In this document: one piece after another, positions 1-64,000 of the stretch | How positions within the stretch are numbered: position 1 is the stretch's first letter | Layout of the letters: each line of letters opens with the position of its first letter | Assembly (NCBI RefSeq): GCF_002556545.1 | Contig: NZ_CP022685.1 | Span: forward strand, 7,170,001 to 7,234,000 | DNA length: 64,000 nucleotides | Source of the DNA: Streptomyces formicae | GTDB lineage: Bacteria; Actinomycetota; Actinomycetes; Streptomycetales; Streptomycetaceae | Direction: 5' to 3' | Translations under genes and position numbers: made by a program | The notes under the pieces: model-generated | Seen by the model: only the letters and a program-made list of their open reading frames with translations | Databases searched by the model: none | What the model was told of the DNA's origin: nothing

Positions 1-1
1 G

Positions 2-820
2 GTCACCGCACTCCTCGCCCTGGCCACGCTCTACACCCTGCTGCCCCTGACCTGGCTGCTGCTGTCCTCCACCAAGAGCCGCGAGGACCTGTTCGGCACG
101 AACGGCTTCGCCCCGGGCGACGAGATGCACCTCGCGGAGAACCTGCGGCACCTGTTCACGGCCGACGACGGCATCTACCTGCGCTGGGTGCTCAACACCG
201 TCGCGTACGCGGGTGTCGGCTCCCTCCTCGCCTCGGTCTTCAGCGTCGCCGCGGGCTACGCCTTCGACAAGCTCACGTTCCCCGGCAAGGAGCGGCTGTT
301 CTCCCTCGTGCTCCTCGGCGTCATGGTGCCCGGCACGGCCATGGCGATCCCCCTGTACCTGCTCGCCGCCGAAGCGGGCCTGGTCAACACCTTCTGGAGC
401 GTGTTCGTGCCGGGCCTCGTCTTCCCGTTCGGCGTGTACCTGGCGCGGGTCTTCAGCGCGGCCTACGTGCCGGACGAGGTCCTGGAAGCGGCGCGGATGG
501 ACGGGGCGAGCGAGTTCCGGGCCTTCTGCCGCATCGCCCTGCCGATGCTCGCGCCCGGCTTCGTGACCATCTTCCTCTTCCAGTTCACGCAGATCTGGAA
601 CAGCTTCTTCCTGCCCCTGGTGATGCTGTCCGACCAGGACCTGTATCCCGTCAACCTCGGTCTGTACGTGTGGTATTCGTCCGCGCTGTCCCAAGGCCAC
701 CCCGAGGACTACCTGCTGGCCGTCGTCGGCTCCCTGGTGTCCGTCGCCCCGCTGATCGCCGTCTTCCTGATGTTGCAGCGGTTCTGGAAGTCCGGCATGA
801 CCGCCGGCGCGATCAAGTAG
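2..820 (+). CDS. Carbohydrate ABC transporter permease (MalG-like), 5' end outside window
   Basis: Inner-membrane permease of a sugar importer. The open frame is already running at base 2, so the start lies upstream of the window; the first internal ATG at 125 is within the gene. The visible 272 residues carry a first TM segment, four or five more hydrophobic segments, and the EAA loop (EAARMDGASEFRAF, near bases 487-530) that contacts the ATPase. The C-terminus ends in TAGAIK, as MalG-type permeases do. The partner permease and binding protein should lie just upstream. The next gene starts 24 bp after the stop, so the transporter probably feeds the dehydrogenase/lyase operon that follows. 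Substrate is inferred from context only, perhaps an oligo-uronide. Confidence 0.93.
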   Translation, partial: VTALLALATLYTLLPLTWLLLSSTKSREDLFGTNGFAPGDEMHLAENLRHLFTADDGIYLRWVLNTVAYAGVGSLLASVFSVAAGYAFDKLTFPGKERLFSLVLLGVMVPGTAMAIPLYLLAAEAGLVNTFWSVFVPGLVFPFGVYLARVFSAAYVPDEVLEAARMDGASEFRAFCRIALPMLAPGFVTIFLFQFTQIWNSFFLPLVMLSDQDLYPVNLGLYVWYSSALSQGHPEDYLLAVVGSLVSVAPLIAVFLMLQRFWKSGMTAGAIK

Positions 821-844
821 GCCCACACCATGAGGAGTTCCCGC

Positions 845-1858
845 ATGCACCCGACCAGGACCACCCGTCCCCGCGCCCTGTTCGCCATGGGCAGGCGCCA
901 CCGCGACGCGCTGTTCCCCGCCGCCGCGATCCGGCGGCTGGCGGCGCACGTCGACATCGACCCGGACCACGTGGCGGAGGACCTCGCCCACGAACCGGCC
1001 CTGGCGGAGGTGGAACTCCTGATCACCTCGTGGGGGTGCCCCGTCATCGACGCGGACGTGCTGGCACGCGCACCCGCCCTGAAGGCGGTCGTCCACGCGG
1101 CGGGCAGCGTCAAGCACCACGTGACACAGGCGTGTTGGGACCGGGGGCTCGCGGTGTCGTCGGCCGCGGCGGCCAACGCCGTGCCCGTCGCCGAGTACAC
1201 GGTCGCCGCGATCCTCTTCGCCAACAAGCGGGTCCTCGACATCGGCGGCCTCTACCGCGAGCACCGCGCGCCTCTCGACTGGGCGCGGCGCTTCCCCGGG
1301 TTCGGCAACCACCGCAGGACCGTGGGCGTGGTCGGCGCCTCGCTCGTCGGCCGCAAACTGCTCGAACTGCTGGTCCCCTACGACCTGGACCTGCTCGTCG
1401 CCGACCCCCACATCGACGCGGCGCGGGCCGCCGAACTGGGCGCCCGGCACGTGGAGCTCGACGAACTGATCGGCGCGTCGGACGTCGTCTCGCTGCACGC
1501 GCCCGCCCTGCCGGAGACCCACCACCTCATCGACGCGCGCAGGCTGTCGTTGATGCGGGACGGCGCCACGCTCATCAACACGGCCCGCGGGTCCCTCGTC
1601 GACACCGACGCCCTCGTCTCCGAGGCCGCGACCGGACGCATCCACGCGGTCATCGACGTCACCGAACCGGAGGTGCCGCCCGCCGATTCACCGCTCTACA
1701 CGTTGCCGAACGTCCTGCTCACCCCGCACATCGCCGGATCACTCGGCGGCGAGCTCCAGCGGATCAGCGGCAGTGCCATCGACGAGATCGAGCGTTACTG
1801 CTCCGGAAGACCCTTCGCCCATGCCGTGCGGCCCTCCGCCCTCGCGACATCGGCCTGA
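845..1858 (+). CDS. D-isomer-specific 2-hydroxyacid dehydrogenase
   Basis: NAD(P)-dependent oxidoreductase of the formate/glycerate dehydrogenase family, 337 aa. The nucleotide-binding turn is atypical (GASLVG in place of GxGxxG), followed by the acidic residue in VADPHID. The catalytic Arg is in NTARGS, the Glu in VTEPE and the His in TPHIAG. ATG 845 is chosen because GAGGAG (832-837) lies 7 bp upstream; ATG 830 is in frame but would bury that RBS in coding sequence. In sugar-acid loci such enzymes reduce 2-keto or hydroxy acids derived from uronates, and the neighbouring lyase fits that, but the substrate is not shown by the sequence. Confidence 0.9.
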   Translation: MHPTRTTRPRALFAMGRRHRDALFPAAAIRRLAAHVDIDPDHVAEDLAHEPALAEVELLITSWGCPVIDADVLARAPALKAVVHAAGSVKHHVTQACWDRGLAVSSAAAANAVPVAEYTVAAILFANKRVLDIGGLYREHRAPLDWARRFPGFGNHRRTVGVVGASLVGRKLLELLVPYDLDLLVADPHIDAARAAELGARHVELDELIGASDVVSLHAPALPETHHLIDARRLSLMRDGATLINTARGSLVDTDALVSEAATGRIHAVIDVTEPEVPPADSPLYTLPNVLLTPHIAGSLGGELQRISGSAIDEIERYCSGRPFAHAVRPSALATSA

Positions 1859-1914
1859 ATCCCCCCGCATCCCCACACATCCCCGCACACCCCCCCCACA
1901 CAGAGGAGTCCCGC

Positions 1915-3942
1915 ATGCGACAACCACCCCTACCACCCGTGGGCAGGCGCCAACTGCTCCTGGCGGGTGGCGCCGTCGGGCTCGCCGCCGCGTCGGCCTC
2001 CCTGCTCACCGGGCAGGCGCACGCCTCGCCGACCAGGACCCGCGGTGCCACCATCACCGATCTGGGCCCCGCCATCGAGCAGTTCGCGCTGATGAGCGCG
2101 GTCCTGGTCGGCGACACGGTCTACATCGGCTCGCGCAACCTCTCCCCGACCCGGCTCATCGCCTTCCACCTGCCGACCCGCAAGGTGGTGTCCCGCACCG
2201 ACCTCGGCACGGGGCACTCGGTGCAGGCCCTCGCCGCCGACCCCACCGGCAGGTACCTGTACGCGGGCGTCCTGACCAAGGCGGACGAGGGCAGGCCGAA
2301 CCTCTTCCGCTGGGACCTGCGCTCTCCGGACGAGGCCGCCGTGGGCATCGGCAGGACCGAGGACCGTGACGTCCGCGAGCTCGCCGTCGCCCCGGACGGC
2401 ACGGTGTACGCGGTGGGCGGCGTGCCGGGCAAGGCGCCCGCGCTGTGGAGGTACGACCCGGGCACCGGCAAGGTGACCGGGCTCGGCGTGCCCGACCCGA
2501 AGGCCACCCTGGCCAGGGCCGTCGCCGCCACGGACACGACCGTCTTCTTCGGTGCCGGGAGCGTCCTGGGCGGCGGGGGCGGGGCGAGCAGGGCGTCCCT
2601 GTACGCGTACGACAGGGCGGCGGGCACGTTCACCGACATCACGCCGCCGGAGCTGAAGAAGGATCCCAGCATCCGGGAGCTCGCCGTCTTCGGCGACCGC
2701 CTCGTCGTCAGCACCTCCGCCTCGACCGGACGCGCACAGTTGGCTGTCATGGACCTGGCGGATCTCACGTCCTTCTCCGTGACACCCACCGACGGCACGG
2801 TGGCCAAGAACCTGACGTCCGACGGCGACCTGGTCCACTTCGCCGGTGACGCCGGTCTCTCCTCGTACTCGATGGCGACCCGAACGATCACCCCCCTCGC
2901 GTACGACGGGCCCGACCTCGGCGAGATCTGGGGCCTCGACCACACCGACGGCGCGCTGGTCGTCGTCTCCGGCTACGGCTTCGTCGGCGAGATCGACACG
3001 GCATCCGGCGCGTCCGTCATCACCGAACTCGGCCCCGCGGGCGCCCCCGTCAGCCCGCAGACCGCGATGGGCATCGCCGCCGAAGGGCGGTACGTCTACG
3101 TCGGCGGCAACAACGTCGTCGCCCGCCACGACCTGCGCCGCCCCGGCAAGGCGGCCAATCTCAGGGCACCCGGCGAGGCGAAGGACGCCGAGGTCCTGGA
3201 CGGGGTGCTCTACACCGGCCAGTACAACGCACAGGGCATCTGGGCGTACGACCCCGCCGACGACGAACAGCCCCACCAGGTCGCGCGGTTCCCGAGCGAG
3301 CAGAACCGCCCGCTCGACCTCTGCTACGACGCGGTCAACGAACTCATGCTGGTCGGGGTGCAGTCCGACACCGAGGGCGGCGGCTCCCTGTGGACGTACG
3401 CGCCGAAGACGGGCGAGAAGTCCGCGTTCGTCGACCCCGTCGACGAGACCCAGCTGGTGCGTGCCGTCGCCACCCGGGACGGCGTCGCCTACCTCGGGGG
3501 CGACAACCCGACCACGAAGGGGCCGCGCGGCACGCTCGTCGCCTTCGACCCGGTGGCCGGGCGGGAGCACTGGCGCGTCGACCTGCCCCTGTCCACGGGC
3601 GTGGCCGCGCTCGCGGTCCGTGGCAGGCACCTGTACGGGCTCACCAGGAGCGGCGGCTTCTTCGTCGTCGACCTCACGATCCGGCGCGTGATCCACACCG
3701 CCGACCTGCACGACATCTGCCCCGGGTTCGCGGCCATGGTGACCAGCGGGGGAGTCGTCTACGGCGTCTCCGACACCACCCTGTTCCGCTTCCACCCGAA
3801 GACCTTCGCCGTCAGCACGGTCGTGCCCGGGATCAACGGCGCGTGGTACAGCGGTCCGCACGTCAACGCCGACAGCCGCGGCCGGTTGTACACGCTGCGC
3901 GGTCACCATCTCGTACGCATCGAGGACAGGCCGGAGGTCTGA
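1915..3942 (+). CDS. Tat-exported beta-propeller protein
   Basis: Secreted protein of 675 aa. The N-terminus has a twin-arginine signal (GRRQLLLAGG, residues about 10-19) followed by an Ala-rich hydrophobic segment and an AHA cleavage site. The rest is a series of WD/PQQ-like blades with repeated GxxxYxGG, LYAYDRAAGTF and LWTYAPKTGEK elements, so a seven- or eight-bladed propeller is likely. No catalytic motif is recognisable. GAGGAG at 1903-1908 sets the start. The stop is 2 bp before the lyase start, so the two are probably co-translated. It may bind or process the polysaccharide outside the cell; a carbohydrate-binding or lyase-associated role is inference. Confidence 0.8.
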   Translation: MRQPPLPPVGRRQLLLAGGAVGLAAASASLLTGQAHASPTRTRGATITDLGPAIEQFALMSAVLVGDTVYIGSRNLSPTRLIAFHLPTRKVVSRTDLGTGHSVQALAADPTGRYLYAGVLTKADEGRPNLFRWDLRSPDEAAVGIGRTEDRDVRELAVAPDGTVYAVGGVPGKAPALWRYDPGTGKVTGLGVPDPKATLARAVAATDTTVFFGAGSVLGGGGGASRASLYAYDRAAGTFTDITPPELKKDPSIRELAVFGDRLVVSTSASTGRAQLAVMDLADLTSFSVTPTDGTVAKNLTSDGDLVHFAGDAGLSSYSMATRTITPLAYDGPDLGEIWGLDHTDGALVVVSGYGFVGEIDTASGASVITELGPAGAPVSPQTAMGIAAEGRYVYVGGNNVVARHDLRRPGKAANLRAPGEAKDAEVLDGVLYTGQYNAQGIWAYDPADDEQPHQVARFPSEQNRPLDLCYDAVNELMLVGVQSDTEGGGSLWTYAPKTGEKSAFVDPVDETQLVRAVATRDGVAYLGGDNPTTKGPRGTLVAFDPVAGREHWRVDLPLSTGVAALAVRGRHLYGLTRSGGFFVVDLTIRRVIHTADLHDICPGFAAMVTSGGVVYGVSDTTLFRFHPKTFAVSTVVPGINGAWYSGPHVNADSRGRLYTLRGHHLVRIEDRPEV

Positions 3943-3944
3943 TC

Positions 3945-4757
3945 ATGAAGAGGACAACGAAGCGCTCCCTCGCCGCCGCGGGCCTCGCGGGGCTGCTCGC
4001 CGCCGCCTCGCTCGCCACCGCGGAGGCGGGCCAGGACGGCGGGGGCGCCACCACCCTGCTGACCGTCGACTACCAGAACGGCCGTCTGGACTCCGGCATC
4101 CCGAAACTGACCACGACGCACGCGAAGGCCGACGACGCGTCGTACGTCGTCGATTCGGGACCGGACCACGCCGTCGCCCACAAGGTGACCCTCGGCGATT
4201 CCGGTTACGAGTCCGACGGGGCCCCGCGCAGCGAGAGCGCCACCAACGATGTCCCCGAGGGCAGGATCCACGTGGGCGACGAGCACCGCTACGAGTTCAG
4301 CGTCCTGCTCAAGGACTGGAAGACCTACGAACCAGGTGACTCGGACACCGGCGACATCATCTTCCAGGGCAAGCACGCGGGCGGGAACCGCCCGTCCTTC
4401 TACCTCATGACCAAGCGGAACAGCATCGCCTTCCGGTCGCCGCTCCTCGGCCTCCAGTCCACGGTGGTCGACGACATCCGCCCGTACGTCAACCGGTGGA
4501 TGCGCTTCCGCGTGGACGTGAAGTGGACGGACGACAGCACGGGCCACTACCGGATCTCCACCCGGCTGCCCGGGGAATCGGGGTTCACGCCGCGCAGGTC
4601 GTACGACGACGTGCGGACCTTCCACCCCGAGAACCCGACGGACTTCGGCTACCTCAAGTGGGGCCTCTACCGGCCCGACGAGTCCCTGGAGAAGGGGGAC
4701 GTGCCGACGCGCGTCGTCCTCCACGACGACATCCGGATCCTGGACCTCTCCGGGTGA
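3945..4757 (+). CDS. Secreted polysaccharide lyase, heparin lyase I / PL20-like
   Basis: Predicted extracellular jelly-roll lyase of 270 aa. Residues 1-30 form a Sec signal (KRTTKRS, Ala/Leu core, cleavage near TAEAG). The body has the features of the 'polysaccharide lyase' jelly-roll group (glucuronan/heparin lyase I type): RSES near residue 93, YEFSVLLKDW, DIIFQGKHAGG, YVNRWMRFRVDVKW and WGLYRP close to the end. The start is ATG 3945 with GGAGG at 3933-3937, overlapping the end of the propeller gene. It is last in the operon and followed by a terminator-like hairpin. It should release unsaturated oligo-uronides for the upstream transporter. Family assignment is from motif memory; the exact substrate (glucuronan, heparin-like, alginate) is open. 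Confidence 0.78.
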   Translation: MKRTTKRSLAAAGLAGLLAAASLATAEAGQDGGGATTLLTVDYQNGRLDSGIPKLTTTHAKADDASYVVDSGPDHAVAHKVTLGDSGYESDGAPRSESATNDVPEGRIHVGDEHRYEFSVLLKDWKTYEPGDSDTGDIIFQGKHAGGNRPSFYLMTKRNSIAFRSPLLGLQSTVVDDIRPYVNRWMRFRVDVKWTDDSTGHYRISTRLPGESGFTPRRSYDDVRTFHPENPTDFGYLKWGLYRPDESLEKGDVPTRVVLHDDIRILDLSG

Positions 4758-4775
4758 CGTCCCGGTGCTGAACGC

Positions 4776-4808
4776 GAACGCCCCCCGCCGGTCCGGCAGG
4801 GGGCGTTC
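4776..4808 (+). terminator. Hairpin terminator after the lyase gene
   Basis: A GAACGCCCCC arm (4776-4785) pairs with GGGGGCGTTC (4799-4808), with further inner GCCG/CGGC pairing. It lies 18 bp after the lyase stop. There is no clear U-tract, as is common in Streptomyces. Confidence 0.75.
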
Positions 4809-4882
4809 CGCATGCGGCGCAGGTCTCAACTCGGACAAGCCTGCAGACCAAACCTGTATTCGATCTTGCCCAGCCGAGCGCG

Positions 4883-4898
4883 AGTGGACTATACCTGT
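4883..4898 (+). promoter_or_regulatory. dre-like operator (DasR type) upstream of ngcE
   Basis: AGTGGACTATACCTGT matches the DasR-responsive element as I recall it (ACTGGTCTAGACCAGT) at 12 of 16 positions and is an imperfect palindrome. It lies 141 bp before the ngcE start. DasR is the GntR repressor released by phosphorylated amino sugars, so a site here would fit a chitobiose/GlcNAc transporter. The rest of the 279-bp gap 4758-5038 shows only the terminator and this site. Confidence 0.5.
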
Positions 4899-5038
4899 CG
4901 GCATTCGCCCGGCCGTCTCACGAGGGCGGATCCGGGACGGTGCTCGAACGCGCCCCCGCACGACCCCAGCTTCACACCACCGCGGTGCCGGGGAGGGTCC
5001 GGTTCACCGCCTGAGTCCTGGAGAGCGAGGACTTGAGC

Positions 5039-6472
5039 ATGGGATCCACCAGCGTCAACCGTCGTGAGGTCATGAAGAGGGCGGCGGCCGCCGGGCTGCT
5101 CGCGGTGCCGGCCGTCGGCGCGCTCAGTTCCTGCGCCAGTGGGGGCGGTGACGAGAACAAGGCCGAGAAGGGCGAGAAGTCCAAGAAGAACCCGCTCGGC
5201 GTGAAGACGGACGCGGGCCTCACGGTCTACATCTTCAACGGCGGATACGGCGACAAGTACGCCCAGTTCGTCACGGACATGTACGCCAAGAAGTACCCCA
5301 AGGCCAAGCCGGACCAGAAGCCCACCGAGAAGATCGCCACCCAGGTCCAGCCGAAGCTGGTCCGGGGCAAGCCCACGGCGGACGTCGTCAACAACTCCGG
5401 CGCCGACGAGATGAACATCGGCAAGCTGGTGCACAACAAGCAGGTCGCCGAGCTCGTCGAGGTGCTCGACGCGCCTTCCTGGGACGATCCGAACGTCACC
5501 GTGCGCGAGACGCTGGTGCCGATCGTCGAGGAGATGGGCCGCTTCGGCGGCAAGGCGTGCTACCAGCTCAACATCGCGCTGACGGTGTACGGGAACTGGT
5601 ACTCCAAGAAGCTCCTTGAGCAGGGCCTCGACTCCGAGTATCCGAAGACCTGGGACGCGATGCTCGCGGTCTGTAAGAAGGCCAAGGCCAAGGGCATCCA
5701 CGGCTGGAGCTACCCCGGCGGCCACCCCCGCTACATGTTCTTCAGCATGTACGCGATGTTCGCCCAGCGCGGTGGCCGCGACGTCATCACGGCGATGGAC
5801 TACCTGGAGCCGACCGCCTGGAAGAACGACGCGGTCAAGGACGTCTTCGAGGCGTGGGAGGAACTGGTCGCCAAGAAGTACGTCCTCACCGGCTTCGACG
5901 GCACCGAGGCGCACACCGAGATGCAGACCGCCTGGACCAAGGAGGGCAAGTGCGTCTTCGTGCCCGACGGTTCCTGGGTGGAGAACGAGGCGAAGGACAC
6001 CACGCCCAAGGACTTCCAGATGACGGTGGGCGCCACCCCGTCGCTCGACTCCGGCGACAAGATGCCGTTCGGCACGCTCTACGCCCCGGCCGGTGAGCCC
6101 TTCATCGTCCCGGCCAAGGCCGAGAACCGTCAGGGCGGCCTGGAGTGGCTGCGGATGATGTACAGCAAGGAGGCCGCCCTCAACCTCTTCAAGGAGGTCG
6201 GCTCGCTGCCCGTCGTCAAGGGCGCCATCGACGGCCAGAAGCTTCCCTCGGGCACGGCGAGCGCGAAGGCGGCCATCGAGGCGGCGGGCGACAACATCGT
6301 CATCCCCAAGTTCTTCGACTGGTACAACGAGCTGTTCCGCGAGGACTTCAACAACATGATCCACAAGTTCATGCAGGGCCAGATCGGCGCCAAGCAGGCG
6401 ATGGACACCATGCAGAAGGCGTCGGACCGGATCCTCAAGGACCCCGACATCACCAAGATCAAGAAGGTCTGA
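5039..6472 (+). CDS. ngcE: N-acetylglucosamine/chitobiose ABC transporter binding lipoprotein NgcE
   Basis: Extracytoplasmic solute-binding protein, 477 aa, family 1. The N-terminus MGSTS...RREVMKR is typical of NgcE and includes a Tat-like RR motif; the lipobox is LSSC, followed by a Lys/Glu-rich linker. ATG 5039 is used (GAGCGAGG upstream), since the TTG at 5033 has poor spacing. It captures N,N'-diacetylchitobiose/GlcNAc for the permeases encoded next. There is no ATPase gene in the operon, so it probably shares the general ATPase MsiK encoded elsewhere (known for Streptomyces importers). The gene order ngcE-F-G followed later by rok7B7 and xylFGH agrees with S. coelicolor SCO6005-6011 as I recall it. 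Confidence 0.88.
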   Translation: MGSTSVNRREVMKRAAAAGLLAVPAVGALSSCASGGGDENKAEKGEKSKKNPLGVKTDAGLTVYIFNGGYGDKYAQFVTDMYAKKYPKAKPDQKPTEKIATQVQPKLVRGKPTADVVNNSGADEMNIGKLVHNKQVAELVEVLDAPSWDDPNVTVRETLVPIVEEMGRFGGKACYQLNIALTVYGNWYSKKLLEQGLDSEYPKTWDAMLAVCKKAKAKGIHGWSYPGGHPRYMFFSMYAMFAQRGGRDVITAMDYLEPTAWKNDAVKDVFEAWEELVAKKYVLTGFDGTEAHTEMQTAWTKEGKCVFVPDGSWVENEAKDTTPKDFQMTVGATPSLDSGDKMPFGTLYAPAGEPFIVPAKAENRQGGLEWLRMMYSKEAALNLFKEVGSLPVVKGAIDGQKLPSGTASAKAAIEAAGDNIVIPKFFDWYNELFREDFNNMIHKFMQGQIGAKQAMDTMQKASDRILKDPDITKIKKV

Positions 6473-6495
6473 CCGGGCGGGCGGGGCTGAGCAGC

Positions 6496-7554
6496 GTGAA
6501 GACCGACACCAGGGTGGGCAGTTCCAGCAGTTCCCCACCTCCCAAGAAGCAGGCGGCCCCGAGGCAAGCACCGAGGCCGGTGAACGGGCTGTTGTTCGCC
6601 CTGGCCATCGTGCTGCCGCCCCGCTTCACGCCCGAACGCGTCCGCTACGACCGGCGCTACCGCACGCTCGACAAGTACCGCTTCATCGTGGGCTTCCTGG
6701 CCGTGCCGCTCGCGTTCTACGCGCTGTTCGTGATCTCGCCCTTCCTCCAGGCGATCTACTACTCGTTCACCGACTGGTCCGGCGGCCCGGTGGCGAACTT
6801 CGTCGGGTTCGACAATTACCAGAAGATGTGGAACGACGACCGGTTCTGGGACTCCCTGCGGGTCAGCACCCTGCTCCTGGTGATCGCGCCGGTCCTCACC
6901 CTCGTCCTCGGCATGTTCTTCGCCTACATGATCACCTCGGGCGGCCGGCACCGCAGGGGCCGGGCCATCGCGGGCGTCGCGGGCTCCTCGCTCTACAAGG
7001 TCGTCTACTTCTTCCCGCAGGTCCTGTCCGTCGCCATCATCGCCGTGGTGTGGGGGCGGGTCTTCAACACCAACAGCGGCCTGATCAACGGCGGCCTCGA
7101 CAAGATCGGCGTCGACGGGCCCGCCTGGCTCGGCGGCGACGAGACCCTCGGCCTGATCTCGCTGCTCATCGTGATCAGTTGGAGCTTCGTCGGCTTCTAC
7201 GTCGTGCTGTTCTCCGCGGCGATGGGCTCGGTCCCGCAGGACATCTACGAGGCCGCGCTCCTGGACGGCGCGGGCCGCGCCCGCACCTTCTTCAGCGTCA
7301 CCCTGCCGCTGATCTGGGACGCGGTGCGCACCGGCTGGATCTACATGGGCATCCAGGCGCTCGACACCTTCGCGATCTGCCTGGTCATGGTGCCCCCGCA
7401 CGTACTGAAGGTGACCCCGGTCTTCCTCTACGAACGCTTCAGGGACGGCCAGTACGGCTACGCCACGTCCATCGGCGTCGTGCTGCTGGTCCTGAGCATG
7501 GTGTTCTCCCTGATCGTCATGCGGGTCGGGAACCGCGACCGGATCGAATACTGA
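6496..7554 (+). CDS. ngcF: Sugar ABC transporter permease NgcF
   Basis: MalF-type inner-membrane permease, 352 aa. GTG 6496 is chosen: it falls 23 bp after ngcE and begins a Lys/Pro/Ser-rich cytoplasmic N-terminus of about 30 residues; an in-frame GTG at 6514 is the alternative. Six TM segments are visible from about residue 75 (FIVGFLAVPLAFYALF), with the EAA loop EAALLDGAGRARTF around residue 250. The extended N-terminal region ahead of TM1 is longer than in many MalF-like permeases. It forms the channel with NgcG. Confidence 0.87.
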   Translation: MKTDTRVGSSSSSPPPKKQAAPRQAPRPVNGLLFALAIVLPPRFTPERVRYDRRYRTLDKYRFIVGFLAVPLAFYALFVISPFLQAIYYSFTDWSGGPVANFVGFDNYQKMWNDDRFWDSLRVSTLLLVIAPVLTLVLGMFFAYMITSGGRHRRGRAIAGVAGSSLYKVVYFFPQVLSVAIIAVVWGRVFNTNSGLINGGLDKIGVDGPAWLGGDETLGLISLLIVISWSFVGFYVVLFSAAMGSVPQDIYEAALLDGAGRARTFFSVTLPLIWDAVRTGWIYMGIQALDTFAICLVMVPPHVLKVTPVFLYERFRDGQYGYATSIGVVLLVLSMVFSLIVMRVGNRDRIEY

Positions 7555-7575
7555 GACCGCGGGAGCCACAGCATC

Positions 7576-8469
7576 ATGACCACGACCTCCACCGCCGCGC
7601 CCCGCACCGGGACTTCCGCCGCGCCCCGCCGCGAGAAGGAGACGGGCGGCGCGCTGAACGTCTTCTCGCACGCCTTCCTCGTCCTGTGGGTGATCCTCGC
7701 CGCCGGGCCGCTGATCTGGGTCGCGCTCACCGCGTTCCGCCCCTCGGCCGAGATCCTCAGCGACCCGATGGGCTGGCCCTCCTCCTTCCACTGGGAGAAC
7801 TTCAGCAACGCGTGGAACAAGGCCAACATCGGCCAGTACACGCTGAACTCGCTGATCATCCTGGCGGGTTCGCTGACCGGCACCATGCTGCTCGGCTCGA
7901 TGGCGGCCTACGTCATCGCCCGCTTCACCTTCCCGGGCAACCGCGTGATCTTCATGCTCTTCGCGGGCGGCATGATGTTCCCGGTCATCCTCGCCCTGGT
8001 GCCGCTCTTCGCGGTCATGGAGAACTTCGGTCTCCTCGACACCAGGCCGGGCCTGATGATCGCCTACATCGCGTACTCCCTGCCCTTCACGACGTTCTTC
8101 CTGACCTCCTTCTTCCGTACGCTGCCCACCGGCGTCCAGGAAGCGGCCATGGTCGACGGGGCCTCGCACACCCGGACGTTCTTCCAGATCATGCTGCCGA
8201 TGGCCAAGCCGGGCCTGGTCAGCATCGGCATCTTCAACTTCCTCGGCCAGTGGAACCAGTACCTGCTTCCGCTGCTGCTCAACAACGAGGACGAGAAGAG
8301 CTACGTGCTGCCGCAGGGGCTCGCGTCGCTCGCCGTCTCGCAGGGCTACCGGGGCGACTGGGGCGCGCTCTTCGCGGGCCTGACGATCGCGATGGTGCCG
8401 GTGCTCGTGGTGTACGCCGTCTTCCAGCGACAGGTTCAGGCCGGTCTGACCGCGGGCGCCATCAAGTGA
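7576..8469 (+). CDS. ngcG: Sugar ABC transporter permease NgcG
   Basis: MalG-type permease, 297 aa, six TM segments, EAA loop EAAMVDGASHTRTF near residues 192-205 and the TAGAIK C-terminus. It starts 21 bp after ngcF with GGGAG upstream. It completes the NgcEFG importer; energy would come from a separately encoded ATPase. Confidence 0.89.
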   Translation: MTTTSTAAPRTGTSAAPRREKETGGALNVFSHAFLVLWVILAAGPLIWVALTAFRPSAEILSDPMGWPSSFHWENFSNAWNKANIGQYTLNSLIILAGSLTGTMLLGSMAAYVIARFTFPGNRVIFMLFAGGMMFPVILALVPLFAVMENFGLLDTRPGLMIAYIAYSLPFTTFFLTSFFRTLPTGVQEAAMVDGASHTRTFFQIMLPMAKPGLVSIGIFNFLGQWNQYLLPLLLNNEDEKSYVLPQGLASLAVSQGYRGDWGALFAGLTIAMVPVLVVYAVFQRQVQAGLTAGAIK

Positions 8470-8503
8470 GCCCGGACGTGCGGTATTTCAGCTTGGCCAC
8501 GAA

Positions 8504-8519
8504 AGTGGTCTAGGCCTGT
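8504..8519 (+). promoter_or_regulatory. dre-like operator upstream of second sugar-binding protein
   Basis: AGTGGTCTAGGCCTGT matches the recalled DasR consensus ACTGGTCTAGACCAGT at 13 of 16 positions, a better match than the site before ngcE. It lies 102 bp upstream of the binding-protein start and 35 bp after ngcG. Both sites share the frame AGTGGnCTAnnCCTGT, which suggests the two importers answer to the same regulator. Confidence 0.55.
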
Positions 8520-8620
8520 TGCGGAAAAACAGGACGAGTAGTCTCGGCGCCACGCCGCCGCGGGGAGCGAGCGTTCGCCCGCGTTCAAGTCGACACCGAT
8601 GTCAAAGGGTTGGTCAGCAC

Positions 8621-9883
8621 ATGAGGAATCGAATAATCGCCACCGGTGCGGCAACGCTCGCCATGGCCATGGGACTCAGCGCCTGCAGCGGCGACAGCGA
8701 CAGCGGGGACAGCAAGACGATCAAGCTGGTCGCGGCCGACTACGGCGACAAGGCGTCGAACGCCTCCAAGGTCTACTGGGCCGACGTGAAGAAGGAGTTC
8801 GAGAAGGAGAACAAGGGCTACAAGGTCGACGTCCAGGTCATCAACTGGAACGAGATCGACAAGTCCGTGAAGAACATGATCCAGGCGGGCAACGAGCCCG
8901 ACCTGCTCCAGACCGGCGGCTACGCCGACAAGGTCGCGGACGACCTGCTCTACAAGGCGGACGAGGTGATGTCCGCCAAGACCCGCGAGAACCTCATCCC
9001 CACCTTCGCCAAGGCCGGTGAGGTCGACGGCACCCAGTACGGCATCCCGTGGGTCTCCTCCAGCCGCGTGATGTTCTACAACAAGGCCGTCTTCAAGAAG
9101 GCGGGCATCAAGTCCCCGCCCAAGACGTGGGACGAACTGGCCGCCGACGCCAAGAAGATCAAGTCCAAGAAGGCCGCGGAGACCCCCTACGCGCTGCCGC
9201 TCGGCCCCGAGGAGACCCAGGGCGAGTCGCTGATGTGGGAGCTCGGCAACGGTGGCGGTTACACCGACGCCGAGGGCAAGTACACCATCGACAGCGCGAA
9301 GAACGTCGAGACCTTCGACTGGCTGAAGACCAACCTGGTCAAGCCCGGCCTGACGTACGCCAACCCCGCCTCCACGGACCGCAAGACGGCCTTCGCCGAC
9401 TTCGCGGCGGGCAAGGTCGGCATGCTCAACGGCCACCCGAGCCTGATCCAGATGGCCAAGGAGGGCAAGGTCGACTACGGCGTCGCGCCCATCCCCGGCA
9501 AGACGGGCCCGCTGGCCAGCACCCTCGGCGTGGCCGACTGGATGATGGCGTTCAAGGACGGCGGCGCGGAGAAGGAGGGCGTGAAGAAGTTCCTGGACTT
9601 CACGTACACCAAGAAGATGCTGCAGTTCGACGAGATGTACAACCTGATGCCGGTCACCCAGGACACGCTGAAGGACATGCAGTCCAGCGGCAAGCACAAG
9701 GACCTGGAGCCGTTCTTCAAGGTGCTGCCCCAGGCCAAGTTCTACCCGCTGGGCGACACCACCTGGGACCTCGTCTCCGCCGAGATGAAGAAGACCGGCG
9801 GCAAGGCCGTCGTCGACGACCCCAAGCAGGTGCTCGGCGACCTCCAGAAGAAGGCGGAGACGGCGACGGCGGAGGCCAAGTAG
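8621..9883 (+). CDS. Sugar ABC transporter substrate-binding lipoprotein
   Basis: Family 1 solute-binding protein of 420 aa with a lipoprotein signal (lipobox LSAC at residues 19-22, then a Ser/Asp/Gly linker). The mature part has the usual two-lobe pattern (GIPWVSSSRVMFYN, KTWDEL, GKVGMLNGHP). ATG 8621 follows a weak AAAGGG at 8604-8609. It is distinct from NgcE in sequence and lacks the Tat-like start. Context (dre-like site, ngc genes next door) suggests an amino-sugar or chito-oligosaccharide ligand. I do not recognise it as DasA and give no symbol. Confidence 0.85.
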   Translation: MRNRIIATGAATLAMAMGLSACSGDSDSGDSKTIKLVAADYGDKASNASKVYWADVKKEFEKENKGYKVDVQVINWNEIDKSVKNMIQAGNEPDLLQTGGYADKVADDLLYKADEVMSAKTRENLIPTFAKAGEVDGTQYGIPWVSSSRVMFYNKAVFKKAGIKSPPKTWDELAADAKKIKSKKAAETPYALPLGPEETQGESLMWELGNGGGYTDAEGKYTIDSAKNVETFDWLKTNLVKPGLTYANPASTDRKTAFADFAAGKVGMLNGHPSLIQMAKEGKVDYGVAPIPGKTGPLASTLGVADWMMAFKDGGAEKEGVKKFLDFTYTKKMLQFDEMYNLMPVTQDTLKDMQSSGKHKDLEPFFKVLPQAKFYPLGDTTWDLVSAEMKKTGGKAVVDDPKQVLGDLQKKAETATAEAK

Positions 9884-9905
9884 CCCTCCCGGCCCGGCCG
9901 TGGCC

Positions 9906-9927
9906 GACGGGGCCAACGGGCCCCGTC
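9906..9927 (+). promoter_or_regulatory. Intercistronic hairpin between binding protein and permeases
   Basis: GACGGGGCC (9906-9914) and GGCCCCGTC (9919-9927) form a perfect 9-bp stem with an AACG loop, 23 bp after the binding-protein stop. Such hairpins commonly stabilise the upstream mRNA or attenuate transcription so the binding protein is made in excess over the permeases. Confidence 0.65.
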
Positions 9928-9942
9928 AGCACCGCACTTCCC

Positions 9943-9978
9943 CTCGTTCGCCCAGTTCGCCTCGTTCACCCAGTTCGC
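9943..9978 (+). repeat. Two-copy 18-bp tandem repeat in transporter leader
   Basis: CTCGTTCGCCCAGTTCGC at 9943-9960 is repeated at 9961-9978 with one change (G to A). It fills the gap between the intercistronic hairpin and the AAGGAG of the permease gene. No function is evident; it may be a slippage product. Confidence 0.7.
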
Positions 9979-9989
9979 AAGGAGACCTT

Positions 9990-10937
9990 GTGTCACTGAA
10001 GGCCCCTCCGTCCCCGGCCGAGTCCGGCCGGGGACGGGGCGGGCGCGCACCCAGGCCTGTCAGCCGCCGCAGCGGCATAGCCAGGCTTGGCCCGCTGCCC
10101 TGGATCGCGCCCGTCATCCTGCTGATCCTCGCCGTGGTCGTCTGGCCCGTCGTCGAGCTGATCCGTACCTCGTTCCTCAACATCTCCATCGCCGGCAAGG
10201 TGCGCGGCAGCGCCGGGACCGACAAGTTCAAGAAGCTCTTCGAGGAGAGCGACTTCGGCTCCGTCCTCATGTGGACGGTGGTGTGGACGGTCGTCGTCGT
10301 CACCGTGACGATGCTGCTCTCGCTGGCCCTCGCCCAGCTGTTCAACCAGAAGTTCCCCGGCCGCCGCATCACCCGCTGGGCGCTCATCGCCCCCTGGGCG
10401 GCATCCGTCCTGATGACCGCCATCGGCTTCAAGTGGATGCTCAACCAGACCGCGGGCGTGCTCAACACCCTGATGCTTGACCTGGGCCTGATCGACAGCT
10501 CCAAGGACTGGCTCGGCAAGGCGGAGACCGCCTGGCCGTGGATGATGGCCGTCGCCGTCTTCGTGTCGCTCCCCTTCACCACGTACACGCTGCTCGCCGG
10601 ACTCCAGACCATCCCGCAGGACGTCTACGAGGCGTCGCGCATCGACGGCGCGGGCCCCTGGCAGACCTACCGCCACATCACGCTCCCGATGCTGCGGCCC
10701 GCGTTCCTCGTCGGCGTGGTCATCAACCTCATCAACGTCTTCAACTCCTTCCCGATCATCTGGGCCATGACCCAGGGCGGTCCGGGCTACGACACCTCCA
10801 CGTCGATGGTGTTCATGTACAAGCTGAAGGAGACCGACATCGGTGAGTCCGCGGCCATGTCGGTCGTCAACTTCCTGATGGTCGTGGTGCTCGTGCTGAT
10901 CTTCCTGAAGGTCAGCCGGTGGAACGAGGAGGACTGA
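9990..10937 (+). CDS. Sugar ABC transporter permease (MalF-like)
   Basis: Inner-membrane permease, 315 aa. GTG 9990 lies 5 bp after AAGGAG (9979-9984). A basic N-terminus of about 35 residues is followed by TM1 (PLPWIAPVILLILAVVVWPVV) and five further hydrophobic segments; the EAA loop is EASRIDGAGPWQTY around residues 212-225. The stop overlaps the next start by one base (TGATG), so the two permeases are translationally coupled. It works with the binding protein encoded upstream. Confidence 0.9.
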   Translation: MSLKAPPSPAESGRGRGGRAPRPVSRRSGIARLGPLPWIAPVILLILAVVVWPVVELIRTSFLNISIAGKVRGSAGTDKFKKLFEESDFGSVLMWTVVWTVVVVTVTMLLSLALAQLFNQKFPGRRITRWALIAPWAASVLMTAIGFKWMLNQTAGVLNTLMLDLGLIDSSKDWLGKAETAWPWMMAVAVFVSLPFTTYTLLAGLQTIPQDVYEASRIDGAGPWQTYRHITLPMLRPAFLVGVVINLINVFNSFPIIWAMTQGGPGYDTSTSMVFMYKLKETDIGESAAMSVVNFLMVVVLVLIFLKVSRWNEED

Positions 10938-11818
10938 TGGCCACCGTGACGGCGACCCGCCCCGCGCCCCGGAAGGACGGCGGGCCCAAGAAGCCGCGGC
11001 GCACCTTCCGGCCCCGCACCCTGGTCATCACGGCCTTCGCCTGGCTCCTCGCGGCGATCTTCCTCGCGCCGTACCTGGAGATGATCGTCACCGCGCTGCG
11101 CCCCAAGGAGGAGCTGCGCGATCGCACGTACCTGCCCCAGAACCTGGAGTGGGCCAACTTCGTCGACGTCTGGAAGGAGTCGGACCTCGGCCAGAACCTC
11201 CAGGTCACGCTCCTGGTGGCGGGCGGTGCCACGCTCCTGGTCCTGCTGGTCTCGCTGCCCGCCGCGTACTACACGGCACGCATGCGCTACCGGGGCCGCA
11301 AGCTCTTCCTGCTCCTGGTCCTGGTCACCCAGATGTTCCAGCCGACGGCCCTCCTGGTCGGTCTCTACCGCGAGTTCCACCAGCTGGACATGCTCAACTC
11401 GGTCTGGACCCTGATCCTCACCAACGCGGCGTTCAACCTGGCCTTCGCGGTGTGGATCCTGACGGCGTACATCTCCTCGATCCCCCCGGAGCTGGAGGAG
11501 GCCGCCATGGTCGACGGCACGAGCCGCTTCGGCGCGATGGTCAAGGTGACGCTGCCGCTGGCCCTGCCGGGCGTGGTGACGGCCGTGATCTTCACCTTCA
11601 TCACGTCCTGGAACGAGTTCGTGATGGGCCTGACCCTGACCACCCAGCCGGACAAGCAGCCGCTGACGGTCGGCATCAACAACTTCATCGGCAACTACAC
11701 GGTGCAGTGGAACTACCTGTTCGCGGCGTCCGTGGTCGCTATCGTTCCCGTCATCGTGCTGTTCGCGTTCATCGAGCGGCACGTGGTGTCGGGGCTCACG
11801 GCGGGGTCGGTGAAGTAA
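10937..11818 (+). CDS. Sugar ABC transporter permease (MalG-like)
   Basis: Partner permease, 293 aa, six TM segments, EAA loop EAAMVDGTSRFGAM around residues 190-203, C-terminus GLTAGSVK. ATG 10937 overlaps the preceding stop (TGATG), with GAGGAGG just before it. It completes a binding protein/two-permease importer with no ATPase gene, as in the ngc operon, and so probably also uses MsiK. Confidence 0.9.
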   Translation: MATVTATRPAPRKDGGPKKPRRTFRPRTLVITAFAWLLAAIFLAPYLEMIVTALRPKEELRDRTYLPQNLEWANFVDVWKESDLGQNLQVTLLVAGGATLLVLLVSLPAAYYTARMRYRGRKLFLLLVLVTQMFQPTALLVGLYREFHQLDMLNSVWTLILTNAAFNLAFAVWILTAYISSIPPELEEAAMVDGTSRFGAMVKVTLPLALPGVVTAVIFTFITSWNEFVMGLTLTTQPDKQPLTVGINNFIGNYTVQWNYLFAASVVAIVPVIVLFAFIERHVVSGLTAGSVK

Positions 11819-11824
11819 CGCGTG

Positions 11825-12325
11825 ATGGGGCGGGGTCAGTTGGATCAGGATCGGTTGACGCGGGAGATCGGGGAACTGTCCGACGAGGCCGCCGTCCAGG
11901 CGCTCGCGGCCGTGGCCGAGGAGCTCGGGCTCCTCGGCGCGGCACGCCAGTACGACTGGGACGAGGCGGAGTTGAGCGAAACGCTCGACGCCGGGTATGT
12001 CGACGCGTATCTGAGCCCGGGACAACCGGTAGCGTCCGAAGGGGAGTTGGCGCGCGCCACCCTGGTGTACGTGGCCTCCCTGGGGGAGGACATGGCGCGT
12101 ACGGTGAACGAGGCCGCCGACTTCGCCCGCTCGCCGGGCGAGCGGTCCCTGCTCATGACGATCGGGGTGCCCGTGCTCGTCGTCGTGGTCCTGCAGACCG
12201 AGGTGCTCGTGAAGCGGGACACGCGCGGCAAGTGGAGCCTGACCATCCATAAGAAGGCCATGAAGGACGCGGCTCTCGGACGGGTGTTCACGGCGCTGCT
12301 GTCGCGGATCGGTGGGGGCCAGTAG
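11825..12325 (+). CDS. Small membrane protein paired with the CHAT protease gene
   Basis: Unrecognised protein of 166 aa. Residues 1-100 are acidic and helical (REIGELSDEAAVQ, ELSETLDAGYVDAY); one TM segment follows around residues 115-132 (LLMTIGVPVLVVVVL), then a basic C-terminal 35 residues (KRDTRGKWSLTIHKKAMK). The start is ATG 11825, or GTG 11822 immediately before it; no RBS is evident. It lies 6 bp after the permease gene and 26 bp before the CHAT gene, so it may be read from the transporter promoter. Its fixed spacing to the CHAT gene suggests it is the membrane partner, regulator or target of that protease. This is inference. Confidence 0.75.
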   Translation: MGRGQLDQDRLTREIGELSDEAAVQALAAVAEELGLLGAARQYDWDEAELSETLDAGYVDAYLSPGQPVASEGELARATLVYVASLGEDMARTVNEAADFARSPGERSLLMTIGVPVLVVVVLQTEVLVKRDTRGKWSLTIHKKAMKDAALGRVFTALLSRIGGGQ

Positions 12326-12351
12326 GAGGCGGGCAGCGGCAAGGGGGCGGG

Positions 12352-15300
12352 ATGGCGGTCTCGGCGAGGGCGTCGTACGCGTGGCGCTGCGAGGAGTGCG
12401 AGCGCGAGAGCGACGCCGTCGTGTGGCGCGTGATCGACGCCCGTGAACGCGCCGACGTGCTGGCCGAGCCGGGCCAGGGGCTGTCGTGGGTGGACTGCCC
12501 CGGCTGCGGGACGCGGGCGTACGTCGACGCTCCGCTGCTGGTCCTGCGGCCGGGCGTTACGGCGCCGCTGCTGCTCGCGCTCTCCCTCGACGAACTCAGG
12601 GGCGACTCCTCGGAGTCGGTGACCGCGCTGCTCGGCGAAGCCGAACGGTCCGGTGCCTTCCTGGGCGACGCCTTCGAAGGGCAGCTGATCCCGCTGCCGC
12701 GCAGGCTCCTGCCCGTCGTCCTGGCCCGCGACCTCGACCGGGACCTGGCCGACCCCGCCGCGGCCCGCGCGGCATTGGAGCAGGCGGGGCAGCCGACGGT
12801 CGACAACTACGGGACCTTCCTCCAGTACCTCGCGGAGAGCCGCGAGGACGCCAGGGTGGACCGGCTGCTCTACGCCGTGCTGACCAGCTTGCCGGACGCG
12901 CTCGACGAACTCCTGCGTACGGAACCGGAGTTGACGCAAGGGACCCGAGTGCGTGACGCCGGGCGCGAAGAGCTGCGCAACGCGGCAGGCACCCCCATCG
13001 AGTCGGTGCTCGACAGGCGCCAGCGGCTCCTGGAGGAACTCTGCGACGGACACACCCCGCAGGACGAGGCGGTGCGGCGCTACTTCGCGTCCCTGAGCGA
13101 GTTCGGGGGCGATCTGAAGGCGCGGCTGCACGAGCTGTACGAGACGGCCTTCGCCGCCGAGGGGCTCGACGGCATCGAGGCGGCACGCGAGGGCCTCGCG
13201 CTCGCCGCCGACCTCGGCGAGGAGGAGACGGAGACCTCGCTCGCCGCGCTGCTCGGCGAACGTCTGGTGGCCGCCGTCCACGCCGGACTCGACGCCGACC
13301 TGTCCGAGGCGTTCGGGCTGCTCGAACACGCGCTGGCCAGGCTGCCCGAGGGCAGCTTCGAGTGGGTGCGCACCGCCAACAACCTCGCCAGCGCCCACTA
13401 CTCGCGTGACGACGGCGACCGCCTGGAGGTCTGGGAGACGGCCCGCGACCTCCTGGCGCGCGCGAGCCGCCTGGACCGCCGGGAGCACCCCGAATTCTGG
13501 GCGAGGATCCAGACCAACTACGGACTGCACCTCTCGGAGCGGCCGGGCGGCGATGCCACCGACCTCACCCTCGGCATCGACCACATCAGGGCCGGACTCG
13601 AAGAGCGCTCCCCGGAACGCTCCACGGTCAACTGGGCCTACTCCATGGTCAACCTCGGCCTGCTCCTCTCCCGCCGCGCGGAGTCCGACGACGCGGGCGA
13701 GGCGGAGCGCTGCTATCGAGGCGCCCTCGATCACCTCGCCCCCGGCGACGACCCCGCCCTCTGGTCCCAGGCCCAGTGCAACCTGGCCGACCTGCTGCTC
13801 ACCCGCGACCCGCCGGACGCCCACGGCGCGCGGGCCGCCGCGACCGCCGCGCTCGACCTGTCCGCGGCCCGCCCCGGCCTCCTCAACACCGGGCGCGTCA
13901 CCTGGCTCCTCGCCCAGGCCGTCGACCTGCTCGAAGGCCCCGACAGCGCCGAGAGCGTCCGGCTGCGCCGCGCGGCCCTGGCCGCCACCTCGCCCACTCT
14001 CGCGCCCTCCCTGCACCTGAACATCGCCAGGGAACTCGTCAACTCCTACGCGGAGGCGAAGCGTTGGGAGGACGCGGCCGACGTGGCGTCCGGCATGCTG
14101 ACCGCCGTGGGCGCGCTCTACGACGCCCAGGTCACCGTCGCGAGCCGCCGGGGCGTGCTCGTGCAGGTGGACAGGCTCGCCCGCTGGACCGCGTTCCTCC
14201 TCGCCCGCGCGGGCCGTGTCGAACGCGCGGTGGAGGCGATCGAGCGCGGCCTCGCCTGCGAGCTCTCCGTGGTCGCGGGGCGGGGCGCCGCGGACCTGGC
14301 GGAACTCGACCAGGTCGACCCCGTCATGGCCCGTCGCTACCGCGACGCACAGGCCCGCTACGGCGCCTCGGTCACCGAACCGTCCGCGATGACGCCCGCG
14401 GGACTCGCCCCCACGGCACGTGAACAGGCCGTCGCGGAACGCGCCCTGCGCACGGTGGTCGAGGAGATCCGGACGATCCCCGGCTTCGAGGACTTCCTGC
14501 GCACCACCGAACTGCGGGACATCGCCAGGGCCGCCGCCGGGGTGCCGCTCGCGTACCTCGTCAACGCGCCCTGGGGCAGCTACGTCCTGGTGGTCACCGG
14601 CACGGAACCCGCCGTGCGGGCCGTGCACGTCCCCGAGGTCACCAGCATCACCCTGCTGCGGCTCCTGGTCATGGACCCGGAGGACGACACCACCGGCCTC
14701 TGGCTCGTACAACAGGCCACGCGGCTCAGACGGCGCCGCGAGTTCCCCGCCACCCTGGAGCGGCTGACGGCCCTCGCGCCGCTGATGCGCCCGCTCGCCG
14801 AACTCCTCGCGGAGGATCCGGCGAAGGGGGCGGTCGTCGTGCCGACCGGCCTGCTCGGCCTCGCCCCGCTGCACGCCGTACCGCTCGGCCCCGACCCCGA
14901 CCGGGTCGTCGACGACATCGGCACCCTGGTCGTCGCCCCGTCCGCCGCGGTCCACGCCGTGTCCCGCGCCAGGGCGGCGCGCCCGCCGGAAGCCGTCCCG
15001 CGCCTGGTCGCCGTCACCGACCCCGACGGATCGCTGCCCGGCAGCCGCAGCGAACTGGCGGAGATCCTCGACCTGTTCGGGCCGCGGGGCGAGGCCGGCC
15101 ACGCGGTCGGGGCCGACGCGACCGTGAGCTGGGTGCTCGATCACCTCGCCGAGGCGTCGTACCTGCACCTGAGCTGCCACGGGAGCTCGGGCACGGAGAG
15201 CCAGGGCGGCTCACTGGCACTGGCCGACGGCCACCTGGACATGGACACGCTCGTACGCCACCGACTCCCGCTCTGCCGCCTGACGGTGGCCAGCGCCTGC

Positions 15301-15663
15301 CAGTCGGGCCACTACGGCATCATCGAGACCCCCGACGAATTCCTCGGACTGCCCGCCGCCTTCCTCCAGGCGGGCGCCGCCTGCGCGGTGACCAGCCTGT
15401 GGCAGGTGGACGACATGGCGACCGCGTTCCTGATGACGCGCTTCTACGAACTCCTCTTCGAGGGGCACGGGCCCGTGCCCGCGCTGCGCCTCGCGCGCGG
15501 GTGGCTGCGACGCCTCACGTGGGACGGGCTCGGGCGGTACGCGGACGAGCACCGGCACCTGGCGGACCTGAGCGCGCGGTACGCCGTCCCCGGGACGCCG
15601 ACGACCGAGCGGCCCTTCGCCTCGCCGGTCCATTGGGGGGCGTTCACGGCGTGGGGGATGTGA
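12352..15663 (+). CDS. CHAT-domain cysteine protease with zinc ribbon and TPR repeats
   Basis: Large cytosolic protein of 1103 aa. The N-terminus has a CxxC pair (C13, C16) and a second (C49, C52), resembling a CpXC-type zinc ribbon. Residues of about 250-700 are a helical TPR-like array (SMVNLGLLLSRRAESDDAGEAERCYRGA style units). The C-terminal third is a CHAT (caspase-like) domain with the catalytic His in HLSCHG (H943) and Cys in SACQSG (C983), followed by LPAAFLQAGAACAVTSLW, the usual CHAT continuation. Both catalytic residues are present, so it should be active. GGGGGCGGG precedes ATG 12352. CHAT proteins act as protease effectors in bacterial immunity (e.g. TPR-CHAT/Craspase) and in signalling. 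Its trigger is probably read by the ribbon or TPR part. Confidence 0.87.
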   Translation: MAVSARASYAWRCEECERESDAVVWRVIDARERADVLAEPGQGLSWVDCPGCGTRAYVDAPLLVLRPGVTAPLLLALSLDELRGDSSESVTALLGEAERSGAFLGDAFEGQLIPLPRRLLPVVLARDLDRDLADPAAARAALEQAGQPTVDNYGTFLQYLAESREDARVDRLLYAVLTSLPDALDELLRTEPELTQGTRVRDAGREELRNAAGTPIESVLDRRQRLLEELCDGHTPQDEAVRRYFASLSEFGGDLKARLHELYETAFAAEGLDGIEAAREGLALAADLGEEETETSLAALLGERLVAAVHAGLDADLSEAFGLLEHALARLPEGSFEWVRTANNLASAHYSRDDGDRLEVWETARDLLARASRLDRREHPEFWARIQTNYGLHLSERPGGDATDLTLGIDHIRAGLEERSPERSTVNWAYSMVNLGLLLSRRAESDDAGEAERCYRGALDHLAPGDDPALWSQAQCNLADLLLTRDPPDAHGARAAATAALDLSAARPGLLNTGRVTWLLAQAVDLLEGPDSAESVRLRRAALAATSPTLAPSLHLNIARELVNSYAEAKRWEDAADVASGMLTAVGALYDAQVTVASRRGVLVQVDRLARWTAFLLARAGRVERAVEAIERGLACELSVVAGRGAADLAELDQVDPVMARRYRDAQARYGASVTEPSAMTPAGLAPTAREQAVAERALRTVVEEIRTIPGFEDFLRTTELRDIARAAAGVPLAYLVNAPWGSYVLVVTGTEPAVRAVHVPEVTSITLLRLLVMDPEDDTTGLWLVQQATRLRRRREFPATLERLTALAPLMRPLAELLAEDPAKGAVVVPTGLLGLAPLHAVPLGPDPDRVVDDIGTLVVAPSAAVHAVSRARAARPPEAVPRLVAVTDPDGSLPGSRSELAEILDLFGPRGEAGHAVGADATVSWVLDHLAEASYLHLSCHGSSGTESQGGSLALADGHLDMDTLVRHRLPLCRLTVASACQSGHYGIIETPDEFLGLPAAFLQAGAACAVTSLWQVDDMATAFLMTRFYELLFEGHGPVPALRLARGWLRRLTWDGLGRYADEHRHLADLSARYAVPGTPTTERPFASPVHWGAFTAWGM

Positions 15664-15687
15664 GCGGCCGACGGGCGGGCGGCGCTG

Positions 15688-17319
15688 TCAGGCGCGCGAG
15701 GTCGGCCCGTTCTCGTCGAGCGTGTAGAGGCGGACCGGGTCGGGCGTTCCGGGGGCGTTGATCCGCATGAGCGTGTAGCGCCCGGCCGTCGGCCCCGTCG
15801 CGGTCACCGTCACCTGGTAGCGCACCTCCCTGCCGTTCGCGCAGCTGGGCTCGCAGACCACGTGCCACCCCAGCCCGGTGGCGCGGGCGACGGGCGTGCC
15901 CCAGCCCGACCACACCAGGTTCAGCAGCCCGGCCTTTCCGTCGCCGCAGGCGAGCAGGAGAGAGTCCGGCCGGGTCAGCCTCTTCCCCTCGCAGTCGGCG
16001 ATCGCCGCGGGCCGCGTGCTCGGCCGGGTCTCGATCCGCGTCGGGGGCCGCCGGGACGGCTCGCGGACGGCCGACGGTCCCGTCTCGGGCCTCGTCGCCT
16101 GCTCGACGGGCGCCTCCGTGGTCGCCTCCGGGCTCGGCTGTTCGGGCGTACGGTCGGGCGTCGGTTCGACCGGCGCGGTCGCCCGGGGCGGCCTCTCGAC
16201 GGTGCGGGTGTCGCCGCCGCCCCCGGGGTCCAGGGCGATGACGGCCGCGGCGGTCAGCGCGGCGACCGCGACGGCCGTCCCCGCGAGGACGGCTAATCGG
16301 GGCCGGGCAGGGCCCGACACGGGCTCCGGGGCGGCGGACGGTGCCTCGATCACGACGGCGTCCCCGTCGTCCCCGTCCCCTCCTCCATCCCGTGCGAGAT
16401 CCGCCAACTCCCGCGTACGAAGCTCCAGTTCCTCCTGGAGCCGGGCGATCTCGGCCTGCTGCGCCGCGATCAGCTCGTGCACCTCGGCAGGCCAGGGGCG
16501 GGCCGTCCGCGCGATCCTGCCGATGTCGTCGAGCAGCCGGGCGGGGCTCGGGCGTGCGGCGGGGTCCTTGGCCAGGCAGCGGGCGACCAGGGGCCTGACC
16601 TTCGCGGGCAGCGCGCCGAGGTCGGGTTCGGCGTACACGATGTTGTAGAGGGTCCCCGGCACCGAGGGTCCGTTGAACGGGCACGTGCCGGTACACGCCA
16701 TGAACAGGACCGTCCCCAGGGAGAAGACGTCGCTCGCGGGGCCGATGGGCTGTCCCTGGGCCTGCTCGGGCGACATGAAGCCGGGGGAGCCGACGAGCCC
16801 GCCGGAGCGGGTCAGTTCGGTGCCGCTCCCGCCCTCGGTGGCGCGGGCGATGCCGAAGTCGATGACCCGGGGCCCTTCGTCGGTGAGCAGCACGTTGGAC
16901 GGCTTCAGATCCCGGTGCACGAGCCCGGCCCCGTGGATGTCGACCAGGGCGGCGGCGAGCCCGGCCGCCATGCGCAGCACCGCTTCCTCGGGAAGCGCGC
17001 CGACGGCCGTCACGGCCTCCTGGAGGGAGGGTCCCGGCACGAACTCCGAGGTCAGCCACGGCTCTTCGGCGTCCGCATCGGCATCGATCACCGCCGACGT
17101 ATGCGCTCCCGACACCTTGCGGGAGGCCGCCACCTCGCGGCGGAACCGGGCCCGGAAGCCGTCATCCTCGACGAACTGCGCGCGCACCTGCTTCAGCGCG
17201 ACCAGGCCCCCGTCGGGGGCGCTGCTCAGCAGCACCCTTCCCATGCCGCCCTTGCCCAGTTCCGCGATCGAGCGGTAACGCCCGATCTCCGCCGGATCGT
17301 TCTCCGTCAGCCGTTCCAC
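15688..17319 (-). CDS. Membrane Ser/Thr protein kinase (PknB-like)
   Basis: Hanks-type kinase, 543 aa from GTG 17319 (GGGGGA upstream on the minus strand; longer frames to 17472 lack family support). Motifs: glycine loop GKGGMG (22-27), Lys43, Glu62, HRDLKPSN (135-142), DFG (154-156), SPEQ. After the kinase domain come a short coiled coil (QQAEIARLQEELELRTREL), a Ser/Pro-rich stretch, one TM (LAVLAGTAVAVAALTAAAVIAL), a long Pro/Thr/Glu-rich linker and an extracellular domain of about 100 residues with four Cys and no PASTA repeat. It converges on the CHAT gene with a 24-bp gap. It probably senses an envelope signal through the Cys domain; any link to the CHAT protein is inference. Confidence 0.9.
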   Translation of the reverse strand: MERLTENDPAEIGRYRSIAELGKGGMGRVLLSSAPDGGLVALKQVRAQFVEDDGFRARFRREVAASRKVSGAHTSAVIDADADAEEPWLTSEFVPGPSLQEAVTAVGALPEEAVLRMAAGLAAALVDIHGAGLVHRDLKPSNVLLTDEGPRVIDFGIARATEGGSGTELTRSGGLVGSPGFMSPEQAQGQPIGPASDVFSLGTVLFMACTGTCPFNGPSVPGTLYNIVYAEPDLGALPAKVRPLVARCLAKDPAARPSPARLLDDIGRIARTARPWPAEVHELIAAQQAEIARLQEELELRTRELADLARDGGGDGDDGDAVVIEAPSAAPEPVSGPARPRLAVLAGTAVAVAALTAAAVIALDPGGGGDTRTVERPPRATAPVEPTPDRTPEQPSPEATTEAPVEQATRPETGPSAVREPSRRPPTRIETRPSTRPAAIADCEGKRLTRPDSLLLACGDGKAGLLNLVWSGWGTPVARATGLGWHVVCEPSCANGREVRYQVTVTATGPTAGRYTLMRINAPGTPDPVRLYTLDENGPTSRA

Positions 17320-17603
17320 CGAGTCCCCCGGATCATCAGAGCCGTTCAACGGACCAAGCAGCGTCTCGTGTGCCGTGAGCCCGGGGCAAGAGGGCCGGTG
17401 GCCCCGGGGGAGGGGCCGCTCGCCGTGCCGACACCTCTCACTGCCGGACGACGCAGGCCGGATCTCCGTCAAGGACTTGACTGCGGCATCTCCTACAGCA
17501 GAGTTTGGAGTTCACAACTTGTACATGGCCCGGTGCTCATTTCCGAGGCCGGCGTCACGGGTGGCTTCGGGGTCGCCCGAAATAGGGCAAAGGGTGAGAG
17601 TCA

Positions 17604-18803
17604 ATGGAGACTCCGGGGTCGCAGTCCTCTCTGCACCGGGCCAATCTCGAACGGGTCGTCCGCGCGGTGCGGCTCGCCGGGTCGCTCACGCAGGCGGAGA
17701 TCGCGAGGACGACGGGCCTGTCGGCGGCGACGGTCTCCAACATCGTCCGGGAGCTGAAGGACGGCGGCACGGTCGAGGTCACGCCCACCTCGGCGGGCGG
17801 CAGGCGGGCCCGCAGCGTCTCGCTGAGCGGTGACGCGGGCATCGTCATCGGCGTCGATTTCGGCCATACGCACCTGCGCGTGGCGATCGGCAACCTCGCC
17901 CACCAGGTGCTCGCCGAGGAGGCCGAGCCGCTGGACGTGGACGCGTCCGCCGCGCAGGGCTTCGACCGGGCCGAGCAGCTGGTCAGCAGGCTGCTCACGG
18001 CCACGGGAGTGGACCGTACGAAGATCGCGGGCGTGGGGCTCGGCGTGCCGGGACCCATCGACGTGGAGTCGGGCACGCTCGGCTCGACGTCGATCCTGCC
18101 GGGCTGGACGGGCACCAAGCCCGCCGAGGAGCTCGCCAGCAGGCTCGGCGTGCCGGTGCACGTGGACAACGACGCCAACCTCGGCGCGCTCGGCGAGCTG
18201 GTCTGGGGGAGCGGCAGGGGCGTCAAGGACCTGGCGTACATCAAGGTCGCCAGCGGTGTCGGCGCGGGCCTGGTGATCAGCGGCCGGATCTACCGGGGGC
18301 CCGGAGGCACCGCGGGCGAGATCGGGCACATCACCCTCGACGAGTCGGGCCCCGTCTGCCGCTGCGGCAACCGGGGCTGCCTGGAGACCTTCGCCGCGGC
18401 CCGGTACGTCCTGCCGCTGCTCCAGTCGAGCCACGGCACCGATCTGACCATGGAGCGCGTGGTCTCTCTCGCGCGCGACGGGGACCCCGGCTGCCGCCGC
18501 GTGATCGCGGACGTCGGGCGGCACATCGGCAGCGGCGTCGCCAATCTCTGCAACCTCCTCAACCCCTCCCGTGTCGTGCTCGGCGGAGACCTCGCGGAGG
18601 CCGGTGAGCTGGTGCTCGGGCCGATCAGGGAGTCGGTGGGGCGGTACGCGATCCCGAGCGCCGCGCGTCAACTGTCCGTGCTTCCCGGGGCACTTGGCGG
18701 CCGCGCCGAGGTGCTCGGCGCGCTGGCCCTCGCGCTCAGTGAGATGGGAGATTCGACCCTTTTGGACGGATCTCTGCCTGCGGGCGCACCTGCCTTCACT
18801 TAG
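17604..18803 (+). CDS. rok7B7: ROK-family transcriptional regulator Rok7B7
   Basis: Regulator of 399 aa. The N-terminal winged helix (residues about 15-70, LTQAEIARTTGLSAATVSNIVREL) is followed by a sugar-kinase-like ROK domain with VIGVDFGHTHLRVAIGN, the ROK signature EIGHITL and the zinc motif CRCGNRGCLE. ATG 17604 is preceded by AAAGGGTGAG. Its position between ngc genes and xylFGH is that of S. coelicolor Rok7B7 (SCO6008), which controls xylose transport and carbon catabolite control. The 284-bp gap 17320-17603 holds the divergent promoters of the kinase and this gene and a palindrome-like GTTTGGAGTTCACAACTTG; nothing else is seen. Confidence 0.88.
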   Translation: METPGSQSSLHRANLERVVRAVRLAGSLTQAEIARTTGLSAATVSNIVRELKDGGTVEVTPTSAGGRRARSVSLSGDAGIVIGVDFGHTHLRVAIGNLAHQVLAEEAEPLDVDASAAQGFDRAEQLVSRLLTATGVDRTKIAGVGLGVPGPIDVESGTLGSTSILPGWTGTKPAEELASRLGVPVHVDNDANLGALGELVWGSGRGVKDLAYIKVASGVGAGLVISGRIYRGPGGTAGEIGHITLDESGPVCRCGNRGCLETFAAARYVLPLLQSSHGTDLTMERVVSLARDGDPGCRRVIADVGRHIGSGVANLCNLLNPSRVVLGGDLAEAGELVLGPIRESVGRYAIPSAARQLSVLPGALGGRAEVLGALALALSEMGDSTLLDGSLPAGAPAFT

Positions 18804-18847
18804 ATAACGCATGGCACCGTTGTCATCTCGTTAAGGATTTACTCCTT
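18803..18847 (+). promoter_or_regulatory. Candidate operator region in front of xylF
   Basis: Two inverted repeats lie in the 122-bp gap: GATAACG (18803-18809) with CGTTGTC (18818-18824), one mismatch, and AAGGA (18833-18837) with TCCTT (18843-18847). TTGACG at 18846-18851 could be a -35. This is where Rok7B7 would be expected to act. The assignment rests on symmetry and position. Confidence 0.4.
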
Positions 18848-18925
18848 GACGCTGGTGTGGCGGCCGAGTTGACTTCGAGCCACCTCGGCCGCAACGACGC
18901 GGCCTCGTCAGGGAGGCACCCCACC

Positions 18926-20023
18926 ATGAACGCAATGACGCGTCGCGTCGTCATAGGTACGGCAGCGGTTTCGATGGCACTCGCCATGACCGCTTGCGGC
19001 AAGGCCGGAGACGGCGACGACAAGGGCAGCGACGGCGACAGCAAGACCATCGGTCTGCTGCTCCCGGAGAACAAGACCACGCGCTACGAGACCTTCGACC
19101 GCCCCATCATGGAGGCGAAGATCAAGGAACTCTGCTCGGACTGCGACGTCAAGTACAACAACGCCTCGGGAGACATCGAGGCCCAGAAGAAGCAGTTCGA
19201 CGCCCTCGTCACGCAGGGCATCAAGGTGATCATTCTCGACGCCGTCGACTACAAGTCGACCAAGTCGTGGGTCAAGCAGGCCGACAAGCAGGGCGTGAAG
19301 GTCGTCGCCTACGACCGCCTGGCCGAGGGCCCGCTGTCCGCCTACGTGTCGTACGACAACGAGAAGATCGGCCGCCTCCAGGGCGGTGCCATGGTCAAGG
19401 CGCTCGGCGCCAAGGCCAAGGACGCCAACGTCGTCATGATCAACGGCTCGCCGACCGACCCGAACGCCCCCTTCTTCAAGAAGGGCGCCCACTCGGTCCT
19501 CGACAAGGCCGTCAAGAAGATCGCGTACGAGCAGGACATCCCCGAGTGGTCCTCGGACGAGGCGAACCGCAAGATGTCCTCCGCGATCGACAAGCTCGGC
19601 AAGGACGGCATCCAGGGCGTCTACGCCGCCAACGACGGCATGGCGGGCGGTGTGATCACCGCGCTCAAGCAGCGCGGCATCAAGGTCCCCGTCGGTGGTC
19701 AGGACGCCGAACTCGCGGGCGTGCAGCGCCTGTTGAGCGGCGCCCAGGACTACACGATCTACAAGCAGATCAAGCCGGAGGCGCAGACCACCGCCGAGAT
19801 CGCCGTGCGCCTGCTCAAGGGCAAGGACATCGACGACATCACCGACCGCAAGGTCGACTCGCTCAGCGGCGACTTCAAGGGCATCCCGGCCAAGCTGTAC
19901 GACGCCGAGGCGATCACCAAGGACGACGTCGCCGACACGATCGTCAAGGACAAGGTCTACAAGGTCAGCGAGATCTGCACGGCCCAGTACAAGAAGGCGT
20001 GCGACGCCGCGGGTATCAAGTAA
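18926..20023 (+). CDS. xylF: D-xylose ABC transporter binding lipoprotein XylF
   Basis: Periplasmic-binding-protein-like (type I) lipoprotein, 365 aa. Lipobox MTAC near residue 24, Gly/Asp linker, then LLLPENKTTRYETFDRP, VIILDAVD, VVAYDRL and VPVGGQDAEL, typical of xylose/ribose binding proteins. ATG 18926 lies 9 bp after GGGAGG (18911-18916); the frame is open further upstream but lacks an RBS. First gene of xylFGH. It delivers D-xylose to the XylGH channel; regulation by Rok7B7 is known for the S. coelicolor locus and likely here. Confidence 0.9.
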   Translation: MNAMTRRVVIGTAAVSMALAMTACGKAGDGDDKGSDGDSKTIGLLLPENKTTRYETFDRPIMEAKIKELCSDCDVKYNNASGDIEAQKKQFDALVTQGIKVIILDAVDYKSTKSWVKQADKQGVKVVAYDRLAEGPLSAYVSYDNEKIGRLQGGAMVKALGAKAKDANVVMINGSPTDPNAPFFKKGAHSVLDKAVKKIAYEQDIPEWSSDEANRKMSSAIDKLGKDGIQGVYAANDGMAGGVITALKQRGIKVPVGGQDAELAGVQRLLSGAQDYTIYKQIKPEAQTTAEIAVRLLKGKDIDDITDRKVDSLSGDFKGIPAKLYDAEAITKDDVADTIVKDKVYKVSEICTAQYKKACDAAGIK

Positions 20024-20138
20024 CTCCCGCTTGCGGTAAAGCCGTTCGTACGAAGTGAGTTCCACGCGAGGCTCGGCGCGAGCTTCGCGGGGCGCCGGAG
20101 AGCGCTCCACGGACCCGTACGCGACGGCCTCCAGTACC

Positions 20139-20193
20139 GGTCCGGTGCCCGCCCCGCTCCACCGCCCCGCAAACGGGGGGCGGGCACCGGACC
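20139..20193 (+). promoter_or_regulatory. Strong intercistronic hairpin between xylF and xylG
   Basis: GGTCCGGTGCCCGCCCC (20139-20155) pairs perfectly with 20177-20193 to give a 17-bp stem with a 21-base loop. It lies about 115 bp after xylF and 55 bp before xylG. As with the hairpin at 9906, it probably sets a high ratio of binding protein to transporter. The 224-bp gap holds nothing else recognisable. Confidence 0.7.
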
Positions 20194-20247
20194 TGCCCTT
20201 GCTGCACCACCATCCCCGCCGGTCAGGCGGCGAAGGAGATGATTCAC

Positions 20248-21039
20248 GTGTCCGCTACGCCCGTGCTGGCGTTGCGCGGGGTCTCCAAGCGGTTCGGCGC
20301 CGTCCAGGCGCTCACGGACGTAGACCTCGAAATCCGCACCGGTGAGGTGGTCGCCCTCGTCGGCGACAACGGCGCCGGAAAGTCCACCCTCGTCAAGACG
20401 ATCTCGGGCGTTCACCCGATCGACGACGGCACCATCGAGTGGGAGGGCAGGAGCGTCCGCATCGGACGGCCGCACGACGCCCAGAACCTCGGCGTGGCCA
20501 CCGTCTACCAGGACCTCGCCCTCTGCGACAACCTCGACGTCGTCGCCAACCTGTTCCTCGGCAGCGAGCTGAAGAGCGTCTCGGTCCTCGACGAGATCAA
20601 GATGGAGAAGCGCGCCAGGGAACTCCTGGACACCCTCTCCATCCGCATCCCCAGCGTCCGCATCCCGGTCGCGGCGCTCTCCGGCGGTCAGCGCCAGGTC
20701 GTCGCCATCGCCCGCGCCCTGGTCGGCGACCCCAAGGTCGTCATCCTCGACGAGCCCACCGCGGCCCTCGGCGTCGAGCAGACCGCCCAGGTCCTCGACC
20801 TGGTCGAGCGCCTGCGCGAGCGCGGCCACGGGGTGATCCTCATCAGCCACAACATGGCCGACGTGAAGGCCGTCGCGGACAAGGTCGCGGTGCTGCGGCT
20901 CGGCCGCAACAACGGCACGTTCTCCGTCGCCGACACCACCAACGAAGAGATCATCGCCGCCATCACCGGCGCTACGGACAACGCCGTGACCCGCCGCAGG
21001 GCGCGTACGGCCACGGTGACGAAGGAGGACGCGAAGTGA
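20248..21039 (+). CDS. xylG: Xylose ABC transporter ATPase XylG, single-domain form
   Basis: ATPase of 263 aa with Walker A GDNGAGKST, Q-loop YQDLAL, signature LSGGQRQ, Walker B VVILDEPT and switch ISHN. GTG 20248 is preferred because GAAGGAG (20232-20238) is 9 bp upstream; the ATG at 20239 abuts that RBS. It has one nucleotide-binding domain, about half the length of the tandem-domain XylG/RbsA of enterobacteria, so two copies should form the working pair. Its stop overlaps xylH (GTGA). Confidence 0.9.
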   Translation: MSATPVLALRGVSKRFGAVQALTDVDLEIRTGEVVALVGDNGAGKSTLVKTISGVHPIDDGTIEWEGRSVRIGRPHDAQNLGVATVYQDLALCDNLDVVANLFLGSELKSVSVLDEIKMEKRARELLDTLSIRIPSVRIPVAALSGGQRQVVAIARALVGDPKVVILDEPTAALGVEQTAQVLDLVERLRERGHGVILISHNMADVKAVADKVAVLRLGRNNGTFSVADTTNEEIIAAITGATDNAVTRRRARTATVTKEDAK

Positions 21040-22337
21040 GCGACCTCGCCAAGACCCCGAAGACCGACACGGCCGCGCCCGGCGCGGTGGACACGTCGGC
21101 CGCCCCCGTCCCCGCCGTCGACCCGCGCCTGCTCATCCGCGAGGAGGGCCTGGCCGGGTACTGGACCGAGTTCAAGCGCAAGATGCGCGGCGGTGAGCTC
21201 GGCTCGCTGCCCGTCGTCATCGGCCTGATCGTCATCGCGATCATCTTCCAGCTGAAGAACGACCACTTCCTGGACGCGAGCAGCCTCGCGAACATCGCGG
21301 TCTTCACCTCCGGCCTCGGCATCATGGCCGTCGGCATCGTCTTCGTCCTGCTGCTCGGCGAGATCGACCTCTCGGTCGGCTCGGTGGCGGGCATGGGCGC
21401 CGCCGTCTGGGCCGTCCTGAGCGTCACGCACGGTCTGAACGACTGGCTCGCGGTGTTCATCGCCATCGCGTCAGGCTTGGTCATCGGCGCCGCCCACGGC
21501 TTCTTCTTCGCCAAGATCGGCGTGCCCGCCTTCGTGGTCACCCTCGCGGGCTTCCTCGGCTGGAGCGGTCTCCAGATCTGGCTGATGGGCAGCGAGGGCA
21601 GCATCAACACGCCCGAGGGCAGTGTCGTCGAGGACCTCACCGGGCACTTCTTCGCGGAGAAGGGTGCCGCCTACGGCCTCGCCGCCGTCGCGATCATCGC
21701 ATACGCGGGGTCCCTGCTCCTGGACAGCCGCCGCCGCAAGGGCGCGGGGCTGCCGTCGCGGCCGGTCAGCGAGATCGTCCTGCGCACGGTCGTCGTCGCC
21801 GTCCTCGCGGGCGGCGCGGCCTACGAGCTGAACGAGCCCGAGGGCGCCCGCGGCCTGCCGCTGGCCCTGGTGCTCTTCCTCGCCGTCCTGGTCGTCGCGG
21901 ACTTCGTGGCCCGGCGCACCACCTTCGGCCGCCAGGTCTTCGCGGTCGGCGGCAACGCGGAGGCCGCGCGCCGCGCCGGTATCAACGTCGACCGGGTCCG
22001 GATCACCGTCTTCGCCATCTCCGGCATGCTCGCGGCCTTCGGCGGTCTCTTCATCGCGAGCCTGTCCGGTGGCGCGACCAAGAGCCTGGGCGGCGGCAAC
22101 ACGCTCATGATGGTGATCGCCGCGGCGGTCATCGGCGGGACGAGCCTCTTCGGGGGGCGCGGGAAGGTGTGGTCCGCGCTCCTCGGCATGCTCGTGATCC
22201 AGTCGATCCAGCAGGGGCTGAACCTGCTCGGCATGGCGAGTGAGATTCAGTACATGATCACGGGTGCGGTGCTGCTTGCAGCGGTGGTCATCGACTCCGT
22301 CTCCCGGCGTACGCAGAAGTCCGCCGGGCGGGCGTAG
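21036..22337 (+). CDS. xylH: Xylose ABC transporter permease XylH
   Basis: BPD_transp_2-type permease, 433 aa, ten or so hydrophobic segments, with GEIDLSVGSVAG and the conserved GGxxSLFGGRGK near the C-terminus. GTG 21036 overlaps the xylG stop by four bases, with GAAGGAGG upstream. The N-terminal 50 residues are Ala/Pro/Thr-rich and cytoplasmic. It closes the xylFGH operon; a strong hairpin follows. Confidence 0.91.
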   Translation: MSDLAKTPKTDTAAPGAVDTSAAPVPAVDPRLLIREEGLAGYWTEFKRKMRGGELGSLPVVIGLIVIAIIFQLKNDHFLDASSLANIAVFTSGLGIMAVGIVFVLLLGEIDLSVGSVAGMGAAVWAVLSVTHGLNDWLAVFIAIASGLVIGAAHGFFFAKIGVPAFVVTLAGFLGWSGLQIWLMGSEGSINTPEGSVVEDLTGHFFAEKGAAYGLAAVAIIAYAGSLLLDSRRRKGAGLPSRPVSEIVLRTVVVAVLAGGAAYELNEPEGARGLPLALVLFLAVLVVADFVARRTTFGRQVFAVGGNAEAARRAGINVDRVRITVFAISGMLAAFGGLFIASLSGGATKSLGGGNTLMMVIAAAVIGGTSLFGGRGKVWSALLGMLVIQSIQQGLNLLGMASEIQYMITGAVLLAAVVIDSVSRRTQKSAGRA

Positions 22338-22380
22338 GGGGTCTCTGGGCTGTGCGGGTGCCCGGCCGCGGGCTCGTCGT

Positions 22381-22416
22381 GGCTGGTCGCGCAGTTCCCC
22401 GCGCCCCTTACGGGGC
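22381..22416 (+). repeat. 36-bp dispersed intergenic repeat, copy A
   Basis: GGCTGGTCGCGCAGTTCCCC followed by GCGCCCCTTACGGGGC, lying after xylH. It matches three other copies in this window (27762, 46453, 50281). Its 3' half (GCGCCCCTTACGGGGC) can form a short hairpin. I recognise this as a short repeat frequent between Streptomyces genes; its role is unknown. Confidence 0.85.
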
Positions 22417-22433
22417 CACCCCGAGGCGCCCCG

Positions 22434-22475
22434 GACGCACGGGGCGAGGAACACCTGTTCCTCGCCCCGTGCGTC
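22434..22475. terminator. Perfect 20-bp stem terminator after xylH
   Basis: Positions 22434-22453 pair without mismatch with 22456-22475, leaving a 2-base centre; the foot is GACGCACGGGG. It is followed by TGTTCGTGTG. It lies 118 bp before dxs and should insulate dxs from xylFGH. Confidence 0.8.
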
Positions 22476-22592
22476 TGTTCGTGTGACTCGGAATACGCCT
22501 CCCGGACGCGGTGGTCAGTCGCGGAACATTAGACTCGACAGACCCGGCAACGCTCGAACAGCACATCTCAGCTCTACTGCAAGGAGGCACGG

Positions 22593-24524
22593 GTGCCGCT
22601 GCTGACCCGCATCACGGGACCGCGCGATCTGGACCGGCTCAGCGCCGAGGAGCTGAACCAGCTGGCCGGAGAGATCCGGGCCTTCCTCGTCGACGCAGTC
22701 TCCAAGACCGGCGGCCACCTCGGCCCCAACCTCGGCGTGGTCGAGCTCACCATCGCCCTGCACCGCGTCTTCGAGTCGCCCCAGGACAAGGTCCTCTTCG
22801 ACACCGGCCACCAGAGCTACGTGCACAAGCTGCTCACCGGCCGCCAGGACTTCGGCAAGCTGCGCAGCAAGGGCGGTCTGTCCGGCTACCCCTCGCGCGC
22901 CGAGTCCGACCACGACGTGATCGAGAACAGCCACGCCTCCACGGTCCTCGGCTGGGCCGACGGCCTGGCCAAGGCCAACGAGGTGCGCGGCAAGGACGAC
23001 CACGTCGTCGCCGTCATCGGCGACGGCGCGCTCACCGGCGGCATGGCCTGGGAGGCGCTGAACAACATCGCCGCCGCCAAGGACCGCCCGCTCGTCATCG
23101 TCGTCAACGACAACGAGCGCTCGTACGCCCCCACGATCGGCGGGCTCGCCAACCACCTGGCGACCCTGCGCACGACGGACGGCTACGAGCGGTTCCTGGC
23201 CCGTGGGAAGGACCTCCTGGAGCGCACGCCGGTCGTCGGCAAGCCGCTCTACGAGACCCTGCACGGCGCCAAGAAGGGCCTCAAGGACTTCATCGCCCCG
23301 CAGGGCATGTTCGAGGACCTGGGGCTCAAGTACGTCGGCCCGATCGACGGCCACGACATGGAGGCCCTGGAGTCCGCCCTCCAGCGCGCCAAGCGCTTCG
23401 GCGGCCCGGTCATCGTGCACTGCCTCACCGAGAAGGGCCGCGGCTACAAGCCCGCCGAGGAGGACGAGGCCGACCACTTCCACGGCATCGGCCCGATCCA
23501 CCCCGACACGGGCCTGCCGATCGCGGCGGGCGGCATGGACTGGACGTCCGTCTTCGGCGAGGAGATGGTCAAGCTCGGCCACGAGCGCGAGGACATCGTC
23601 GCGATCACGGCCGCCATGCTCCAGCCGGTCGGCCTGGAGAAGTTCTCCAAGGCGTTCCCCGACCGGGTCTACGACGTGGGCATCGCCGAGCAGCACGCGG
23701 CGGTCTCCGCCGCGGGCCTGGCGAGCGGCGGCCTGCACCCCGTCTTCGCCGTGTACGCGACGTTCCTGAACCGCGCCTTCGACCAGCTCCTGATGGACGT
23801 GGCCCTGCACAAGTGCGGCGTCACCTTCGTCCTGGACAGGGCCGGTGTCACCGGCACCGACGGCGCCTCGCACAACGGCATGTGGGACATGTCGATCCTC
23901 CAGTGCGTGCCGACGCTCAGGATCGCCGCCCCGCGCGACGCCGACCAGGTCCGCCTCCAGCTGCGCGAGGCCGTCGAGGTGGACGACGCCCCGACCGTCG
24001 TGCGCTACTCCAAGGGCGCGGTGGGCCCCGCGGTCAAGGCCGTCGGCAAGGTCGGCGGCATGGACGTCCTGCGCAAGGCGGGCACCGGCAAGGCGGACGT
24101 CCTGCTGGTCTCCGTCGGCGCGCTCGCGCCCATGTGCCTGGAGGTCGCGGACCTGCTCGACAAGCAGGGCATCACCACGACCGTCGTGGACCCGCGCTGG
24201 GTCAAGCCGGTCGACGAGGCGATGGCGCCGCTCGCCGAGCAGCACCGCGTCGTGGTCACCGTCGAGGACAACTCCCGTGCGGGCGGCGTCGGTTCGGCGA
24301 TCGCGCAGGCCCTGCGCGACGCGGGCGTCGACGTGCCGCTGCGCGACTTCGGCATCCCGCCGCGCTTCCTGGACCACGCCTCGCGCAAGGAGATCCTGGC
24401 CGAGATCGGTCTGACGGCTCCGGACATCGCGCGTCAGGTGACGGGTCTCGTCGCCAAGCTCGACGGGCGCTTCGAGCGGAGCACCGCCGCCGCCGTGGAC
24501 TCCGTGGAGCCCGCCCGCGACTGA
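22593..24524 (+). CDS. dxs: 1-deoxy-D-xylulose-5-phosphate synthase
   Basis: Thiamine-diphosphate enzyme joining pyruvate and glyceraldehyde-3-phosphate in the first step of the MEP isoprenoid pathway. 643 aa, full length for the family. Motifs: [16 protein letters not shown] (substrate His), GDGALTGG...NDNE (ThDP/Mg site), the catalytic Glu in GIAEQHA (residue about 370) and the C-terminal transketolase domain ending [15 protein letters not shown] 22593 with AAGGAGG seven bases before. It stands alone behind a strong terminator, although its product and the xylose operon upstream meet in pentose metabolism. Confidence 0.96.
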
Positions 24525-24544
24525 CGTCAACCCGCACCGCCGAC

Positions 24545-24602
24545 GGGCCGGTTTCAGCACCCTGTACGGGTGGTGGGACCGGCCCATTCGCGTGAATGGG
24601 CC
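24545..24602 (+). terminator. dxs terminator overlapping a second, exclusive hairpin
   Basis: Hairpin 1: GGGCCGGT near 24545 pairs with ACCGGCCC ending at 24585, with inner CACCC/GGGTG pairing. Hairpin 2: GGCCCATTC (24581-24589) pairs perfectly with GAATGGGCC (24594-24602), loop GCGT. They share 24581-24585, so only one can form at a time. They sit between dxs and the amino-acid permease. Confidence 0.65.
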
Positions 24603-24671
24603 CGCGCCGGGGCTTACGGGGTACTCGGCCTCTCGATCATGTCGGGGACGACAAGCGTGGGAGGTACGCCC

Positions 24672-26165
24672 GTGAGCAGCACCCTCTTCAGGACGAAGAG
24701 CGTCGAGCAGTCCATCAGGGACACCGAGGAGCCGGAGCACGCGCTCAAGAAGTCGCTGTCAGCCCTCGATCTCACGGTCTTCGGCGTCGGCGTCATCATC
24801 GGTACCGGCATCTTCGTCCTGACCGGAAAGATCGCCAAGGAGACGGCGGGGCCCGCGGTGGCCCTCGCCTTCGTCGTCGCGGGACTAGTCTGCGCGCTCG
24901 CGGCGCTCTGCTACGCCGAGTTCGCGTCGACCGTGCCGGTGGCCGGGTCCGCGTACACCTTCTCGTACGCCTCGCTGGGGGAGTTCCCCGCCTGGATCAT
25001 CGGCTGGGACCTGATCCTCGAACTGGCGCTCGGCTGTGCGGTGGTCGCGGTCGGCTGGTCCGGGTACATGCGCTCGCTCCTGGACACCGCGGGCATGCAC
25101 CTGCCGCAGGCGCTGAGCGGCACCCACGAGGGGAAGTTCGGCTTCGACCTGCTCGCGTGCGTCCTGGTGCTCGTCCTGACCGCCATCCTGGTCGCGGGGA
25201 TGAAGCTGTCCTCGCGGGTCACCAACGTCATCGTCGCCGTCAAGGTCACCGTCGTCCTCCTGGTCATCATCGTCGGCGCCTTCTTCATCACCGGGGCCAA
25301 CTACGACCCGTTCGTCCCGCCGTCCGAGCCCGCCGAGGGCGGCGGCGGCATCACCGCGCCGCTGGTGCAGCTGATGTTCGGCTTCACGCCCTCGCACTTC
25401 GGCGTGATGGGCATCTTCACCGCGGCGGCCGTCGTCTTCTTCGCCTTCATCGGCTTCGACATCGTCGCGACCGCCGCGGAGGAGACCCACAACCCGCAGC
25501 GCGACGTGCCCCGCGGCATCATCGGCTCGCTGCTCATCTGCACGATCCTGTACGTGGCGGTCTCCATCGTCGTCACCGGCATGCAGAAGTACAGCGACCT
25601 GTCCACGGACGCGCCGCTCGCCGACGCCTTCAAGGCGGTCGGCCACCCCTTCTGGGCGGGCCTGATCAGCTTCGGCGCGGCCGTCGGGCTCACCTCGGTC
25701 TGCATGATCCTGCTGCTCGGCCAGACCCGGGTCTTCTTCGCGATGAGCCGCGACGGACTGCTTCCGAAGACCTTCTCCAAGGTGCACCCCACGTTCGGCA
25801 CGCCGTACCGCTCGACGATGCTGCTCGGCGGGATCGTCGCCGTCGTCGCGGGCTTCACCTCCATCGACGAACTCGCCGAACTGGTCAACATCGGCACGCT
25901 GTTCGCCTTCGTCGTGGTCGCCCTCGGCGTCATCGTGCTCCGCAAGCAGCGCCCCGACCTGCCGCGCTCCTTCCGCACCCCGCTGGTGCCCTTCGTGCCG
26001 ATCCTCTCGGTCCTCGCGTCGCTGTGGCTGATGCTCAACCTGCCCGCGGAGACCTGGCTGCGGTTCGGCGTCTGGATGGTGCTCGGCGTCGTCATCTACT
26101 TCGTGTACGGACGTTCGCACAGCCGCCTGCACGTGAGGGACCCGCACACCGACGACGCACAGTAG
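24672..26165 (+). CDS. Cationic amino-acid/APC family permease
   Basis: Secondary transporter of 497 aa, amino acid-polyamine-organocation superfamily, CAT-like (YfnA type) judging by SVEQSI...HALKKSLSALDL at the N-terminus, VGVIIGTGIFVLTG in TM1, YAEFASTVPVAGSAYTFSYA in TM3 and FFAFIGFDIVATAAEET in TM6. About 12 hydrophobic segments. GTG 24672 is set by GGGAGG (24659-24664). Substrate unknown. A GGGGCC...GGCCCC pair at 26169-26201 may act as its terminator. Confidence 0.9.
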   Translation: MSSTLFRTKSVEQSIRDTEEPEHALKKSLSALDLTVFGVGVIIGTGIFVLTGKIAKETAGPAVALAFVVAGLVCALAALCYAEFASTVPVAGSAYTFSYASLGEFPAWIIGWDLILELALGCAVVAVGWSGYMRSLLDTAGMHLPQALSGTHEGKFGFDLLACVLVLVLTAILVAGMKLSSRVTNVIVAVKVTVVLLVIIVGAFFITGANYDPFVPPSEPAEGGGGITAPLVQLMFGFTPSHFGVMGIFTAAAVVFFAFIGFDIVATAAEETHNPQRDVPRGIIGSLLICTILYVAVSIVVTGMQKYSDLSTDAPLADAFKAVGHPFWAGLISFGAAVGLTSVCMILLLGQTRVFFAMSRDGLLPKTFSKVHPTFGTPYRSTMLLGGIVAVVAGFTSIDELAELVNIGTLFAFVVVALGVIVLRKQRPDLPRSFRTPLVPFVPILSVLASLWLMLNLPAETWLRFGVWMVLGVVIYFVYGRSHSRLHVRDPHTDDAQ

Positions 26166-26240
26166 TCAGGGGCCTTTCGGCAAGGCTTCTTCTCCGGCCC
26201 CGTATGTCCCGTTCCAGTAGGGACTGCGGGGCCGGATAGC

Positions 26241-27737
26241 GTGCGTCGTATGCTCGCCGCGCCCTCCGCATCGCTACGCTCCGTACGCAACATCCGAGTG
26301 CCCGGCCCGCGCGGGGAGTACGTCCCCGACCGCCGCGACCCGTACTGGACGCGGCTGCTCCCGCTCCTCACCGCGCTGGCGTGCGTGACCAGGGCGCCCT
26401 CCTTCCGGTGGCCCCTGTGGAACCCCGACGAGGGCTATCTCGCCGTCCAGGCGCGGCTCCTCGCCGACGGCGGCACGCTCTACGAGACGGTCGTCGACCG
26501 CAAGCCGCCGCTCGTCCCCTGGCTCTACGCGGGCGCCTTCGCCCTCTTCGGCGACGACTCGCTGCTGCCGCTGAAGGCCCTCGCGGTCGCCGCCCAGCTC
26601 CTGACCGCCGTCCTCCTCGTCTCGATCGCCCGGCGCCGCTGGGGCGACCGCGCGGGCCGCACGGCGGGCGTCCTCTACCTCCTGATCTCCATCGGCCTCA
26701 ACCCCGAGGACGCGCAGGCGGCCACCTTCGAGATCTTCATGCTGCCCTGCACGGCCGCCGCCATGTGGTGCGCGGACCGCCGCAGATGGGGTGCCGCCGG
26801 CGCGGCGGTCGCCTGTGCCTTCCTCGCCAAGCAGACCGGGGGAGCGGTCCTGCTCCCGGTCGCCTGGCTGCTGTGGCGGGCCGGGGCGCCCCGCGCGGAC
26901 GTGCTGCGCCTGGCCGCGGGCCTGTGCGCCCCTGTCGCCGCCGCCGCGCTCCTGACGACCCCTGCGGGCTTCCTGTTCTGGACGGTGACGGGCTCGGGCG
27001 CGTACGCCTCCTTCACCGGCTCCGAACTCCACGTCCTGGTGCGCGGGTTGGGCAACGCGGCGATCCTCGCCGCGGCCTGCGCGGGCATCGTCCCGCCGGT
27101 CGTACGCGTCCTGCGCATCGCCCGCACCGGCGCCACCGACCTCTGGCTCTGGCTCGCCTCTGCGGTCGCCGCGGTCCTGCTCGGCTTCCACTTCTTCGGC
27201 CACTACTACCTCCAACTCATGCCGCCGCTGGCGCTGTTGGGCGCGGCGGCGCTCCAGATCCTGCCGCGCGAGCGGACGCTGCGGGCGATCGTCGCCTCGG
27301 GGTGCGGGTGCGCGGTGTTCCTGGCCTGGGGGCTGCTCGCGCCCCGGCCCGAACTGGCGCACGCCACGCGCCTCGCGGAGACGGTCAGGGCGCGTTCGGG
27401 CCCGCACGACCGGGTGCTGTTCTGGGGGATGCACCCCGAGGCGTACTGGCTCGCCGACCGCGCCCCCGCGAGCCGCTACCTCACGGCCGGGCTGCTCACC
27501 AACTACAGCGGGGGCAGGAACGGCCCGCAGGTGGGCGAGAAGTACGGCGTGGCGGGCTCGTGGCCGGTCTTTCGCGAGGAGTTGAGGCGGCATCCGCCGA
27601 AGGTCGTCGTGGACGACTCGCGGGGCGGGGCGTTCGCGCCGGAGCGGATGCCTACGTTGCGGCGGGCGCTGGAGGCGGGGTACGAGCCGCTGATGCGGGT
27701 GGGGGGAGCGGTGGTCTATGTGCGGGCGGGTGGGTAG
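26241..27737 (+). CDS. GT-C membrane glycosyltransferase (ArnT/PMT-like)
   Basis: Integral membrane protein, 498 aa, about ten hydrophobic segments. The first external loop carries NPDEGY (residues about 59-64), the acidic catalytic motif of polyprenyl-phosphate-dependent GT-C mannosyl/arabinosyl-type transferases, followed by DRKPPLVPWLY. GTG 26241 is taken; ATG 26250 is also possible. Donor and acceptor are unknown; it could glycosylate a surface protein or glycan. It faces the PGA-type locus convergently. Confidence 0.82.
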   Translation: MRRMLAAPSASLRSVRNIRVPGPRGEYVPDRRDPYWTRLLPLLTALACVTRAPSFRWPLWNPDEGYLAVQARLLADGGTLYETVVDRKPPLVPWLYAGAFALFGDDSLLPLKALAVAAQLLTAVLLVSIARRRWGDRAGRTAGVLYLLISIGLNPEDAQAATFEIFMLPCTAAAMWCADRRRWGAAGAAVACAFLAKQTGGAVLLPVAWLLWRAGAPRADVLRLAAGLCAPVAAAALLTTPAGFLFWTVTGSGAYASFTGSELHVLVRGLGNAAILAAACAGIVPPVVRVLRIARTGATDLWLWLASAVAAVLLGFHFFGHYYLQLMPPLALLGAAALQILPRERTLRAIVASGCGCAVFLAWGLLAPRPELAHATRLAETVRARSGPHDRVLFWGMHPEAYWLADRAPASRYLTAGLLTNYSGGRNGPQVGEKYGVAGSWPVFREELRRHPPKVVVDDSRGGAFAPERMPTLRRALEAGYEPLMRVGGAVVYVRAGG

Positions 27738-27761
27738 GGGCCTCGTCCGCGGGCCGGTGGG

Positions 27762-27797
27762 GGCTGGTCGCGCAGTTCCCCGCGCCCCTTACGGGGC
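27762..27797 (+). repeat. 36-bp dispersed intergenic repeat, copy B
   Basis: Identical across the 36-base core to copy A at 22381. It lies in the convergent gap between the GT-C gene and the hydrolase-like lipoprotein gene. Confidence 0.85.
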
Positions 27798-27814
27798 AAC
27801 CCGCAGACGAACCA

Positions 27815-28819
27815 CTACCGGCCCCGCCATGTCTCCGTCACCTTCGACAGGGCCTCGACCGCCCTGCGTCCGTGGGCGCGGTCCTCGCGGATCTTCGGGC
27901 CGAACTCGACGTGCAGGAACGGCACGTCGTGCGCGGCGGCCGCCCGGCCCTGCATGTTGCTGCGGCCCGCGAGCGGGCAGGTCCTGGCCCAGGCGCGGCA
28001 GACGTCGTAGCCCCGTTCGCGCAGCGCGTCGGCGAGGACGCGGCCCTCGGTGACGGCCGTCCTGCCCTTGCCGGTGGAGGCGACGACGTCGTGGTCGGGT
28101 GCCGAGTCGTCGGCCATCCCGTGCAGCTGGATGCCGGGCAGGCCGCGCTTGATCAGTTCGGCGCAGAGGGCGTGGAACACGCTGTCCCTGCGGTGCGCCA
28201 CGTCCGCCTCGTCGCCGCGCCCCGCTTTGCGATGTGCTCCTGCGACGATCAGGATTCCACCGCGGGAGCGGCTCATGAGCTCCGCGCCGAGCCGTTCGGT
28301 GTTCTGGTCGGCCACCGGGTGCGGCACTTGGACGGACCAGCGGACCGGGGCGTCGAGGTCGAGGTAGACGCGCCCCCAGCCGCGCGGCGCGGCGCCGCCC
28401 TCGGAGCGGTCCGCGACCTCCGCGTACCGCCGCCCCGTGGTGTCGTCGGTGACCGTGCGCACCGCGAAGTCCACGTCGGCCAGGCGGCGTTCGGCCTCCT
28501 TGCGCCGGTGGTCGAGGAGGAGCGCGACGCCCGCGGCGAGCGTCTCGCGGTCGGTGCGGGAGGGGTGGCGGTACCCGCTGTCCTCGCCGAAGTTCGCCGT
28601 GTACCCGGTGACGCGCTGCTCAAGACCGTCGGCGGAGTCGTCGGAGCCGTTCCCCGGCGCCGTGGCGGAGGGGCGCCGGTCCTCGCCGCCCGACGGCTTC
28701 TCGTCCCGCCCCGATGAGCCGGATCCGCACTGGGTGAGGCTGAGGACCGCCGCGGTGACGAGGGCGAGAACGCCCAGTTTGTTTGCAGTAGCCATCGACT
28801 TGGTACAAGAGTGCTTCAT
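27815..28819 (-). CDS. Secreted hydrolase-like lipoprotein beside the PGA genes
   Basis: Lipoprotein of 334 aa from ATG 28819 (ATG 28795 and GTG 28849 are alternatives; none has a clear RBS). Lipobox LTQC, then a Ser/Asp/Gly linker. The conserved-looking part has PHPVADQNTERLG, VAGAHRKAG, DVAHRRDSVFHAL, IQLHG and LHVEFGP, a His/Asp/Glu pattern reminiscent of zinc amidohydrolases of the N-formylglutamate or poly-gamma-glutamate hydrolase type. I do not recognise the family with certainty. It is divergent from capA with overlapping promoters, which supports a role in trimming or releasing a gamma-glutamyl polymer. Confidence 0.75.
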   Translation of the reverse strand: MKHSCTKSMATANKLGVLALVTAAVLSLTQCGSGSSGRDEKPSGGEDRRPSATAPGNGSDDSADGLEQRVTGYTANFGEDSGYRHPSRTDRETLAAGVALLLDHRRKEAERRLADVDFAVRTVTDDTTGRRYAEVADRSEGGAAPRGWGRVYLDLDAPVRWSVQVPHPVADQNTERLGAELMSRSRGGILIVAGAHRKAGRGDEADVAHRRDSVFHALCAELIKRGLPGIQLHGMADDSAPDHDVVASTGKGRTAVTEGRVLADALRERGYDVCRAWARTCPLAGRSNMQGRAAAAHDVPFLHVEFGPKIREDRAHGRRAVEALSKVTETWRGR

Positions 28820-28842
28820 GGTTGTATAAAGATATCCCCGTG
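28800..28842. promoter_or_regulatory. Overlapping divergent promoter, capA side leaderless
   Basis: TTGGTA (28800-28805) and TATAAA (28825-28830), 19 bp apart, point to capA. A start of transcription would fall at about 28837-28840, on the GTG/ATG of capA, and no Shine-Dalgarno is present. On the minus strand TATACA (28828-28823) faces the lipoprotein gene. The two -10 boxes share the same TATA, so polymerase could serve only one side at a time. Confidence 0.45.
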
Positions 28843-30045
28843 ATGACACGTCCCTTCCGCAGGCATTTCGTGACCTGTGCAGCCTCCGCCCTCCTGCTGC
28901 TCGCGGGCACCGCCTGCGGTGCCTTCGGCGGTGACGACAAGCCCGCCGCCGACGGCCCTTCGTTCACGGTCGCCGCCGCGGGCGACATCCTGATCCACCC
29001 ACAACTCACCGAGCAGGCCCGCAAGGACGCCAAGGCCACCGGCAAGGGCGAGCAGGGTCTCGACTTCCGGCCGATGCTGGCCGGGGTCAAGCCGGTCATC
29101 AGCAAGGCCGACCTGGGCATCTGCCACTTCGAGCCGGTGGTGGGCAAGCCCAAGGGGCCCTTCCAGAGCTACCCCGACTTCCTGGTGCCGCCGCAGATCG
29201 CCACCGCCATCAAGGACGTCGGCTACGACCAGTGCTCGACCGCGTCCAACCACACCCTCGACCACGGCCCCGCCGGTGTCACCCGCACCCTGAACACCCT
29301 CGACAAGGCGGGCCTGCGGCACACCGGTTCGGCGCGCAGCGCGGCGGAGGCGAACAAGCCGCTCATCACCGAGGTGAAGGGCGTGAAGGTCGCGCAGATA
29401 GCCTTCGCCTTCGGGTTCAACGGCCGCGAGATCCCCAAGAACAAGCCGTGGGTCGTCAACCAGAACGACTTCGACGCGATCGCCGCGGCCGAGAAGAAGG
29501 CGCGTGGCGCGGGCGCCGAGGTCGTCATCCTGAGCATCCACTGGGGCCGCGAGAACCAGCCCAACGCCAGTGGCCCGCAGTTGAAGCTGGCCCGCAAGAT
29601 CGCCAAGGAGACCGGGATCAACCTGGTCATCGGGCACCACGCGCACGTCGTCCAGCCGATGGAGAGGGTCGAAGGCACCTGGATCGCGTACGGACTCGGC
29701 AATCAGATCGCCCGGCACGACGTGCCCACGGGGCTGACCGAGGAGGGCGCGATCGGCTGGTTCGAGTTCGTCAAGCGGGGCGGTAAGTGGGACGTCGACG
29801 CCAAGTACGTGCCGACGTTCACGGAGATCCCGCCGGACCCGGACGAGACCGGCGCGCTGCCCAAGGGCGCGGTCAAGGACCACCGCCTGATCGACGTGGC
29901 CGACGCGCTGCGGGACGGCGAGGGCCTCAGCGAGGAGCGGCGCTCCCGCTACCGCCTGGCCTTCGAGCGCACCCAGGGCACGCTCCTGAACCGGGGCGCG
30001 AGCAAGGACGGCCTCGAACCGCTGGAGTCGTTGCCCAACGACTGA
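28843..30045 (+). CDS. capA: CapA/PgsA-family poly-gamma-glutamate protein
   Basis: Exported lipoprotein, 400 aa, metallophosphatase-like PGA_cap fold. Signal MTRPFRRHFVTCAASALLLL with lipobox GTAC, then AAGDILIH (metal-binding Asp), STASNHTLDHG, ILSIHWGRE and IGHHAHVVQP, all motifs of CapA/PgsA. GTG 28840 is in frame directly before ATG 28843; no RBS, so a leaderless mRNA is likely. CapA works with CapB and CapC in making and exporting poly-gamma-glutamate. Here it is separated from capBC by a sensor-like gene. Confidence 0.9.
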   Translation: MTRPFRRHFVTCAASALLLLAGTACGAFGGDDKPAADGPSFTVAAAGDILIHPQLTEQARKDAKATGKGEQGLDFRPMLAGVKPVISKADLGICHFEPVVGKPKGPFQSYPDFLVPPQIATAIKDVGYDQCSTASNHTLDHGPAGVTRTLNTLDKAGLRHTGSARSAAEANKPLITEVKGVKVAQIAFAFGFNGREIPKNKPWVVNQNDFDAIAAAEKKARGAGAEVVILSIHWGRENQPNASGPQLKLARKIAKETGINLVIGHHAHVVQPMERVEGTWIAYGLGNQIARHDVPTGLTEEGAIGWFEFVKRGGKWDVDAKYVPTFTEIPPDPDETGALPKGAVKDHRLIDVADALRDGEGLSEERRSRYRLAFERTQGTLLNRGASKDGLEPLESLPND

Positions 30046-30097
30046 GGTGGCCGAAACACCCGACCGACGCGATCTAGCTCACATTTCCCTTACTTCG

Positions 30098-30117
30098 CAC
30101 ATCCCTCCTGGGGTGTG
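30098..30117 (+). promoter_or_regulatory. Small hairpin between capA and sensor gene
   Basis: CACATCCC (30098-30105) pairs with GGGGTGTG (30110-30117) around TCCT with one U-G pair. It may partly terminate capA transcription. The 146-bp gap could also hold a second promoter. Confidence 0.4.
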
Positions 30118-30191
30118 ACGGGTCAAAGCTTTCCGGAACGCATCACCCTGCGTTTCCGTACCCCCGAGTCACTCCAGGAGAGGAGCACCCC

Positions 30192-32480
30192 TTGGCCGCT
30201 TCGCGTTCGAAGCGGCGGCACAAGGTCCGCCGAAGGACCGACATGTCGCTGGTGGGAGGCATACGTCCCCCCATCGCCGCGCTGTCGGTCCTGCTCCTCG
30301 CCCTCGCGGGCATCACCGCCCTCACCCTCGGCCGCGTCGGACAGGAGGCCGTTCCCCAAGCGGTCAAGACGTCCCAGCAGCACTTCGCCGAGGACGGCGC
30401 CATCGCGCTGCGCGCCTCCGTCGACGAGTCCGTCACCGACCTGACCCGGACCGCCGAACTGTTCAGCGCGGGCGATCCGGTGCCCGCCGACGCCGTGCTC
30501 GACAAGATCGGCAGCGTCTACCAGAAGTGGATGGGCACCGCGGTCGTCGAGATCTCCTCGGGCAAGCTCATGGCCGCCCGCGGCGAGAACCTGCCGCTGA
30601 CCGCCATCGACCGGGGGAAACTCGCGGACGAGGACGGCCTCGCACCGCGCATGGTGCGCCTGGAGAACGGCGAGACCCGGCTGCTCTCCTTCGCGCTGCT
30701 CACCTGGAAGGGGCAGCCGCAGCAACTCCTCGTCGCCTCCAACAGCCTGCGCTTCCCCGGCATCAGCCTCGGCAAGTTCCGCTCCATCGCCGTCGTCGGC
30801 CAGGACGGCCACGTCCTGAGCACCGACGGCATCCCCGAGCCCGAGCAGGTCCTCACCGACGCGCAGCGCGACGAGGTCAAGCAGTCCAACAAACAGCTCA
30901 AGTCGTTCGCCGAGACCGCGGCGAAGAAGGCGCGCGTCCATCCGCTGCGGTCCAAGGAGCCGGGATCCGGCGGCTTCCTCGGCGTCAGCGGCCACCTCAC
31001 CGGCGATCGCTACCTCGGTGAGCGCGCCGTCGCCGGATACGCGAACCTCGCCGCCCCCGAGGCGGGCGAGTCCACCGTGGCCACCCGGCTCGGCCTCACC
31101 GTCGTCGCGATGGTCCCGGTCGCCGAGGACCCGACGGCGACGAGCGACTCCGCCTTCGGCCTGATCGCCGCGGGCGCCCTGCTGCTCATCGGCGGCCTGA
31201 CGGTCTACCTCCTGGTGCGCACGGTGCAGCGCCCGCTGCTCCGGCTGTTCCTCGAAGGCCGCAGGATGACCCGCGGCGACCTGGACCGGCCGGTCTCCGT
31301 CCCGAAGTACGGCGAGGCCGCCCGCATCGGCGCCGCCCTCGAACGGCTGCGCCGCCAGCTCATCGGCGAGCCCGCCACCGGCCAGGACCGCCCCGCCCGC
31401 CGCCGCAGGTTCGGCAGCCGCACCCTGATCGCGGTCTGCGCGGTGCTCCTGCTCGCCTGGTCCGCGCCGCTCATGCTGCTGCTCAACCGCGCGGGGGACA
31501 CCGTCGTCGTACCGCAGCAGATGGTCAACGACCAGCGCGAGCGCACCGACACCCTCACCGACCGGGTCCGGCGCGCCCTCAACGAAGGCCACGCCGACCT
31601 CACCTCGGTCGCCTCGCTGATGGGCGAGAAGACCGAGGCGCCGGAGATGAAGAAGGTCCTCGAGAGCACCCTGCACCAGCACACCCGCTACCAGTCCCTG
31701 TACGTCCTCGACGCGGCGGGCAAGGTCCTGGCCGAGGCGGGCGACGACCCGCGAAGCCCGTCCGGCAAGGGCCCCTCCGACGAGCCCATCCGGGTCGTCG
31801 ACGACGGCGGCAAGGAGCCGGTGATCATCGGCACCGCCGAGGTCTCGGGCCGCGAAGGGGCCGCCGTGGTCGGCGAGTTCCGCATCGACTTCCTCAACTC
31901 GCTGCTCAAGCGCCCCGGCCTCGGCGAGGTCCGGGTCGTCGACGACGAGCGGAAGGTGATCGGCGCCAACACCGGCTACCGCGAGTTCGAGGACCTGCCG
32001 AGCGGCCGCCTGAACGCGCTCGCCGAGGGCACCGGCCAGAAGGTCGGTCTCAGCCCGCGCCCCAGCGGTGTCCTCTACCGCGACGGGGACAACATCCAGA
32101 TCGCGGCCGCGGCCCCGTTCGTCGGCGGCGGTGCCGCGCACTCGCTCGGCTGGACCGTGCTCAGCTGGCAGCCCGCCTCCGGCCTCGCCATCCCCGAGTA
32201 CAACCTGCAGAACCGCACCGTCCTCGCCGGACTCCTCGGCATCACCGCGGCGGCGGCCTGCCTCGGCTGGCTGCACATCGTCGTCGTACGACCGCTGCGG
32301 CACCTGGCCGATCAGGCCGAGGCGCTCGCCGACGGGGACCGCCGCACCGTCCTCTACCCGCGCCACCACGACGAGGTCGGCGCCGTCACCCGCAGCCTGG
32401 AACTCATCAGGCAGCAGCTGCCGACGGGCACCCAGCGCAAGCGGGACGGCGTCACGGCCGGCCTCGCCGGAAGGAACTGA
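30192..32480 (+). CDS. Double Cache/HAMP membrane sensor without output domain
   Basis: Membrane protein of 762 aa from TTG 30192 (GGAGAGGAG upstream). It is built as two similar modules: TM (24-47), extracellular Cache-like region, TM (323-343), HAMP (344-395); then TM (411-432), second extracellular region with SLYVLDAAGKVLAEAG and GEFRIDFLNSLL, TM (677-699), HAMP (698-750). The protein ends after the second HAMP; there is no histidine kinase, cyclase or methyl-accepting domain. Five bases separate it from capB. It may report an external signal to the CapBC synthase or act structurally in the export complex. I know of no characterised equivalent. Confidence 0.85.
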   Translation: MAASRSKRRHKVRRRTDMSLVGGIRPPIAALSVLLLALAGITALTLGRVGQEAVPQAVKTSQQHFAEDGAIALRASVDESVTDLTRTAELFSAGDPVPADAVLDKIGSVYQKWMGTAVVEISSGKLMAARGENLPLTAIDRGKLADEDGLAPRMVRLENGETRLLSFALLTWKGQPQQLLVASNSLRFPGISLGKFRSIAVVGQDGHVLSTDGIPEPEQVLTDAQRDEVKQSNKQLKSFAETAAKKARVHPLRSKEPGSGGFLGVSGHLTGDRYLGERAVAGYANLAAPEAGESTVATRLGLTVVAMVPVAEDPTATSDSAFGLIAAGALLLIGGLTVYLLVRTVQRPLLRLFLEGRRMTRGDLDRPVSVPKYGEAARIGAALERLRRQLIGEPATGQDRPARRRRFGSRTLIAVCAVLLLAWSAPLMLLLNRAGDTVVVPQQMVNDQRERTDTLTDRVRRALNEGHADLTSVASLMGEKTEAPEMKKVLESTLHQHTRYQSLYVLDAAGKVLAEAGDDPRSPSGKGPSDEPIRVVDDGGKEPVIIGTAEVSGREGAAVVGEFRIDFLNSLLKRPGLGEVRVVDDERKVIGANTGYREFEDLPSGRLNALAEGTGQKVGLSPRPSGVLYRDGDNIQIAAAAPFVGGGAAHSLGWTVLSWQPASGLAIPEYNLQNRTVLAGLLGITAAAACLGWLHIVVVRPLRHLADQAEALADGDRRTVLYPRHHDEVGAVTRSLELIRQQLPTGTQRKRDGVTAGLAGRN

Positions 32481-32485
32481 ACCCC

Positions 32486-34048
32486 GTGCTCTTCCTCTAC
32501 ACCGTGCTCGTGGTGTGCTGCGGCATCCTGCTGGTCGCCGGAGTGATCGAACAGCGGCGGCACTTCGTCAACCTGGAGCACATCCCCACCCGGGTCCTGG
32601 TCAACGGCATCCGCGGAAAGTCCTCCATCACCCGCCTGTGCGCGGGCGCGCTGCGCGGCGGCGGGCTCACCACGGTCGCCAAGACCACCGGCACCGCGGC
32701 CCGGTTCATCCACCCCGACGCCACCGAGGAGCCGGTCTACCGCAAGTTCGGCATCGCCAACGTCGTCGAGCAGATCGGCATCGTGCGGCGCGCCGCGGCG
32801 TACGACCCGGACGCACTGGTCATCGAGTGCATGGCGGTCATGCCCGCACTCCAGGAGATCAACCAGTCCAAGCTGATCCGCTCCACCATCGGCGTGCTCT
32901 GCAACGTCCGCGAGGACCACCTCGCCGAGATGGGCCCGACCCTGGACGACGTGGCGCGCTCGCTCTCGCGCTCCATGCCGGAGGGCGGCATCTGCGTCAC
33001 CGCGGAGAAGGACCGCTACGAGATCCTCAAGGAGGAGGCCGACGCCCGCGACTGCAAGCTGATCTACGCGGACCCGGAGTCGGTCACCGACGAGGAGCTG
33101 CGCGGCTTCAGCTGGTTCACCTTCAAGGAGAACGTGGCCATCGCGCTGACCGTCGCCGAACTCGTCGGCGTGGAGCGGGAGACCGCGCTCCAGGGCATGT
33201 ACGACGCCCCACCGGACCCCGGTGTCCTCTCCGTCGAGCGCTACGTCACCGAGGACGGCAAGAAGCTCCGCTTCGCCAACGTCTTCGCGGCCAACGACCC
33301 CGAGTCGACGCTGATGAACATCAACCAGCTGCTCGACCTCGGCGCCGTCCACCGCCCGCTGAACGTCGTCATCAACTGCCGCCCCGACCGCGTCGAGCGC
33401 AACGGCCAGATGGGCGAGATCATCCCCGACCTCCAGCCGGAGAAGGTCTTCGTCATCGGCCACCCGGCCAAGTCCGCCATCGACGCGATCCCCGCCCAGT
33501 GGCGCTCCCGCGCCGTCGACCTCGGCGGCGACCGGCGCGACCCCGAGGAGTTCATGCGGGAGCTGCTCGGACAGCTCGGTCCCGACTCCTCGCTCGTCGC
33601 GATCGGCAACATCCACGGCCAGGGCGAGCTGCTCCTGGAGCACCTCGCCGAACTGCCCGCCGACGAGAGCGAGGAGCCCGCGCAGGCCGTGCGGGCCACC
33701 GGTGACCCGGTGGAGACGATGCAGCTGTACGTGCCGCGCATCGACCCCTACCAGCACTATCCCGAGGCGTACGAGACGCGGTACACGGAGCCGCTCGCGC
33801 AGGTGTACGTGCCGGAGCAGCGGCACGAGTCGTACGCGTCCACAGAGGCGTACGCGCCCCCAGAGGCGTACGTGCCCCAGCAGCCACAGGAGCCGTACGC
33901 CCTCCAGCCGGTCCAGGAGCCGTACGTCCCCCAGGAACCGCAGCCCCAACCGCCCAGGACCCGCGGCCTGTTCGAGCCGCGGGTGCCGCCCGTACCGCCC
34001 GCCGCAGACGACTACCAGCAGTGGCACAGCCCAGGAGAGCCCCGTTGA
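32486..34048 (+). CDS. capB: Poly-gamma-glutamate synthase CapB/PgsB with extended tail
   Basis: Amide ligase of the Mur-ligase-like CapB family, which joins glutamate by gamma-linkage using ATP. 520 aa against about 390 for Bacillus PgsB. N-terminal TM (residues 3-21), P-loop NGIRGKSS (40-47), AKTTGT, IECMAVMPALQEINQ and NVREDHLAEMG all match. From about residue 413 a tail of about 108 residues follows, rich in Pro, Gln, Glu and Tyr (12 Tyr), with near-repeats such as EAYAPPEAYVP and QEPYV. GTG 32486. The TTGA overlap with capC indicates coupled translation. Confidence 0.93.
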   Translation: MLFLYTVLVVCCGILLVAGVIEQRRHFVNLEHIPTRVLVNGIRGKSSITRLCAGALRGGGLTTVAKTTGTAARFIHPDATEEPVYRKFGIANVVEQIGIVRRAAAYDPDALVIECMAVMPALQEINQSKLIRSTIGVLCNVREDHLAEMGPTLDDVARSLSRSMPEGGICVTAEKDRYEILKEEADARDCKLIYADPESVTDEELRGFSWFTFKENVAIALTVAELVGVERETALQGMYDAPPDPGVLSVERYVTEDGKKLRFANVFAANDPESTLMNINQLLDLGAVHRPLNVVINCRPDRVERNGQMGEIIPDLQPEKVFVIGHPAKSAIDAIPAQWRSRAVDLGGDRRDPEEFMRELLGQLGPDSSLVAIGNIHGQGELLLEHLAELPADESEEPAQAVRATGDPVETMQLYVPRIDPYQHYPEAYETRYTEPLAQVYVPEQRHESYASTEAYAPPEAYVPQQPQEPYALQPVQEPYVPQEPQPQPPRTRGLFEPRVPPVPPAADDYQQWHSPGEPR

Positions 34049-34527
34049 TTCCCTCCGTCCTCACCCCCGAGATCGCCGCGGTCGGCATCGCGCTCGGGCT
34101 GCTCTTCTCGCTGGTCTGCTATCTGACGACCAACCTCTCGCCCGGCGGCATGATCACCCCGGGCTGGCTCGCGCTGACCCTCGTCGAGGACCTCCAGCGC
34201 GCGGCCATGGTGGTCGGCGTGACCGTCCTGACGTACGCCGGCACCCTGCTCATGCAGCGCTTCGTGATCCTCTACGGCAAGCGCCTCTTCGCCGCGGTCG
34301 TGCTGCTCGGCGTGACGCTCCAGGCGACCGTCATGATCGTGCTCTCGCTCGAATTCCCGCTGATGTACAGCAACCAGACGCTCGGCTTCATCGTGCCGGG
34401 CCTGATCGCCTACCAGCTGGTGCGCCAGCCCAAGGGCCCCACCCTGCTCGCCACGGGCTCGGTGACGCTCATGGCGTACGTCGTCCTCACCGCCGGGATC
34501 CTCCTCGGCTTCATGCCGTCCGCCTGA
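34045..34527 (+). CDS. capC: Poly-gamma-glutamate membrane protein CapC/PgsC
   Basis: Integral membrane protein, 160 aa, four or five TM segments, aligned by eye with Bacillus PgsC (149 aa): NLSPGGMITPGWLAL, FVILYGKRLFAAV and LGFIVPGLIAYQ. TTG 34045 overlaps the capB stop, with AGGAGAG 5 bp ahead. Partner of CapB in the synthase complex. No capE-like small gene is seen after it. Confidence 0.93.
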   Translation: MIPSVLTPEIAAVGIALGLLFSLVCYLTTNLSPGGMITPGWLALTLVEDLQRAAMVVGVTVLTYAGTLLMQRFVILYGKRLFAAVVLLGVTLQATVMIVLSLEFPLMYSNQTLGFIVPGLIAYQLVRQPKGPTLLATGSVTLMAYVVLTAGILLGFMPSA

Positions 34528-34543
34528 TTCCCAGGAGTCATTC

Positions 34544-35617
34544 ATGCCGCCCAAGAAGAAGCGTCCCGTCCTGCACGCGGCGACCGTGCTCGCCCTGCTC
34601 GCGGGCAGCGCCTACCTGACCGTGGAACTGCGCAAGGACGAAGAGGCCAAGGCGCCGAAGGTGCAGGCCGTCACCGACACCCCGGGGCTGCACAGCGGCA
34701 CCGGGCAGCAGGACAGCGGCAAGCAGAAGTGGGAGCGCCTGAAGAACCCCGACCGGTCCGTCCTGCGCACCGAGGGCGGCAAGGTCCTCGCCTCCTTCAC
34801 CGACGGCGCCCGCACCGCGACGCTGACCGGACCGAGCCGCACCTTCACCGAACCGGCCAACACCAAGTCCCGTGTCGTCACCAACGACTGGGTGCGGCTG
34901 ATGCCGGAGGTCTGGCGCGAGGGCGCGGACAAGGAGAAGTGGTTCAAGGACTGGTACAAGGAGTTCTCCGGCAGCGAGGAGGACGACATCTTCGCGATGG
35001 CGTTCCAGTACGTCGAGGGGGCGCCGGTCAAGAAGGACGACGAGGGCACCGCGTACGCGGGCGACGCCAACTTCGGCCCGCTGAACCCGAACGGCAGCTC
35101 GGGCAACGACCTGCGCCTCGAGGAGTCCGACTTCTTCGACTACCTCGGCATCCCGTACACCTTCCGCAACGGCACCACCATGCAGCCGGAGAAGATGCGC
35201 GCCCGCTCCATGGACTGCTCGGGCTTCATCCGCACGGTCTTCGGCTACCGTGCCCGCTTCCCCCTCATGGCCACCGACAAGGTCGGCGACGGCCTGCCCC
35301 GCACCGCCAACGGCATGGCGCGCGGCAAGGTCGGCACGGACGTCATCCCGCTCAAGGGCATCTCCGCGGCGGACCGGCCCAAGTCGATCGACGTGGTGCA
35401 GCCGGGCGACCTGGTCTTCTTCAAGCTCGACGCCCGCACCAAGCAGCGCCTGGACCACGTCGGCATCTTCCTCGGCCACGACGCCGACGGCCACAAGATC
35501 TTCATCTCGAGCCGCGAAGAGGTCAACGGCCCCACCATCGGCGACAAGGGCGGCACGTCGCGCCTGGACGGCAACGGCTACTACGCCTCCACGCTGCGCA
35601 GCGCGAAGCGGATCTGA
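34544..35617 (+). CDS. NlpC/P60 hydrolase of the PGA operon
   Basis: Exported protein, 357 aa. A basic start (PPKKKRP) and one hydrophobic segment serve as signal or membrane anchor. The C-terminal NlpC/P60 domain has the catalytic Cys in MDCSGF (C225) and His in LDHVGIFLG (H305), plus VQPGDLVFF. AGGAG precedes ATG 34544. In Bacillus, PgdS (NlpC/P60) cuts gamma-glutamyl bonds of PGA and CapD attaches capsule to peptidoglycan. This protein occupies the corresponding place in the operon and could trim or anchor the polymer; peptidoglycan cleavage is the alternative. Confidence 0.85.
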   Translation: MPPKKKRPVLHAATVLALLAGSAYLTVELRKDEEAKAPKVQAVTDTPGLHSGTGQQDSGKQKWERLKNPDRSVLRTEGGKVLASFTDGARTATLTGPSRTFTEPANTKSRVVTNDWVRLMPEVWREGADKEKWFKDWYKEFSGSEEDDIFAMAFQYVEGAPVKKDDEGTAYAGDANFGPLNPNGSSGNDLRLEESDFFDYLGIPYTFRNGTTMQPEKMRARSMDCSGFIRTVFGYRARFPLMATDKVGDGLPRTANGMARGKVGTDVIPLKGISAADRPKSIDVVQPGDLVFFKLDARTKQRLDHVGIFLGHDADGHKIFISSREEVNGPTIGDKGGTSRLDGNGYYASTLRSAKRI

Positions 35618-35629
35618 GGTCCAGGGGAT

Positions 35630-35998
35630 CTAGGGGCGTACGGTCCGGGGGCCCACGCACACGGCCCCCGACTCACCCACCCTGCGCCGCAGCTCACGAT
35701 CGGCCGTGACCACCACGCACGCCCGGTCCTCGGCCGCGGCGGCCACCTCCACGATGAGGTCGTCGCCGCTGCCGGGCGCGGACCGCACGCTGACGCCGGG
35801 CACGGAATCGACGCCGCGCGCCGCCCCTTCGACGACGAGCACGACGTCCAGCGGCCCGGGGTGCCCGGGGATGCCGTCGGCCGCGTACCCCACGAGCGAG
35901 TCGCGCAGCCGCTCGGCGGCCCCGCGGCGATCGCGCCACCAGCCGTCGGGGACGGAGCCGACGACGTTCGCCGCGTCGACGACGAGGAGAGTTCGCAT
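35630..35998 (-). CDS. NYN-domain (PIN-like) protein
   Basis: Small protein of 122 aa, YacP/NYN type: VVDAANVVGS at the N-terminus gives the first acidic residue, GSGDDLIVEVA and VVTADRELRRRV give the others of the PIN-like site. ATG 35998 has no RBS and may be leaderless. Probably a nuclease or RNA-binding protein. It converges on the NlpC/P60 gene with a 12-bp gap. Confidence 0.83.
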   Translation of the reverse strand: MRTLLVVDAANVVGSVPDGWWRDRRGAAERLRDSLVGYAADGIPGHPGPLDVVLVVEGAARGVDSVPGVSVRSAPGSGDDLIVEVAAAAEDRACVVVTADRELRRRVGESGAVCVGPRTVRP

Positions 35999-36071
35999 GC
36001 GGCAAACGTAAACTAATCGGCAAAACGCCGTGCGCACGTGAACGTGAATGTGGAAAGGGTGGCGCCAAGTC

Positions 36072-37142
36072 ATGCCATCGAGGTCCGTCAGTACTGGTGC
36101 TCCCGATACCGCCCGCTGGCTGCTCCTGGGCAAGGACGGCAGGCTGTCCGCGTACGCCCGCGCCGAGGGGGGACTCGTGCGCTGGACGCAGGAGCGCCCC
36201 GGCGGCCCCGACTGGGCGGGGCCCGACTTCTTCGAGGTGCCCGACCTGACGTACCTCACGCTCGCGCAGGGCGCCGACGGATACGTCCACTTCATCGGCA
36301 GGCGCGAGCGGCGCGACGGCGACGGCAAGAAGCTCGTCGACGTCATGCACACCGTGCAGTACCAGTCGGGACGCCCGCTCATGGACTGGCGCTCCGCGGG
36401 CAACCCGCACACCAAGATGGTCGAGCGCGCCCCGCACCTCGGCGACCCCGCCGTCGCGGTGGACACGGCGGGCACCGTCCACGTCTTCGTCCGCGACGGG
36501 GTGCGCAGCGTCCGGCTGCGCCGCGAGGACAAGAGCGGCAAGTGGGAGGGGTGGAAGGACCTCAAGTCCAGCGAGGCCCTCGACGGCATCGCCGCGGTCG
36601 TCACGTCGACGGGCCGCATCGAGGTCTTCGCGCCCACCGCAGGTGCCACGGAGCACTGGGCCCAGGAGAAGCGCGGCAGCCAGCCGCAGCGCGCCGACGA
36701 CATCCCGCTGACGACCGCGCCAGGATCGGGCACGGCCCTGGAGACCGGCGAGGACCGGCTCACCTACTACGCGGTCGACGCCCTCGGCAAGGGCGTCCTC
36801 GCCCACCGCCCCGCGGCGGGCGGCCCCGTCGTCCCGCTCGGCGGCGAACCGGACCCGGGCCCCACGGCGGCCCTGCGCGCCACCGTCGACGGCCACGACT
36901 GCACGGTCCTCGCCCACCGGTCCCGCTCGGGCCGCCCCGCCATCGCGGCGTTCCCCACGGAGGACGAGGACGCGGGGCTGTGGTGGGCGGAGACCGGCGA
37001 ACCGTGCCTGGGCTCCCCGGCGTTGGCGCTCGACGCGCACGGCAGGATCGTCATCGCCGCGATCGGCCTGGACGGCACGCTGCGCCTGGCGCGCCAGAAG
37101 GAGGAGTCGGGGCTCGCGCTCGGCGCGTGGGTCCGGGCCTGA
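36072..37142 (+). CDS. Propeller/lectin-like protein of unknown function
   Basis: Soluble protein of 356 aa without signal peptide. Repeated blades such as DGRLSAYARAEGGLVRWTQE, GTVHVFVRDGV, GRIEVFAP and WWAETG resemble PLL-like or tachylectin-type propellers. ATG 36072 follows AAAGGGTGG by about 10 bp; GTG 36048 is also in frame. No enzyme motif is visible. Ligand unknown. Confidence 0.75.
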   Translation: MPSRSVSTGAPDTARWLLLGKDGRLSAYARAEGGLVRWTQERPGGPDWAGPDFFEVPDLTYLTLAQGADGYVHFIGRRERRDGDGKKLVDVMHTVQYQSGRPLMDWRSAGNPHTKMVERAPHLGDPAVAVDTAGTVHVFVRDGVRSVRLRREDKSGKWEGWKDLKSSEALDGIAAVVTSTGRIEVFAPTAGATEHWAQEKRGSQPQRADDIPLTTAPGSGTALETGEDRLTYYAVDALGKGVLAHRPAAGGPVVPLGGEPDPGPTAALRATVDGHDCTVLAHRSRSGRPAIAAFPTEDEDAGLWWAETGEPCLGSPALALDAHGRIVIAAIGLDGTLRLARQKEESGLALGAWVRA

Positions 37143-37151
37143 CGCGCACGA

Positions 37152-37192
37152 CAGCGGGGCCGTACGGGAGGTGATCCCGTACGGCCCCGCTG
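37152..37192. terminator. Bidirectional terminator, perfect 18-bp stem
   Basis: 37152-37169 pairs fully with 37175-37192 around GGTGA (foot CAGCGGGGCC). It lies between two convergent genes and can stop transcription from both. Confidence 0.88.
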
Positions 37193-37224
37193 CGTTGCCA
37201 CCCGAACGGCTGGGCGGCGAAAGG

Positions 37225-39357
37225 TTACGCCGGGACGCTCGCCACGCCCTGCGCCAGGAACCGCTTGCCGTTGACCCGCTCGCTGATGCCCTCACGGTCC
37301 AGGTACGGCGTGATGCCGCCCAGGTGGAAGGGCCAGCCCGCGCCGGTGATCAGGCAGAGGTCGATGTCCTGCGCCTCGGCGACGACGCCCTCGTCGAGCA
37401 TGAGCCCGATCTCCTGGGCGACGGCGTCCAGGACGCGGTCCCGCACCTGCTCCTCGGTCAGGACGGTGTCGCCCTGCTTCAGGAGCGCGGCGACCTCGGG
37501 GTCGAGCTCCGGCTTGCCGGAGTCGTACACGTAGAAGCCGCGCTTGCCCGCCTTGACGACGGCGGCGAGGTTCGGGGAGACCGTGAAGCGCTCCGGGAAG
37601 GCGCGGTTCAGGGTCTCCGAGACGTGCAGACCGATGGCGGGGCCGACGAGCTCCAGAAGGACCAGCGGCGACATCGGCAGACCGAGCGGCTCGACGCCCT
37701 TCTCGGCGACCTCGACGGGGGTGCCCTCGTCGATGACGTTCTGGATCTCGCCCATGAAGCGGGTGAGGATGCGGTTCACGACGAACGCCGGGGCGTCCTT
37801 CACGAGCACCGCGGTCTTCTTCAGCTTCTTGGCGACACCGAACGCCGTGGCCAGCGAGGCGTCGTCGGTCTGCTCGCCGCGCACGATCTCCAGGAGCGGC
37901 AGGATCGCGACCGGGTTGAAGAAGTGGAAGCCGACGACCCGCTCGGGGTGCTTCAGCTTCGACGCCATCTCGGAGACCGAGAGCGAGGAGGTGTTGGTGG
38001 CGAGGATCGCGTGCGCCGGGGCGACGGCCTCGACCTCGGCGAACACCTGCTGCTTGACGCCGATCTCCTCGAAGACGGCCTCGATGATGAAGTCGGCGTC
38101 GGAGAAGCCCTCGGCCTTGTCCAGGACACCGGAGACCAGGCCCTTGAGGCGGTTGGCCTTGTCCTGGTTGACGCGGCCCTTCAGGAGGAGCTTGTCGATC
38201 TCCTCGTGGACGTAGCCGACGCCCTTGTCGACGCGCGCCTGGTCGATGTCGGTCAGGACGACCGGCACCTCGAGGCGGCGCAGGAAGAGCAGCGCGAGCT
38301 GGGAGGCCATCAGACCGGCGCCGACGACGCCGACCTTGGTGACCGGGCGCGCCAGGTTCTTGTCCGGGGCACCGGCGGGGCGCTTGGCGCGCTTCTGCAC
38401 CAGGTTGAACGAGTAGATGCCGGACCGCAGTTCGCCACCCATGATCAGGTCGGCGAGCGCGGTGTCCTCGGCGTCGAAGCCCTGCTGGAGGTTCCCGTCC
38501 TTGGCCGCGGCGATGATCTCCAGGGCGCGGTAGGCGGCCGGAGCGGCGCCGTGCACCTTGGAGTCGGCGATGGCACGGCCGCGCGCGACGGCGGCGTCCC
38601 AGCCCTCGGCGCGGTCGATCTCGGGGCGCTCCACCGTGAGCGAGCCGGTCAGGACGGAGGCCGTCCAGATCAGCGACTGCTCCAGGAAGTCCGCGCCCTC
38701 GAAGAGCGCGTCGGCGATGCCGAGCTCGAAGACCTGCTTGCCCTTGAGCTGACGGTTCTGGTTCAGCGAGTTCTCGATGATGACCGAGACGGCCTTGTCG
38801 GCGCCGATCAGGTTCGGCAGGAGCGCGCAGCCGCCCCAGCCGGGGACCAGGCCGAGGAAGACCTCGGGCAGCGAGAAGGCGGGCAGCGCCTTGGAGACGG
38901 TGCGGTAGGTGCAGTGCAGACCGACTTCGACGCCACCGCCCATCGCGGCACCGTTGTAGTACGCGAAGGTCGGCACGGCCAGGCCCGAGAGCCGCTTGAA
39001 GACCTCGTGACCGCCCTTGCCGATGGCCAGCGCGTCCTCGTGGTGCTTGAGGAGCTCCACGCCCTTGAGGTCGGCGCCGACGGCGAAGATGAACGGCTTG
39101 CCGGTGATGCCGACGCCGACGATGCCGCCCTCGGCGGCCTCCTTCTCGACCTGGTCGATCGCGGCGTTGAGGTTCGCGAGCGAGGCAGGGCCGAAGGTGG
39201 TCGGCTTGGTGTGGTCGAAGCCGTTGTCGAGGGTGATGAGCGCGAAGCGCCCGGCGGCCCCCGGCAGGTCGAGGTGGCGCACGTGCGCCTGCGTCACGAC
39301 CTCGTCGGGGAACAGCTCGGCCGCACCCTTCAGAAGCTCAGCGGTGGTCGTGCTCAC
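37225..39357 (-). CDS. fadJ: Fatty-acid oxidation complex alpha subunit (enoyl-CoA hydratase/3-hydroxyacyl-CoA dehydrogenase)
   Basis: Bifunctional beta-oxidation enzyme, 710 aa. N-terminal crotonase domain (GKPFIFAVGADLKG, NGAAMGGGVEVGLHC, LPEVFLGLVPGWGG) and C-terminal NAD-dependent dehydrogenase (VGVVGAGLMASQ, LATNTSSLSVSEMA, GFHFFNPV, VKDAPAFVVNRIL). GTG 39357 overlaps the thiolase stop by four bases (GTGA), so the two are one coupled operon. The hydratase Glu pair region is present. The fadJ/fadB naming is by architecture only. Confidence 0.93.
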   Translation of the reverse strand: MSTTTAELLKGAAELFPDEVVTQAHVRHLDLPGAAGRFALITLDNGFDHTKPTTFGPASLANLNAAIDQVEKEAAEGGIVGVGITGKPFIFAVGADLKGVELLKHHEDALAIGKGGHEVFKRLSGLAVPTFAYYNGAAMGGGVEVGLHCTYRTVSKALPAFSLPEVFLGLVPGWGGCALLPNLIGADKAVSVIIENSLNQNRQLKGKQVFELGIADALFEGADFLEQSLIWTASVLTGSLTVERPEIDRAEGWDAAVARGRAIADSKVHGAAPAAYRALEIIAAAKDGNLQQGFDAEDTALADLIMGGELRSGIYSFNLVQKRAKRPAGAPDKNLARPVTKVGVVGAGLMASQLALLFLRRLEVPVVLTDIDQARVDKGVGYVHEEIDKLLLKGRVNQDKANRLKGLVSGVLDKAEGFSDADFIIEAVFEEIGVKQQVFAEVEAVAPAHAILATNTSSLSVSEMASKLKHPERVVGFHFFNPVAILPLLEIVRGEQTDDASLATAFGVAKKLKKTAVLVKDAPAFVVNRILTRFMGEIQNVIDEGTPVEVAEKGVEPLGLPMSPLVLLELVGPAIGLHVSETLNRAFPERFTVSPNLAAVVKAGKRGFYVYDSGKPELDPEVAALLKQGDTVLTEEQVRDRVLDAVAQEIGLMLDEGVVAEAQDIDLCLITGAGWPFHLGGITPYLDREGISERVNGKRFLAQGVASVPA

Positions 39358-40580
39358 TTGTCGCCTCCGGCGTCCTTGTGGTTCGGGTTCTCCCAGATGA
39401 CCGTCGCGCCCATGCCGAAGCCGACGCACATCGTGGTCAGGCCGTAGCGGACCTCGGGCTGCTCCTCGAACTGCCGCGCCAGCTGCGTCATCAGGCGTAC
39501 GCCGGAGGAGGCGAGCGGGTGGCCGTACGCGATGGCGCCGCCGTACTGGTTGACGCGCGCGTCGTCGTCGGCGATGCCGTAGTGCTCGAGGAAGGCGAGC
39601 ACCTGCACGGCGAACGCCTCGTTGACCTCGAAGAGGCCGATGTCGGAGATGCTCAGCCCCGCCTTGGCGAGCGCCTTCTCCGTCGCCGGGATCGGTCCGT
39701 AGCCCATGACCTCGGGCTCGACGCCCGCGAAGGCGTACGACACGAGGCGCATCTTGACGGGCAGGCCGTTCTCCCGCGCGAACTCCTCGGAGGCGATGAG
39801 GGAGGCGGTGGCGCCGTCGTTGAGCCCGGCCGCGTTACCGGCGGTGACCCGGCCGTGCGTACGGAACGGCGTCTTCAGCCCGGCCAGGTTCTCCAGGGTG
39901 GTGCCCGGACGCATCGGCTCGTCGGCGGTGGCGAGGCCCCAACCGGTCTCACCGGCCTCGGCGTTGGTGCGGCGCACCGAGATCGGCACCAGGTCGGCCT
40001 GGATCTTGCCGTCGGCGTACGCCTTGGCGGCCTTCTCCTGCGAGCGCACGGCGTATTCGTCGGCGCGCTGCTTGGTGATGGTCGGGTAGCGGTCGTGCAG
40101 GTTCTCCGCCGTCATGCCCATGAACAGCGCGGACTCGTCCACGAGCTTCTCGCTCACGAACCGCGGGTTGGGGTCGACACCCTCACCCATGGGGTGGCGG
40201 CCCATGTGCTCGACGCCACCGGCGACGGCGACATCGTACGCACCGAAGGCCACGCTGCCCGCGACCGAGGTCACGGCGGTCAGCGCGCCGGCGCACATGC
40301 GGTCGATGGAGTACCCGGGCACGGACTGGGGCAGCCCGGCCAGGATCCCGGCGGTGCGGCCGAGCGTCAGGCCCTGGTCGCCGATCTGCGTGGTCGCGGC
40401 GATGGCGACCTCGTCGATCTTGGCGGGGTCGAGGTCCGGGTTGCGGCGCAGCAGCTCCCGGATGGCCTTCACGATGAGGTCATCGGCACGGGTCTCGTGG
40501 TAGATGCCCTTCGGGCCCGCCTTGCCGAACGGGGTGCGGACGCCGTCCACGAAGACGACGTCCCTGACGGTACGAGGCAC
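39354..40580 (-). CDS. fadA: Acetyl-CoA acyltransferase (thiolase)
   Basis: Thiolase of 408 aa carrying out the last step of beta-oxidation. Nucleophile Cys in DRMCAGAL, His in YGHPLASSG, second Cys in TMCVGFGMG. GTG 40580 is preceded by GGAGGAG. First gene of a two-gene operon with the hydratase/dehydrogenase. The 283-bp region upstream, to RNase D, holds a hairpin with a G-quadruplex motif and the promoter. Confidence 0.94.
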   Translation of the reverse strand: MPRTVRDVVFVDGVRTPFGKAGPKGIYHETRADDLIVKAIRELLRRNPDLDPAKIDEVAIAATTQIGDQGLTLGRTAGILAGLPQSVPGYSIDRMCAGALTAVTSVAGSVAFGAYDVAVAGGVEHMGRHPMGEGVDPNPRFVSEKLVDESALFMGMTAENLHDRYPTITKQRADEYAVRSQEKAAKAYADGKIQADLVPISVRRTNAEAGETGWGLATADEPMRPGTTLENLAGLKTPFRTHGRVTAGNAAGLNDGATASLIASEEFARENGLPVKMRLVSYAFAGVEPEVMGYGPIPATEKALAKAGLSISDIGLFEVNEAFAVQVLAFLEHYGIADDDARVNQYGGAIAYGHPLASSGVRLMTQLARQFEEQPEVRYGLTTMCVGFGMGATVIWENPNHKDAGGDK

Positions 40581-40766
40581 GATGGCTCTCCTCCAGGGTG
40601 CGGTGCGCCTGCGAGGCGCGCTTCCGAGTCCACCCTACTTGCCGGTAACTACGCGGCCAAGGCCCACTCGGCGACGCTCTGGCGAGGCGAAGGTCACACT
40701 TCCGAATGCCCCCGTACCGGAACTCGGCACCGTGGGCACAGCGGGGCAACCGGTGCACAACGCGGA

Positions 40767-40820
40767 CCACCCACCCACCCCATCAACCGCTGGGTGCGGA
40801 GTGACGGGTGGGTGGGTGGG
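40767..40820. terminator. C/G-run hairpin with (G3T)3G3 quadruplex motif
   Basis: Bases 40767-40780 (CCACCCACCCACCC) pair with 40806-40819 in a 14-bp stem; an inner CCGC/GCGG pair sits in the loop. The 3' arm GGGTGGGTGGGTGGG (40806-40820) is a perfect (G3T)3G3 tract on the plus strand. It lies downstream of the RNase D gene and upstream of the thiolase gene, both on the minus strand. Confidence 0.7.
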
Positions 40821-40863
40821 ACGTATCCGCCGCGGAGCGGCGGGACAGGGGACCGTTCCCGGG

Positions 40864-42144
40864 TCAGGTGGCGAGGGCCGCGACCAGGGCCGGGGTGACC
40901 AGCGAGATCTGCCACTGGCGGGCGCCGTGCGCGGCCAGCGCGGAGGCCACGGAATCCGCGTCCACCTGAGCCGGAGGCTCCCAGCAGATGCGCCGGACCG
41001 TGTCCGGAGTGATCAGATTCTCCTGCGGCATGTTCAGCTCCTCGGCGAGCGCCGAGACCGCCGCCCGCGCCGCGGCGAGCCGCGCCGCGGCCGCCGGGTC
41101 CCGGTCCGCCCAGGACCGGGGCGGCGGCGGCCCGCTCACCGTCTGCCCGGGCTGCGGAAGCTCCGCGTCCGGCAACGCCTTGGCGCGGTCGACCGCGCCC
41201 TGCCACTGCTCGAGCTGGCGCCGCCCCATGCGGTGCCCGAAACCGGTGAGCGCGGCGAGCGCGTGCACGTTGGGCGGCAGGGCGAGCGCCGCCTCGACGA
41301 TCGCGCCGTCGCTGAGTACCTTGCCGGGGGACACGTCACGCCGCTGGGCGACCTTGTCGCGCGCGGTCCACAGCTCCCGCACGACCGCCATCTGACGGCG
41401 CCGCCGCACCTTGTGCATGCCGGACGTACGACGCCAGGGGTCCTTGCGGGGCGGCGCGGGCGGCGCGGCGGCGATGGCGTCGAACTCCTCGCGGGCCCAC
41501 TCCAGCTTCCCCTGCCGGTCGAGCTCCTTCTCCAGGGCGTCGCGCAGGTCCACGAGCAGCTCGACGTCGAGCGCCGCGTACCGCAGCCAGGGCTCGGGCA
41601 GCGGCCGCGTCGACCAGTCGACGGCGGAGTGCCCCTTCTCCAGTACGTAGCCGAGGACGCTCTCGACCATCGCGCCGAGTCCCACGCGCGGGAATCCGGC
41701 GAGTCGGCCCGCGAGCTCCGTGTCGAAGATCCGCGACGGAATCATGCCTATTTCGCGCAGGCACGGCAGGTCCTGGGTCGCCGCGTGCAGCACCCACTCG
41801 GTGTCCCCGATGGCCTCGCCGAGACCGGAGAGGTCGGGGCAGGCGACGGGGTCGACGAGCGCGCTGCCCGCGCCCTCGCGGCGCAGCTGGACGAGATAGG
41901 CGCGCTGGCCGTACCGGTATCCGGACGCGCGCTCGGCGTCGACGGCGACGGGCCCGGTGCCCGCGGCGAACGCGGCGACCACCGCGGCGAGGGATTCCTC
42001 GTCGGCGATCACCGGCGGAATGCCGTCGCGCGGCTCGAGCAGGGGGATCGGCAGCCCTTCAGGAGCGAGGCCGTCGTCGGCCGGAGGGGCGCCTCCGGTG
42101 GTTCGCAGTGAGCTGTCTGCTGCGGTCTCTTGGGCGTCGGTCAC
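40864..42144 (-). CDS. rnd: Ribonuclease D / 3'-5' exonuclease with HRDC domain
   Basis: 426 aa. DEDD exonuclease: VAVDAERASG (Exo I), HAATQDLPCLRE (Exo II region), YAALDVELLVDL (Exo III, residues about 195-205). One HRDC-like domain follows (RELWTARDKVAQRRDVSPGKVLSD), and the C-terminal 100 residues hold a further helical part. GTG 42144. A tRNA 3'-processing or RNA-turnover role is likely by family. Confidence 0.9.
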   Translation of the reverse strand: MTDAQETAADSSLRTTGGAPPADDGLAPEGLPIPLLEPRDGIPPVIADEESLAAVVAAFAAGTGPVAVDAERASGYRYGQRAYLVQLRREGAGSALVDPVACPDLSGLGEAIGDTEWVLHAATQDLPCLREIGMIPSRIFDTELAGRLAGFPRVGLGAMVESVLGYVLEKGHSAVDWSTRPLPEPWLRYAALDVELLVDLRDALEKELDRQGKLEWAREEFDAIAAAPPAPPRKDPWRRTSGMHKVRRRRQMAVVRELWTARDKVAQRRDVSPGKVLSDGAIVEAALALPPNVHALAALTGFGHRMGRRQLEQWQGAVDRAKALPDAELPQPGQTVSGPPPPRSWADRDPAAAARLAAARAAVSALAEELNMPQENLITPDTVRRICWEPPAQVDADSVASALAAHGARQWQISLVTPALVAALAT

Positions 42145-42170
42145 CTGTCAAGGGTACTTGTGCATGCACT

Positions 42171-42204
42171 GCGCCCGTCGACGGAACGTTCCGTCGACGG
42201 GCGC
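42171..42204. terminator. 34-bp perfect palindrome terminator
   Basis: GCGCCCGTCGACGGAAC and its exact reverse complement adjoin (17 + 17 bases). It lies just after the response-regulator stop on the minus strand and before RNase D. It probably terminates the regulator transcript. Confidence 0.85.
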
Positions 42205-42222
42205 GAGAGGGTGGTAAATGAG

Positions 42223-42885
42223 TCAGTGGATGATTCCGGTGCGCAGTGCGACCGCTACCATCCCGGCCCTGTCACCCGTGCCGAGCTTGCGCGCGATCCG
42301 GGCGAGGTGGCTCTTCACGGTGAGGGCGGAAAGCCCCATGGAGACGCCGATGGCCTTGTTGGACTGGCCTTCGGCGACCAGGCGGAGCACCTCGACCTCA
42401 CGGCCGGACAGCTCGCGGTAGCCACCGGGGTGGCTGGGGGCGCCCGGCGGGCGGCGGTGCATTCGGGCGGCGGCCGAGCCGATCGGTGCGGCGCCGGGGC
42501 GGGTGGGGAGTCCGACGTTCGTACGCGTACCGGTGACGACATAGCCCTTGACGCCGCCCGCGAGGGCGTTGCGCACGGCACCGATGTCGTCGGCGGCGGA
42601 GAGGGCGAGGCCGTTGGGCCAGCCCGCGGCACGGGTTTCGGAGAGGAGCGTCAGGCCGGAGCCGTCGGGGAGGTGGACGTCTGCGACGCAGATGTCACGG
42701 GGGTTGCCGATGCGGGGACGAGCTTCAGCGATGGACGAGGCCTCGATGACATCGCGTACACCGAGCGCCCACAGGTGGCGGGTGACGGTGGAGCGCACGC
42801 GGGGGTCGGCCACGACGACCATGGCGGTCGGCTTGTTCGGGCGGTAGGCGACCAGGCTTGCGGGCTGCTCGAGGAGAACGGACAC
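42223..42885 (-). CDS. LuxR-family response regulator
   Basis: 220 aa. An N-terminal receiver-like domain with the putative phospho-Asp in CVADVHLPDGSG, then a short Pro/Arg linker and a C-terminal LuxR HTH (ELSGREVEVLRLVAEGQSNK, LTVKSHLARIARKLG). The receiver lacks the classic DD pair near its start (VVVADPRV has one Asp), so phosphorylation may be atypical. GTG 42885 with AGGAGG. No sensor kinase is adjacent. The 285-bp gap on its upstream side (42886-43170) holds its promoter and the DUF3000 terminator. Confidence 0.88.
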   Translation of the reverse strand: MSVLLEQPASLVAYRPNKPTAMVVVADPRVRSTVTRHLWALGVRDVIEASSIAEARPRIGNPRDICVADVHLPDGSGLTLLSETRAAGWPNGLALSAADDIGAVRNALAGGVKGYVVTGTRTNVGLPTRPGAAPIGSAAARMHRRPPGAPSHPGGYRELSGREVEVLRLVAEGQSNKAIGVSMGLSALTVKSHLARIARKLGTGDRAGMVAVALRTGIIH

Positions 42886-43092
42886 CAGGCCTCCTGGGAT
42901 GGCGGGGCGGAACCGGCTCGGGGAGGAAGCCGGGACGAACCGTGCTTTTCAAGGTCACAAACCTCTTCGGCACCAATCCCGCCCGCCTTTAGGGAATGAT
43001 CACGATTTGGTGAGTCTCAATCCGGGCAATTCAGACACGTACTCGATCATCCGAAGAACGAACCGAACACGCCGCCCTACGGGTGACATGCG

Positions 43093-43119
43093 AAAACCCC
43101 GCGGCACGTGGCCGCGGGG
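43093..43119 (-). terminator. Intrinsic terminator of the DUF3000 gene
   Basis: CCCCGCGGC (43097-43105) and GCCGCGGGG (43111-43119) form a 9-bp stem; on the minus strand a TTTT tract (43096-43093) follows. One of the few U-tract terminators here. Confidence 0.85.
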
Positions 43120-43170
43120 CACTCGGAAGAGTGGTGGAAATCCGCCCGGGGACGGACGGTCGACGTCGGG

Positions 43171-43830
43171 TCAAGGAGTTGACGGACCCCGGCGCTGGGG
43201 GAGCGAGACCACGGACCCGTCACCGGGCCCCGCGGGCGGCAGGCCCGCGATCTGACAGAGCAGGTCGCACCACGCGGCGAGGTGCGCCGCCGTGTCGGGC
43301 ACCCCACCCGACCCCTCCCGAGGGGTCCACGAGGCGCGGATCTCGATCTGGGAGGCGGGCTGGCGCTCGGCGAGCCCCCCGAAGTAGTGGGATCCCGCGC
43401 GGGTCACCGTGCCGCTCGCCTCGCCCGCCGAGAGTCCGCGCGCGTGCAGCGCGCCGGTCAGCCAGGACCAGCAGACCTCGGGAAGAAGGGGATCCGCCGC
43501 CATCTCCGGCTCCAGCTCCGCCCGCACGAGCGTCACCAGACGGAAGGTGCCCTGCCAGGCGTCGTGTCCCGCGGGATCGTGCAGCAGCACCAGACGCCCG
43601 TCCGCGAGGTCCTCGTCGCCGTCCACGACCGCCGCTTCCAACGCGTACGCGTGCGGCGCGAGCCGCTGCGGCGCCCGCGTCGCATCGATCTCGATCTCCG
43701 GCCGCAGCCGTGCCCCCCGCAGCGCCTCGACCGCCGCGCGGAAGGGCAACGGAGCCGAATCCGCCACCTTCCCCTCCGAACTCTCCATCTCGCCAGCGCC
43801 GTCCGACCGTTGTCCCTGAGCCGCAGCCAT
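43171..43830 (-). CDS. DUF3000-family protein
   Basis: Cytosolic actinobacterial protein, 219 aa, function unknown. Recognised by LPFRAAVEALRGARLRPEI, WQGTFRLVTLVRAELEPEMA and EIRASWTPRE. ATG 43830; no RBS. It is divergent from hemE with an 85-bp shared promoter region, an arrangement I recall as usual in Streptomyces, though no haem link is established. Confidence 0.82.
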   Translation of the reverse strand: MAAAQGQRSDGAGEMESSEGKVADSAPLPFRAAVEALRGARLRPEIEIDATRAPQRLAPHAYALEAAVVDGDEDLADGRLVLLHDPAGHDAWQGTFRLVTLVRAELEPEMAADPLLPEVCWSWLTGALHARGLSAGEASGTVTRAGSHYFGGLAERQPASQIEIRASWTPREGSGGVPDTAAHLAAWCDLLCQIAGLPPAGPGDGSVVSLPQRRGPSTP

Positions 43831-43915
43831 GCGGGGAAGGTTAAGGGGAACGGCGCCTTCGCGCAGGGAGAGACACCCGTGAGGGGGTTCCCGGTCAACG
43901 TGCGAGACTTTCCGC

Positions 43916-44989
43916 GTGAGTGCCAACGAGAGCCAGAGCCCCGCGGGCCGGCCGAACACAGCGACGTACGACTCCCCCTTCATGAAGGCGTGCAGGCGCG
44001 AGGCCGTGCCGCACACGCCGGTCTGGTTCATGCGGCAGGCGGGGCGCTCACTTCCCGAGTACCGCAAGGTCCGTGAGGGCACCGCCATGCTGGAGTCCTG
44101 CATGCGGCCCGACCTCGTCACCGAGATCACCCTGCAGCCGGTGCGGCGGCACAACGTCGACGCCGCGATCTACTTCAGCGACATCGTCGTACCGCTGAAG
44201 GCGATCGGGATCGACCTCGACATCAAGCCCGGCGTCGGGCCCGTCGTCGCCCACCCCATCCGCACGCGCGCCGACCTCGCACAGCTGCGCGACCTCACGC
44301 CCGAGGACATCCACTACGTGACCGAGGCCATCGGCATGCTGACCGCCGAGCTCGGGTCGACGCCGCTCATCGGCTTCGCCGGGGCGCCTTTCACCCTCGC
44401 GAGCTACCTCGTGGAGGGCGGTCCGAGCCGCAACCACGAGCACACCAAGGCCCTGATGTACGGCGACCCGCAGCTCTGGGCCGACCTGCTCGACCGGCTC
44501 GCGGAGATCACCGGCGCCTTCCTGAAGGTGCAGATCGAGGCGGGCGCGAGCGCCGTGCAGCTCTTCGACTCGTGGGTGGGCGCGCTGTCGCCCGCCGACT
44601 ACCGGCGCGCGGTGATGCCCGCGTCGGTGAAGGTCTTCGACGCCGTCGCCGGGTACGGCGTGCCCCGCATCCACTTCGGCGTCGGTACGGGCGAGCTGCT
44701 CGGTGCCATGGGCGAGGCGGGCGCGGACGTCGTCGGCGTCGACTGGCGGGTGCCGATGGACGAGGCCGCGCGCCGCGTCGGCCCCGGCAAGGCGCTCCAG
44801 GGCAACCTGGACCCGGCCGTCCTCTTCTCGACGCGCGACGCCGTCGAGGCCAAGACGGACGAGGTGCTCGCCGCCGCGAACGGCCTGGAGGGGCACATCT
44901 TCAACCTCGGTCACGGCGTCCTGCCCACCACCGACCCGGAGGCGCTGACCAGGCTCGTCGACTACGTGCACACACGTACCGCCGTCTGA
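43916..44989 (+). CDS. hemE: Uroporphyrinogen decarboxylase
   Basis: 357 aa. Converts uroporphyrinogen III to coproporphyrinogen III. Family signatures [16 protein letters not shown] (N-terminal) and [17 protein letters not shown] are complete; catalytic Asp is in the YFSDIVVP segment. GTG 43916; no Shine-Dalgarno, possibly leaderless. It stands with hemY and chdC nearby, giving most of the late steps of the coproporphyrin-dependent route. Confidence 0.96.
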
Positions 44990-45000
44990 AACTTTGTCCG

Positions 45001-45037
45001 AAAAAGGCCCCTGCCATCGGCGGCGGGGGTCCTTTTC
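45001..45037. terminator. Bidirectional terminator between hemE and the flavoprotein gene
   Basis: AAAAAGGCCCCTGCC opposes GGCGGGGGTCCTTTTCG. The stem has A and T runs on its two sides, so it can act as an intrinsic terminator in both directions between convergent genes. Confidence 0.8.
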
Positions 45038-45054
45038 GTACCCGGTCGGAGCCG

Positions 45055-46440
45055 TCAGCCCGCCCGTACCGCCGCCACCGCCTTGCGCGCCGCCACCAGG
45101 ACCGGGTCCCACACCGGCGAGAACGGCGGCGCGTAGCCCAGGTCGAGCGCCGTCATCTGCTCCACCGTCATCCCCGCCGTCAGCGCGACGGCCGCCACGT
45201 CCACGCGCTTGCCCGCGCCCTCGCGGCCCACGATCTGCACCCCGAGCAGCCGCCCGGTGCGCCGCTCGGCCAGCATCTTCACCGTCATCAGCGCCGCGCC
45301 CGGGTAGTAACCGGCCCTGCTGGTCGACTCGATGGTCACCGCCACGAACTGGAGCCCGGCCGCCCGCGCCTCCTTCTCGCGCAGACCGGTGCGGGCGATT
45401 TCCAGGTCGCAGACCTTGCTGACGGCCGTGCCGACGACGCCGGGGAACGTGGCGTACCCGCCGCCCGCGTTCGAGCCGATGACCTGGCCGTGCTTGTTGG
45501 CGTGGGTGCCGAGCGCGATGTGCCGGTGGGCGCCCGACACCAGGTCGAGGACCTCCACGCAGTCGCCGCCCGCCCAGATGTTCTCGTGCCCGCGCACCCG
45601 CATCGCCAGATCGGTGAGGAGCCCGCCGTGCTCGCCGAGCGGCAGCCCCGCCTCGCGGGCGAGCGCCGTCTCGGGCCGTACGCCGATGCCGAGCACCACG
45701 ACGTCGGCCGGGTACTCGGCGTCCTCCGTGGCCACCGCCCGCACCCGCCCGGCGTCGCCGGTGCGGATCTTGGTGACCTCGGCGTCGTTCACCATCGTGA
45801 TGCCCATGCCGGTCATCGCCTCGTGCACCAGGCGGCCCATGTCCGGGTCCAGGGTCGCCATGGGCTCCTTGCCCCGGTTGACGACCGTCACCTCGTAGCC
45901 CCGGTTGACCATCGCCTCGGCCATCTCGACGCCGATGTAGCCCGCGCCGATGACCACCGCCCTGCGCCCCTCGGTCCTGGCCAGCGTGTCGAGCAGGGCC
46001 TGTCCGTCGTCGAGCGTCTGCACGCCGTGCACGCCGGGCGCGTCGATGCCGGGCAGCGAGGGGCGGACGGGCCGCGCGCCGGTGGCGATCACGAGCTTGT
46101 CGTACGTCGTCCAGGACTCCTCGCCCCCTTCGAGGTCGCGGGCCAGGACGCGGCTGTTCGCCACGTCGATCCGCCTGACCTCCGTACGCATCCGCAGATC
46201 GATGTCGCGCTCGCGGTGCTGCTCCGGCGTGCGGGCGACGAGGTCGTCGCGCTGCTCGACGTCGCCCCCCACCCAGTAGGGGATGCCACAGGCGGAGTAC
46301 GACGTGAAGTGGCCGCGCTCGAACGCGACGATCTCCAGTTCGTCCGGGCCCCTGAGCCTGCGTGCCTGCGACGCGGCGGACATGCCCGCCGCGTCGCCTC
46401 CGATGACCACAAGTCGCTCACGTGTGCTGCTCATGGACAT
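45055..46440 (-). CDS. CoA-disulfide reductase-like FAD/NAD(P) oxidoreductase
   Basis: 461 aa flavoprotein. FAD site VVIGGDAAGMSAASQARR, the single redox Cys in SYSACGIPYWVGG as in CoA-disulfide reductase/NADH oxidases, NAD(P) site VVIGAGYIGVEMAEA, second FAD motif NIWAGGDCVEV, C-terminal dimerisation domain. ATG 46440 (ATG 46434 also possible), no RBS. It probably reduces a low-molecular-weight disulfide or acts as NAD(P)H oxidase. Confidence 0.88.
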   Translation of the reverse strand: MSMSSTRERLVVIGGDAAGMSAASQARRLRGPDELEIVAFERGHFTSYSACGIPYWVGGDVEQRDDLVARTPEQHRERDIDLRMRTEVRRIDVANSRVLARDLEGGEESWTTYDKLVIATGARPVRPSLPGIDAPGVHGVQTLDDGQALLDTLARTEGRRAVVIGAGYIGVEMAEAMVNRGYEVTVVNRGKEPMATLDPDMGRLVHEAMTGMGITMVNDAEVTKIRTGDAGRVRAVATEDAEYPADVVVLGIGVRPETALAREAGLPLGEHGGLLTDLAMRVRGHENIWAGGDCVEVLDLVSGAHRHIALGTHANKHGQVIGSNAGGGYATFPGVVGTAVSKVCDLEIARTGLREKEARAAGLQFVAVTIESTSRAGYYPGAALMTVKMLAERRTGRLLGVQIVGREGAGKRVDVAAVALTAGMTVEQMTALDLGYAPPFSPVWDPVLVAARKAVAAVRAG

Positions 46441-46452
46441 ACGCTACGGCGT

Positions 46453-46487
46453 GCCCCGTAGGGGCGCGGGGAACTGCGCGACCAGCC
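46453..46487 (-). repeat. Dispersed intergenic repeat, copy C (inverted)
   Basis: Reverse complement of copies A and B with one base fewer in the central run. It lies between the flavoprotein and DUF4349 genes. Confidence 0.82.
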
Positions 46488-46508
46488 ACAACGCTCCCGC
46501 AGCCGACC

Positions 46509-47435
46509 TCAGTCGTCGTCACCCTGCGCGGACGTCACCTCCGGATGACGCCGCAGCCGGAGCCGTACGACCCGCAGCCACAGCAGCACGAGCAGCGCGG
46601 CGACCGCCAGGAACGGCAACACCGCGGCCAAGGCAACGCCGATCCACCGCAGCATCGTGACGAACGCGTCCCAGCCGCCCGAGAGCGCGTCGAGGAACGA
46701 CGTGTCGTCGCCCTTCGCCTCCGCCCGCACCGGGCTCTCGGCCAGCGACAGCGTGATCGTCGCCATGCTCGTGCGGTCCTTCAGCGACGCCTGGCGCGCG
46801 AGCAGCGCCTCCAGATCGGCCTGACGGGTGCTCAACTCGCCTTCCAGGCTCACCACGTCGCTCAGCTTGGTCGCCTTGTCCATCAGCTCCCGCACCCGCG
46901 CCACGCTCGCCCGCTGCGAGGCCACGCGGCTCTCCACGTCGACGACCTGGTCGGTGACGTCCTGCGCCTTGGCCTCCCGGTCGACGAGCTTGCCGGTGCC
47001 TTCGAGCGAGGCGAGCACGTCGTCGTACTTGGCCTGGGGCACCCGCAGGACGATCCGGGAGCGCTCGCGCCCCGCGCCGTCCCGCGAGGTGTTCTCGCTC
47101 CCCACGATGCCGCCCGCGTCCTCGGCCGCCGTGCGGGCCCGGTCCAGGGCCGCGGGCACGTCCTTGACGCGGACGGTGAGCCTCGCGGTGCGGATGACGT
47201 GCGTGTCGGTCGGCGCGACCGGCTTCTGCTTGCCGCCGCGCGAATCCTCGGCCCGGCCGCCGCCGTCGCGCGGCCCGGCCGCCGCTTTGTCGCCGCCGCC
47301 GCTGTCGGTGTCGTCCGAACCCGCGCCGCTGCACCCGGTGAGCGCGAGGGCGAGGGCGAGCAGGACGCCGGAGAGCGCCTGGGCCGTGCGGTGACGGGAC
47401 TTCCGGGACTTCTTTGGCGTGTGCGTCGGCTGCAT
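46509..47435 (-). CDS. DUF4349 lipoprotein
   Basis: 308 aa. Lipobox LTGC, Asp/Gly/Lys linker, then RTARLTVRVKDVPAALDRAR and a long coiled coil (QDVTDQVVDVESRVASQRAS to LEALLARQASLKDRT), a C-terminal TM (WIGVALAAVLPFLAVAALLVLLWL) and a basic cytoplasmic tail. So it is anchored at both ends across the outer face of the membrane. GGGGG upstream of ATG 47435. Function unknown. It is divergent from hemY across 124 bp. Confidence 0.85.
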   Translation of the reverse strand: MQPTHTPKKSRKSRHRTAQALSGVLLALALALTGCSGAGSDDTDSGGGDKAAAGPRDGGGRAEDSRGGKQKPVAPTDTHVIRTARLTVRVKDVPAALDRARTAAEDAGGIVGSENTSRDGAGRERSRIVLRVPQAKYDDVLASLEGTGKLVDREAKAQDVTDQVVDVESRVASQRASVARVRELMDKATKLSDVVSLEGELSTRQADLEALLARQASLKDRTSMATITLSLAESPVRAEAKGDDTSFLDALSGGWDAFVTMLRWIGVALAAVLPFLAVAALLVLLWLRVVRLRLRRHPEVTSAQGDDD

Positions 47436-47559
47436 CGGCGTACCCCCGAGAGACGTGGCCAGTGATGCTCCTTTGACGCCGCACGGGGGCGTGAGGGTGG
47501 TTGCCGACCGGTCCCGATGCGGTCACGGTCGGGACTCGCCGGTCTGAGAGAGTGGAGGC

Positions 47560-49023
47560 ATGCGCGAAACGGACACACGTACGGGGAACGGCCACGCCGT
47601 CGTCATCGGGGGCGGGATCGCCGGACTCGCCGCCGCGCACCGCCTGCTCGACACCGCCCCCGGCACCCGCGTCACCGTCCTCGAAGCCTCCGACAGGATC
47701 GGCGGCAAGCTGCTCGCCGGTGACATCGCGGGCGTCCGCGTCGACCTCGGCGCCGAGTCCATGCTGGCCCGCCGCCCCGAGGCCGTCGCGCTCGCCCGCG
47801 CGGTGGGCCTCGCCGACCGCCTTCAGCCGCCCGCCACCGCGACCGCGTCGATCTGGACCCGCGGCGCCCTGCGCCCCATGCCCAAGGGCCACGTCATGGG
47901 CGTGCCCGGCGACGCGTCCGCCCTCTCCGGAGTCCTCTCCGACGAGGGCCTGCGCCGCATCGAGCAGGACCGCGAGCTGCCGCCCACCGAGGTCGGCGAC
48001 GACGTCGCGGTCGGCGCGTACGTCGCCGAGCGCCTCGGCCGCGAGGTCGTCGACCGCCTCGTGGAGCCGCTGCTCGGCGGGGTGTACGCCGGTGACGCGT
48101 ACCGCATCTCGATGCGCTCGGCCGTCCCGCAGCTCTTCGAGGCCGCCCGCGCCCACGACACCCTCACGGAGGGCGTCCGCGCCATCCAGGCCCGCGCCGC
48201 GCGCAACCAGCAGACCGGGCCCGTCTTCATGGGCATCGAGGGCGGCATCGGCCAACTCCCGCTCGCCGTCGCCGATTCGGTACGCGCGCGGGGCGGCGAG
48301 ATCCGCACCGGGACACCCGTCACGGAACTGCGGCGCACCTCCGACGGCTGGCAGGTCGTCACCGGGGAGCGGGCGATCGACGCCGACACCGTGGTCGTCG
48401 CCGTGCCCGCCTACGCGGCCGCCGCGCTGCTCGGCACCGAGGCGCCCGCCGCGGCCGCCGAGCTCGCGAGCGTCGAGTACGCCTCCATGGCACTGATGAC
48501 CCTCGCGTACCGCCGCAGCGAAATCGACCTCCCCGAAGGCAGCGGTTTCCTCGTGCCGCCCGTCGACGGGCACACCATCAAGGCGTCCACCTTCGCCTCC
48601 CGCAAGTGGGGCTGGATCGCCGACGAGGACCCCGACCTGCTCGTCCTGCGCACCTCGGTCGGGCGGTACGGGGAGACGAAGATCCTGGAGCGGGACGACG
48701 CCGGACTCGTCGACGTGTCCTGGCACGACCTGCGCGAGGCCACCGGACTGACCGCCACGCCCGTCGCCACCCGCGTCACCCGCTGGCACGACGGCCTGCC
48801 GCAGTACCCCGTCGGCCACCACGCGCGCGTGGCCCGCGTCCGCGAGCACGTGAGCAAGCTGCCGGGGCTCGCGGTCTGCGGAGCGGCGTACGACGGAGTG
48901 GGCATCCCCGCCTGCGTCGCGAGCGCCCACGCGGCCGTCGACCAGCTGGGCGGTGACCCGGCCGGTGTGCAGGAGCTCACCGCCAACCCGGTGCAGAGTC
49001 TGCACGGCGGCGGAGGAGAATAG
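47560..49023 (+). CDS. hemY: Coproporphyrinogen III oxidase (HemY/CgoX type)
   Basis: 487 aa FAD enzyme. Dinucleotide motif [40 protein letters not shown], and C-terminal FAD contact [18 protein letters not shown]. In Actinobacteria this family oxidises coproporphyrinogen III to coproporphyrin III. ATG 47560 with GTGGAGG. The stop is 4 bp before chdC, so the two form one operon. Confidence 0.92.
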
Positions 49024-49027
49024 GGCC

Positions 49028-49747
49028 ATGAGTGACGACGCCCCCGCCAAGACCCCCAACGCAGGCAAGAAGGCCAAGGACCTCAACGAGGTCATCCGCT
49101 ACACCCTGTGGTCCGTCTTCAAGCTGCGTGACGTGCTCCCCGAGGACCGCGGCGGCTACGCCGAAGAGGTCCAGGAGCTGTTCGACCAGCTCGCCGCCAA
49201 GGACATCACCGTCCGCGGCACGTACGACGTGTCGGGGCTCCGCGCCGACGCGGACGTCATGATCTGGTGGCACGCCGAGACGTCCGACGAGCTGCAGGCG
49301 GCCTACAACCTCTTCCGCCGCACCAAGCTCGGCCGCGCCCTGGAGCCGGTCTGGTCGAACATGGCGCTGCACCGCCCCGCCGAGTTCAACAAGTCGCACA
49401 TCCCGGCCTTCCTGGCCGACGAGACGCCCCGCGACTACGTCTCGGTCTACCCCTTCGTGCGCTCCTACGACTGGTACCTGCTGCCCGACGAGGACCGTCG
49501 CCGCATGCTCAAGGACCACGGCATGATGGCCCGCGGCTACCCCGACGTGCGCGCCAACACGGTCGCCTCGTTCTCGCTCGGCGACTACGAGTGGCTGCTC
49601 GCCTTCGAGGCCGACGAGCTGTACCGCATCGTCGACCTGATGCGTCACCTGCGCGCCTCCGAGGCCCGGATGCACGTGCGCGAAGAGGTGCCGTTCTACA
49701 CCGGCCGCCGCAAGGACGTGGCGGAGCTGGTGGCGGGTCTCGCCTAG
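49028..49747 (+). CDS. chdC: Coproheme decarboxylase ChdC (HemQ)
   Basis: 239 aa, chlorite-dismutase fold. It decarboxylates coproheme to haem b with H2O2. [13 protein letters not shown] holds the catalytic Tyr, and the proximal His is in [15 protein letters not shown]. Coupled to hemY. Together with hemE this defines the coproporphyrin-dependent haem route of Gram-positive bacteria. Confidence 0.94.
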
Positions 49748-49789
49748 CCGGTAATTCGGTTGCCGGGCCCGTCCGGTGCGGGTTTCATC

Positions 49790-49821
49790 GAGAGGTCGGG
49801 CCGACTGGGGCCCGGCCTCTC
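49790..49821 (+). terminator. Terminator after chdC
   Basis: GAGAGGTCGGGCC (49790-49802) pairs with GGCCCGGCCTCTC (49809-49821), one wobble, 42 bp after the chdC stop. Confidence 0.8.
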
Positions 49822-49914
49822 GTGCGTGGACAGAAAGCCGGTGTTGTATGCCCAGGGCCCTGCGGAATCTCTCGAATTCACCCCATTCCGCATCGCTCAG
49901 GAGTTCCTTCCACC

Positions 49915-50289
49915 ATGTCCCGCAACACTTCCAGGCGGGCGCGCACTGAAGCACGCGCCCGGTCCTTCCGCTGCCTGCACTGCGGTCTCGACGTCCCGAT
50001 GACCGCACCGGGCACCAGCCATCGCAATCACTGTCCGAACTGCCTGTGGAGCCGTCACCTCGACGACACCCCGGGCGACCGGGCGGCCGACTGCGGTGCC
50101 CGGATGGAACCCCTCGCCATCTCCGTCAAGGGAGACGGCGAATGGGTCCTCGTCCACCGCTGCGTCCACTGCGGCGTCCTGCACGCGAATCGCACGGCGG
50201 GCGACGACAACGCGTTGCCGCTGACCCGTCTTGCGGTGCGGCCACTCGCACAGGCCCCGTTCCCCTTGGAGCGGCTCGGGGCCCTGTAA
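49915..50289 (+). CDS. RNHCP-domain zinc-binding protein
   Basis: 124 aa. The motif SHRNHCPNCLWSRHLD names the family. Cys pairs CLHC, CPNC and CVHC suggest two zinc sites. The N-terminus is Arg-rich. ATG 49915 follows AGGAG at 49899-49903. Probably nucleic-acid binding; function unknown. Its stop codon lies inside a copy of the dispersed repeat. Confidence 0.87.
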   Translation: MSRNTSRRARTEARARSFRCLHCGLDVPMTAPGTSHRNHCPNCLWSRHLDDTPGDRAADCGARMEPLAISVKGDGEWVLVHRCVHCGVLHANRTAGDDNALPLTRLAVRPLAQAPFPLERLGAL

Positions 50290-50316
50290 GGGGCGCGGGG
50301 AACTGCGCGACCAGCC
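50281..50316 (-). repeat. Dispersed intergenic repeat, copy D, overlapping a stop codon
   Basis: Reverse complement of copy A with one change. Bases 50287-50289 of the repeat are the TAA stop of the RNHCP gene, so the repeat contributes the gene's last codons. Confidence 0.82.
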
Positions 50317-50343
50317 ACAGCGGACGCGCGGCCGCCGACGGGG

Positions 50344-51945
50344 CTAGACCCCCTTGGGAAGATCGGCGGCCCGTTCTCCTGACAAGGGCTTCGGCTCCCG
50401 GTGCGGTGCGCATTCCGCGTGCCGTTCCGGGAGGCGGCCCTCCAGGAGATACGCGTCCAGGTGGCCGTTGACGCACTTGTTGGGGCCCGCGGCGATGCCG
50501 TGCGTGCCCGCCCCCTCCTCGGTCACCAGGACCGAGTCCCGCAGCCTGCGGTTGAGTTCCCGCGCGCCCTCGTACGGGGTCGCCGCGTCCCGCTCGGCGG
50601 CCAGGATCAGCGTCGGGGGCAGCGCGCCCTTCGCCGTGCGCACGTCCACCGCCTGCTGCCGGGGCGCGGGCCAGTAGGCGCAGGGCAGGTTCATCCAGGC
50701 GTTGTCCCAGGTCTCGAACGGCGCCACGCGCGCGAGGTCGGAGTTGTCGCGGTCCCAGACCCGGAAGTCCGTCGGCCAGGCCGCGTCGTTGCACTCGACG
50801 GCGGTGTAGACGGCGTTGCCGTTCTCCTCCTCCGCGGCGCCCTTCGGCTCCGGTGCCGCCTGCTCGATCAGCGGCTTCGGATCGCCCTTCAGATAGGCGG
50901 AAAGGGCCGAGGCGCGCGTCGGCCAGTAGTCGTCGTAGTACCCGGCCTTGAGGAAGGCGGCCTGGAGCTGACCGGGGCCGACCTTGCCGCCGGCGGGCTT
51001 GTGGGACAGCTCCGCGCGGACCTTCTCGTAGCTGCGCAGCACCTCGTCGGGCGTCCCGCCCAGGTGGTACACCTTGTCGTGCTTGGCCACCCAGGCGCGG
51101 AAGTCCGCCCAGCGCCCCTCGAACGCCATCGACTGTTCGAGGTTGTTGCCGTACCAGATCTGCGAGGGCTCGGGGTTGACCGCCGAGTCGAACACCATCC
51201 GCCGCACGTGCGAGGGGAAGAGCGTCGCGTACACCGCGCCGAAGTAGGTGCCGTACGAAGCGCCCATGAACGTCAGCTTCCGCTCGCCGACGGCGGCCCG
51301 CAGCACGTCCAGGTCACGGGCGTTGTTCAGCGTCGTGTAGTGCCGCAGGCCCGGATTGCGGGTGCCGCAGCCGCGCGCGTACGCCTTCGCCTGCGCGACG
51401 CGCTCCCGCTTGTACGAGGCGTCGGGGTGGGTCGGCGCCTGGGTGGGCGCCTTCACGTACTGCTTGGGGTCCTGGCAGGTCAGCGGCGCCGAGCGGCCCA
51501 CCCCGCGCGGGGCGTAGCCGACCAGGTCGTACGCCGCAGCGATGCGCTTCCACTCGGGCAACACGCCCACCAGCGGGAAGTACATGCCCGAGCCGCCGGG
51601 GCCGCCCGGGTTGAAGACGAGCGCGCCCTGGCGCGCGACCGCCTTGCCCGCCGCCTTCTTCGTGGCCTTGGTGCGGCTGACGGTCAGCTTGATCTTCTTG
51701 CCGTCGGGGTGCGCGTAGTCGAGGGGCACCGTGACCGTGCCGCACCGGACGGACGGCGGGAGGCCCTCGGCCTTCGCGCAGGTGCCCCAGCGGATCCCGG
51801 CGGCCTCCGCGCGCTGGGCGGCGACGGCGGTGCCGCGTGTCTCGGGCGACGGCGGAGCGCCGCTCGCGGAACCCGCGGGGGCGGCGACGAGGGCGGTCAG
51901 GACCAAGGATCCGGCGGTTCCGTAGCGGGCGGCTGCTGCTCTCAT
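50344..51945 (-). CDS. Secreted tripeptidyl aminopeptidase-like alpha/beta hydrolase (S33)
   Basis: 533 aa. Signal peptide (AAAARYGTAGSLVLTALVAAPAGSASGA). Triad: Ser in GASYGTYFG, Asp in AERDAATP, His in GAGTHGI; oxyanion segment FNPGGPGGSG. The C-terminal TAP-like domain is present. Family members remove tripeptides from secreted proteins. ATG 51945 with GAAG. It is the last gene of a minus-strand run that includes the DUF692 cluster and could process an exported peptide from it; that link is only positional. Confidence 0.9.
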   Translation of the reverse strand: MRAAAARYGTAGSLVLTALVAAPAGSASGAPPSPETRGTAVAAQRAEAAGIRWGTCAKAEGLPPSVRCGTVTVPLDYAHPDGKKIKLTVSRTKATKKAAGKAVARQGALVFNPGGPGGSGMYFPLVGVLPEWKRIAAAYDLVGYAPRGVGRSAPLTCQDPKQYVKAPTQAPTHPDASYKRERVAQAKAYARGCGTRNPGLRHYTTLNNARDLDVLRAAVGERKLTFMGASYGTYFGAVYATLFPSHVRRMVFDSAVNPEPSQIWYGNNLEQSMAFEGRWADFRAWVAKHDKVYHLGGTPDEVLRSYEKVRAELSHKPAGGKVGPGQLQAAFLKAGYYDDYWPTRASALSAYLKGDPKPLIEQAAPEPKGAAEEENGNAVYTAVECNDAAWPTDFRVWDRDNSDLARVAPFETWDNAWMNLPCAYWPAPRQQAVDVRTAKGALPPTLILAAERDAATPYEGARELNRRLRDSVLVTEEGAGTHGIAAGPNKCVNGHLDAYLLEGRLPERHAECAPHREPKPLSGERAADLPKGV

Positions 51946-51957
51946 CGCGCTTCTTAC

Positions 51958-51992
51958 CCCTTTTGTTCGGCGGCACTACTCGAACAAAAGGG
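51958..51992. promoter_or_regulatory. AT-rich inverted repeat before the peptidase gene
   Basis: CCCTTTTGTTCG (51958-51969) and CGAACAAAAGGG (51981-51992) are exact complements around 11 bases. Unusually AT-rich for this genome. It may terminate the TIGR04222 gene or be an operator of the peptidase gene 13 bp away. Confidence 0.6.
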
Positions 51993-52042
51993 ATACTTCG
52001 TGCGGCAGTTGGCGAAGTAAAGCACCGGCCCGCCGTGTCGGC

Positions 52043-52816
52043 TCAATGACCCCGTTGCGCCGTATCAGGCCGGGACCGGTGCCCGAAGGCCGCCCGCAGG
52101 CCGGGGTCGGGCAGGGCCCGGACGCCGCGTACGGCGACGGTGGTCAGCTCGTCGCGGGCCGCGGGCAGCGCGCCGAGGAGCCGCTGCCCCGCGGGGGAGG
52201 CCCACCGCGTGTACGGGTGGACCTCGATGCGGGCGATGATGAGGCACCCCACGCAGAGCATCAGCGGCAGCGAGAACCAGATCGCCACCGGGACCTGCCC
52301 CGAGGCCGCCCGCCCCTGGGTCGGCATGCACACCGCGAGGGCGCCGAGCGCGAGCACCGCCACCGTCGCCGCGCGCACCTGCCGCGCGGCGGCCGCGACG
52401 CCCGTGCCCGCGCTCTCCGGCACAGCGAGTCCGGCCGCGACGAGCCGCTCGCCGAGGGCGCGCACCGCGTCGGCGGTGGCCGCGCCCTTGCGTATGGGCG
52501 CTATCCGCGACTGGCCGTCGGGGCCGATCGCGCCGAGCACCGAACGCTCCACCTCGTCGCGGCCGACCGGGTCGACGACGGTCGCCCACCCGGTGTGCGC
52601 GATCAGCAGCCGACGCGCCCCCGCCATCGCGACGAGCGCCACATCGGCGACCCGCGAGGGGCCGCCGGAGAGGAAGGCCGTCTCGTAGAGGGTCAGCTCG
52701 TGGCCGCGGGGCGCGGCCCTCTCGTGGGTGGCGGCGCGGCTCGCGGCGAGGCAGAGCCTGCCGCAGGAGAGGCCGGTCGCGGCCCAGGCGAGGAGGAGAA
52801 GGGGCAGCCAGAACAT
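52043..52816 (-). CDS. TIGR04222-domain membrane protein without Cys tail
   Basis: 257 aa. TM at 1-20 (FWLPLLLLAWAATGL), then HELTLYETAFLSGGPSRVADVALVAM, which matches the start of the second TIGR04222 protein (VRGTLEAAFLSGGPARVADALIAG), and a central TM pair (VRAATVAVLALGALAV; VAIWFSLPLMLCVGCLIIA). It ends in DTAQRGH with no Gly/Cys repeat. It seems to be a paralogue that lost or never had the repeat tail. ATG 52816, no RBS. Confidence 0.82.
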   Translation of the reverse strand: MFWLPLLLLAWAATGLSCGRLCLAASRAATHERAAPRGHELTLYETAFLSGGPSRVADVALVAMAGARRLLIAHTGWATVVDPVGRDEVERSVLGAIGPDGQSRIAPIRKGAATADAVRALGERLVAAGLAVPESAGTGVAAAARQVRAATVAVLALGALAVCMPTQGRAASGQVPVAIWFSLPLMLCVGCLIIARIEVHPYTRWASPAGQRLLGALPAARDELTTVAVRGVRALPDPGLRAAFGHRSRPDTAQRGH

Positions 52817-52933
52817 GGCGGATTTCTATGCGAAGGCGCTGCGCGGCGCCACGGTGTTTTCACTATGTGGACAGCGGGTGACGGGTGGGTAACGTTCCGT
52901 TTTTCCGTCGAGGGGGGCGGGACGGGGAGCGGG

Positions 52934-53680
52934 CTACTTGTCCGGCTTCGGGCGCGAGGCCGCCGGGGGGAGCGAGAACGTCGGTGACGGGGTGACCGGT
53001 GCGGCGGGGGACGGTGTGGCGGTGGGGCCCGGTGGGGCGGGGGAGCGGGTCGCGGGGGCCTGGCCCGTGGCGGCGTCGCGCGCGAGTCCGTCGAAGTCGA
53101 CGAGGCCGGTCTTCTCCAGGACCTTGATGTGGTCGAGGACGGTGGTGTTGGCGTCGTCGGCGAGGGCGCGGACCAGCGAGTTGCGGGTGCTCGCGCGGAC
53201 CTCGGCCACCACCGAGAAGACCTTGCCGTGGGCGCGGCGCAGGATGTTCGCGAAGTCCTCGTCGTACGTCTGGCCGTGCGCGGCGCTCAACTCGGCGAGC
53301 CAGCCGCGCTGTTGGGGATTGGGCTGGCTCGGCAGTTCGAGGCTGAGCCGGGCCGCGACCTCGCGTACGCGCGCGTCGAGGAAGGTGTGGCCCTCGACGA
53401 GGTGCTCACCCGCCGTGCGCACGGCCTTGGTGGTGCCGCGCTCCTCGGCCTGCTGTCCGGCAGGGAGTTCCCACAGGCCCGCGAGGCGCACCTTGGTGAT
53501 GAACTCCCGGTCCAGGGCGGACAGCGGCCCGAAGTCGGTCGACACGGTCTCCGCGTTGAGCCTGTCGAGGGTGGTGCCCGAGCGGTCCTCGTACGACCAG
53601 AGGGGGAAGAGCAGGGCAGCCAGGGTCGCGACGAGCCCCGCGACGACGAGACCGGTGCCGTTGATGGATCGGGATCGCAT
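52934..53680 (-). CDS. DUF4142 exported protein, copy 1
   Basis: 248 aa. N-terminal membrane anchor (LVVAGLVATLAALLFPLW), then a four-helix DUF4142 domain ([85 protein letters not shown]) and a Pro/Ser/Thr-rich tail. ATG 53680 preceded by GGAGGCACC. DUF4142 resembles ferritin-like helical bundles, but no metal ligand set is obvious. Paralogue of the gene at 56317. Confidence 0.85.
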   Translation of the reverse strand: MRSRSINGTGLVVAGLVATLAALLFPLWSYEDRSGTTLDRLNAETVSTDFGPLSALDREFITKVRLAGLWELPAGQQAEERGTTKAVRTAGEHLVEGHTFLDARVREVAARLSLELPSQPNPQQRGWLAELSAAHGQTYDEDFANILRRAHGKVFSVVAEVRASTRNSLVRALADDANTTVLDHIKVLEKTGLVDFDGLARDAATGQAPATRSPAPPGPTATPSPAAPVTPSPTFSLPPAASRPKPDK

Positions 53681-53826
53681 GGTGCCTCCTGTTGCGGCAC
53701 CGCACGTTAGTGCGCGTGGGGTGGGGTGCGTTCCCTTACGCCCAGGAGTACGTCAACTGCCGTACGGCGGCGACCGGTCGGCGGTCCCGGCGTGCGCCCT
53801 CGGAAGAGGGGAGGCCGGACTGCTCA

Positions 53827-54933
53827 TCATGACCCGCCGCCGCAGGAGGATCCGCCCCCACCGCAGGAGGATCCGCCTCCTCCGCCGCCGCAGGAGGATC
53901 CGCCGCCTCCGCCACAGGAGGAGCCGCCACCTCCGCCGCACGACGAGCCGCCGCCCCCGCCGCAGGACGAGCCCCCACCACCGGAACACGCCGAGCCCGC
54001 GCCGCCGGAGCAGGTGAACCCGCCGCCCCCGCCACCGCCGCCCGACCCGCACCACGTGGGCGTCCCGCTGTTGCCGCTCCCCGCATTCGTGCCCTGGTAC
54101 GGAGCGGGGTACGTCCCCGCCGCGGTCACCGCGGGGACCCGGACCCGTACGCGGGCCGCGGCGACCAGCTGGGCCCGCAGATCGGGGTGGGCCGCGGCCA
54201 GGCCGCGGGTCGCCACCAGGTGCGCGGCGCCCGTGAGATGGCCCGCCGAGCCGACGTACTCGCGCAGCGCGTACTGCCCGGCGAGCGTGAGCTGCTTCGA
54301 GCTGACGGACAGGCAGATCAGGCCGCTCACGACGCCGAAGATCCCGGCGGGCAGCAGCATCGCGATACCGTCGCCCACCGAGTCCGCCGACCCGCTCGCC
54401 GCGCTGTCACCGGCGTACTGCGCCACCGTCAGCATGCCCGCCACCACGAACCCGAAGACGCTCAGGAGCACCTGTACACCGGCCCGGCGCCGCCACTTGT
54501 CCTGCCGCCCAGGACGCACGACGAGGCCGCGCCCCGCGAGCGCCTCGCCCGTCTCCTGCACCGGCAGGCTCCGCATGACGGCCGTCCGCAGCCCGTGCAG
54601 CGCGCCGCTCGGCCCCGCGGCGTACGCGTCGATCACCGCCTGCTCGCCCGCATTGCGCGCCGTCGGCCGGGGAATCCCGACGACGCCGGGGCCCGCCACG
54701 ACCAGACGGCCGTCCTCGTGCAGACCCGCGATCAGCGCGTCGGCCACGCGCGCCGGGCCGCCGGAGAGGAACGCGGCCTCCAGGGTGCCGCGCACGTAGA
54801 CGCCGTGCTCGGCATCGAGCGGCGGCCGCGTCCGGTGCGGCGACCAGGTGCGCCGAGCAGCGGCCAGGCCCCGGATCAGTTCCGCGGCGCACAGCGAGAT
54901 GACCACCGTGTACACCACACCCGCGATGCTCAT
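53827..54933 (-). CDS. TIGR04222 membrane protein with nine-Cys Gly/Ser tail (candidate RiPP precursor)
   Basis: 368 aa. TM1 (4-24), soluble part with AAFLSGGPARVADALIAGLH, two central TMs (about 150-172 and 190-208), a basic region, then residues 294-368: Gly-rich with nine Cys. The last six Cys occur in SSC units spaced by 4-6 Gly; earlier Cys are in WCGSG, FTCSG and SACSG. ATG 54933 is 4 bp after the DUF692 stop, so the two are coupled. DUF692 (MNIO) enzymes modify Cys in peptide precursors (methanobactin, TglH, bufferins). The tail is therefore a plausible substrate carried on a membrane anchor. The product is unknown. Confidence 0.88.
   Translation of the reverse strand: MSIAGVVYTVVISLCAAELIRGLAAARRTWSPHRTRPPLDAEHGVYVRGTLEAAFLSGGPARVADALIAGLHEDGRLVVAGPGVVGIPRPTARNAGEQAVIDAYAAGPSGALHGLRTAVMRSLPVQETGEALAGRGLVVRPGRQDKWRRRAGVQVLLSVFGFVVAGMLTVAQYAGDSAASGSADSVGDGIAMLLPAGIFGVVSGLICLSVSSKQLTLAGQYALREYVGSAGHLTGAAHLVATRGLAAAHPDLRAQLVAAARVRVRVPAVTAAGTYPAPYQGTNAGSGNSGTPTWCGSGGGGGGGGFTCSGGAGSACSGGGGSSCGGGGGSSCGGGGGSSCGGGGGSSCGGGGGGSSCGGGGSSCGGGS
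53830..54046 (-). repeat. Degenerate short tandem repeats encoding the SSC-Gly tail
   Basis: On the plus strand the unit reads roughly GCAGGAGGATCCGCC with added CCGCC steps; GCA is the complement of the Cys codon TGC. Units vary from 21 to 27 bases, so the number of Cys is probably prone to change by slippage. Confidence 0.8.
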
Positions 54934-54937
54934 GCCG

Positions 54938-56236
54938 TCACCGCCCGAGGAGTACGCGCCGGGTGGCCCGTCGCAGCCGTGCGGCGGGCCGCAGGGACAG
55001 CGGCGCGGGGCCCGAACGCTCCAGCCACCAGTCGCTCAACTCCCGGCGCGCCTGCGCCTCTTCGGGCCGCCCCGCGAGCAGCAGGTGCTCGGCGAAGGTC
55101 AGCGCGTCGTGCCGGTAGCCACCGGTCATCGGCCGGGACCTCGCGTACTCGACGAACGCCGCGCGGTAATCCCCGCCGAGGATCCCCGGCAGCTCGGGCG
55201 CCACCTTCGCCACGACGTCGGCCCGCTTGGCCGCGAGCGCGTGGCTCTGCACCCGCAGCCGCGCGTGGTCGAACCCCTCGGGCGCGGGCGTCCCCGCCAC
55301 GAGCGCGGAGAGCAGCGCGGCCTGCGCGAGCCCGGTGCGCTGGCGCGCGTCCGGGGAGGCGGGCGCCGGGTCGGCGGTGGTGGACTCCGCGCCGGTGGCG
55401 GCGGCCGGTGCGCCCGCGGTCGTGAGCGTCTCCCGGATCGCGGTCAGTTCGCGCTCCAGCTCGGCGGGTGCCGGAAAGTTCTCGTCGCGCTCCAGGAGGA
55501 CACCGGGCGGGCTCACCCGGGACGCGAGGTCGGCGAGCACGGCGAGCACGGCATCGGGCACCGGGTGCGCGTGGCTGTCGTGCCAGACGCCGTCCCGCTC
55601 GAAGCCGCCCGCGACGTGGACGTACGCGATGGCCTCGACCGGCAGTTCGTCGAGGGCCTTGGCCGGGTCCTCGCCGCGGTTGACGTGGTTGGTGTGGAGG
55701 TTGGCGACGTCGATGAGCAGCCGTACGCCCGTGCGCTCGACGAGCTCGTACAGGAACTGCCCCTCCGTCATCTCCTCGCAGGGCCAGGAGATCAGCGCCG
55801 CGATGTTCTCCACGGCGAGCGGCACGGGCAGCGCGGCCTGCGCGATGCGGACGTTCTCGCACAGCACGTCGAGCGCGTCACGGGTGCGCGGCACCGGCAG
55901 CAGGTGCCCGGCCTCGAGCGGCTGCGTCGCGGTGAGCGGACCACCGGCCCGTACGAACGCGATGTGCTCGGTGACGAGCGGCGAGCCGAGCGCCTCGGCG
56001 CGCTCGGCCAGCGCCCGCAGCCTTCCCTCGTCGGGGCGGTCGGCGCCGCCGAGCCCCAGCGAGACGCCGTGCGGCACCACGGTCACCCCGCGCTCGCGCA
56101 GCCGCACCAGCGAATCGGGCAGGTGCCCCGGGCAGACGTTCTCCGCCACGGCCTCCACCCAGTCGATGCCGGGCATCGCCTCCACGGCGTCCGCGATCTC
56201 GGGACGCCAGCCGATTCCGGTGCCCAGATGCCTCAT
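54938..56236 (-). CDS. DUF692 (MNIO) iron oxidase with fused C-terminal partner-like domain
   Basis: 432 aa. Residues 1-290 are a DUF692/MbnB-type TIM barrel: [70 protein letters not shown] and LERDENFP supply the His/Asp/Glu/Asn iron ligands. The family's usual DVNN is DVAN here. An Ala/Ser/Pro linker (about 291-320) leads to a helical domain of about 110 residues ([48 protein letters not shown]) that resembles the DUF2063/BufC-like partner normally encoded separately. ATG 56236 has GGGGGAG. Its likely substrate is the Cys-tailed protein encoded 4 bp downstream. Confidence 0.9.
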
Positions 56237-56316
56237 GTCGCTCCCCCTTCGTCCCCCGTTGCCAGGACCATGGCCCCGACCGTGCGGATCGAACCCCGGG
56301 GAGGAGACGTTCAGAG

Positions 56317-57081
56317 CTACATTTGAGGTTCCGGCCGCCCGGTCTCGATCCGGCCGGGAGGCAGGGGCGAGGGGCGTGACGTGGTGGACACGTCGCCGCT
56401 CGGGCCCGCGGGGGAGGGGGCGGGAGGCGTCGCGCCGGACGGCGGGGGAGGCCCGGTGGGGCTCGCCGTGGAGGTGGCCGCGCCGTTCGCGATCCCGTCG
56501 AAGTCGACGAGCCCGGTCGCCTCCAGCATCGTGATGTGGTCGAGGACGGTCTGGTTGGAGTCCGTGGCGAGCTGGCGGACCAGGGAGTTGCGGGTGCTGT
56601 CGCGGACCTGGGCGATGACGGCGAAGACCTTCCCGTGCGAGGCCCGCAGCAGGTTCGCGAACTTCCGCTGGTACGTCTCGCCGCTCGCGTCCGTCAGCTC
56701 CTGGAGCCAGCCGCGCTGCTGTGCGGTGGGCTGGCTCGGGAGTTCGACACCGAGCTGCGCCGCGGCCGACCGCACGCGCCGGTCGAGATCGGTGTGGCCG
56801 ACGATGAGGTGGTCCCCCGCCTCCTTGACCGCCTCGGTCGGCGCGCGCTCGACGGCCTGCTGTCCGGCGGGGATCTCCCACAGACCGGCGAGCCGCACCT
56901 TCACGAGCAGGTCCCTGTCGGCCGCCGACAGCGGACCCCAACGGGTGGGCACGGACCCCGCGGCCAGGTTGGCGGGCCCCGTGCCCGAGCGGTCGGCGTA
57001 GGACCACACGGGGAACGCGATCGCCCCCAGCGTGGCCACGAGTGCCGCGATGATCAGAGCCGTGCCGTTGACGCGTCGCAA
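56317..57081 (-). CDS. DUF4142 exported protein, copy 2
   Basis: 254 aa from TTG 57081, chosen because GGGAGGCACC before it mirrors GGAGGCACC before the ATG of copy 1, and the following codons align ([17 protein letters not shown] against RSINGTGLVVAGLVATL). Same layout: N-terminal anchor, DUF4142 helices ([50 protein letters not shown]), Pro/Ser-rich tail. An 80-bp gap precedes the DUF692 gene. The close similarity to copy 1, extending to the RBS, indicates a duplication. Confidence 0.85.
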
Positions 57082-57136
57082 GGTGCCTCCCGAATCGCCG
57101 TGGTAGCGGGAGATACGGAAGGGACAGGCGATGCGT

Positions 57137-57784
57137 TCAGTGCGGCGCGGGCACCAGTGCCGGATCCGTCGCCGCCGCGCGCAGCCGCGCGGCGATGGCG
57201 GTGCTCGCCCAGCGGTAGGCCCGCGACTCGTCGTGCAGCACCGAGTGCGCGTTCGCCGTCTCCATGAGGGCGATGCACTCGAAGGCGAGCTGGGGGAGGT
57301 CCGTGTCCGCATGCAGTTCGGCGGCGTCGACGGCCTCGGCGAGCGAGCGCTCCATCAGCTCGCTCCAGTCGCGGTTGGCGCGGACGAGCGCGTCGTGCAC
57401 CGGGCCCTCGCGGGCGTCGAACTCGGCGATCACCCCGTAGAAGAAGCAGCCGCCGGGGAAGACGCGCTGCTCGGAGTAGTCGAGCCACGCCGTGCAGAGC
57501 CGCCACACGCGGGCGACGCCGGGCGGGGTCCGCAGGGCGGGTTCCACCACCGTGTCCAGATAGATGCGCCCGGCGGCCCGCACGGTCGCCAGCTGCAACT
57601 CCTCCTTGGAGCCGAAGAGCGCGAACACGCCGCTCTTGCTCAGCTTCAGCTCGGTGGCGATCCGGCCGAGCGACAGCGCGTCGAGCCCCTCCACCGAAGC
57701 GACGTCGACCGTGCGCCGCAGCACCAGGCGGCGGGTCTGGTTGCCGCGCTCGACCCGGCCGTCGAGCCGGGTGCCGCCCGTCAC
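57137..57784 (-). CDS. TetR-family regulator
   Basis: 215 aa. N-terminal HTH (LDALSLGRIATELKLSKSGVFALFGSKEELQLATV); a helical ligand domain with LDYSEQRVFPGGCFFYGVIAEFDAREGPV, typical of the YcdC/AcrR-like C-terminal family. GTG 57784 overlaps the stop of the upstream gene (GTGA), so it is co-transcribed with the peptidyl-tRNA hydrolase gene. It lies 55 bp before the DUF4142/DUF692 run and could control it. Confidence 0.87.
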   Translation of the reverse strand: MTGGTRLDGRVERGNQTRRLVLRRTVDVASVEGLDALSLGRIATELKLSKSGVFALFGSKEELQLATVRAAGRIYLDTVVEPALRTPPGVARVWRLCTAWLDYSEQRVFPGGCFFYGVIAEFDAREGPVHDALVRANRDWSELMERSLAEAVDAAELHADTDLPQLAFECIALMETANAHSVLHDESRAYRWASTAIAARLRAAATDPALVPAPH

Positions 57785-58542
57785 GCCCGTGCCGTACGCA
57801 GGGCGGGGTGGTCGGCGACCACCGTGCAGGAACCGGGGGCGATCTCCGTGAAGCCCGCGTCGCGCACCACCGGCAGCCCGCTCGCGGTGAGTTCGCGCCA
57901 GCGCGCCGCGTCCGGCGTGCGCACGGACAGCGGGAAGCCCGCGTCGCGCCACGCGGTCCGGTCCGCGTCCGACAGCTCCCACCAGGCCAGCTGGGCGCCG
58001 TGACCCGCCTGGGCCATCGCCTTGCCCGCCGACATCTCGACGTCGGGGCTCATCCAGAGCACGGGGTGCGCGCTGTCCGCGCCGGGCGGCGGCTCCGGGT
58101 CGTCGAGCTCGGTGCCCGAGACCTGGAGCTTGACCAGCTCCTTGGGCCAGCCGTCGAGCGGCACCGGCGGGAAGACGCGGACCTCCGCCGACTTGCCCGT
58201 GACCGTGATGCCGGGCAGCGTCTCCGCCCGCCGCCACTCGGCGCCTCGGGCGCGCCTGACCACCTTGCGGATCCGGGCGTCCTGCCAGTCGCGCACGGCC
58301 TGCGCCCACTCGCCTTCGCCGACGGAACGCTCGTCGCTCAGCAGCACGAGGACGGCGCGGGCCGCGGTCTCCAGGGCGTCCGTGCGGGCCGGGGGAGCGG
58401 CGCGTTCGATGCGGGCGACGAGGGGCAGCACGAACTGCGGGGCCTCGTCGCGCGAGGTGTTCTCGTGCCGGAAGGGGCTGTCCGCCGCGCTCGGGGCGTC
58501 CGGGCCCTGCGACGCTTCGGGGTGGGTCTTGTCGCTGCTCAC
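57781..58542 (-). CDS. Peptidyl-tRNA hydrolase PTH2-like protein
   Basis: 253 aa. A C-terminal PTH2 domain of about 120 residues (WMSPDVEMSAGKAMAQAGHGAQ, corresponding to the MSKGKxAAQxxHA motif, and VVADHPALR at the end) is preceded by about 130 residues of helical sequence. GTG 58542. PTH2 enzymes cleave stalled peptidyl-tRNA. Divergent from the ABC ATPase gene across 79 bp. Confidence 0.82.
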   Translation of the reverse strand: MSSDKTHPEASQGPDAPSAADSPFRHENTSRDEAPQFVLPLVARIERAAPPARTDALETAARAVLVLLSDERSVGEGEWAQAVRDWQDARIRKVVRRARGAEWRRAETLPGITVTGKSAEVRVFPPVPLDGWPKELVKLQVSGTELDDPEPPPGADSAHPVLWMSPDVEMSAGKAMAQAGHGAQLAWWELSDADRTAWRDAGFPLSVRTPDAARWRELTASGLPVVRDAGFTEIAPGSCTVVADHPALRTARA

Positions 58543-58621
58543 GCGTCCAGTCTGCCAGGCGGAAGATCGGCCGTACCTGGGATTACTCCTCGCGCGAAGG
58601 GGCGTGCGCGAGGATGACCGC

Positions 58622-59617
58622 ATGGAACGTGATCTCGCGATACGGCTCGACGGGGTGGGCAGGCGCTACGCCCTGCGCGGTCCCTGGGTGCTGCGCGGCG
58701 TGGACCTCGGCATCGGCGCGGGCACCCTGGTGCGGATCGAGGGCGCCAACGGCACGGGGAAGTCGACCCTGTTGAGACTCCTCGCGGGCATCGACGCACC
58801 CTCGGAGGGGCGTCGGGAAGGGCGCCCGCGCACGGCGTTCGTCCCCGAACGCTTCCCCGCGTCGCTGCCGTTCAGCGCGGTGGGCTACCTGACGCACCTG
58901 GGCCGCGTGCACGGCCTCGCGCGGGGCGCCGCTGAGCGGAGCGCCGAACAGTGGCTGGAGCGTTTCGGCGCGGGCGGTTACGCGCGTACGCCGCTGGCGG
59001 AGCTGTCCAAGGGCAGCAGCCAGAAGGTCGCCGTGGCGCAGGCCCTGCTCGCCGACCCCGAACTGCTCGTGCTCGACGAGGCGTGGACGGGCCTGGACGC
59101 GGCGGCCCGCGCCGAACTCGACCGCGCCGTGGCCGAACGGCGGGCGGCCGGGGGTGCGGTGGTCTTCGTCGACCACGATCCGCGGCGGCTCCTCGGGGCG
59201 ACGGACGAGACGTACGCGGTGGTGGGCGCGGCGCTCAACCGCCGTACGGAGAGCGGTACTTGGGGTGAGGGGGAAGGCGGCGGCAGCGCGGCGCCGCCCG
59301 CAGGACCCACCGTCGTCATCGAGGCGCAGGGGCCGCTGGGCGCGGAGCTGCCGCCGTCCGTCGCGTCGGCGGTGACGGGTATCGGCGAGCCGACTCCGGA
59401 GGGAGTGACGCGGCTCTCGGTGCCGGAGAGCCGTTCCGACGTCGTACTGAAGGAACTGCTCATGGCGCGGCCGCCCTGGCACGTGGTGACGGTGGGCGGC
59501 GCGGGGCCGACGGTGTCGTCGGCGTCGGCGTCGGCGTCGGCGTCGGATTCGGCATCGGCATCGGCGTCGGCTTCGGTGTCGTCGTCCCTGTCGGTGGACG
59601 GGGGTGAGCCTCGATGA
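58622..59617 (+). CDS. ABC transporter ATPase with Ser/Ala repeat tail
   Basis: 331 aa. Walker A EGANGTGKST, an altered signature ELSKGSSQK in place of LSGGQ, Walker B LLVLDEAW and switch VDHD. After the ATPase (about 210 residues) comes a Gly-rich linker, a small alpha/beta-looking part (TVVIEAQGPLGAELPP) and a C-terminal SASASASASDSASAS tract. ATG 58622. It overlaps the permease gene (ATGA). Likely an exporter; substrate unknown. Confidence 0.88.
   Translation: MERDLAIRLDGVGRRYALRGPWVLRGVDLGIGAGTLVRIEGANGTGKSTLLRLLAGIDAPSEGRREGRPRTAFVPERFPASLPFSAVGYLTHLGRVHGLARGAAERSAEQWLERFGAGGYARTPLAELSKGSSQKVAVAQALLADPELLVLDEAWTGLDAAARAELDRAVAERRAAGGAVVFVDHDPRRLLGATDETYAVVGAALNRRTESGTWGEGEGGGSAAPPAGPTVVIEAQGPLGAELPPSVASAVTGIGEPTPEGVTRLSVPESRSDVVLKELLMARPPWHVVTVGGAGPTVSSASASASASDSASASASASVSSSLSVDGGEPR
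59519..59576 (+). repeat. TCGGCG hexanucleotide tract
   Basis: About nine TCGGCG-like units encode the Ser/Ala tail of the ABC ATPase. In-frame, so copy changes alter length only. Confidence 0.85.
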
Positions 59618-60285
59618 ACGCGCTGCTCCACTACCAGCTCGCGCTGCTCGCGCGGTCCCAGCGGTGGCTGCCGCCCGTGATCCTCTACGCGGTCTTCCTC
59701 GCCGTCGGCGTGCAGGGCGGCCAGCCCGTCCTGGACTCGCTCGCGTACGCGGCCGCCGCCCTGCTGCCGGTGGCCGCCTGGCTGGTACGGATCTGTGCCA
59801 CCAACGAGCCGCCCGCGGCGCGCGCTTGCTCCGCCGCCGCGGCGGGTCCCGGCCGCGCGCACCTCGCCTCGCTGCTGGCCGCGCTGCTCGCGACGGTGGC
59901 GCTCGGCGCGTTCGCGGTCCTGGTGGTGACGGCCATCAGCGACGCGTCGAGCACGGACGCGCGGCACGTGGTCCCCCGGCTGCCCTCGGCCGCGGCGGGT
60001 CTCCTCGCGATGCTGGTCAGCGCGCTCATCGGCACGGCGGTCGGCGCGCTCACCAACTGGCCGCTGCTGCGCTCGGCGGGGCGCGCCGTCCCCGCGCTGC
60101 TGCTTCTGGCGCTCCTCGCCCTGGTCACCACGGGTTCGCCCGCGAAGTCCGTCCTGACGGATCTGACGGCGGGTTCGCGGGAGGGGGTGGTACCGGTACC
60201 GGTGGGCGCGCTCGCGGGGGCGGGTGCCGTCGCGGTGGCGGCGCTGTGGGCGGCGTGCGCGCTCAGTTCGCGGCGGGGCGGGTAG
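59614..60285 (+). CDS. ABC transporter membrane subunit
   Basis: 223 aa with six hydrophobic segments ([105 protein letters not shown]). ATG 59614 overlaps the ATPase stop. ABC-2-like exporter subunit; no family-specific motif. Confidence 0.83.
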   Translation: MNALLHYQLALLARSQRWLPPVILYAVFLAVGVQGGQPVLDSLAYAAAALLPVAAWLVRICATNEPPAARACSAAAAGPGRAHLASLLAALLATVALGAFAVLVVTAISDASSTDARHVVPRLPSAAAGLLAMLVSALIGTAVGALTNWPLLRSAGRAVPALLLLALLALVTTGSPAKSVLTDLTAGSREGVVPVPVGALAGAGAVAVAALWAACALSSRRGG

Positions 60286-60319
60286 GGGCGCGGGTTCCTT
60301 GACGGCCTGCCCGGGCTCC

Positions 60320-60544
60320 TCAGCCCGAGCAGGCAGTGCGCTGGGCTTCCTGCCACTCGCAGACGGGGCAGAGGGTGATGCCCTTGTGGGACTCCGGGTA
60401 CTCGGTGGGCGCGCGGCACAGGACGCACTCGGCGAGGGGCTCGCCGCTTCCCGTACCCACGACTTCGCCGGTACCCGTACCTGCACCTGTACCCGCACCC
60501 GTACCTGTACCCGTACCCATGCTCATGAAGTGCTCATCGCCCAT
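60320..60544 (-). CDS. Zinc-ribbon microprotein with Gly-Thr repeat
   Basis: 74 aa. Residues 9-26 are Gly/Thr/Ala repeats (GTGTGTGAGTG). The C-terminal half has CVLC and CPVC, a small zinc ribbon. ATG 60544. Function unknown; the Cys pairs and the high-quality ribbon make it a likely real gene. Confidence 0.68.
   Translation of the reverse strand: MGDEHFMSMGTGTGTGAGTGAGTGTGEVVGTGSGEPLAECVLCRAPTEYPESHKGITLCPVCEWQEAQRTACSG
60469..60519 (-). repeat. GTACCC-type hexanucleotide tract
   Basis: Eight or so units of CCGTAC/CTGTAC/CCGCAC encode the Gly-Thr stretch of the zinc-ribbon microprotein. Confidence 0.8.
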
Positions 60545-60554
60545 GCGGCCCAGC

Positions 60555-61463
60555 CTAGCTCCGGGCCTCCACGGGCCCGGCGGTCGCGGCGGCGCCGGTC
60601 GCCCCCGCCGCGCCGCCCGCCGCGCCGATCTGCTCCGACACCCGCACGAAGCGGAATCCGCGCTCGCGCAGCTTCGGGACGATCGTCCGCAGGGCGCGCT
60701 CGGTCGCGGGGGCGGCGCTGCGCGTGCAGTGCATGACGACCACCGAACCGGGCCGCACCCCGTCGAGCACCTGCCGGGCGACCGCGCCCGAGTCCGTGGC
60801 GAAGGCGTCGCCGCTCACCACGTCCCACTGCACGGCGGTGACGCCGGGCGCGAGCGCGCGCAGGGCTTGACGGTCGTAGCAGCCGCCGGGAAAACGGAAG
60901 TACGGCACCGCGCGCTCGACGCCCGCCTTGCGGAAGGCGTCGAAGGCGCGCTCCATGTCCGTGCGCATGCGGGGCGCGGGGACGGTCGGCAGGCCGTAGC
61001 AGCTGCCGGTGAAGGCGTGATGGCTGTACGAGTGGTTGGCGACCTCGAAGAGCGGGTCCTTGCCGATGTCCTTGGCCTGTGCCGGGTACTCCTCGGCCCA
61101 GCGTCCCGTCATGAAGAAGGTCGCCGGCACGTCGAGCCGTCGCAGGGTGGCGACGAGCGCGGGGTTGTCGAACCGCTCCCCGGCCGCCGCGCGGGGCCCC
61201 TGGTCGGCGGTCATGTCGGCGTCGAAGGTGAGCGCGACGGTGCGGCCGTGCGCGCGGGACCCGTTCATGAACACGGGGGTGAGGCCCGAAGGGCCGGGGG
61301 TGAGAGTGGGCGGGGCGGACGCGGTCGCGGCCGCGGTCGCCGGGGGCTTGGCCGGAAGGGCCGGGCGCCCCGGCGCGGCGGTGTCACCGGAGCATCCGGC
61401 GAGGACGGTGGTCAGGACGCCGAGGGCGCAGAGCGCGGCGCATCTCCGTACGAGAGTGATCAC
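60555..61463 (-). CDS. Polysaccharide deacetylase lipoprotein (NodB)
   Basis: 302 aa. Lipobox LAGC, a Pro/Ala/Thr linker, then the NodB domain: TFDADM (motif 1), NHSYSHHAF (motif 2, metal His pair), YFRFPGGCYD (motif 3), VVVMHC near the end. Acts outside the cell on an N-acetylated glycan, e.g. peptidoglycan or chitin oligomers. GTG 61463 with TATATC 9-14 bases upstream, so it is probably leaderless. Confidence 0.88.
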   Translation of the reverse strand: MITLVRRCAALCALGVLTTVLAGCSGDTAAPGRPALPAKPPATAAATASAPPTLTPGPSGLTPVFMNGSRAHGRTVALTFDADMTADQGPRAAAGERFDNPALVATLRRLDVPATFFMTGRWAEEYPAQAKDIGKDPLFEVANHSYSHHAFTGSCYGLPTVPAPRMRTDMERAFDAFRKAGVERAVPYFRFPGGCYDRQALRALAPGVTAVQWDVVSGDAFATDSGAVARQVLDGVRPGSVVVMHCTRSAAPATERALRTIVPKLRERGFRFVRVSEQIGAAGGAAGATGAAATAGPVEARS

Positions 61464-61537
61464 ACGGCGACGATATATGCATAAATGGGATAAACCGGTT
61501 AACTACGCTGAGGGGCGCGCAGGCCGGGGCGTGGCGC

Positions 61538-62230
61538 TCACAGCCATCCCTCGAGCGACGCCATGAACCCGTCGAAGTCATCGCGGTGGATCGTGTGACC
61601 GGCCCCCTTGACCGTACGCACCTCGAAACCGCGCCTCGTCAGCTCGGCCTTGAGCGGCTCGTCGATGAGGAGGCTGGGGTCCGCGACCTGGACGAGGGAG
61701 GGGACGGCGGGTGCCGCCGGGGTGCGGTCCACGGCGTTCGCGCCCGAGAGGGCGAGTGCGGTGTCCGTGTCCCAGGCGGCCAGCGTGGCGAGTTCGACGT
61801 CCACGTCGGCCTCCTCCCAGCGCGGGTTGAAGTTCGTGATGATGCCGCGCGTCGCCCGCTGGAACTCCACGAACACCGCGGGGTCCACGGCCCCTTCGGC
61901 CCCGAGCGTCCACGCGGGGTCGGAGTAGACGGCCCGCGCGGGCGCGAGGCGCTCGACCGCGAGGGCCAGCGCCATCCCGCCGAGCGAGTGCCCGATCGCG
62001 AGGTCCGCGCCGACCGGCAACGTCTCGACCAGGTCGTCCGCGAAGATCTCCGCACCGTACGCGCCGCGCCCGCTCTCCCCGTGCCCGCGCAGGTCGACGC
62101 CTATCACCCGGTAGCCCCGCTCGGCGATGGCCGGTCCCACCCGCCGCCAGGTGCGGTGGTCCGACATGATCCCGTGGACCAGGAGGGCGATCCGGTTTCC
62201 GGTGCCCCATTCGTGGGTGTGCAACTTCAT
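61538..62230 (-). CDS. Alpha/beta hydrolase
   Basis: 230 aa cytosolic hydrolase. LLVHGIMSDHRTW (oxyanion region), nucleophile Ser in AIGHSLGGMAL, Asp probably in ADPSLLID, His in KGAGHTIHRDD. ATG 62230 with GAAGGG. Substrate unknown. Confidence 0.9.
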   Translation of the reverse strand: MKLHTHEWGTGNRIALLVHGIMSDHRTWRRVGPAIAERGYRVIGVDLRGHGESGRGAYGAEIFADDLVETLPVGADLAIGHSLGGMALALAVERLAPARAVYSDPAWTLGAEGAVDPAVFVEFQRATRGIITNFNPRWEEADVDVELATLAAWDTDTALALSGANAVDRTPAAPAVPSLVQVADPSLLIDEPLKAELTRRGFEVRTVKGAGHTIHRDDFDGFMASLEGWL

Positions 62231-62333
62231 CGTGGTGCCCTTCTCGTACGTGGGTGGCCGGGCGGCACACGTCGATCTTGGCCGATCCGTTCCGCGCCCG
62301 GCCGACGGCCCCCAGGTGGGATAGCTTCCGCAC

Positions 62334-62858
62334 ATGCGATCGAATCTCTTCAACGTCGCCGTCGACTGCGCGAACGCGTACGAACTGGCGCGGTTCTGGA
62401 GCAAGGTGGTCGGCCACCCCTTGAACGACGACGACTTTCCCGGCGAGTCCACGGCCGTCGTGCGGCTCCCGACGGGCGTGCGGTTGTACTTCGCCGAGAC
62501 TCCGGAGGCGAAGGAGAGGGTGAAGGCGGGCCGGGCCGCCGACAGCGCCGACGGCGCCCACACCGCCGACGGCGCCCACACCGCCAAGAACCCTCTCCAC
62601 CTGTGCCTCCAGCCCGATGGCCCCCGCGACGCGGAGGTCGAGCGGCTCAAGTCCGTGGGCGCGACCGTGCTCGCGGATCGGCGTACGCCGGACGGCAAGG
62701 GGTGGGTCGTTTTCCAGGACCCCGAGGGCAACGAGTTCTGCGTGCTGCGCAGCGAGGCGGAATGGGTCGCGGGGGAGGTCCACGAGAAGGACCCCCGCGA
62801 CGAGGCGGACACCCACGACCGGGCGGAAAAGTCGTTGCAGGGTGGGCCGGGGATGTGA
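62334..62858 (+). CDS. VOC/glyoxalase-like protein
   Basis: 174 aa, one VOC unit pair. FNVAVDCANAYELARFWSKVVG starts the first half and PDGKGWVVFQDPEGNEFCVL ends the second. A GATAGCTT box lies about 7 bases before ATG 62334, so the mRNA may be leaderless. An exact two-copy 18-bp repeat (62547-62582, encoding ADGAHT twice) lies in the loop between the halves. Confidence 0.87.
   Translation: MRSNLFNVAVDCANAYELARFWSKVVGHPLNDDDFPGESTAVVRLPTGVRLYFAETPEAKERVKAGRAADSADGAHTADGAHTAKNPLHLCLQPDGPRDAEVERLKSVGATVLADRRTPDGKGWVVFQDPEGNEFCVLRSEAEWVAGEVHEKDPRDEADTHDRAEKSLQGGPGM
62547..62582 (+). repeat. Exact 18-bp tandem duplication in VOC gene
   Basis: GCCGACGGCGCCCACACC occurs twice in a row. In-frame duplication. 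Confidence 0.9.
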
Positions 62859-62871
62859 CAGCGTCCCGATC

Positions 62872-62966
62872 ATGACTCTGGGCATGGTCGTCGGCTGACT
62901 CCCGCTCGCGCGCCGCGACGCGGGGGTTCCGTATGCCCTCCTGACGTGCCGGACACCCGGCACGTC
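62872..62966 (+). promoter_or_regulatory. Possible leader: 8-codon ORF plus hairpin before methyltransferase
   Basis: ATG 62872 to TGA 62898 would encode MTLGMVVG. A perfect 10-bp hairpin follows (GACGTGCCGG 62943-62952, CCGGCACGTC 62957-62966, loop ACAC). The layout resembles an attenuator, but the hairpin may simply end the VOC transcript. The 232-bp gap shows nothing else. Confidence 0.35.
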
Positions 62967-63090
62967 CCTCTCCGATTTCTCCGATGACGGTCGTCCCGCT
63001 TTCGCGCCGGCCGTCGTTCCGGCAATCCTGAGACCCCTCTCGTCGAAGCGCTCTTCGTGCCCCTGAGCCCTGCGATCACGAGGAGTCCCC

Positions 63091-64000
63091 ATGCCGATGC
63101 CTGCCCGCATCGAGTGGACCGACAGCGACACCAACCACCCTGTTTTCTCCGCCCGTTGGCACTCCGAGAGCGGCGCGGCCGCGCCTCGGCGCGTCGTCGT
63201 GGCCGATGACACGACCAAGGCCGCCACCGCCCACCGCCTCGCCTGCGAGGGCACCGCCCTGCTCTGGCGCGGGGACTTCCACGGCGCCCGGCACCTGCTC
63301 GCCGCCATGGCGCGCCGCGTCGACAGGAAGCCCCCGCCGCCGGGGCGCACGCCCGCGGACGCCTTCCACCAGCATCGCCGCGCCAGGGGCCACCGCGCCC
63401 GGGTGCTCGGCATGCTGCTCGTGCTCCTCGACGGGGAGTACGACCTGGTGGGGGAGTGCGACCCGGTGGGAGGACGGGGCCTGGCGCTGCGCAGGGCGCC
63501 CGACGTGCGGGCCGCCTGTCGCGCGGCGTACGGTCCGCCCGGCGGGCCGACGGCTGTCTCCCTGCGCGAACTGCTGGGCGTGGTCGGCGCGCACGAGTGG
63601 CGCGTGAAGGGGGTGCCGGTGCCCGCCCTCGGCGGGGCGCGGATCCATCCGCATTACGGAGTGTTCTCGCCGGTCAGAGGGGAGTACGTCGACCTGGTGG
63701 CGCGGGCCCTGCTGCCGGTCGCCGCCGGGCGGGACGCGCCCCGCCCGCGTACCGCGTTCGACATCGGGACCGGAACGGGCGTGCTCGCCGCGGTACTTGC
63801 CCGCCGCGGACTCGACCGCGTCGTGGCCACCGACATCAACCCGCGCGCCCTCGCCTGCACCCGGGAGAATGCTCAACTCCTGGGCCTGCAAGGGCTGGTG
63901 GAGGTGGCGGCGCCAGGGCTCTTCCCCACCGAGGGGTGCGCCGCGCTCGTCGTGTGCAATCCGCCGTGGCTGCCCGCGCGTCCGACCTCCGCCGTCGAGC
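63091..64000 (+). CDS. SAM-dependent methyltransferase (HemK-like), 3' end outside window
   Basis: At least 303 residues, still open at the end of the window. The N-terminal 200 residues are a helical region of unknown fold (ATAHRLACEGTALLWRGDF). The Rossmann methyltransferase part has FDIGTGTGVLAAVLARRG (SAM loop), VVATDINPRAL and VCNPPWLPARP, the NPPW motif of enzymes that methylate amide or exocyclic nitrogen. GAGGAG lies about 5 bp before ATG 63091. Exact substrate unknown. Confidence 0.85.
   Translation, partial: MPMPARIEWTDSDTNHPVFSARWHSESGAAAPRRVVVADDTTKAATAHRLACEGTALLWRGDFHGARHLLAAMARRVDRKPPPPGRTPADAFHQHRRARGHRARVLGMLLVLLDGEYDLVGECDPVGGRGLALRRAPDVRAACRAAYGPPGGPTAVSLRELLGVVGAHEWRVKGVPVPALGGARIHPHYGVFSPVRGEYVDLVARALLPVAAGRDAPRPRTAFDIGTGTGVLAAVLARRGLDRVVATDINPRALACTRENAQLLGLQGLVEVAAPGLFPTEGCAALVVCNPPWLPARPTSAVE

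Follow-up and report, generated by a model that had tools for sequence, protein, structure and literature searches.

In Streptomyces formicae, a gene for an MNIO (DUF692) enzyme is followed by a gene for a TIGR04222 membrane protein that ends in a Cys-rich Gly/Ser tail. Does the enzyme modify the Cys residues of its neighbour's tail, and how general is the pairing? We address these questions using a window of 64,000 nucleotides (the whole stretch of DNA that was analysed), together with samples of Streptomyces genomes and of genomes from across the class. The pair is probably a two-part modification unit, in which a fused MNIO-partner enzyme has as its likeliest substrate the Cys-tailed membrane protein encoded by the next gene.

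The locus and its MNIO enzyme

Genome search of the source genome, a single contig of 9.61 Mb, gave a single match for MNIO and two for TIGR04222, all at this locus, where the minus-strand genes run in the order DUF4142, MNIO, Cys-tailed TIGR04222, DUF4142 and tail-less TIGR04222 (Table 1). The first-pass annotation had described the DUF692 gene, a 4-bp gap between it and the Cys-tailed TIGR04222 gene, and nine Cys in the last 75 residues, six of them in SSC units. Each of these details was borne out; what it had overlooked were some 160 additional MNIO residues, the tail-less TIGR04222 gene and the two DUF4142 genes.

Table 1. Features of the MNIO/TIGR04222 locus, in window coordinates
Feature	Position	Strand	Evidence
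MNIO (DUF692) enzyme, 432 aa, catalytic barrel and C-terminal module as a probable natural fusion	54938..56236	-	PF05114 257.1 bits (gathering cut-off 25), E 2e-76; model pLDDT 90.8
Catalytic barrel, residues 1-272	55421..56236	-	PF05114 covers 6-270; best solved matches TglH, 3bww, MbnB
Helical C-terminal module, probable fused partner protein, 139 residues modelled	54941..55357	-	Separate gene elsewhere; TglI top match
TIGR04222 membrane protein with Cys tail, probable substrate, 368 aa	53827..54933	-	94.9 bits, cut-off 43
C-terminal 75 residues: Gly/Ser chain carrying nine Cys, conserved Trp-Cys at start	53830..54054	-	Cys spacing, conservation
Second TIGR04222 protein, without Cys tail	52043..52816	-	139.9 bits, cut-off 43
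DUF4142 protein	52934..53680	-	PF13628 73 bits
DUF4142 protein, start unsettled	56317..57252	-	PF13628 70.4 bits
PTH2-like protein	57781..58623	-	PF01981 35.1 bits, cut-off 23
Small Cys-rich zinc-ribbon-like protein	60320..60814	-	
Alpha/beta hydrolase with TAP-like domain	50344-51945		

The enzyme passes the PF05114 cut-off, and its modelled catalytic domain is a TIM barrel that matches TglH, 3bww and MbnB in structure comparison. Its candidate metal residues (His/Asp/Glu), which may act as ligands according to the alignment with 3bww, are invariant across 74 aligned rows of Streptomyces MNIO. The best NCBIfam match is BufB (NF050167) at 176.8 bits, under the curated cut-off of 310, and the methanobactin MbnB model gives 30.5 bits with a cut-off of 325.

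Beyond PF05114, the enzyme's extra residues form a C-terminal module that is all-helical in the predicted model. The module is a gene of its own in 5 of 74 Streptomyces loci, and in other actinomycetes it is encoded as the next gene after MNIO, directly following it in 28 of the 31 MNIO loci of other genera. A search of 118 genomes gave at least 25 module matches, and 25 of 25 were directly downstream of MNIO, the gene position expected of MNIO partner proteins of type 2 (PME-type 2). The module's model aligns best with TglI, the partner of the MNIO TglH. Consequently, as the module is separable, is the next gene elsewhere and aligns best with TglI, the window MNIO is probably a natural enzyme-partner fusion, and we infer that the module acts as the partner. 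A Foldseek search with the module model returned nothing significant, and NGO1945 was absent both there and from a second structural comparison; the DUF2063 Pfam signature (PME-type 1) gave no match at E up to 10, and the sequences of solved structures yielded one weak, unrelated match. Among the papers searched, no report of an MNIO-module fusion was found.

The two DUF4142 genes, on either side of the MNIO/TIGR04222 pair, recur in many Streptomyces loci. Excerpts from one paper describe DUF4142 as ferritin-like, putatively exported and a member of a lanthanophore cluster (PMC11317620); we set aside a metal link through DUF4142, for which this one source is too thin. A zinc-ribbon-like gene is close to MNIO in 43 of 73 Streptomyces loci and is probably an ordinary neighbour. 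A check for plasmid carriage gave no match, and promoter, terminator and Rfam scans found nothing. We take SCO6045 to be the S. coelicolor relative of the window MNIO. SCO6045 is listed among RNA-seq results tabulated for the HbpS-SenS-SenR redox system, within the excerpted part of PMC4991794, and this entry is a lead only.

The Cys tail and its side of the membrane

The last 75 residues of the membrane protein comprise 9 Cys, 44 Gly and 17 Ser, with 4-6 Gly between the SSC units and successive Cys spacings of 13, 8, 8, 8, 8, 8, 9 and 7. A binomial test on the Cys count, with an assumed 1% Cys, gives 7e-8. When the tail's bases are shuffled within each codon position, the mean is 14 Cys and 92.5% of shuffles contain a stop. 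The bare number of Cys is thus unsurprising at the given base composition, and we therefore judge the tail by its conservation instead. At least six Cys are present in 46 of the 49 listed homologues (the window protein included), the exceptions being P0127, P0140 and P0167, all of them shorter, with the end of P0167 out-of-frame. Among the 32 of these 49 that were aligned, Cys295 is invariant and Trp294 is at least 90% conserved. The repeat units of the tail differ from one another at synonymous positions.

By hydropathy, 61 of 77 TIGR04222 proteins have three transmembrane segments, and for 59 of these the charge distribution favours a C-terminus in the cytoplasm. In all 46 Streptomyces homologues, positive charge is higher before the second and after the third segment than in the intervening loop (mean charges +4.5, +2.7 and -3.2, respectively). 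Among other genera, 20 of 29 proteins with the hairpin agree with a cytoplasmic tail, 2 of 31 have no hairpin, and 10 of 29 contain one more hydrophobic stretch, a fourth, by which the tail could come to face outward. By the charge rule, a cytoplasmic tail is favoured in Streptomyces, which suggests a conflict with excerpts of PMC12452194 that place the tail in the periplasm. On inspection, the enzyme sequence starts directly with the barrel, and a cytoplasmic tail would therefore be within its reach. The first-pass annotation had proposed an array at the cell surface, a placement that the charges make doubtful.

Pairing of tail and enzyme across genomes

In a sample of 150 Streptomyces genomes, MNIO was found in 142 and a TIGR04222 match in at least 131; these large genome searches scored part of the first-look candidates, and absences in them are not proof. 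MNIO loci were taken from 62 Streptomyces genomes of at most 10 contigs, with 18 further stretches. In 34 of the 62 loci, a TIGR04222 gene with at least four tail Cys directly follows MNIO or its split-off second part. The other 28 loci lack a Cys-tailed gene next to their MNIO, and consequently enzyme and tail do not obligately go together. In G046 and G102, two genomes without an MNIO match, the only TIGR04222 gene at the place taken (L206 and L207) is tail-less.

A class-wide set of 296 genomes, with TIGR04222 in at least 109 and MNIO in 76, supplied 74 TIGR04222 loci, which we sorted into five groups. The first group holds 31 genes near MNIO, all from other genera and always in the order TIGR04222 then MNIO, and 30 of them have at least three Cys after the domain. 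At four of these loci (L302, L310, L311 and L316), another TIGR04222 gene, with 5, 0, 3 and 7 Cys, respectively, stands between the counted gene and MNIO. L315 is the sole gene of the 31 without Cys after the domain. A second group contains 13 genes of other genera whose genomes have an MNIO match elsewhere; nine have a Gly/Ser-rich 30-mer, and seven of these nine tails have at least two Cys. A third group comprises 22 genes from genomes in which no MNIO was found. Eight have a Gly/Ser-rich 30-mer, of which one has at least two Cys (L325, near a contig end), one has a single Cys and six have none. Seven distant Streptomyces copies (three Gly/Ser-rich, none with two Cys) and one gene from a Streptomyces without an MNIO found (not Gly/Ser-rich) complete the set.

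Outside Streptomyces, Cys thus occur in 27 of 30 Gly/Ser tails near MNIO versus 1 of 8 where no MNIO was found (Fisher p 7e-5). As a control for kinship, independent pairs were counted on a tree of 162 TIGR04222 genes, which omits L336 and TIGR04222 matches shorter than 150 aa or with a stop; they stood at 3:0 on median (p 0.25). L178 entered this tree as a Cys-free adjacent gene, despite the 10 tail Cys in its long read-through frame. The link between tail Cys and MNIO, strong by count, is only suggestive after this control. The first-pass annotation had named a lack of genomic co-occurrence between enzyme and Cys tail as grounds against its reading, and such a lack is not what is seen. The two do form a genomic unit, in the 34 Streptomyces loci and near MNIO in other genera, and the unit lacks its tailed half at the remaining 28.

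Five Cys-tailed genes (L283, L286, L292, L295 and L296) are in genomes whose MNIO matches are elsewhere, which suggests action in trans. Cys-Gly-Gly or Cys-Gly-Gly-Gly is the terminus of many Cys tails outside Streptomyces (L282-L322), and this fixed end may be relevant to recognition.

The Streptomyces enzymes without a Cys-tailed neighbour are closely related to each other. In a phylogeny of 74 Streptomyces MNIO domains, 28 of these 30 fall into a single group (SH-aLRT 87, not starred) beside the lineage of the window (the window MNIO, L183 and L208), a pattern that fits one loss of the tailed neighbour; three changes are needed in all for tail presence or absence. Among the 28 few-contig genomes concerned, 26 belong to this group. 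The enzymes retain every candidate metal residue, and the median pairwise dN/dS of their barrels is 0.137, versus 0.201 in the others; on these two results, we reject a dead enzyme at these loci.

What these enzymes might act on is less apparent. A TIGR04222 match is present somewhere in 24 of the 28 genomes, and none was found in four. We took 12 TIGR04222 places from these genomes, consisting of distant copies and one main copy, with a 64-aa fragment containing a stop omitted. Cys-Gly tails with at least three Cys occur at two places, in G008 (L357, three Cys) and G026 (L366, four Cys); one further place has two Cys and the rest have none or one. In at least two of the 28 genomes, therefore, the enzyme may have a substrate in trans. 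No replacement Cys-rich gene was found near MNIO: among gene clusters common to at least 6 of the 30 loci, the one short Cys-rich cluster considered, the zinc-ribbon-like gene, was rejected as a replacement substrate, being present in 23 of 30 loci without the tail but also in 20 of 43 with it. For most of these enzymes, then, no tailed substrate is in sight, which is the main fact against a simple story of one enzyme and one tail. Distant, shorter TIGR04222 proteins in Streptomyces (L348, L352, L354, L358, L362, L363, L365 and L366) have Gly-rich ends with one to four Cys, in some cases preceded by Tyr or Gly, and are possibly a second subfamily.

A candidate modification unit and its known relatives

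Could the tail remain an unmodified thiol array, a metal or redox buffer, while the neighbouring MNIO acts on something else? The Streptomyces loci without a tailed neighbour, with their enzymes under purifying selection, would fit this reading, as would the Cys-rich tails in 7 of 13 TIGR04222 genes far from MNIO; yet an MNIO match exists at another place in the genome of each of those 13, six of the eight Gly/Ser tails lack any Cys where no MNIO was found, and gene order and close spacing recur in more than half of the Streptomyces loci (34 of 62). We consider an unmodified array unlikely. In a related reading, the MNIO targets residues other than Cys, or a different product of the operon (DUF4142 or the tail-less TIGR04222, for example). 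Excerpts of PMC12452194 give Asp, Asn or Phe as residues modified by other MNIOs, and Streptomyces loci without the tail mostly retain DUF4142 and/or a tail-less TIGR04222 beside MNIO. However, most DUF4142 proteins at these loci have no Cys or one and no repeated motif was seen in them, and the tailed protein is the constant neighbour of MNIO in other genera, which together make this alternative very improbable.

The tail could also be the product of low-complexity drift, in which a slippage-prone, GC-rich repeat generates Cys codons from Gly and Ser codons. Such drift would account for the shuffled Cys counts and for the Cys-free Gly/Ser-rich tails in the TIGR04222 family, but it sits badly with the invariant Cys295, the homologues with six or more Cys, the synonymous variation between repeat units and the company that tail Cys keep with MNIO neighbours. 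Conservation largely refutes it, and we regard it as scarcely credible.

If the pair is instead the two-part unit that we prefer, the fusion of this multinuclear non-haem iron oxidase to its partner domain would mean that barrel and partner are always made 1:1, and the tail would offer a Cys about every eight residues on a flexible Gly/Ser chain. The fused holoenzyme would bind the membrane protein and take its tail Cys one after another, converting some or all of them. By analogy with oxazolin, the nearest precedent for the product would be a 5-thiooxazole; alternative outcomes are an oxazolone/thioamide, carbon excision or no reaction. For thiooxazoles, excerpts of PMC13419390 give a mass loss of 4 Da for each Cys modified. 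The modified protein would remain anchored in the membrane as a metal-binding (soft metal) or redox-active array. We offer more tentatively, as a scenario whose parts are doubtful in combination, that the holoenzyme modifies up to nine Cys on the cytoplasm-facing tail of an integral membrane protein, so that the product, though ribosomally encoded, is never released, and that one Streptomyces clade lost the neighbour and kept the enzyme for another substrate.

The literature searched assigns no function to this widespread Streptomyces MNIO. A single-chain enzyme encoded 4 bp from its probable substrate is a simple test system for membrane-protein modification by MNIOs, and its apparent built-in helper domain makes the published pairing easier to test. 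The clade with the enzyme and without a Cys-tailed neighbour is a natural route to a second substrate.

The pairing itself is already published as a proposal: excerpts of Antoine et al. 2025 (PMC12452194) put forward Cys-tailed TIGR04222 proteins as MNIO substrates, in systems that share with the window the TIGR04222 domain, the Cys-rich Gly/Ser tail and the MNIO neighbour. The first-pass annotation knew of no characterised product of this architecture; those excerpts likewise describe none, and the idea was not new. They also report a TIGR04222 gene after MNIO in more than 10% of cases, the same order as in the window, and a peptidyl-tRNA hydrolase-like neighbour (adjamnio-II) with MNIO and TIGR04222, of which the window has one (Table 1). 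The same source notes that a gene for a partner protein seems to be missing from many clusters; the window's partner is probably fused to the enzyme. Beyond these excerpts, the present analysis adds the fusion and fission of the module, the Cys-poor tails where no MNIO was detected, the group of enzymes that lack a tailed neighbour, and the disagreement about topology.

Among characterised systems, the TglH-TglI holoenzyme (8hi7, 8hci) resembles the window enzyme in combining an MNIO barrel with a helical partner. TglI is encoded separately and has an RRE as its C-terminal domain (excerpts of PMC10880893), whereas the window module is fused and, at about 120-139 residues, too short for both TglI parts (helical and RRE); the TglH-TglI substrate is a small peptide, unlike the membrane protein here. 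The bufferin/oxazolin systems (BufB-BufC, HvfB-HvfC) likewise pair an MNIO with a partner and target Cys in repeated Cys-Gly motifs, but, according to excerpts of PMC12452194, bufferin precursors start with Sec signal peptides and an RRE-type domain is part of the partners. MovX is also an MNIO with a C-terminally fused domain that may act as a partner (excerpts of PMC13419390); that domain is an RRE or a winged helix-turn-helix, while the window module is all-helical in its model. Methanobactin MbnB-MbnC shares the barrel fold and an MNIO that acts on Cys of a ribosomal precursor, and differs in that methanobactin is a small secreted product, unlike the anchored protein of the window.
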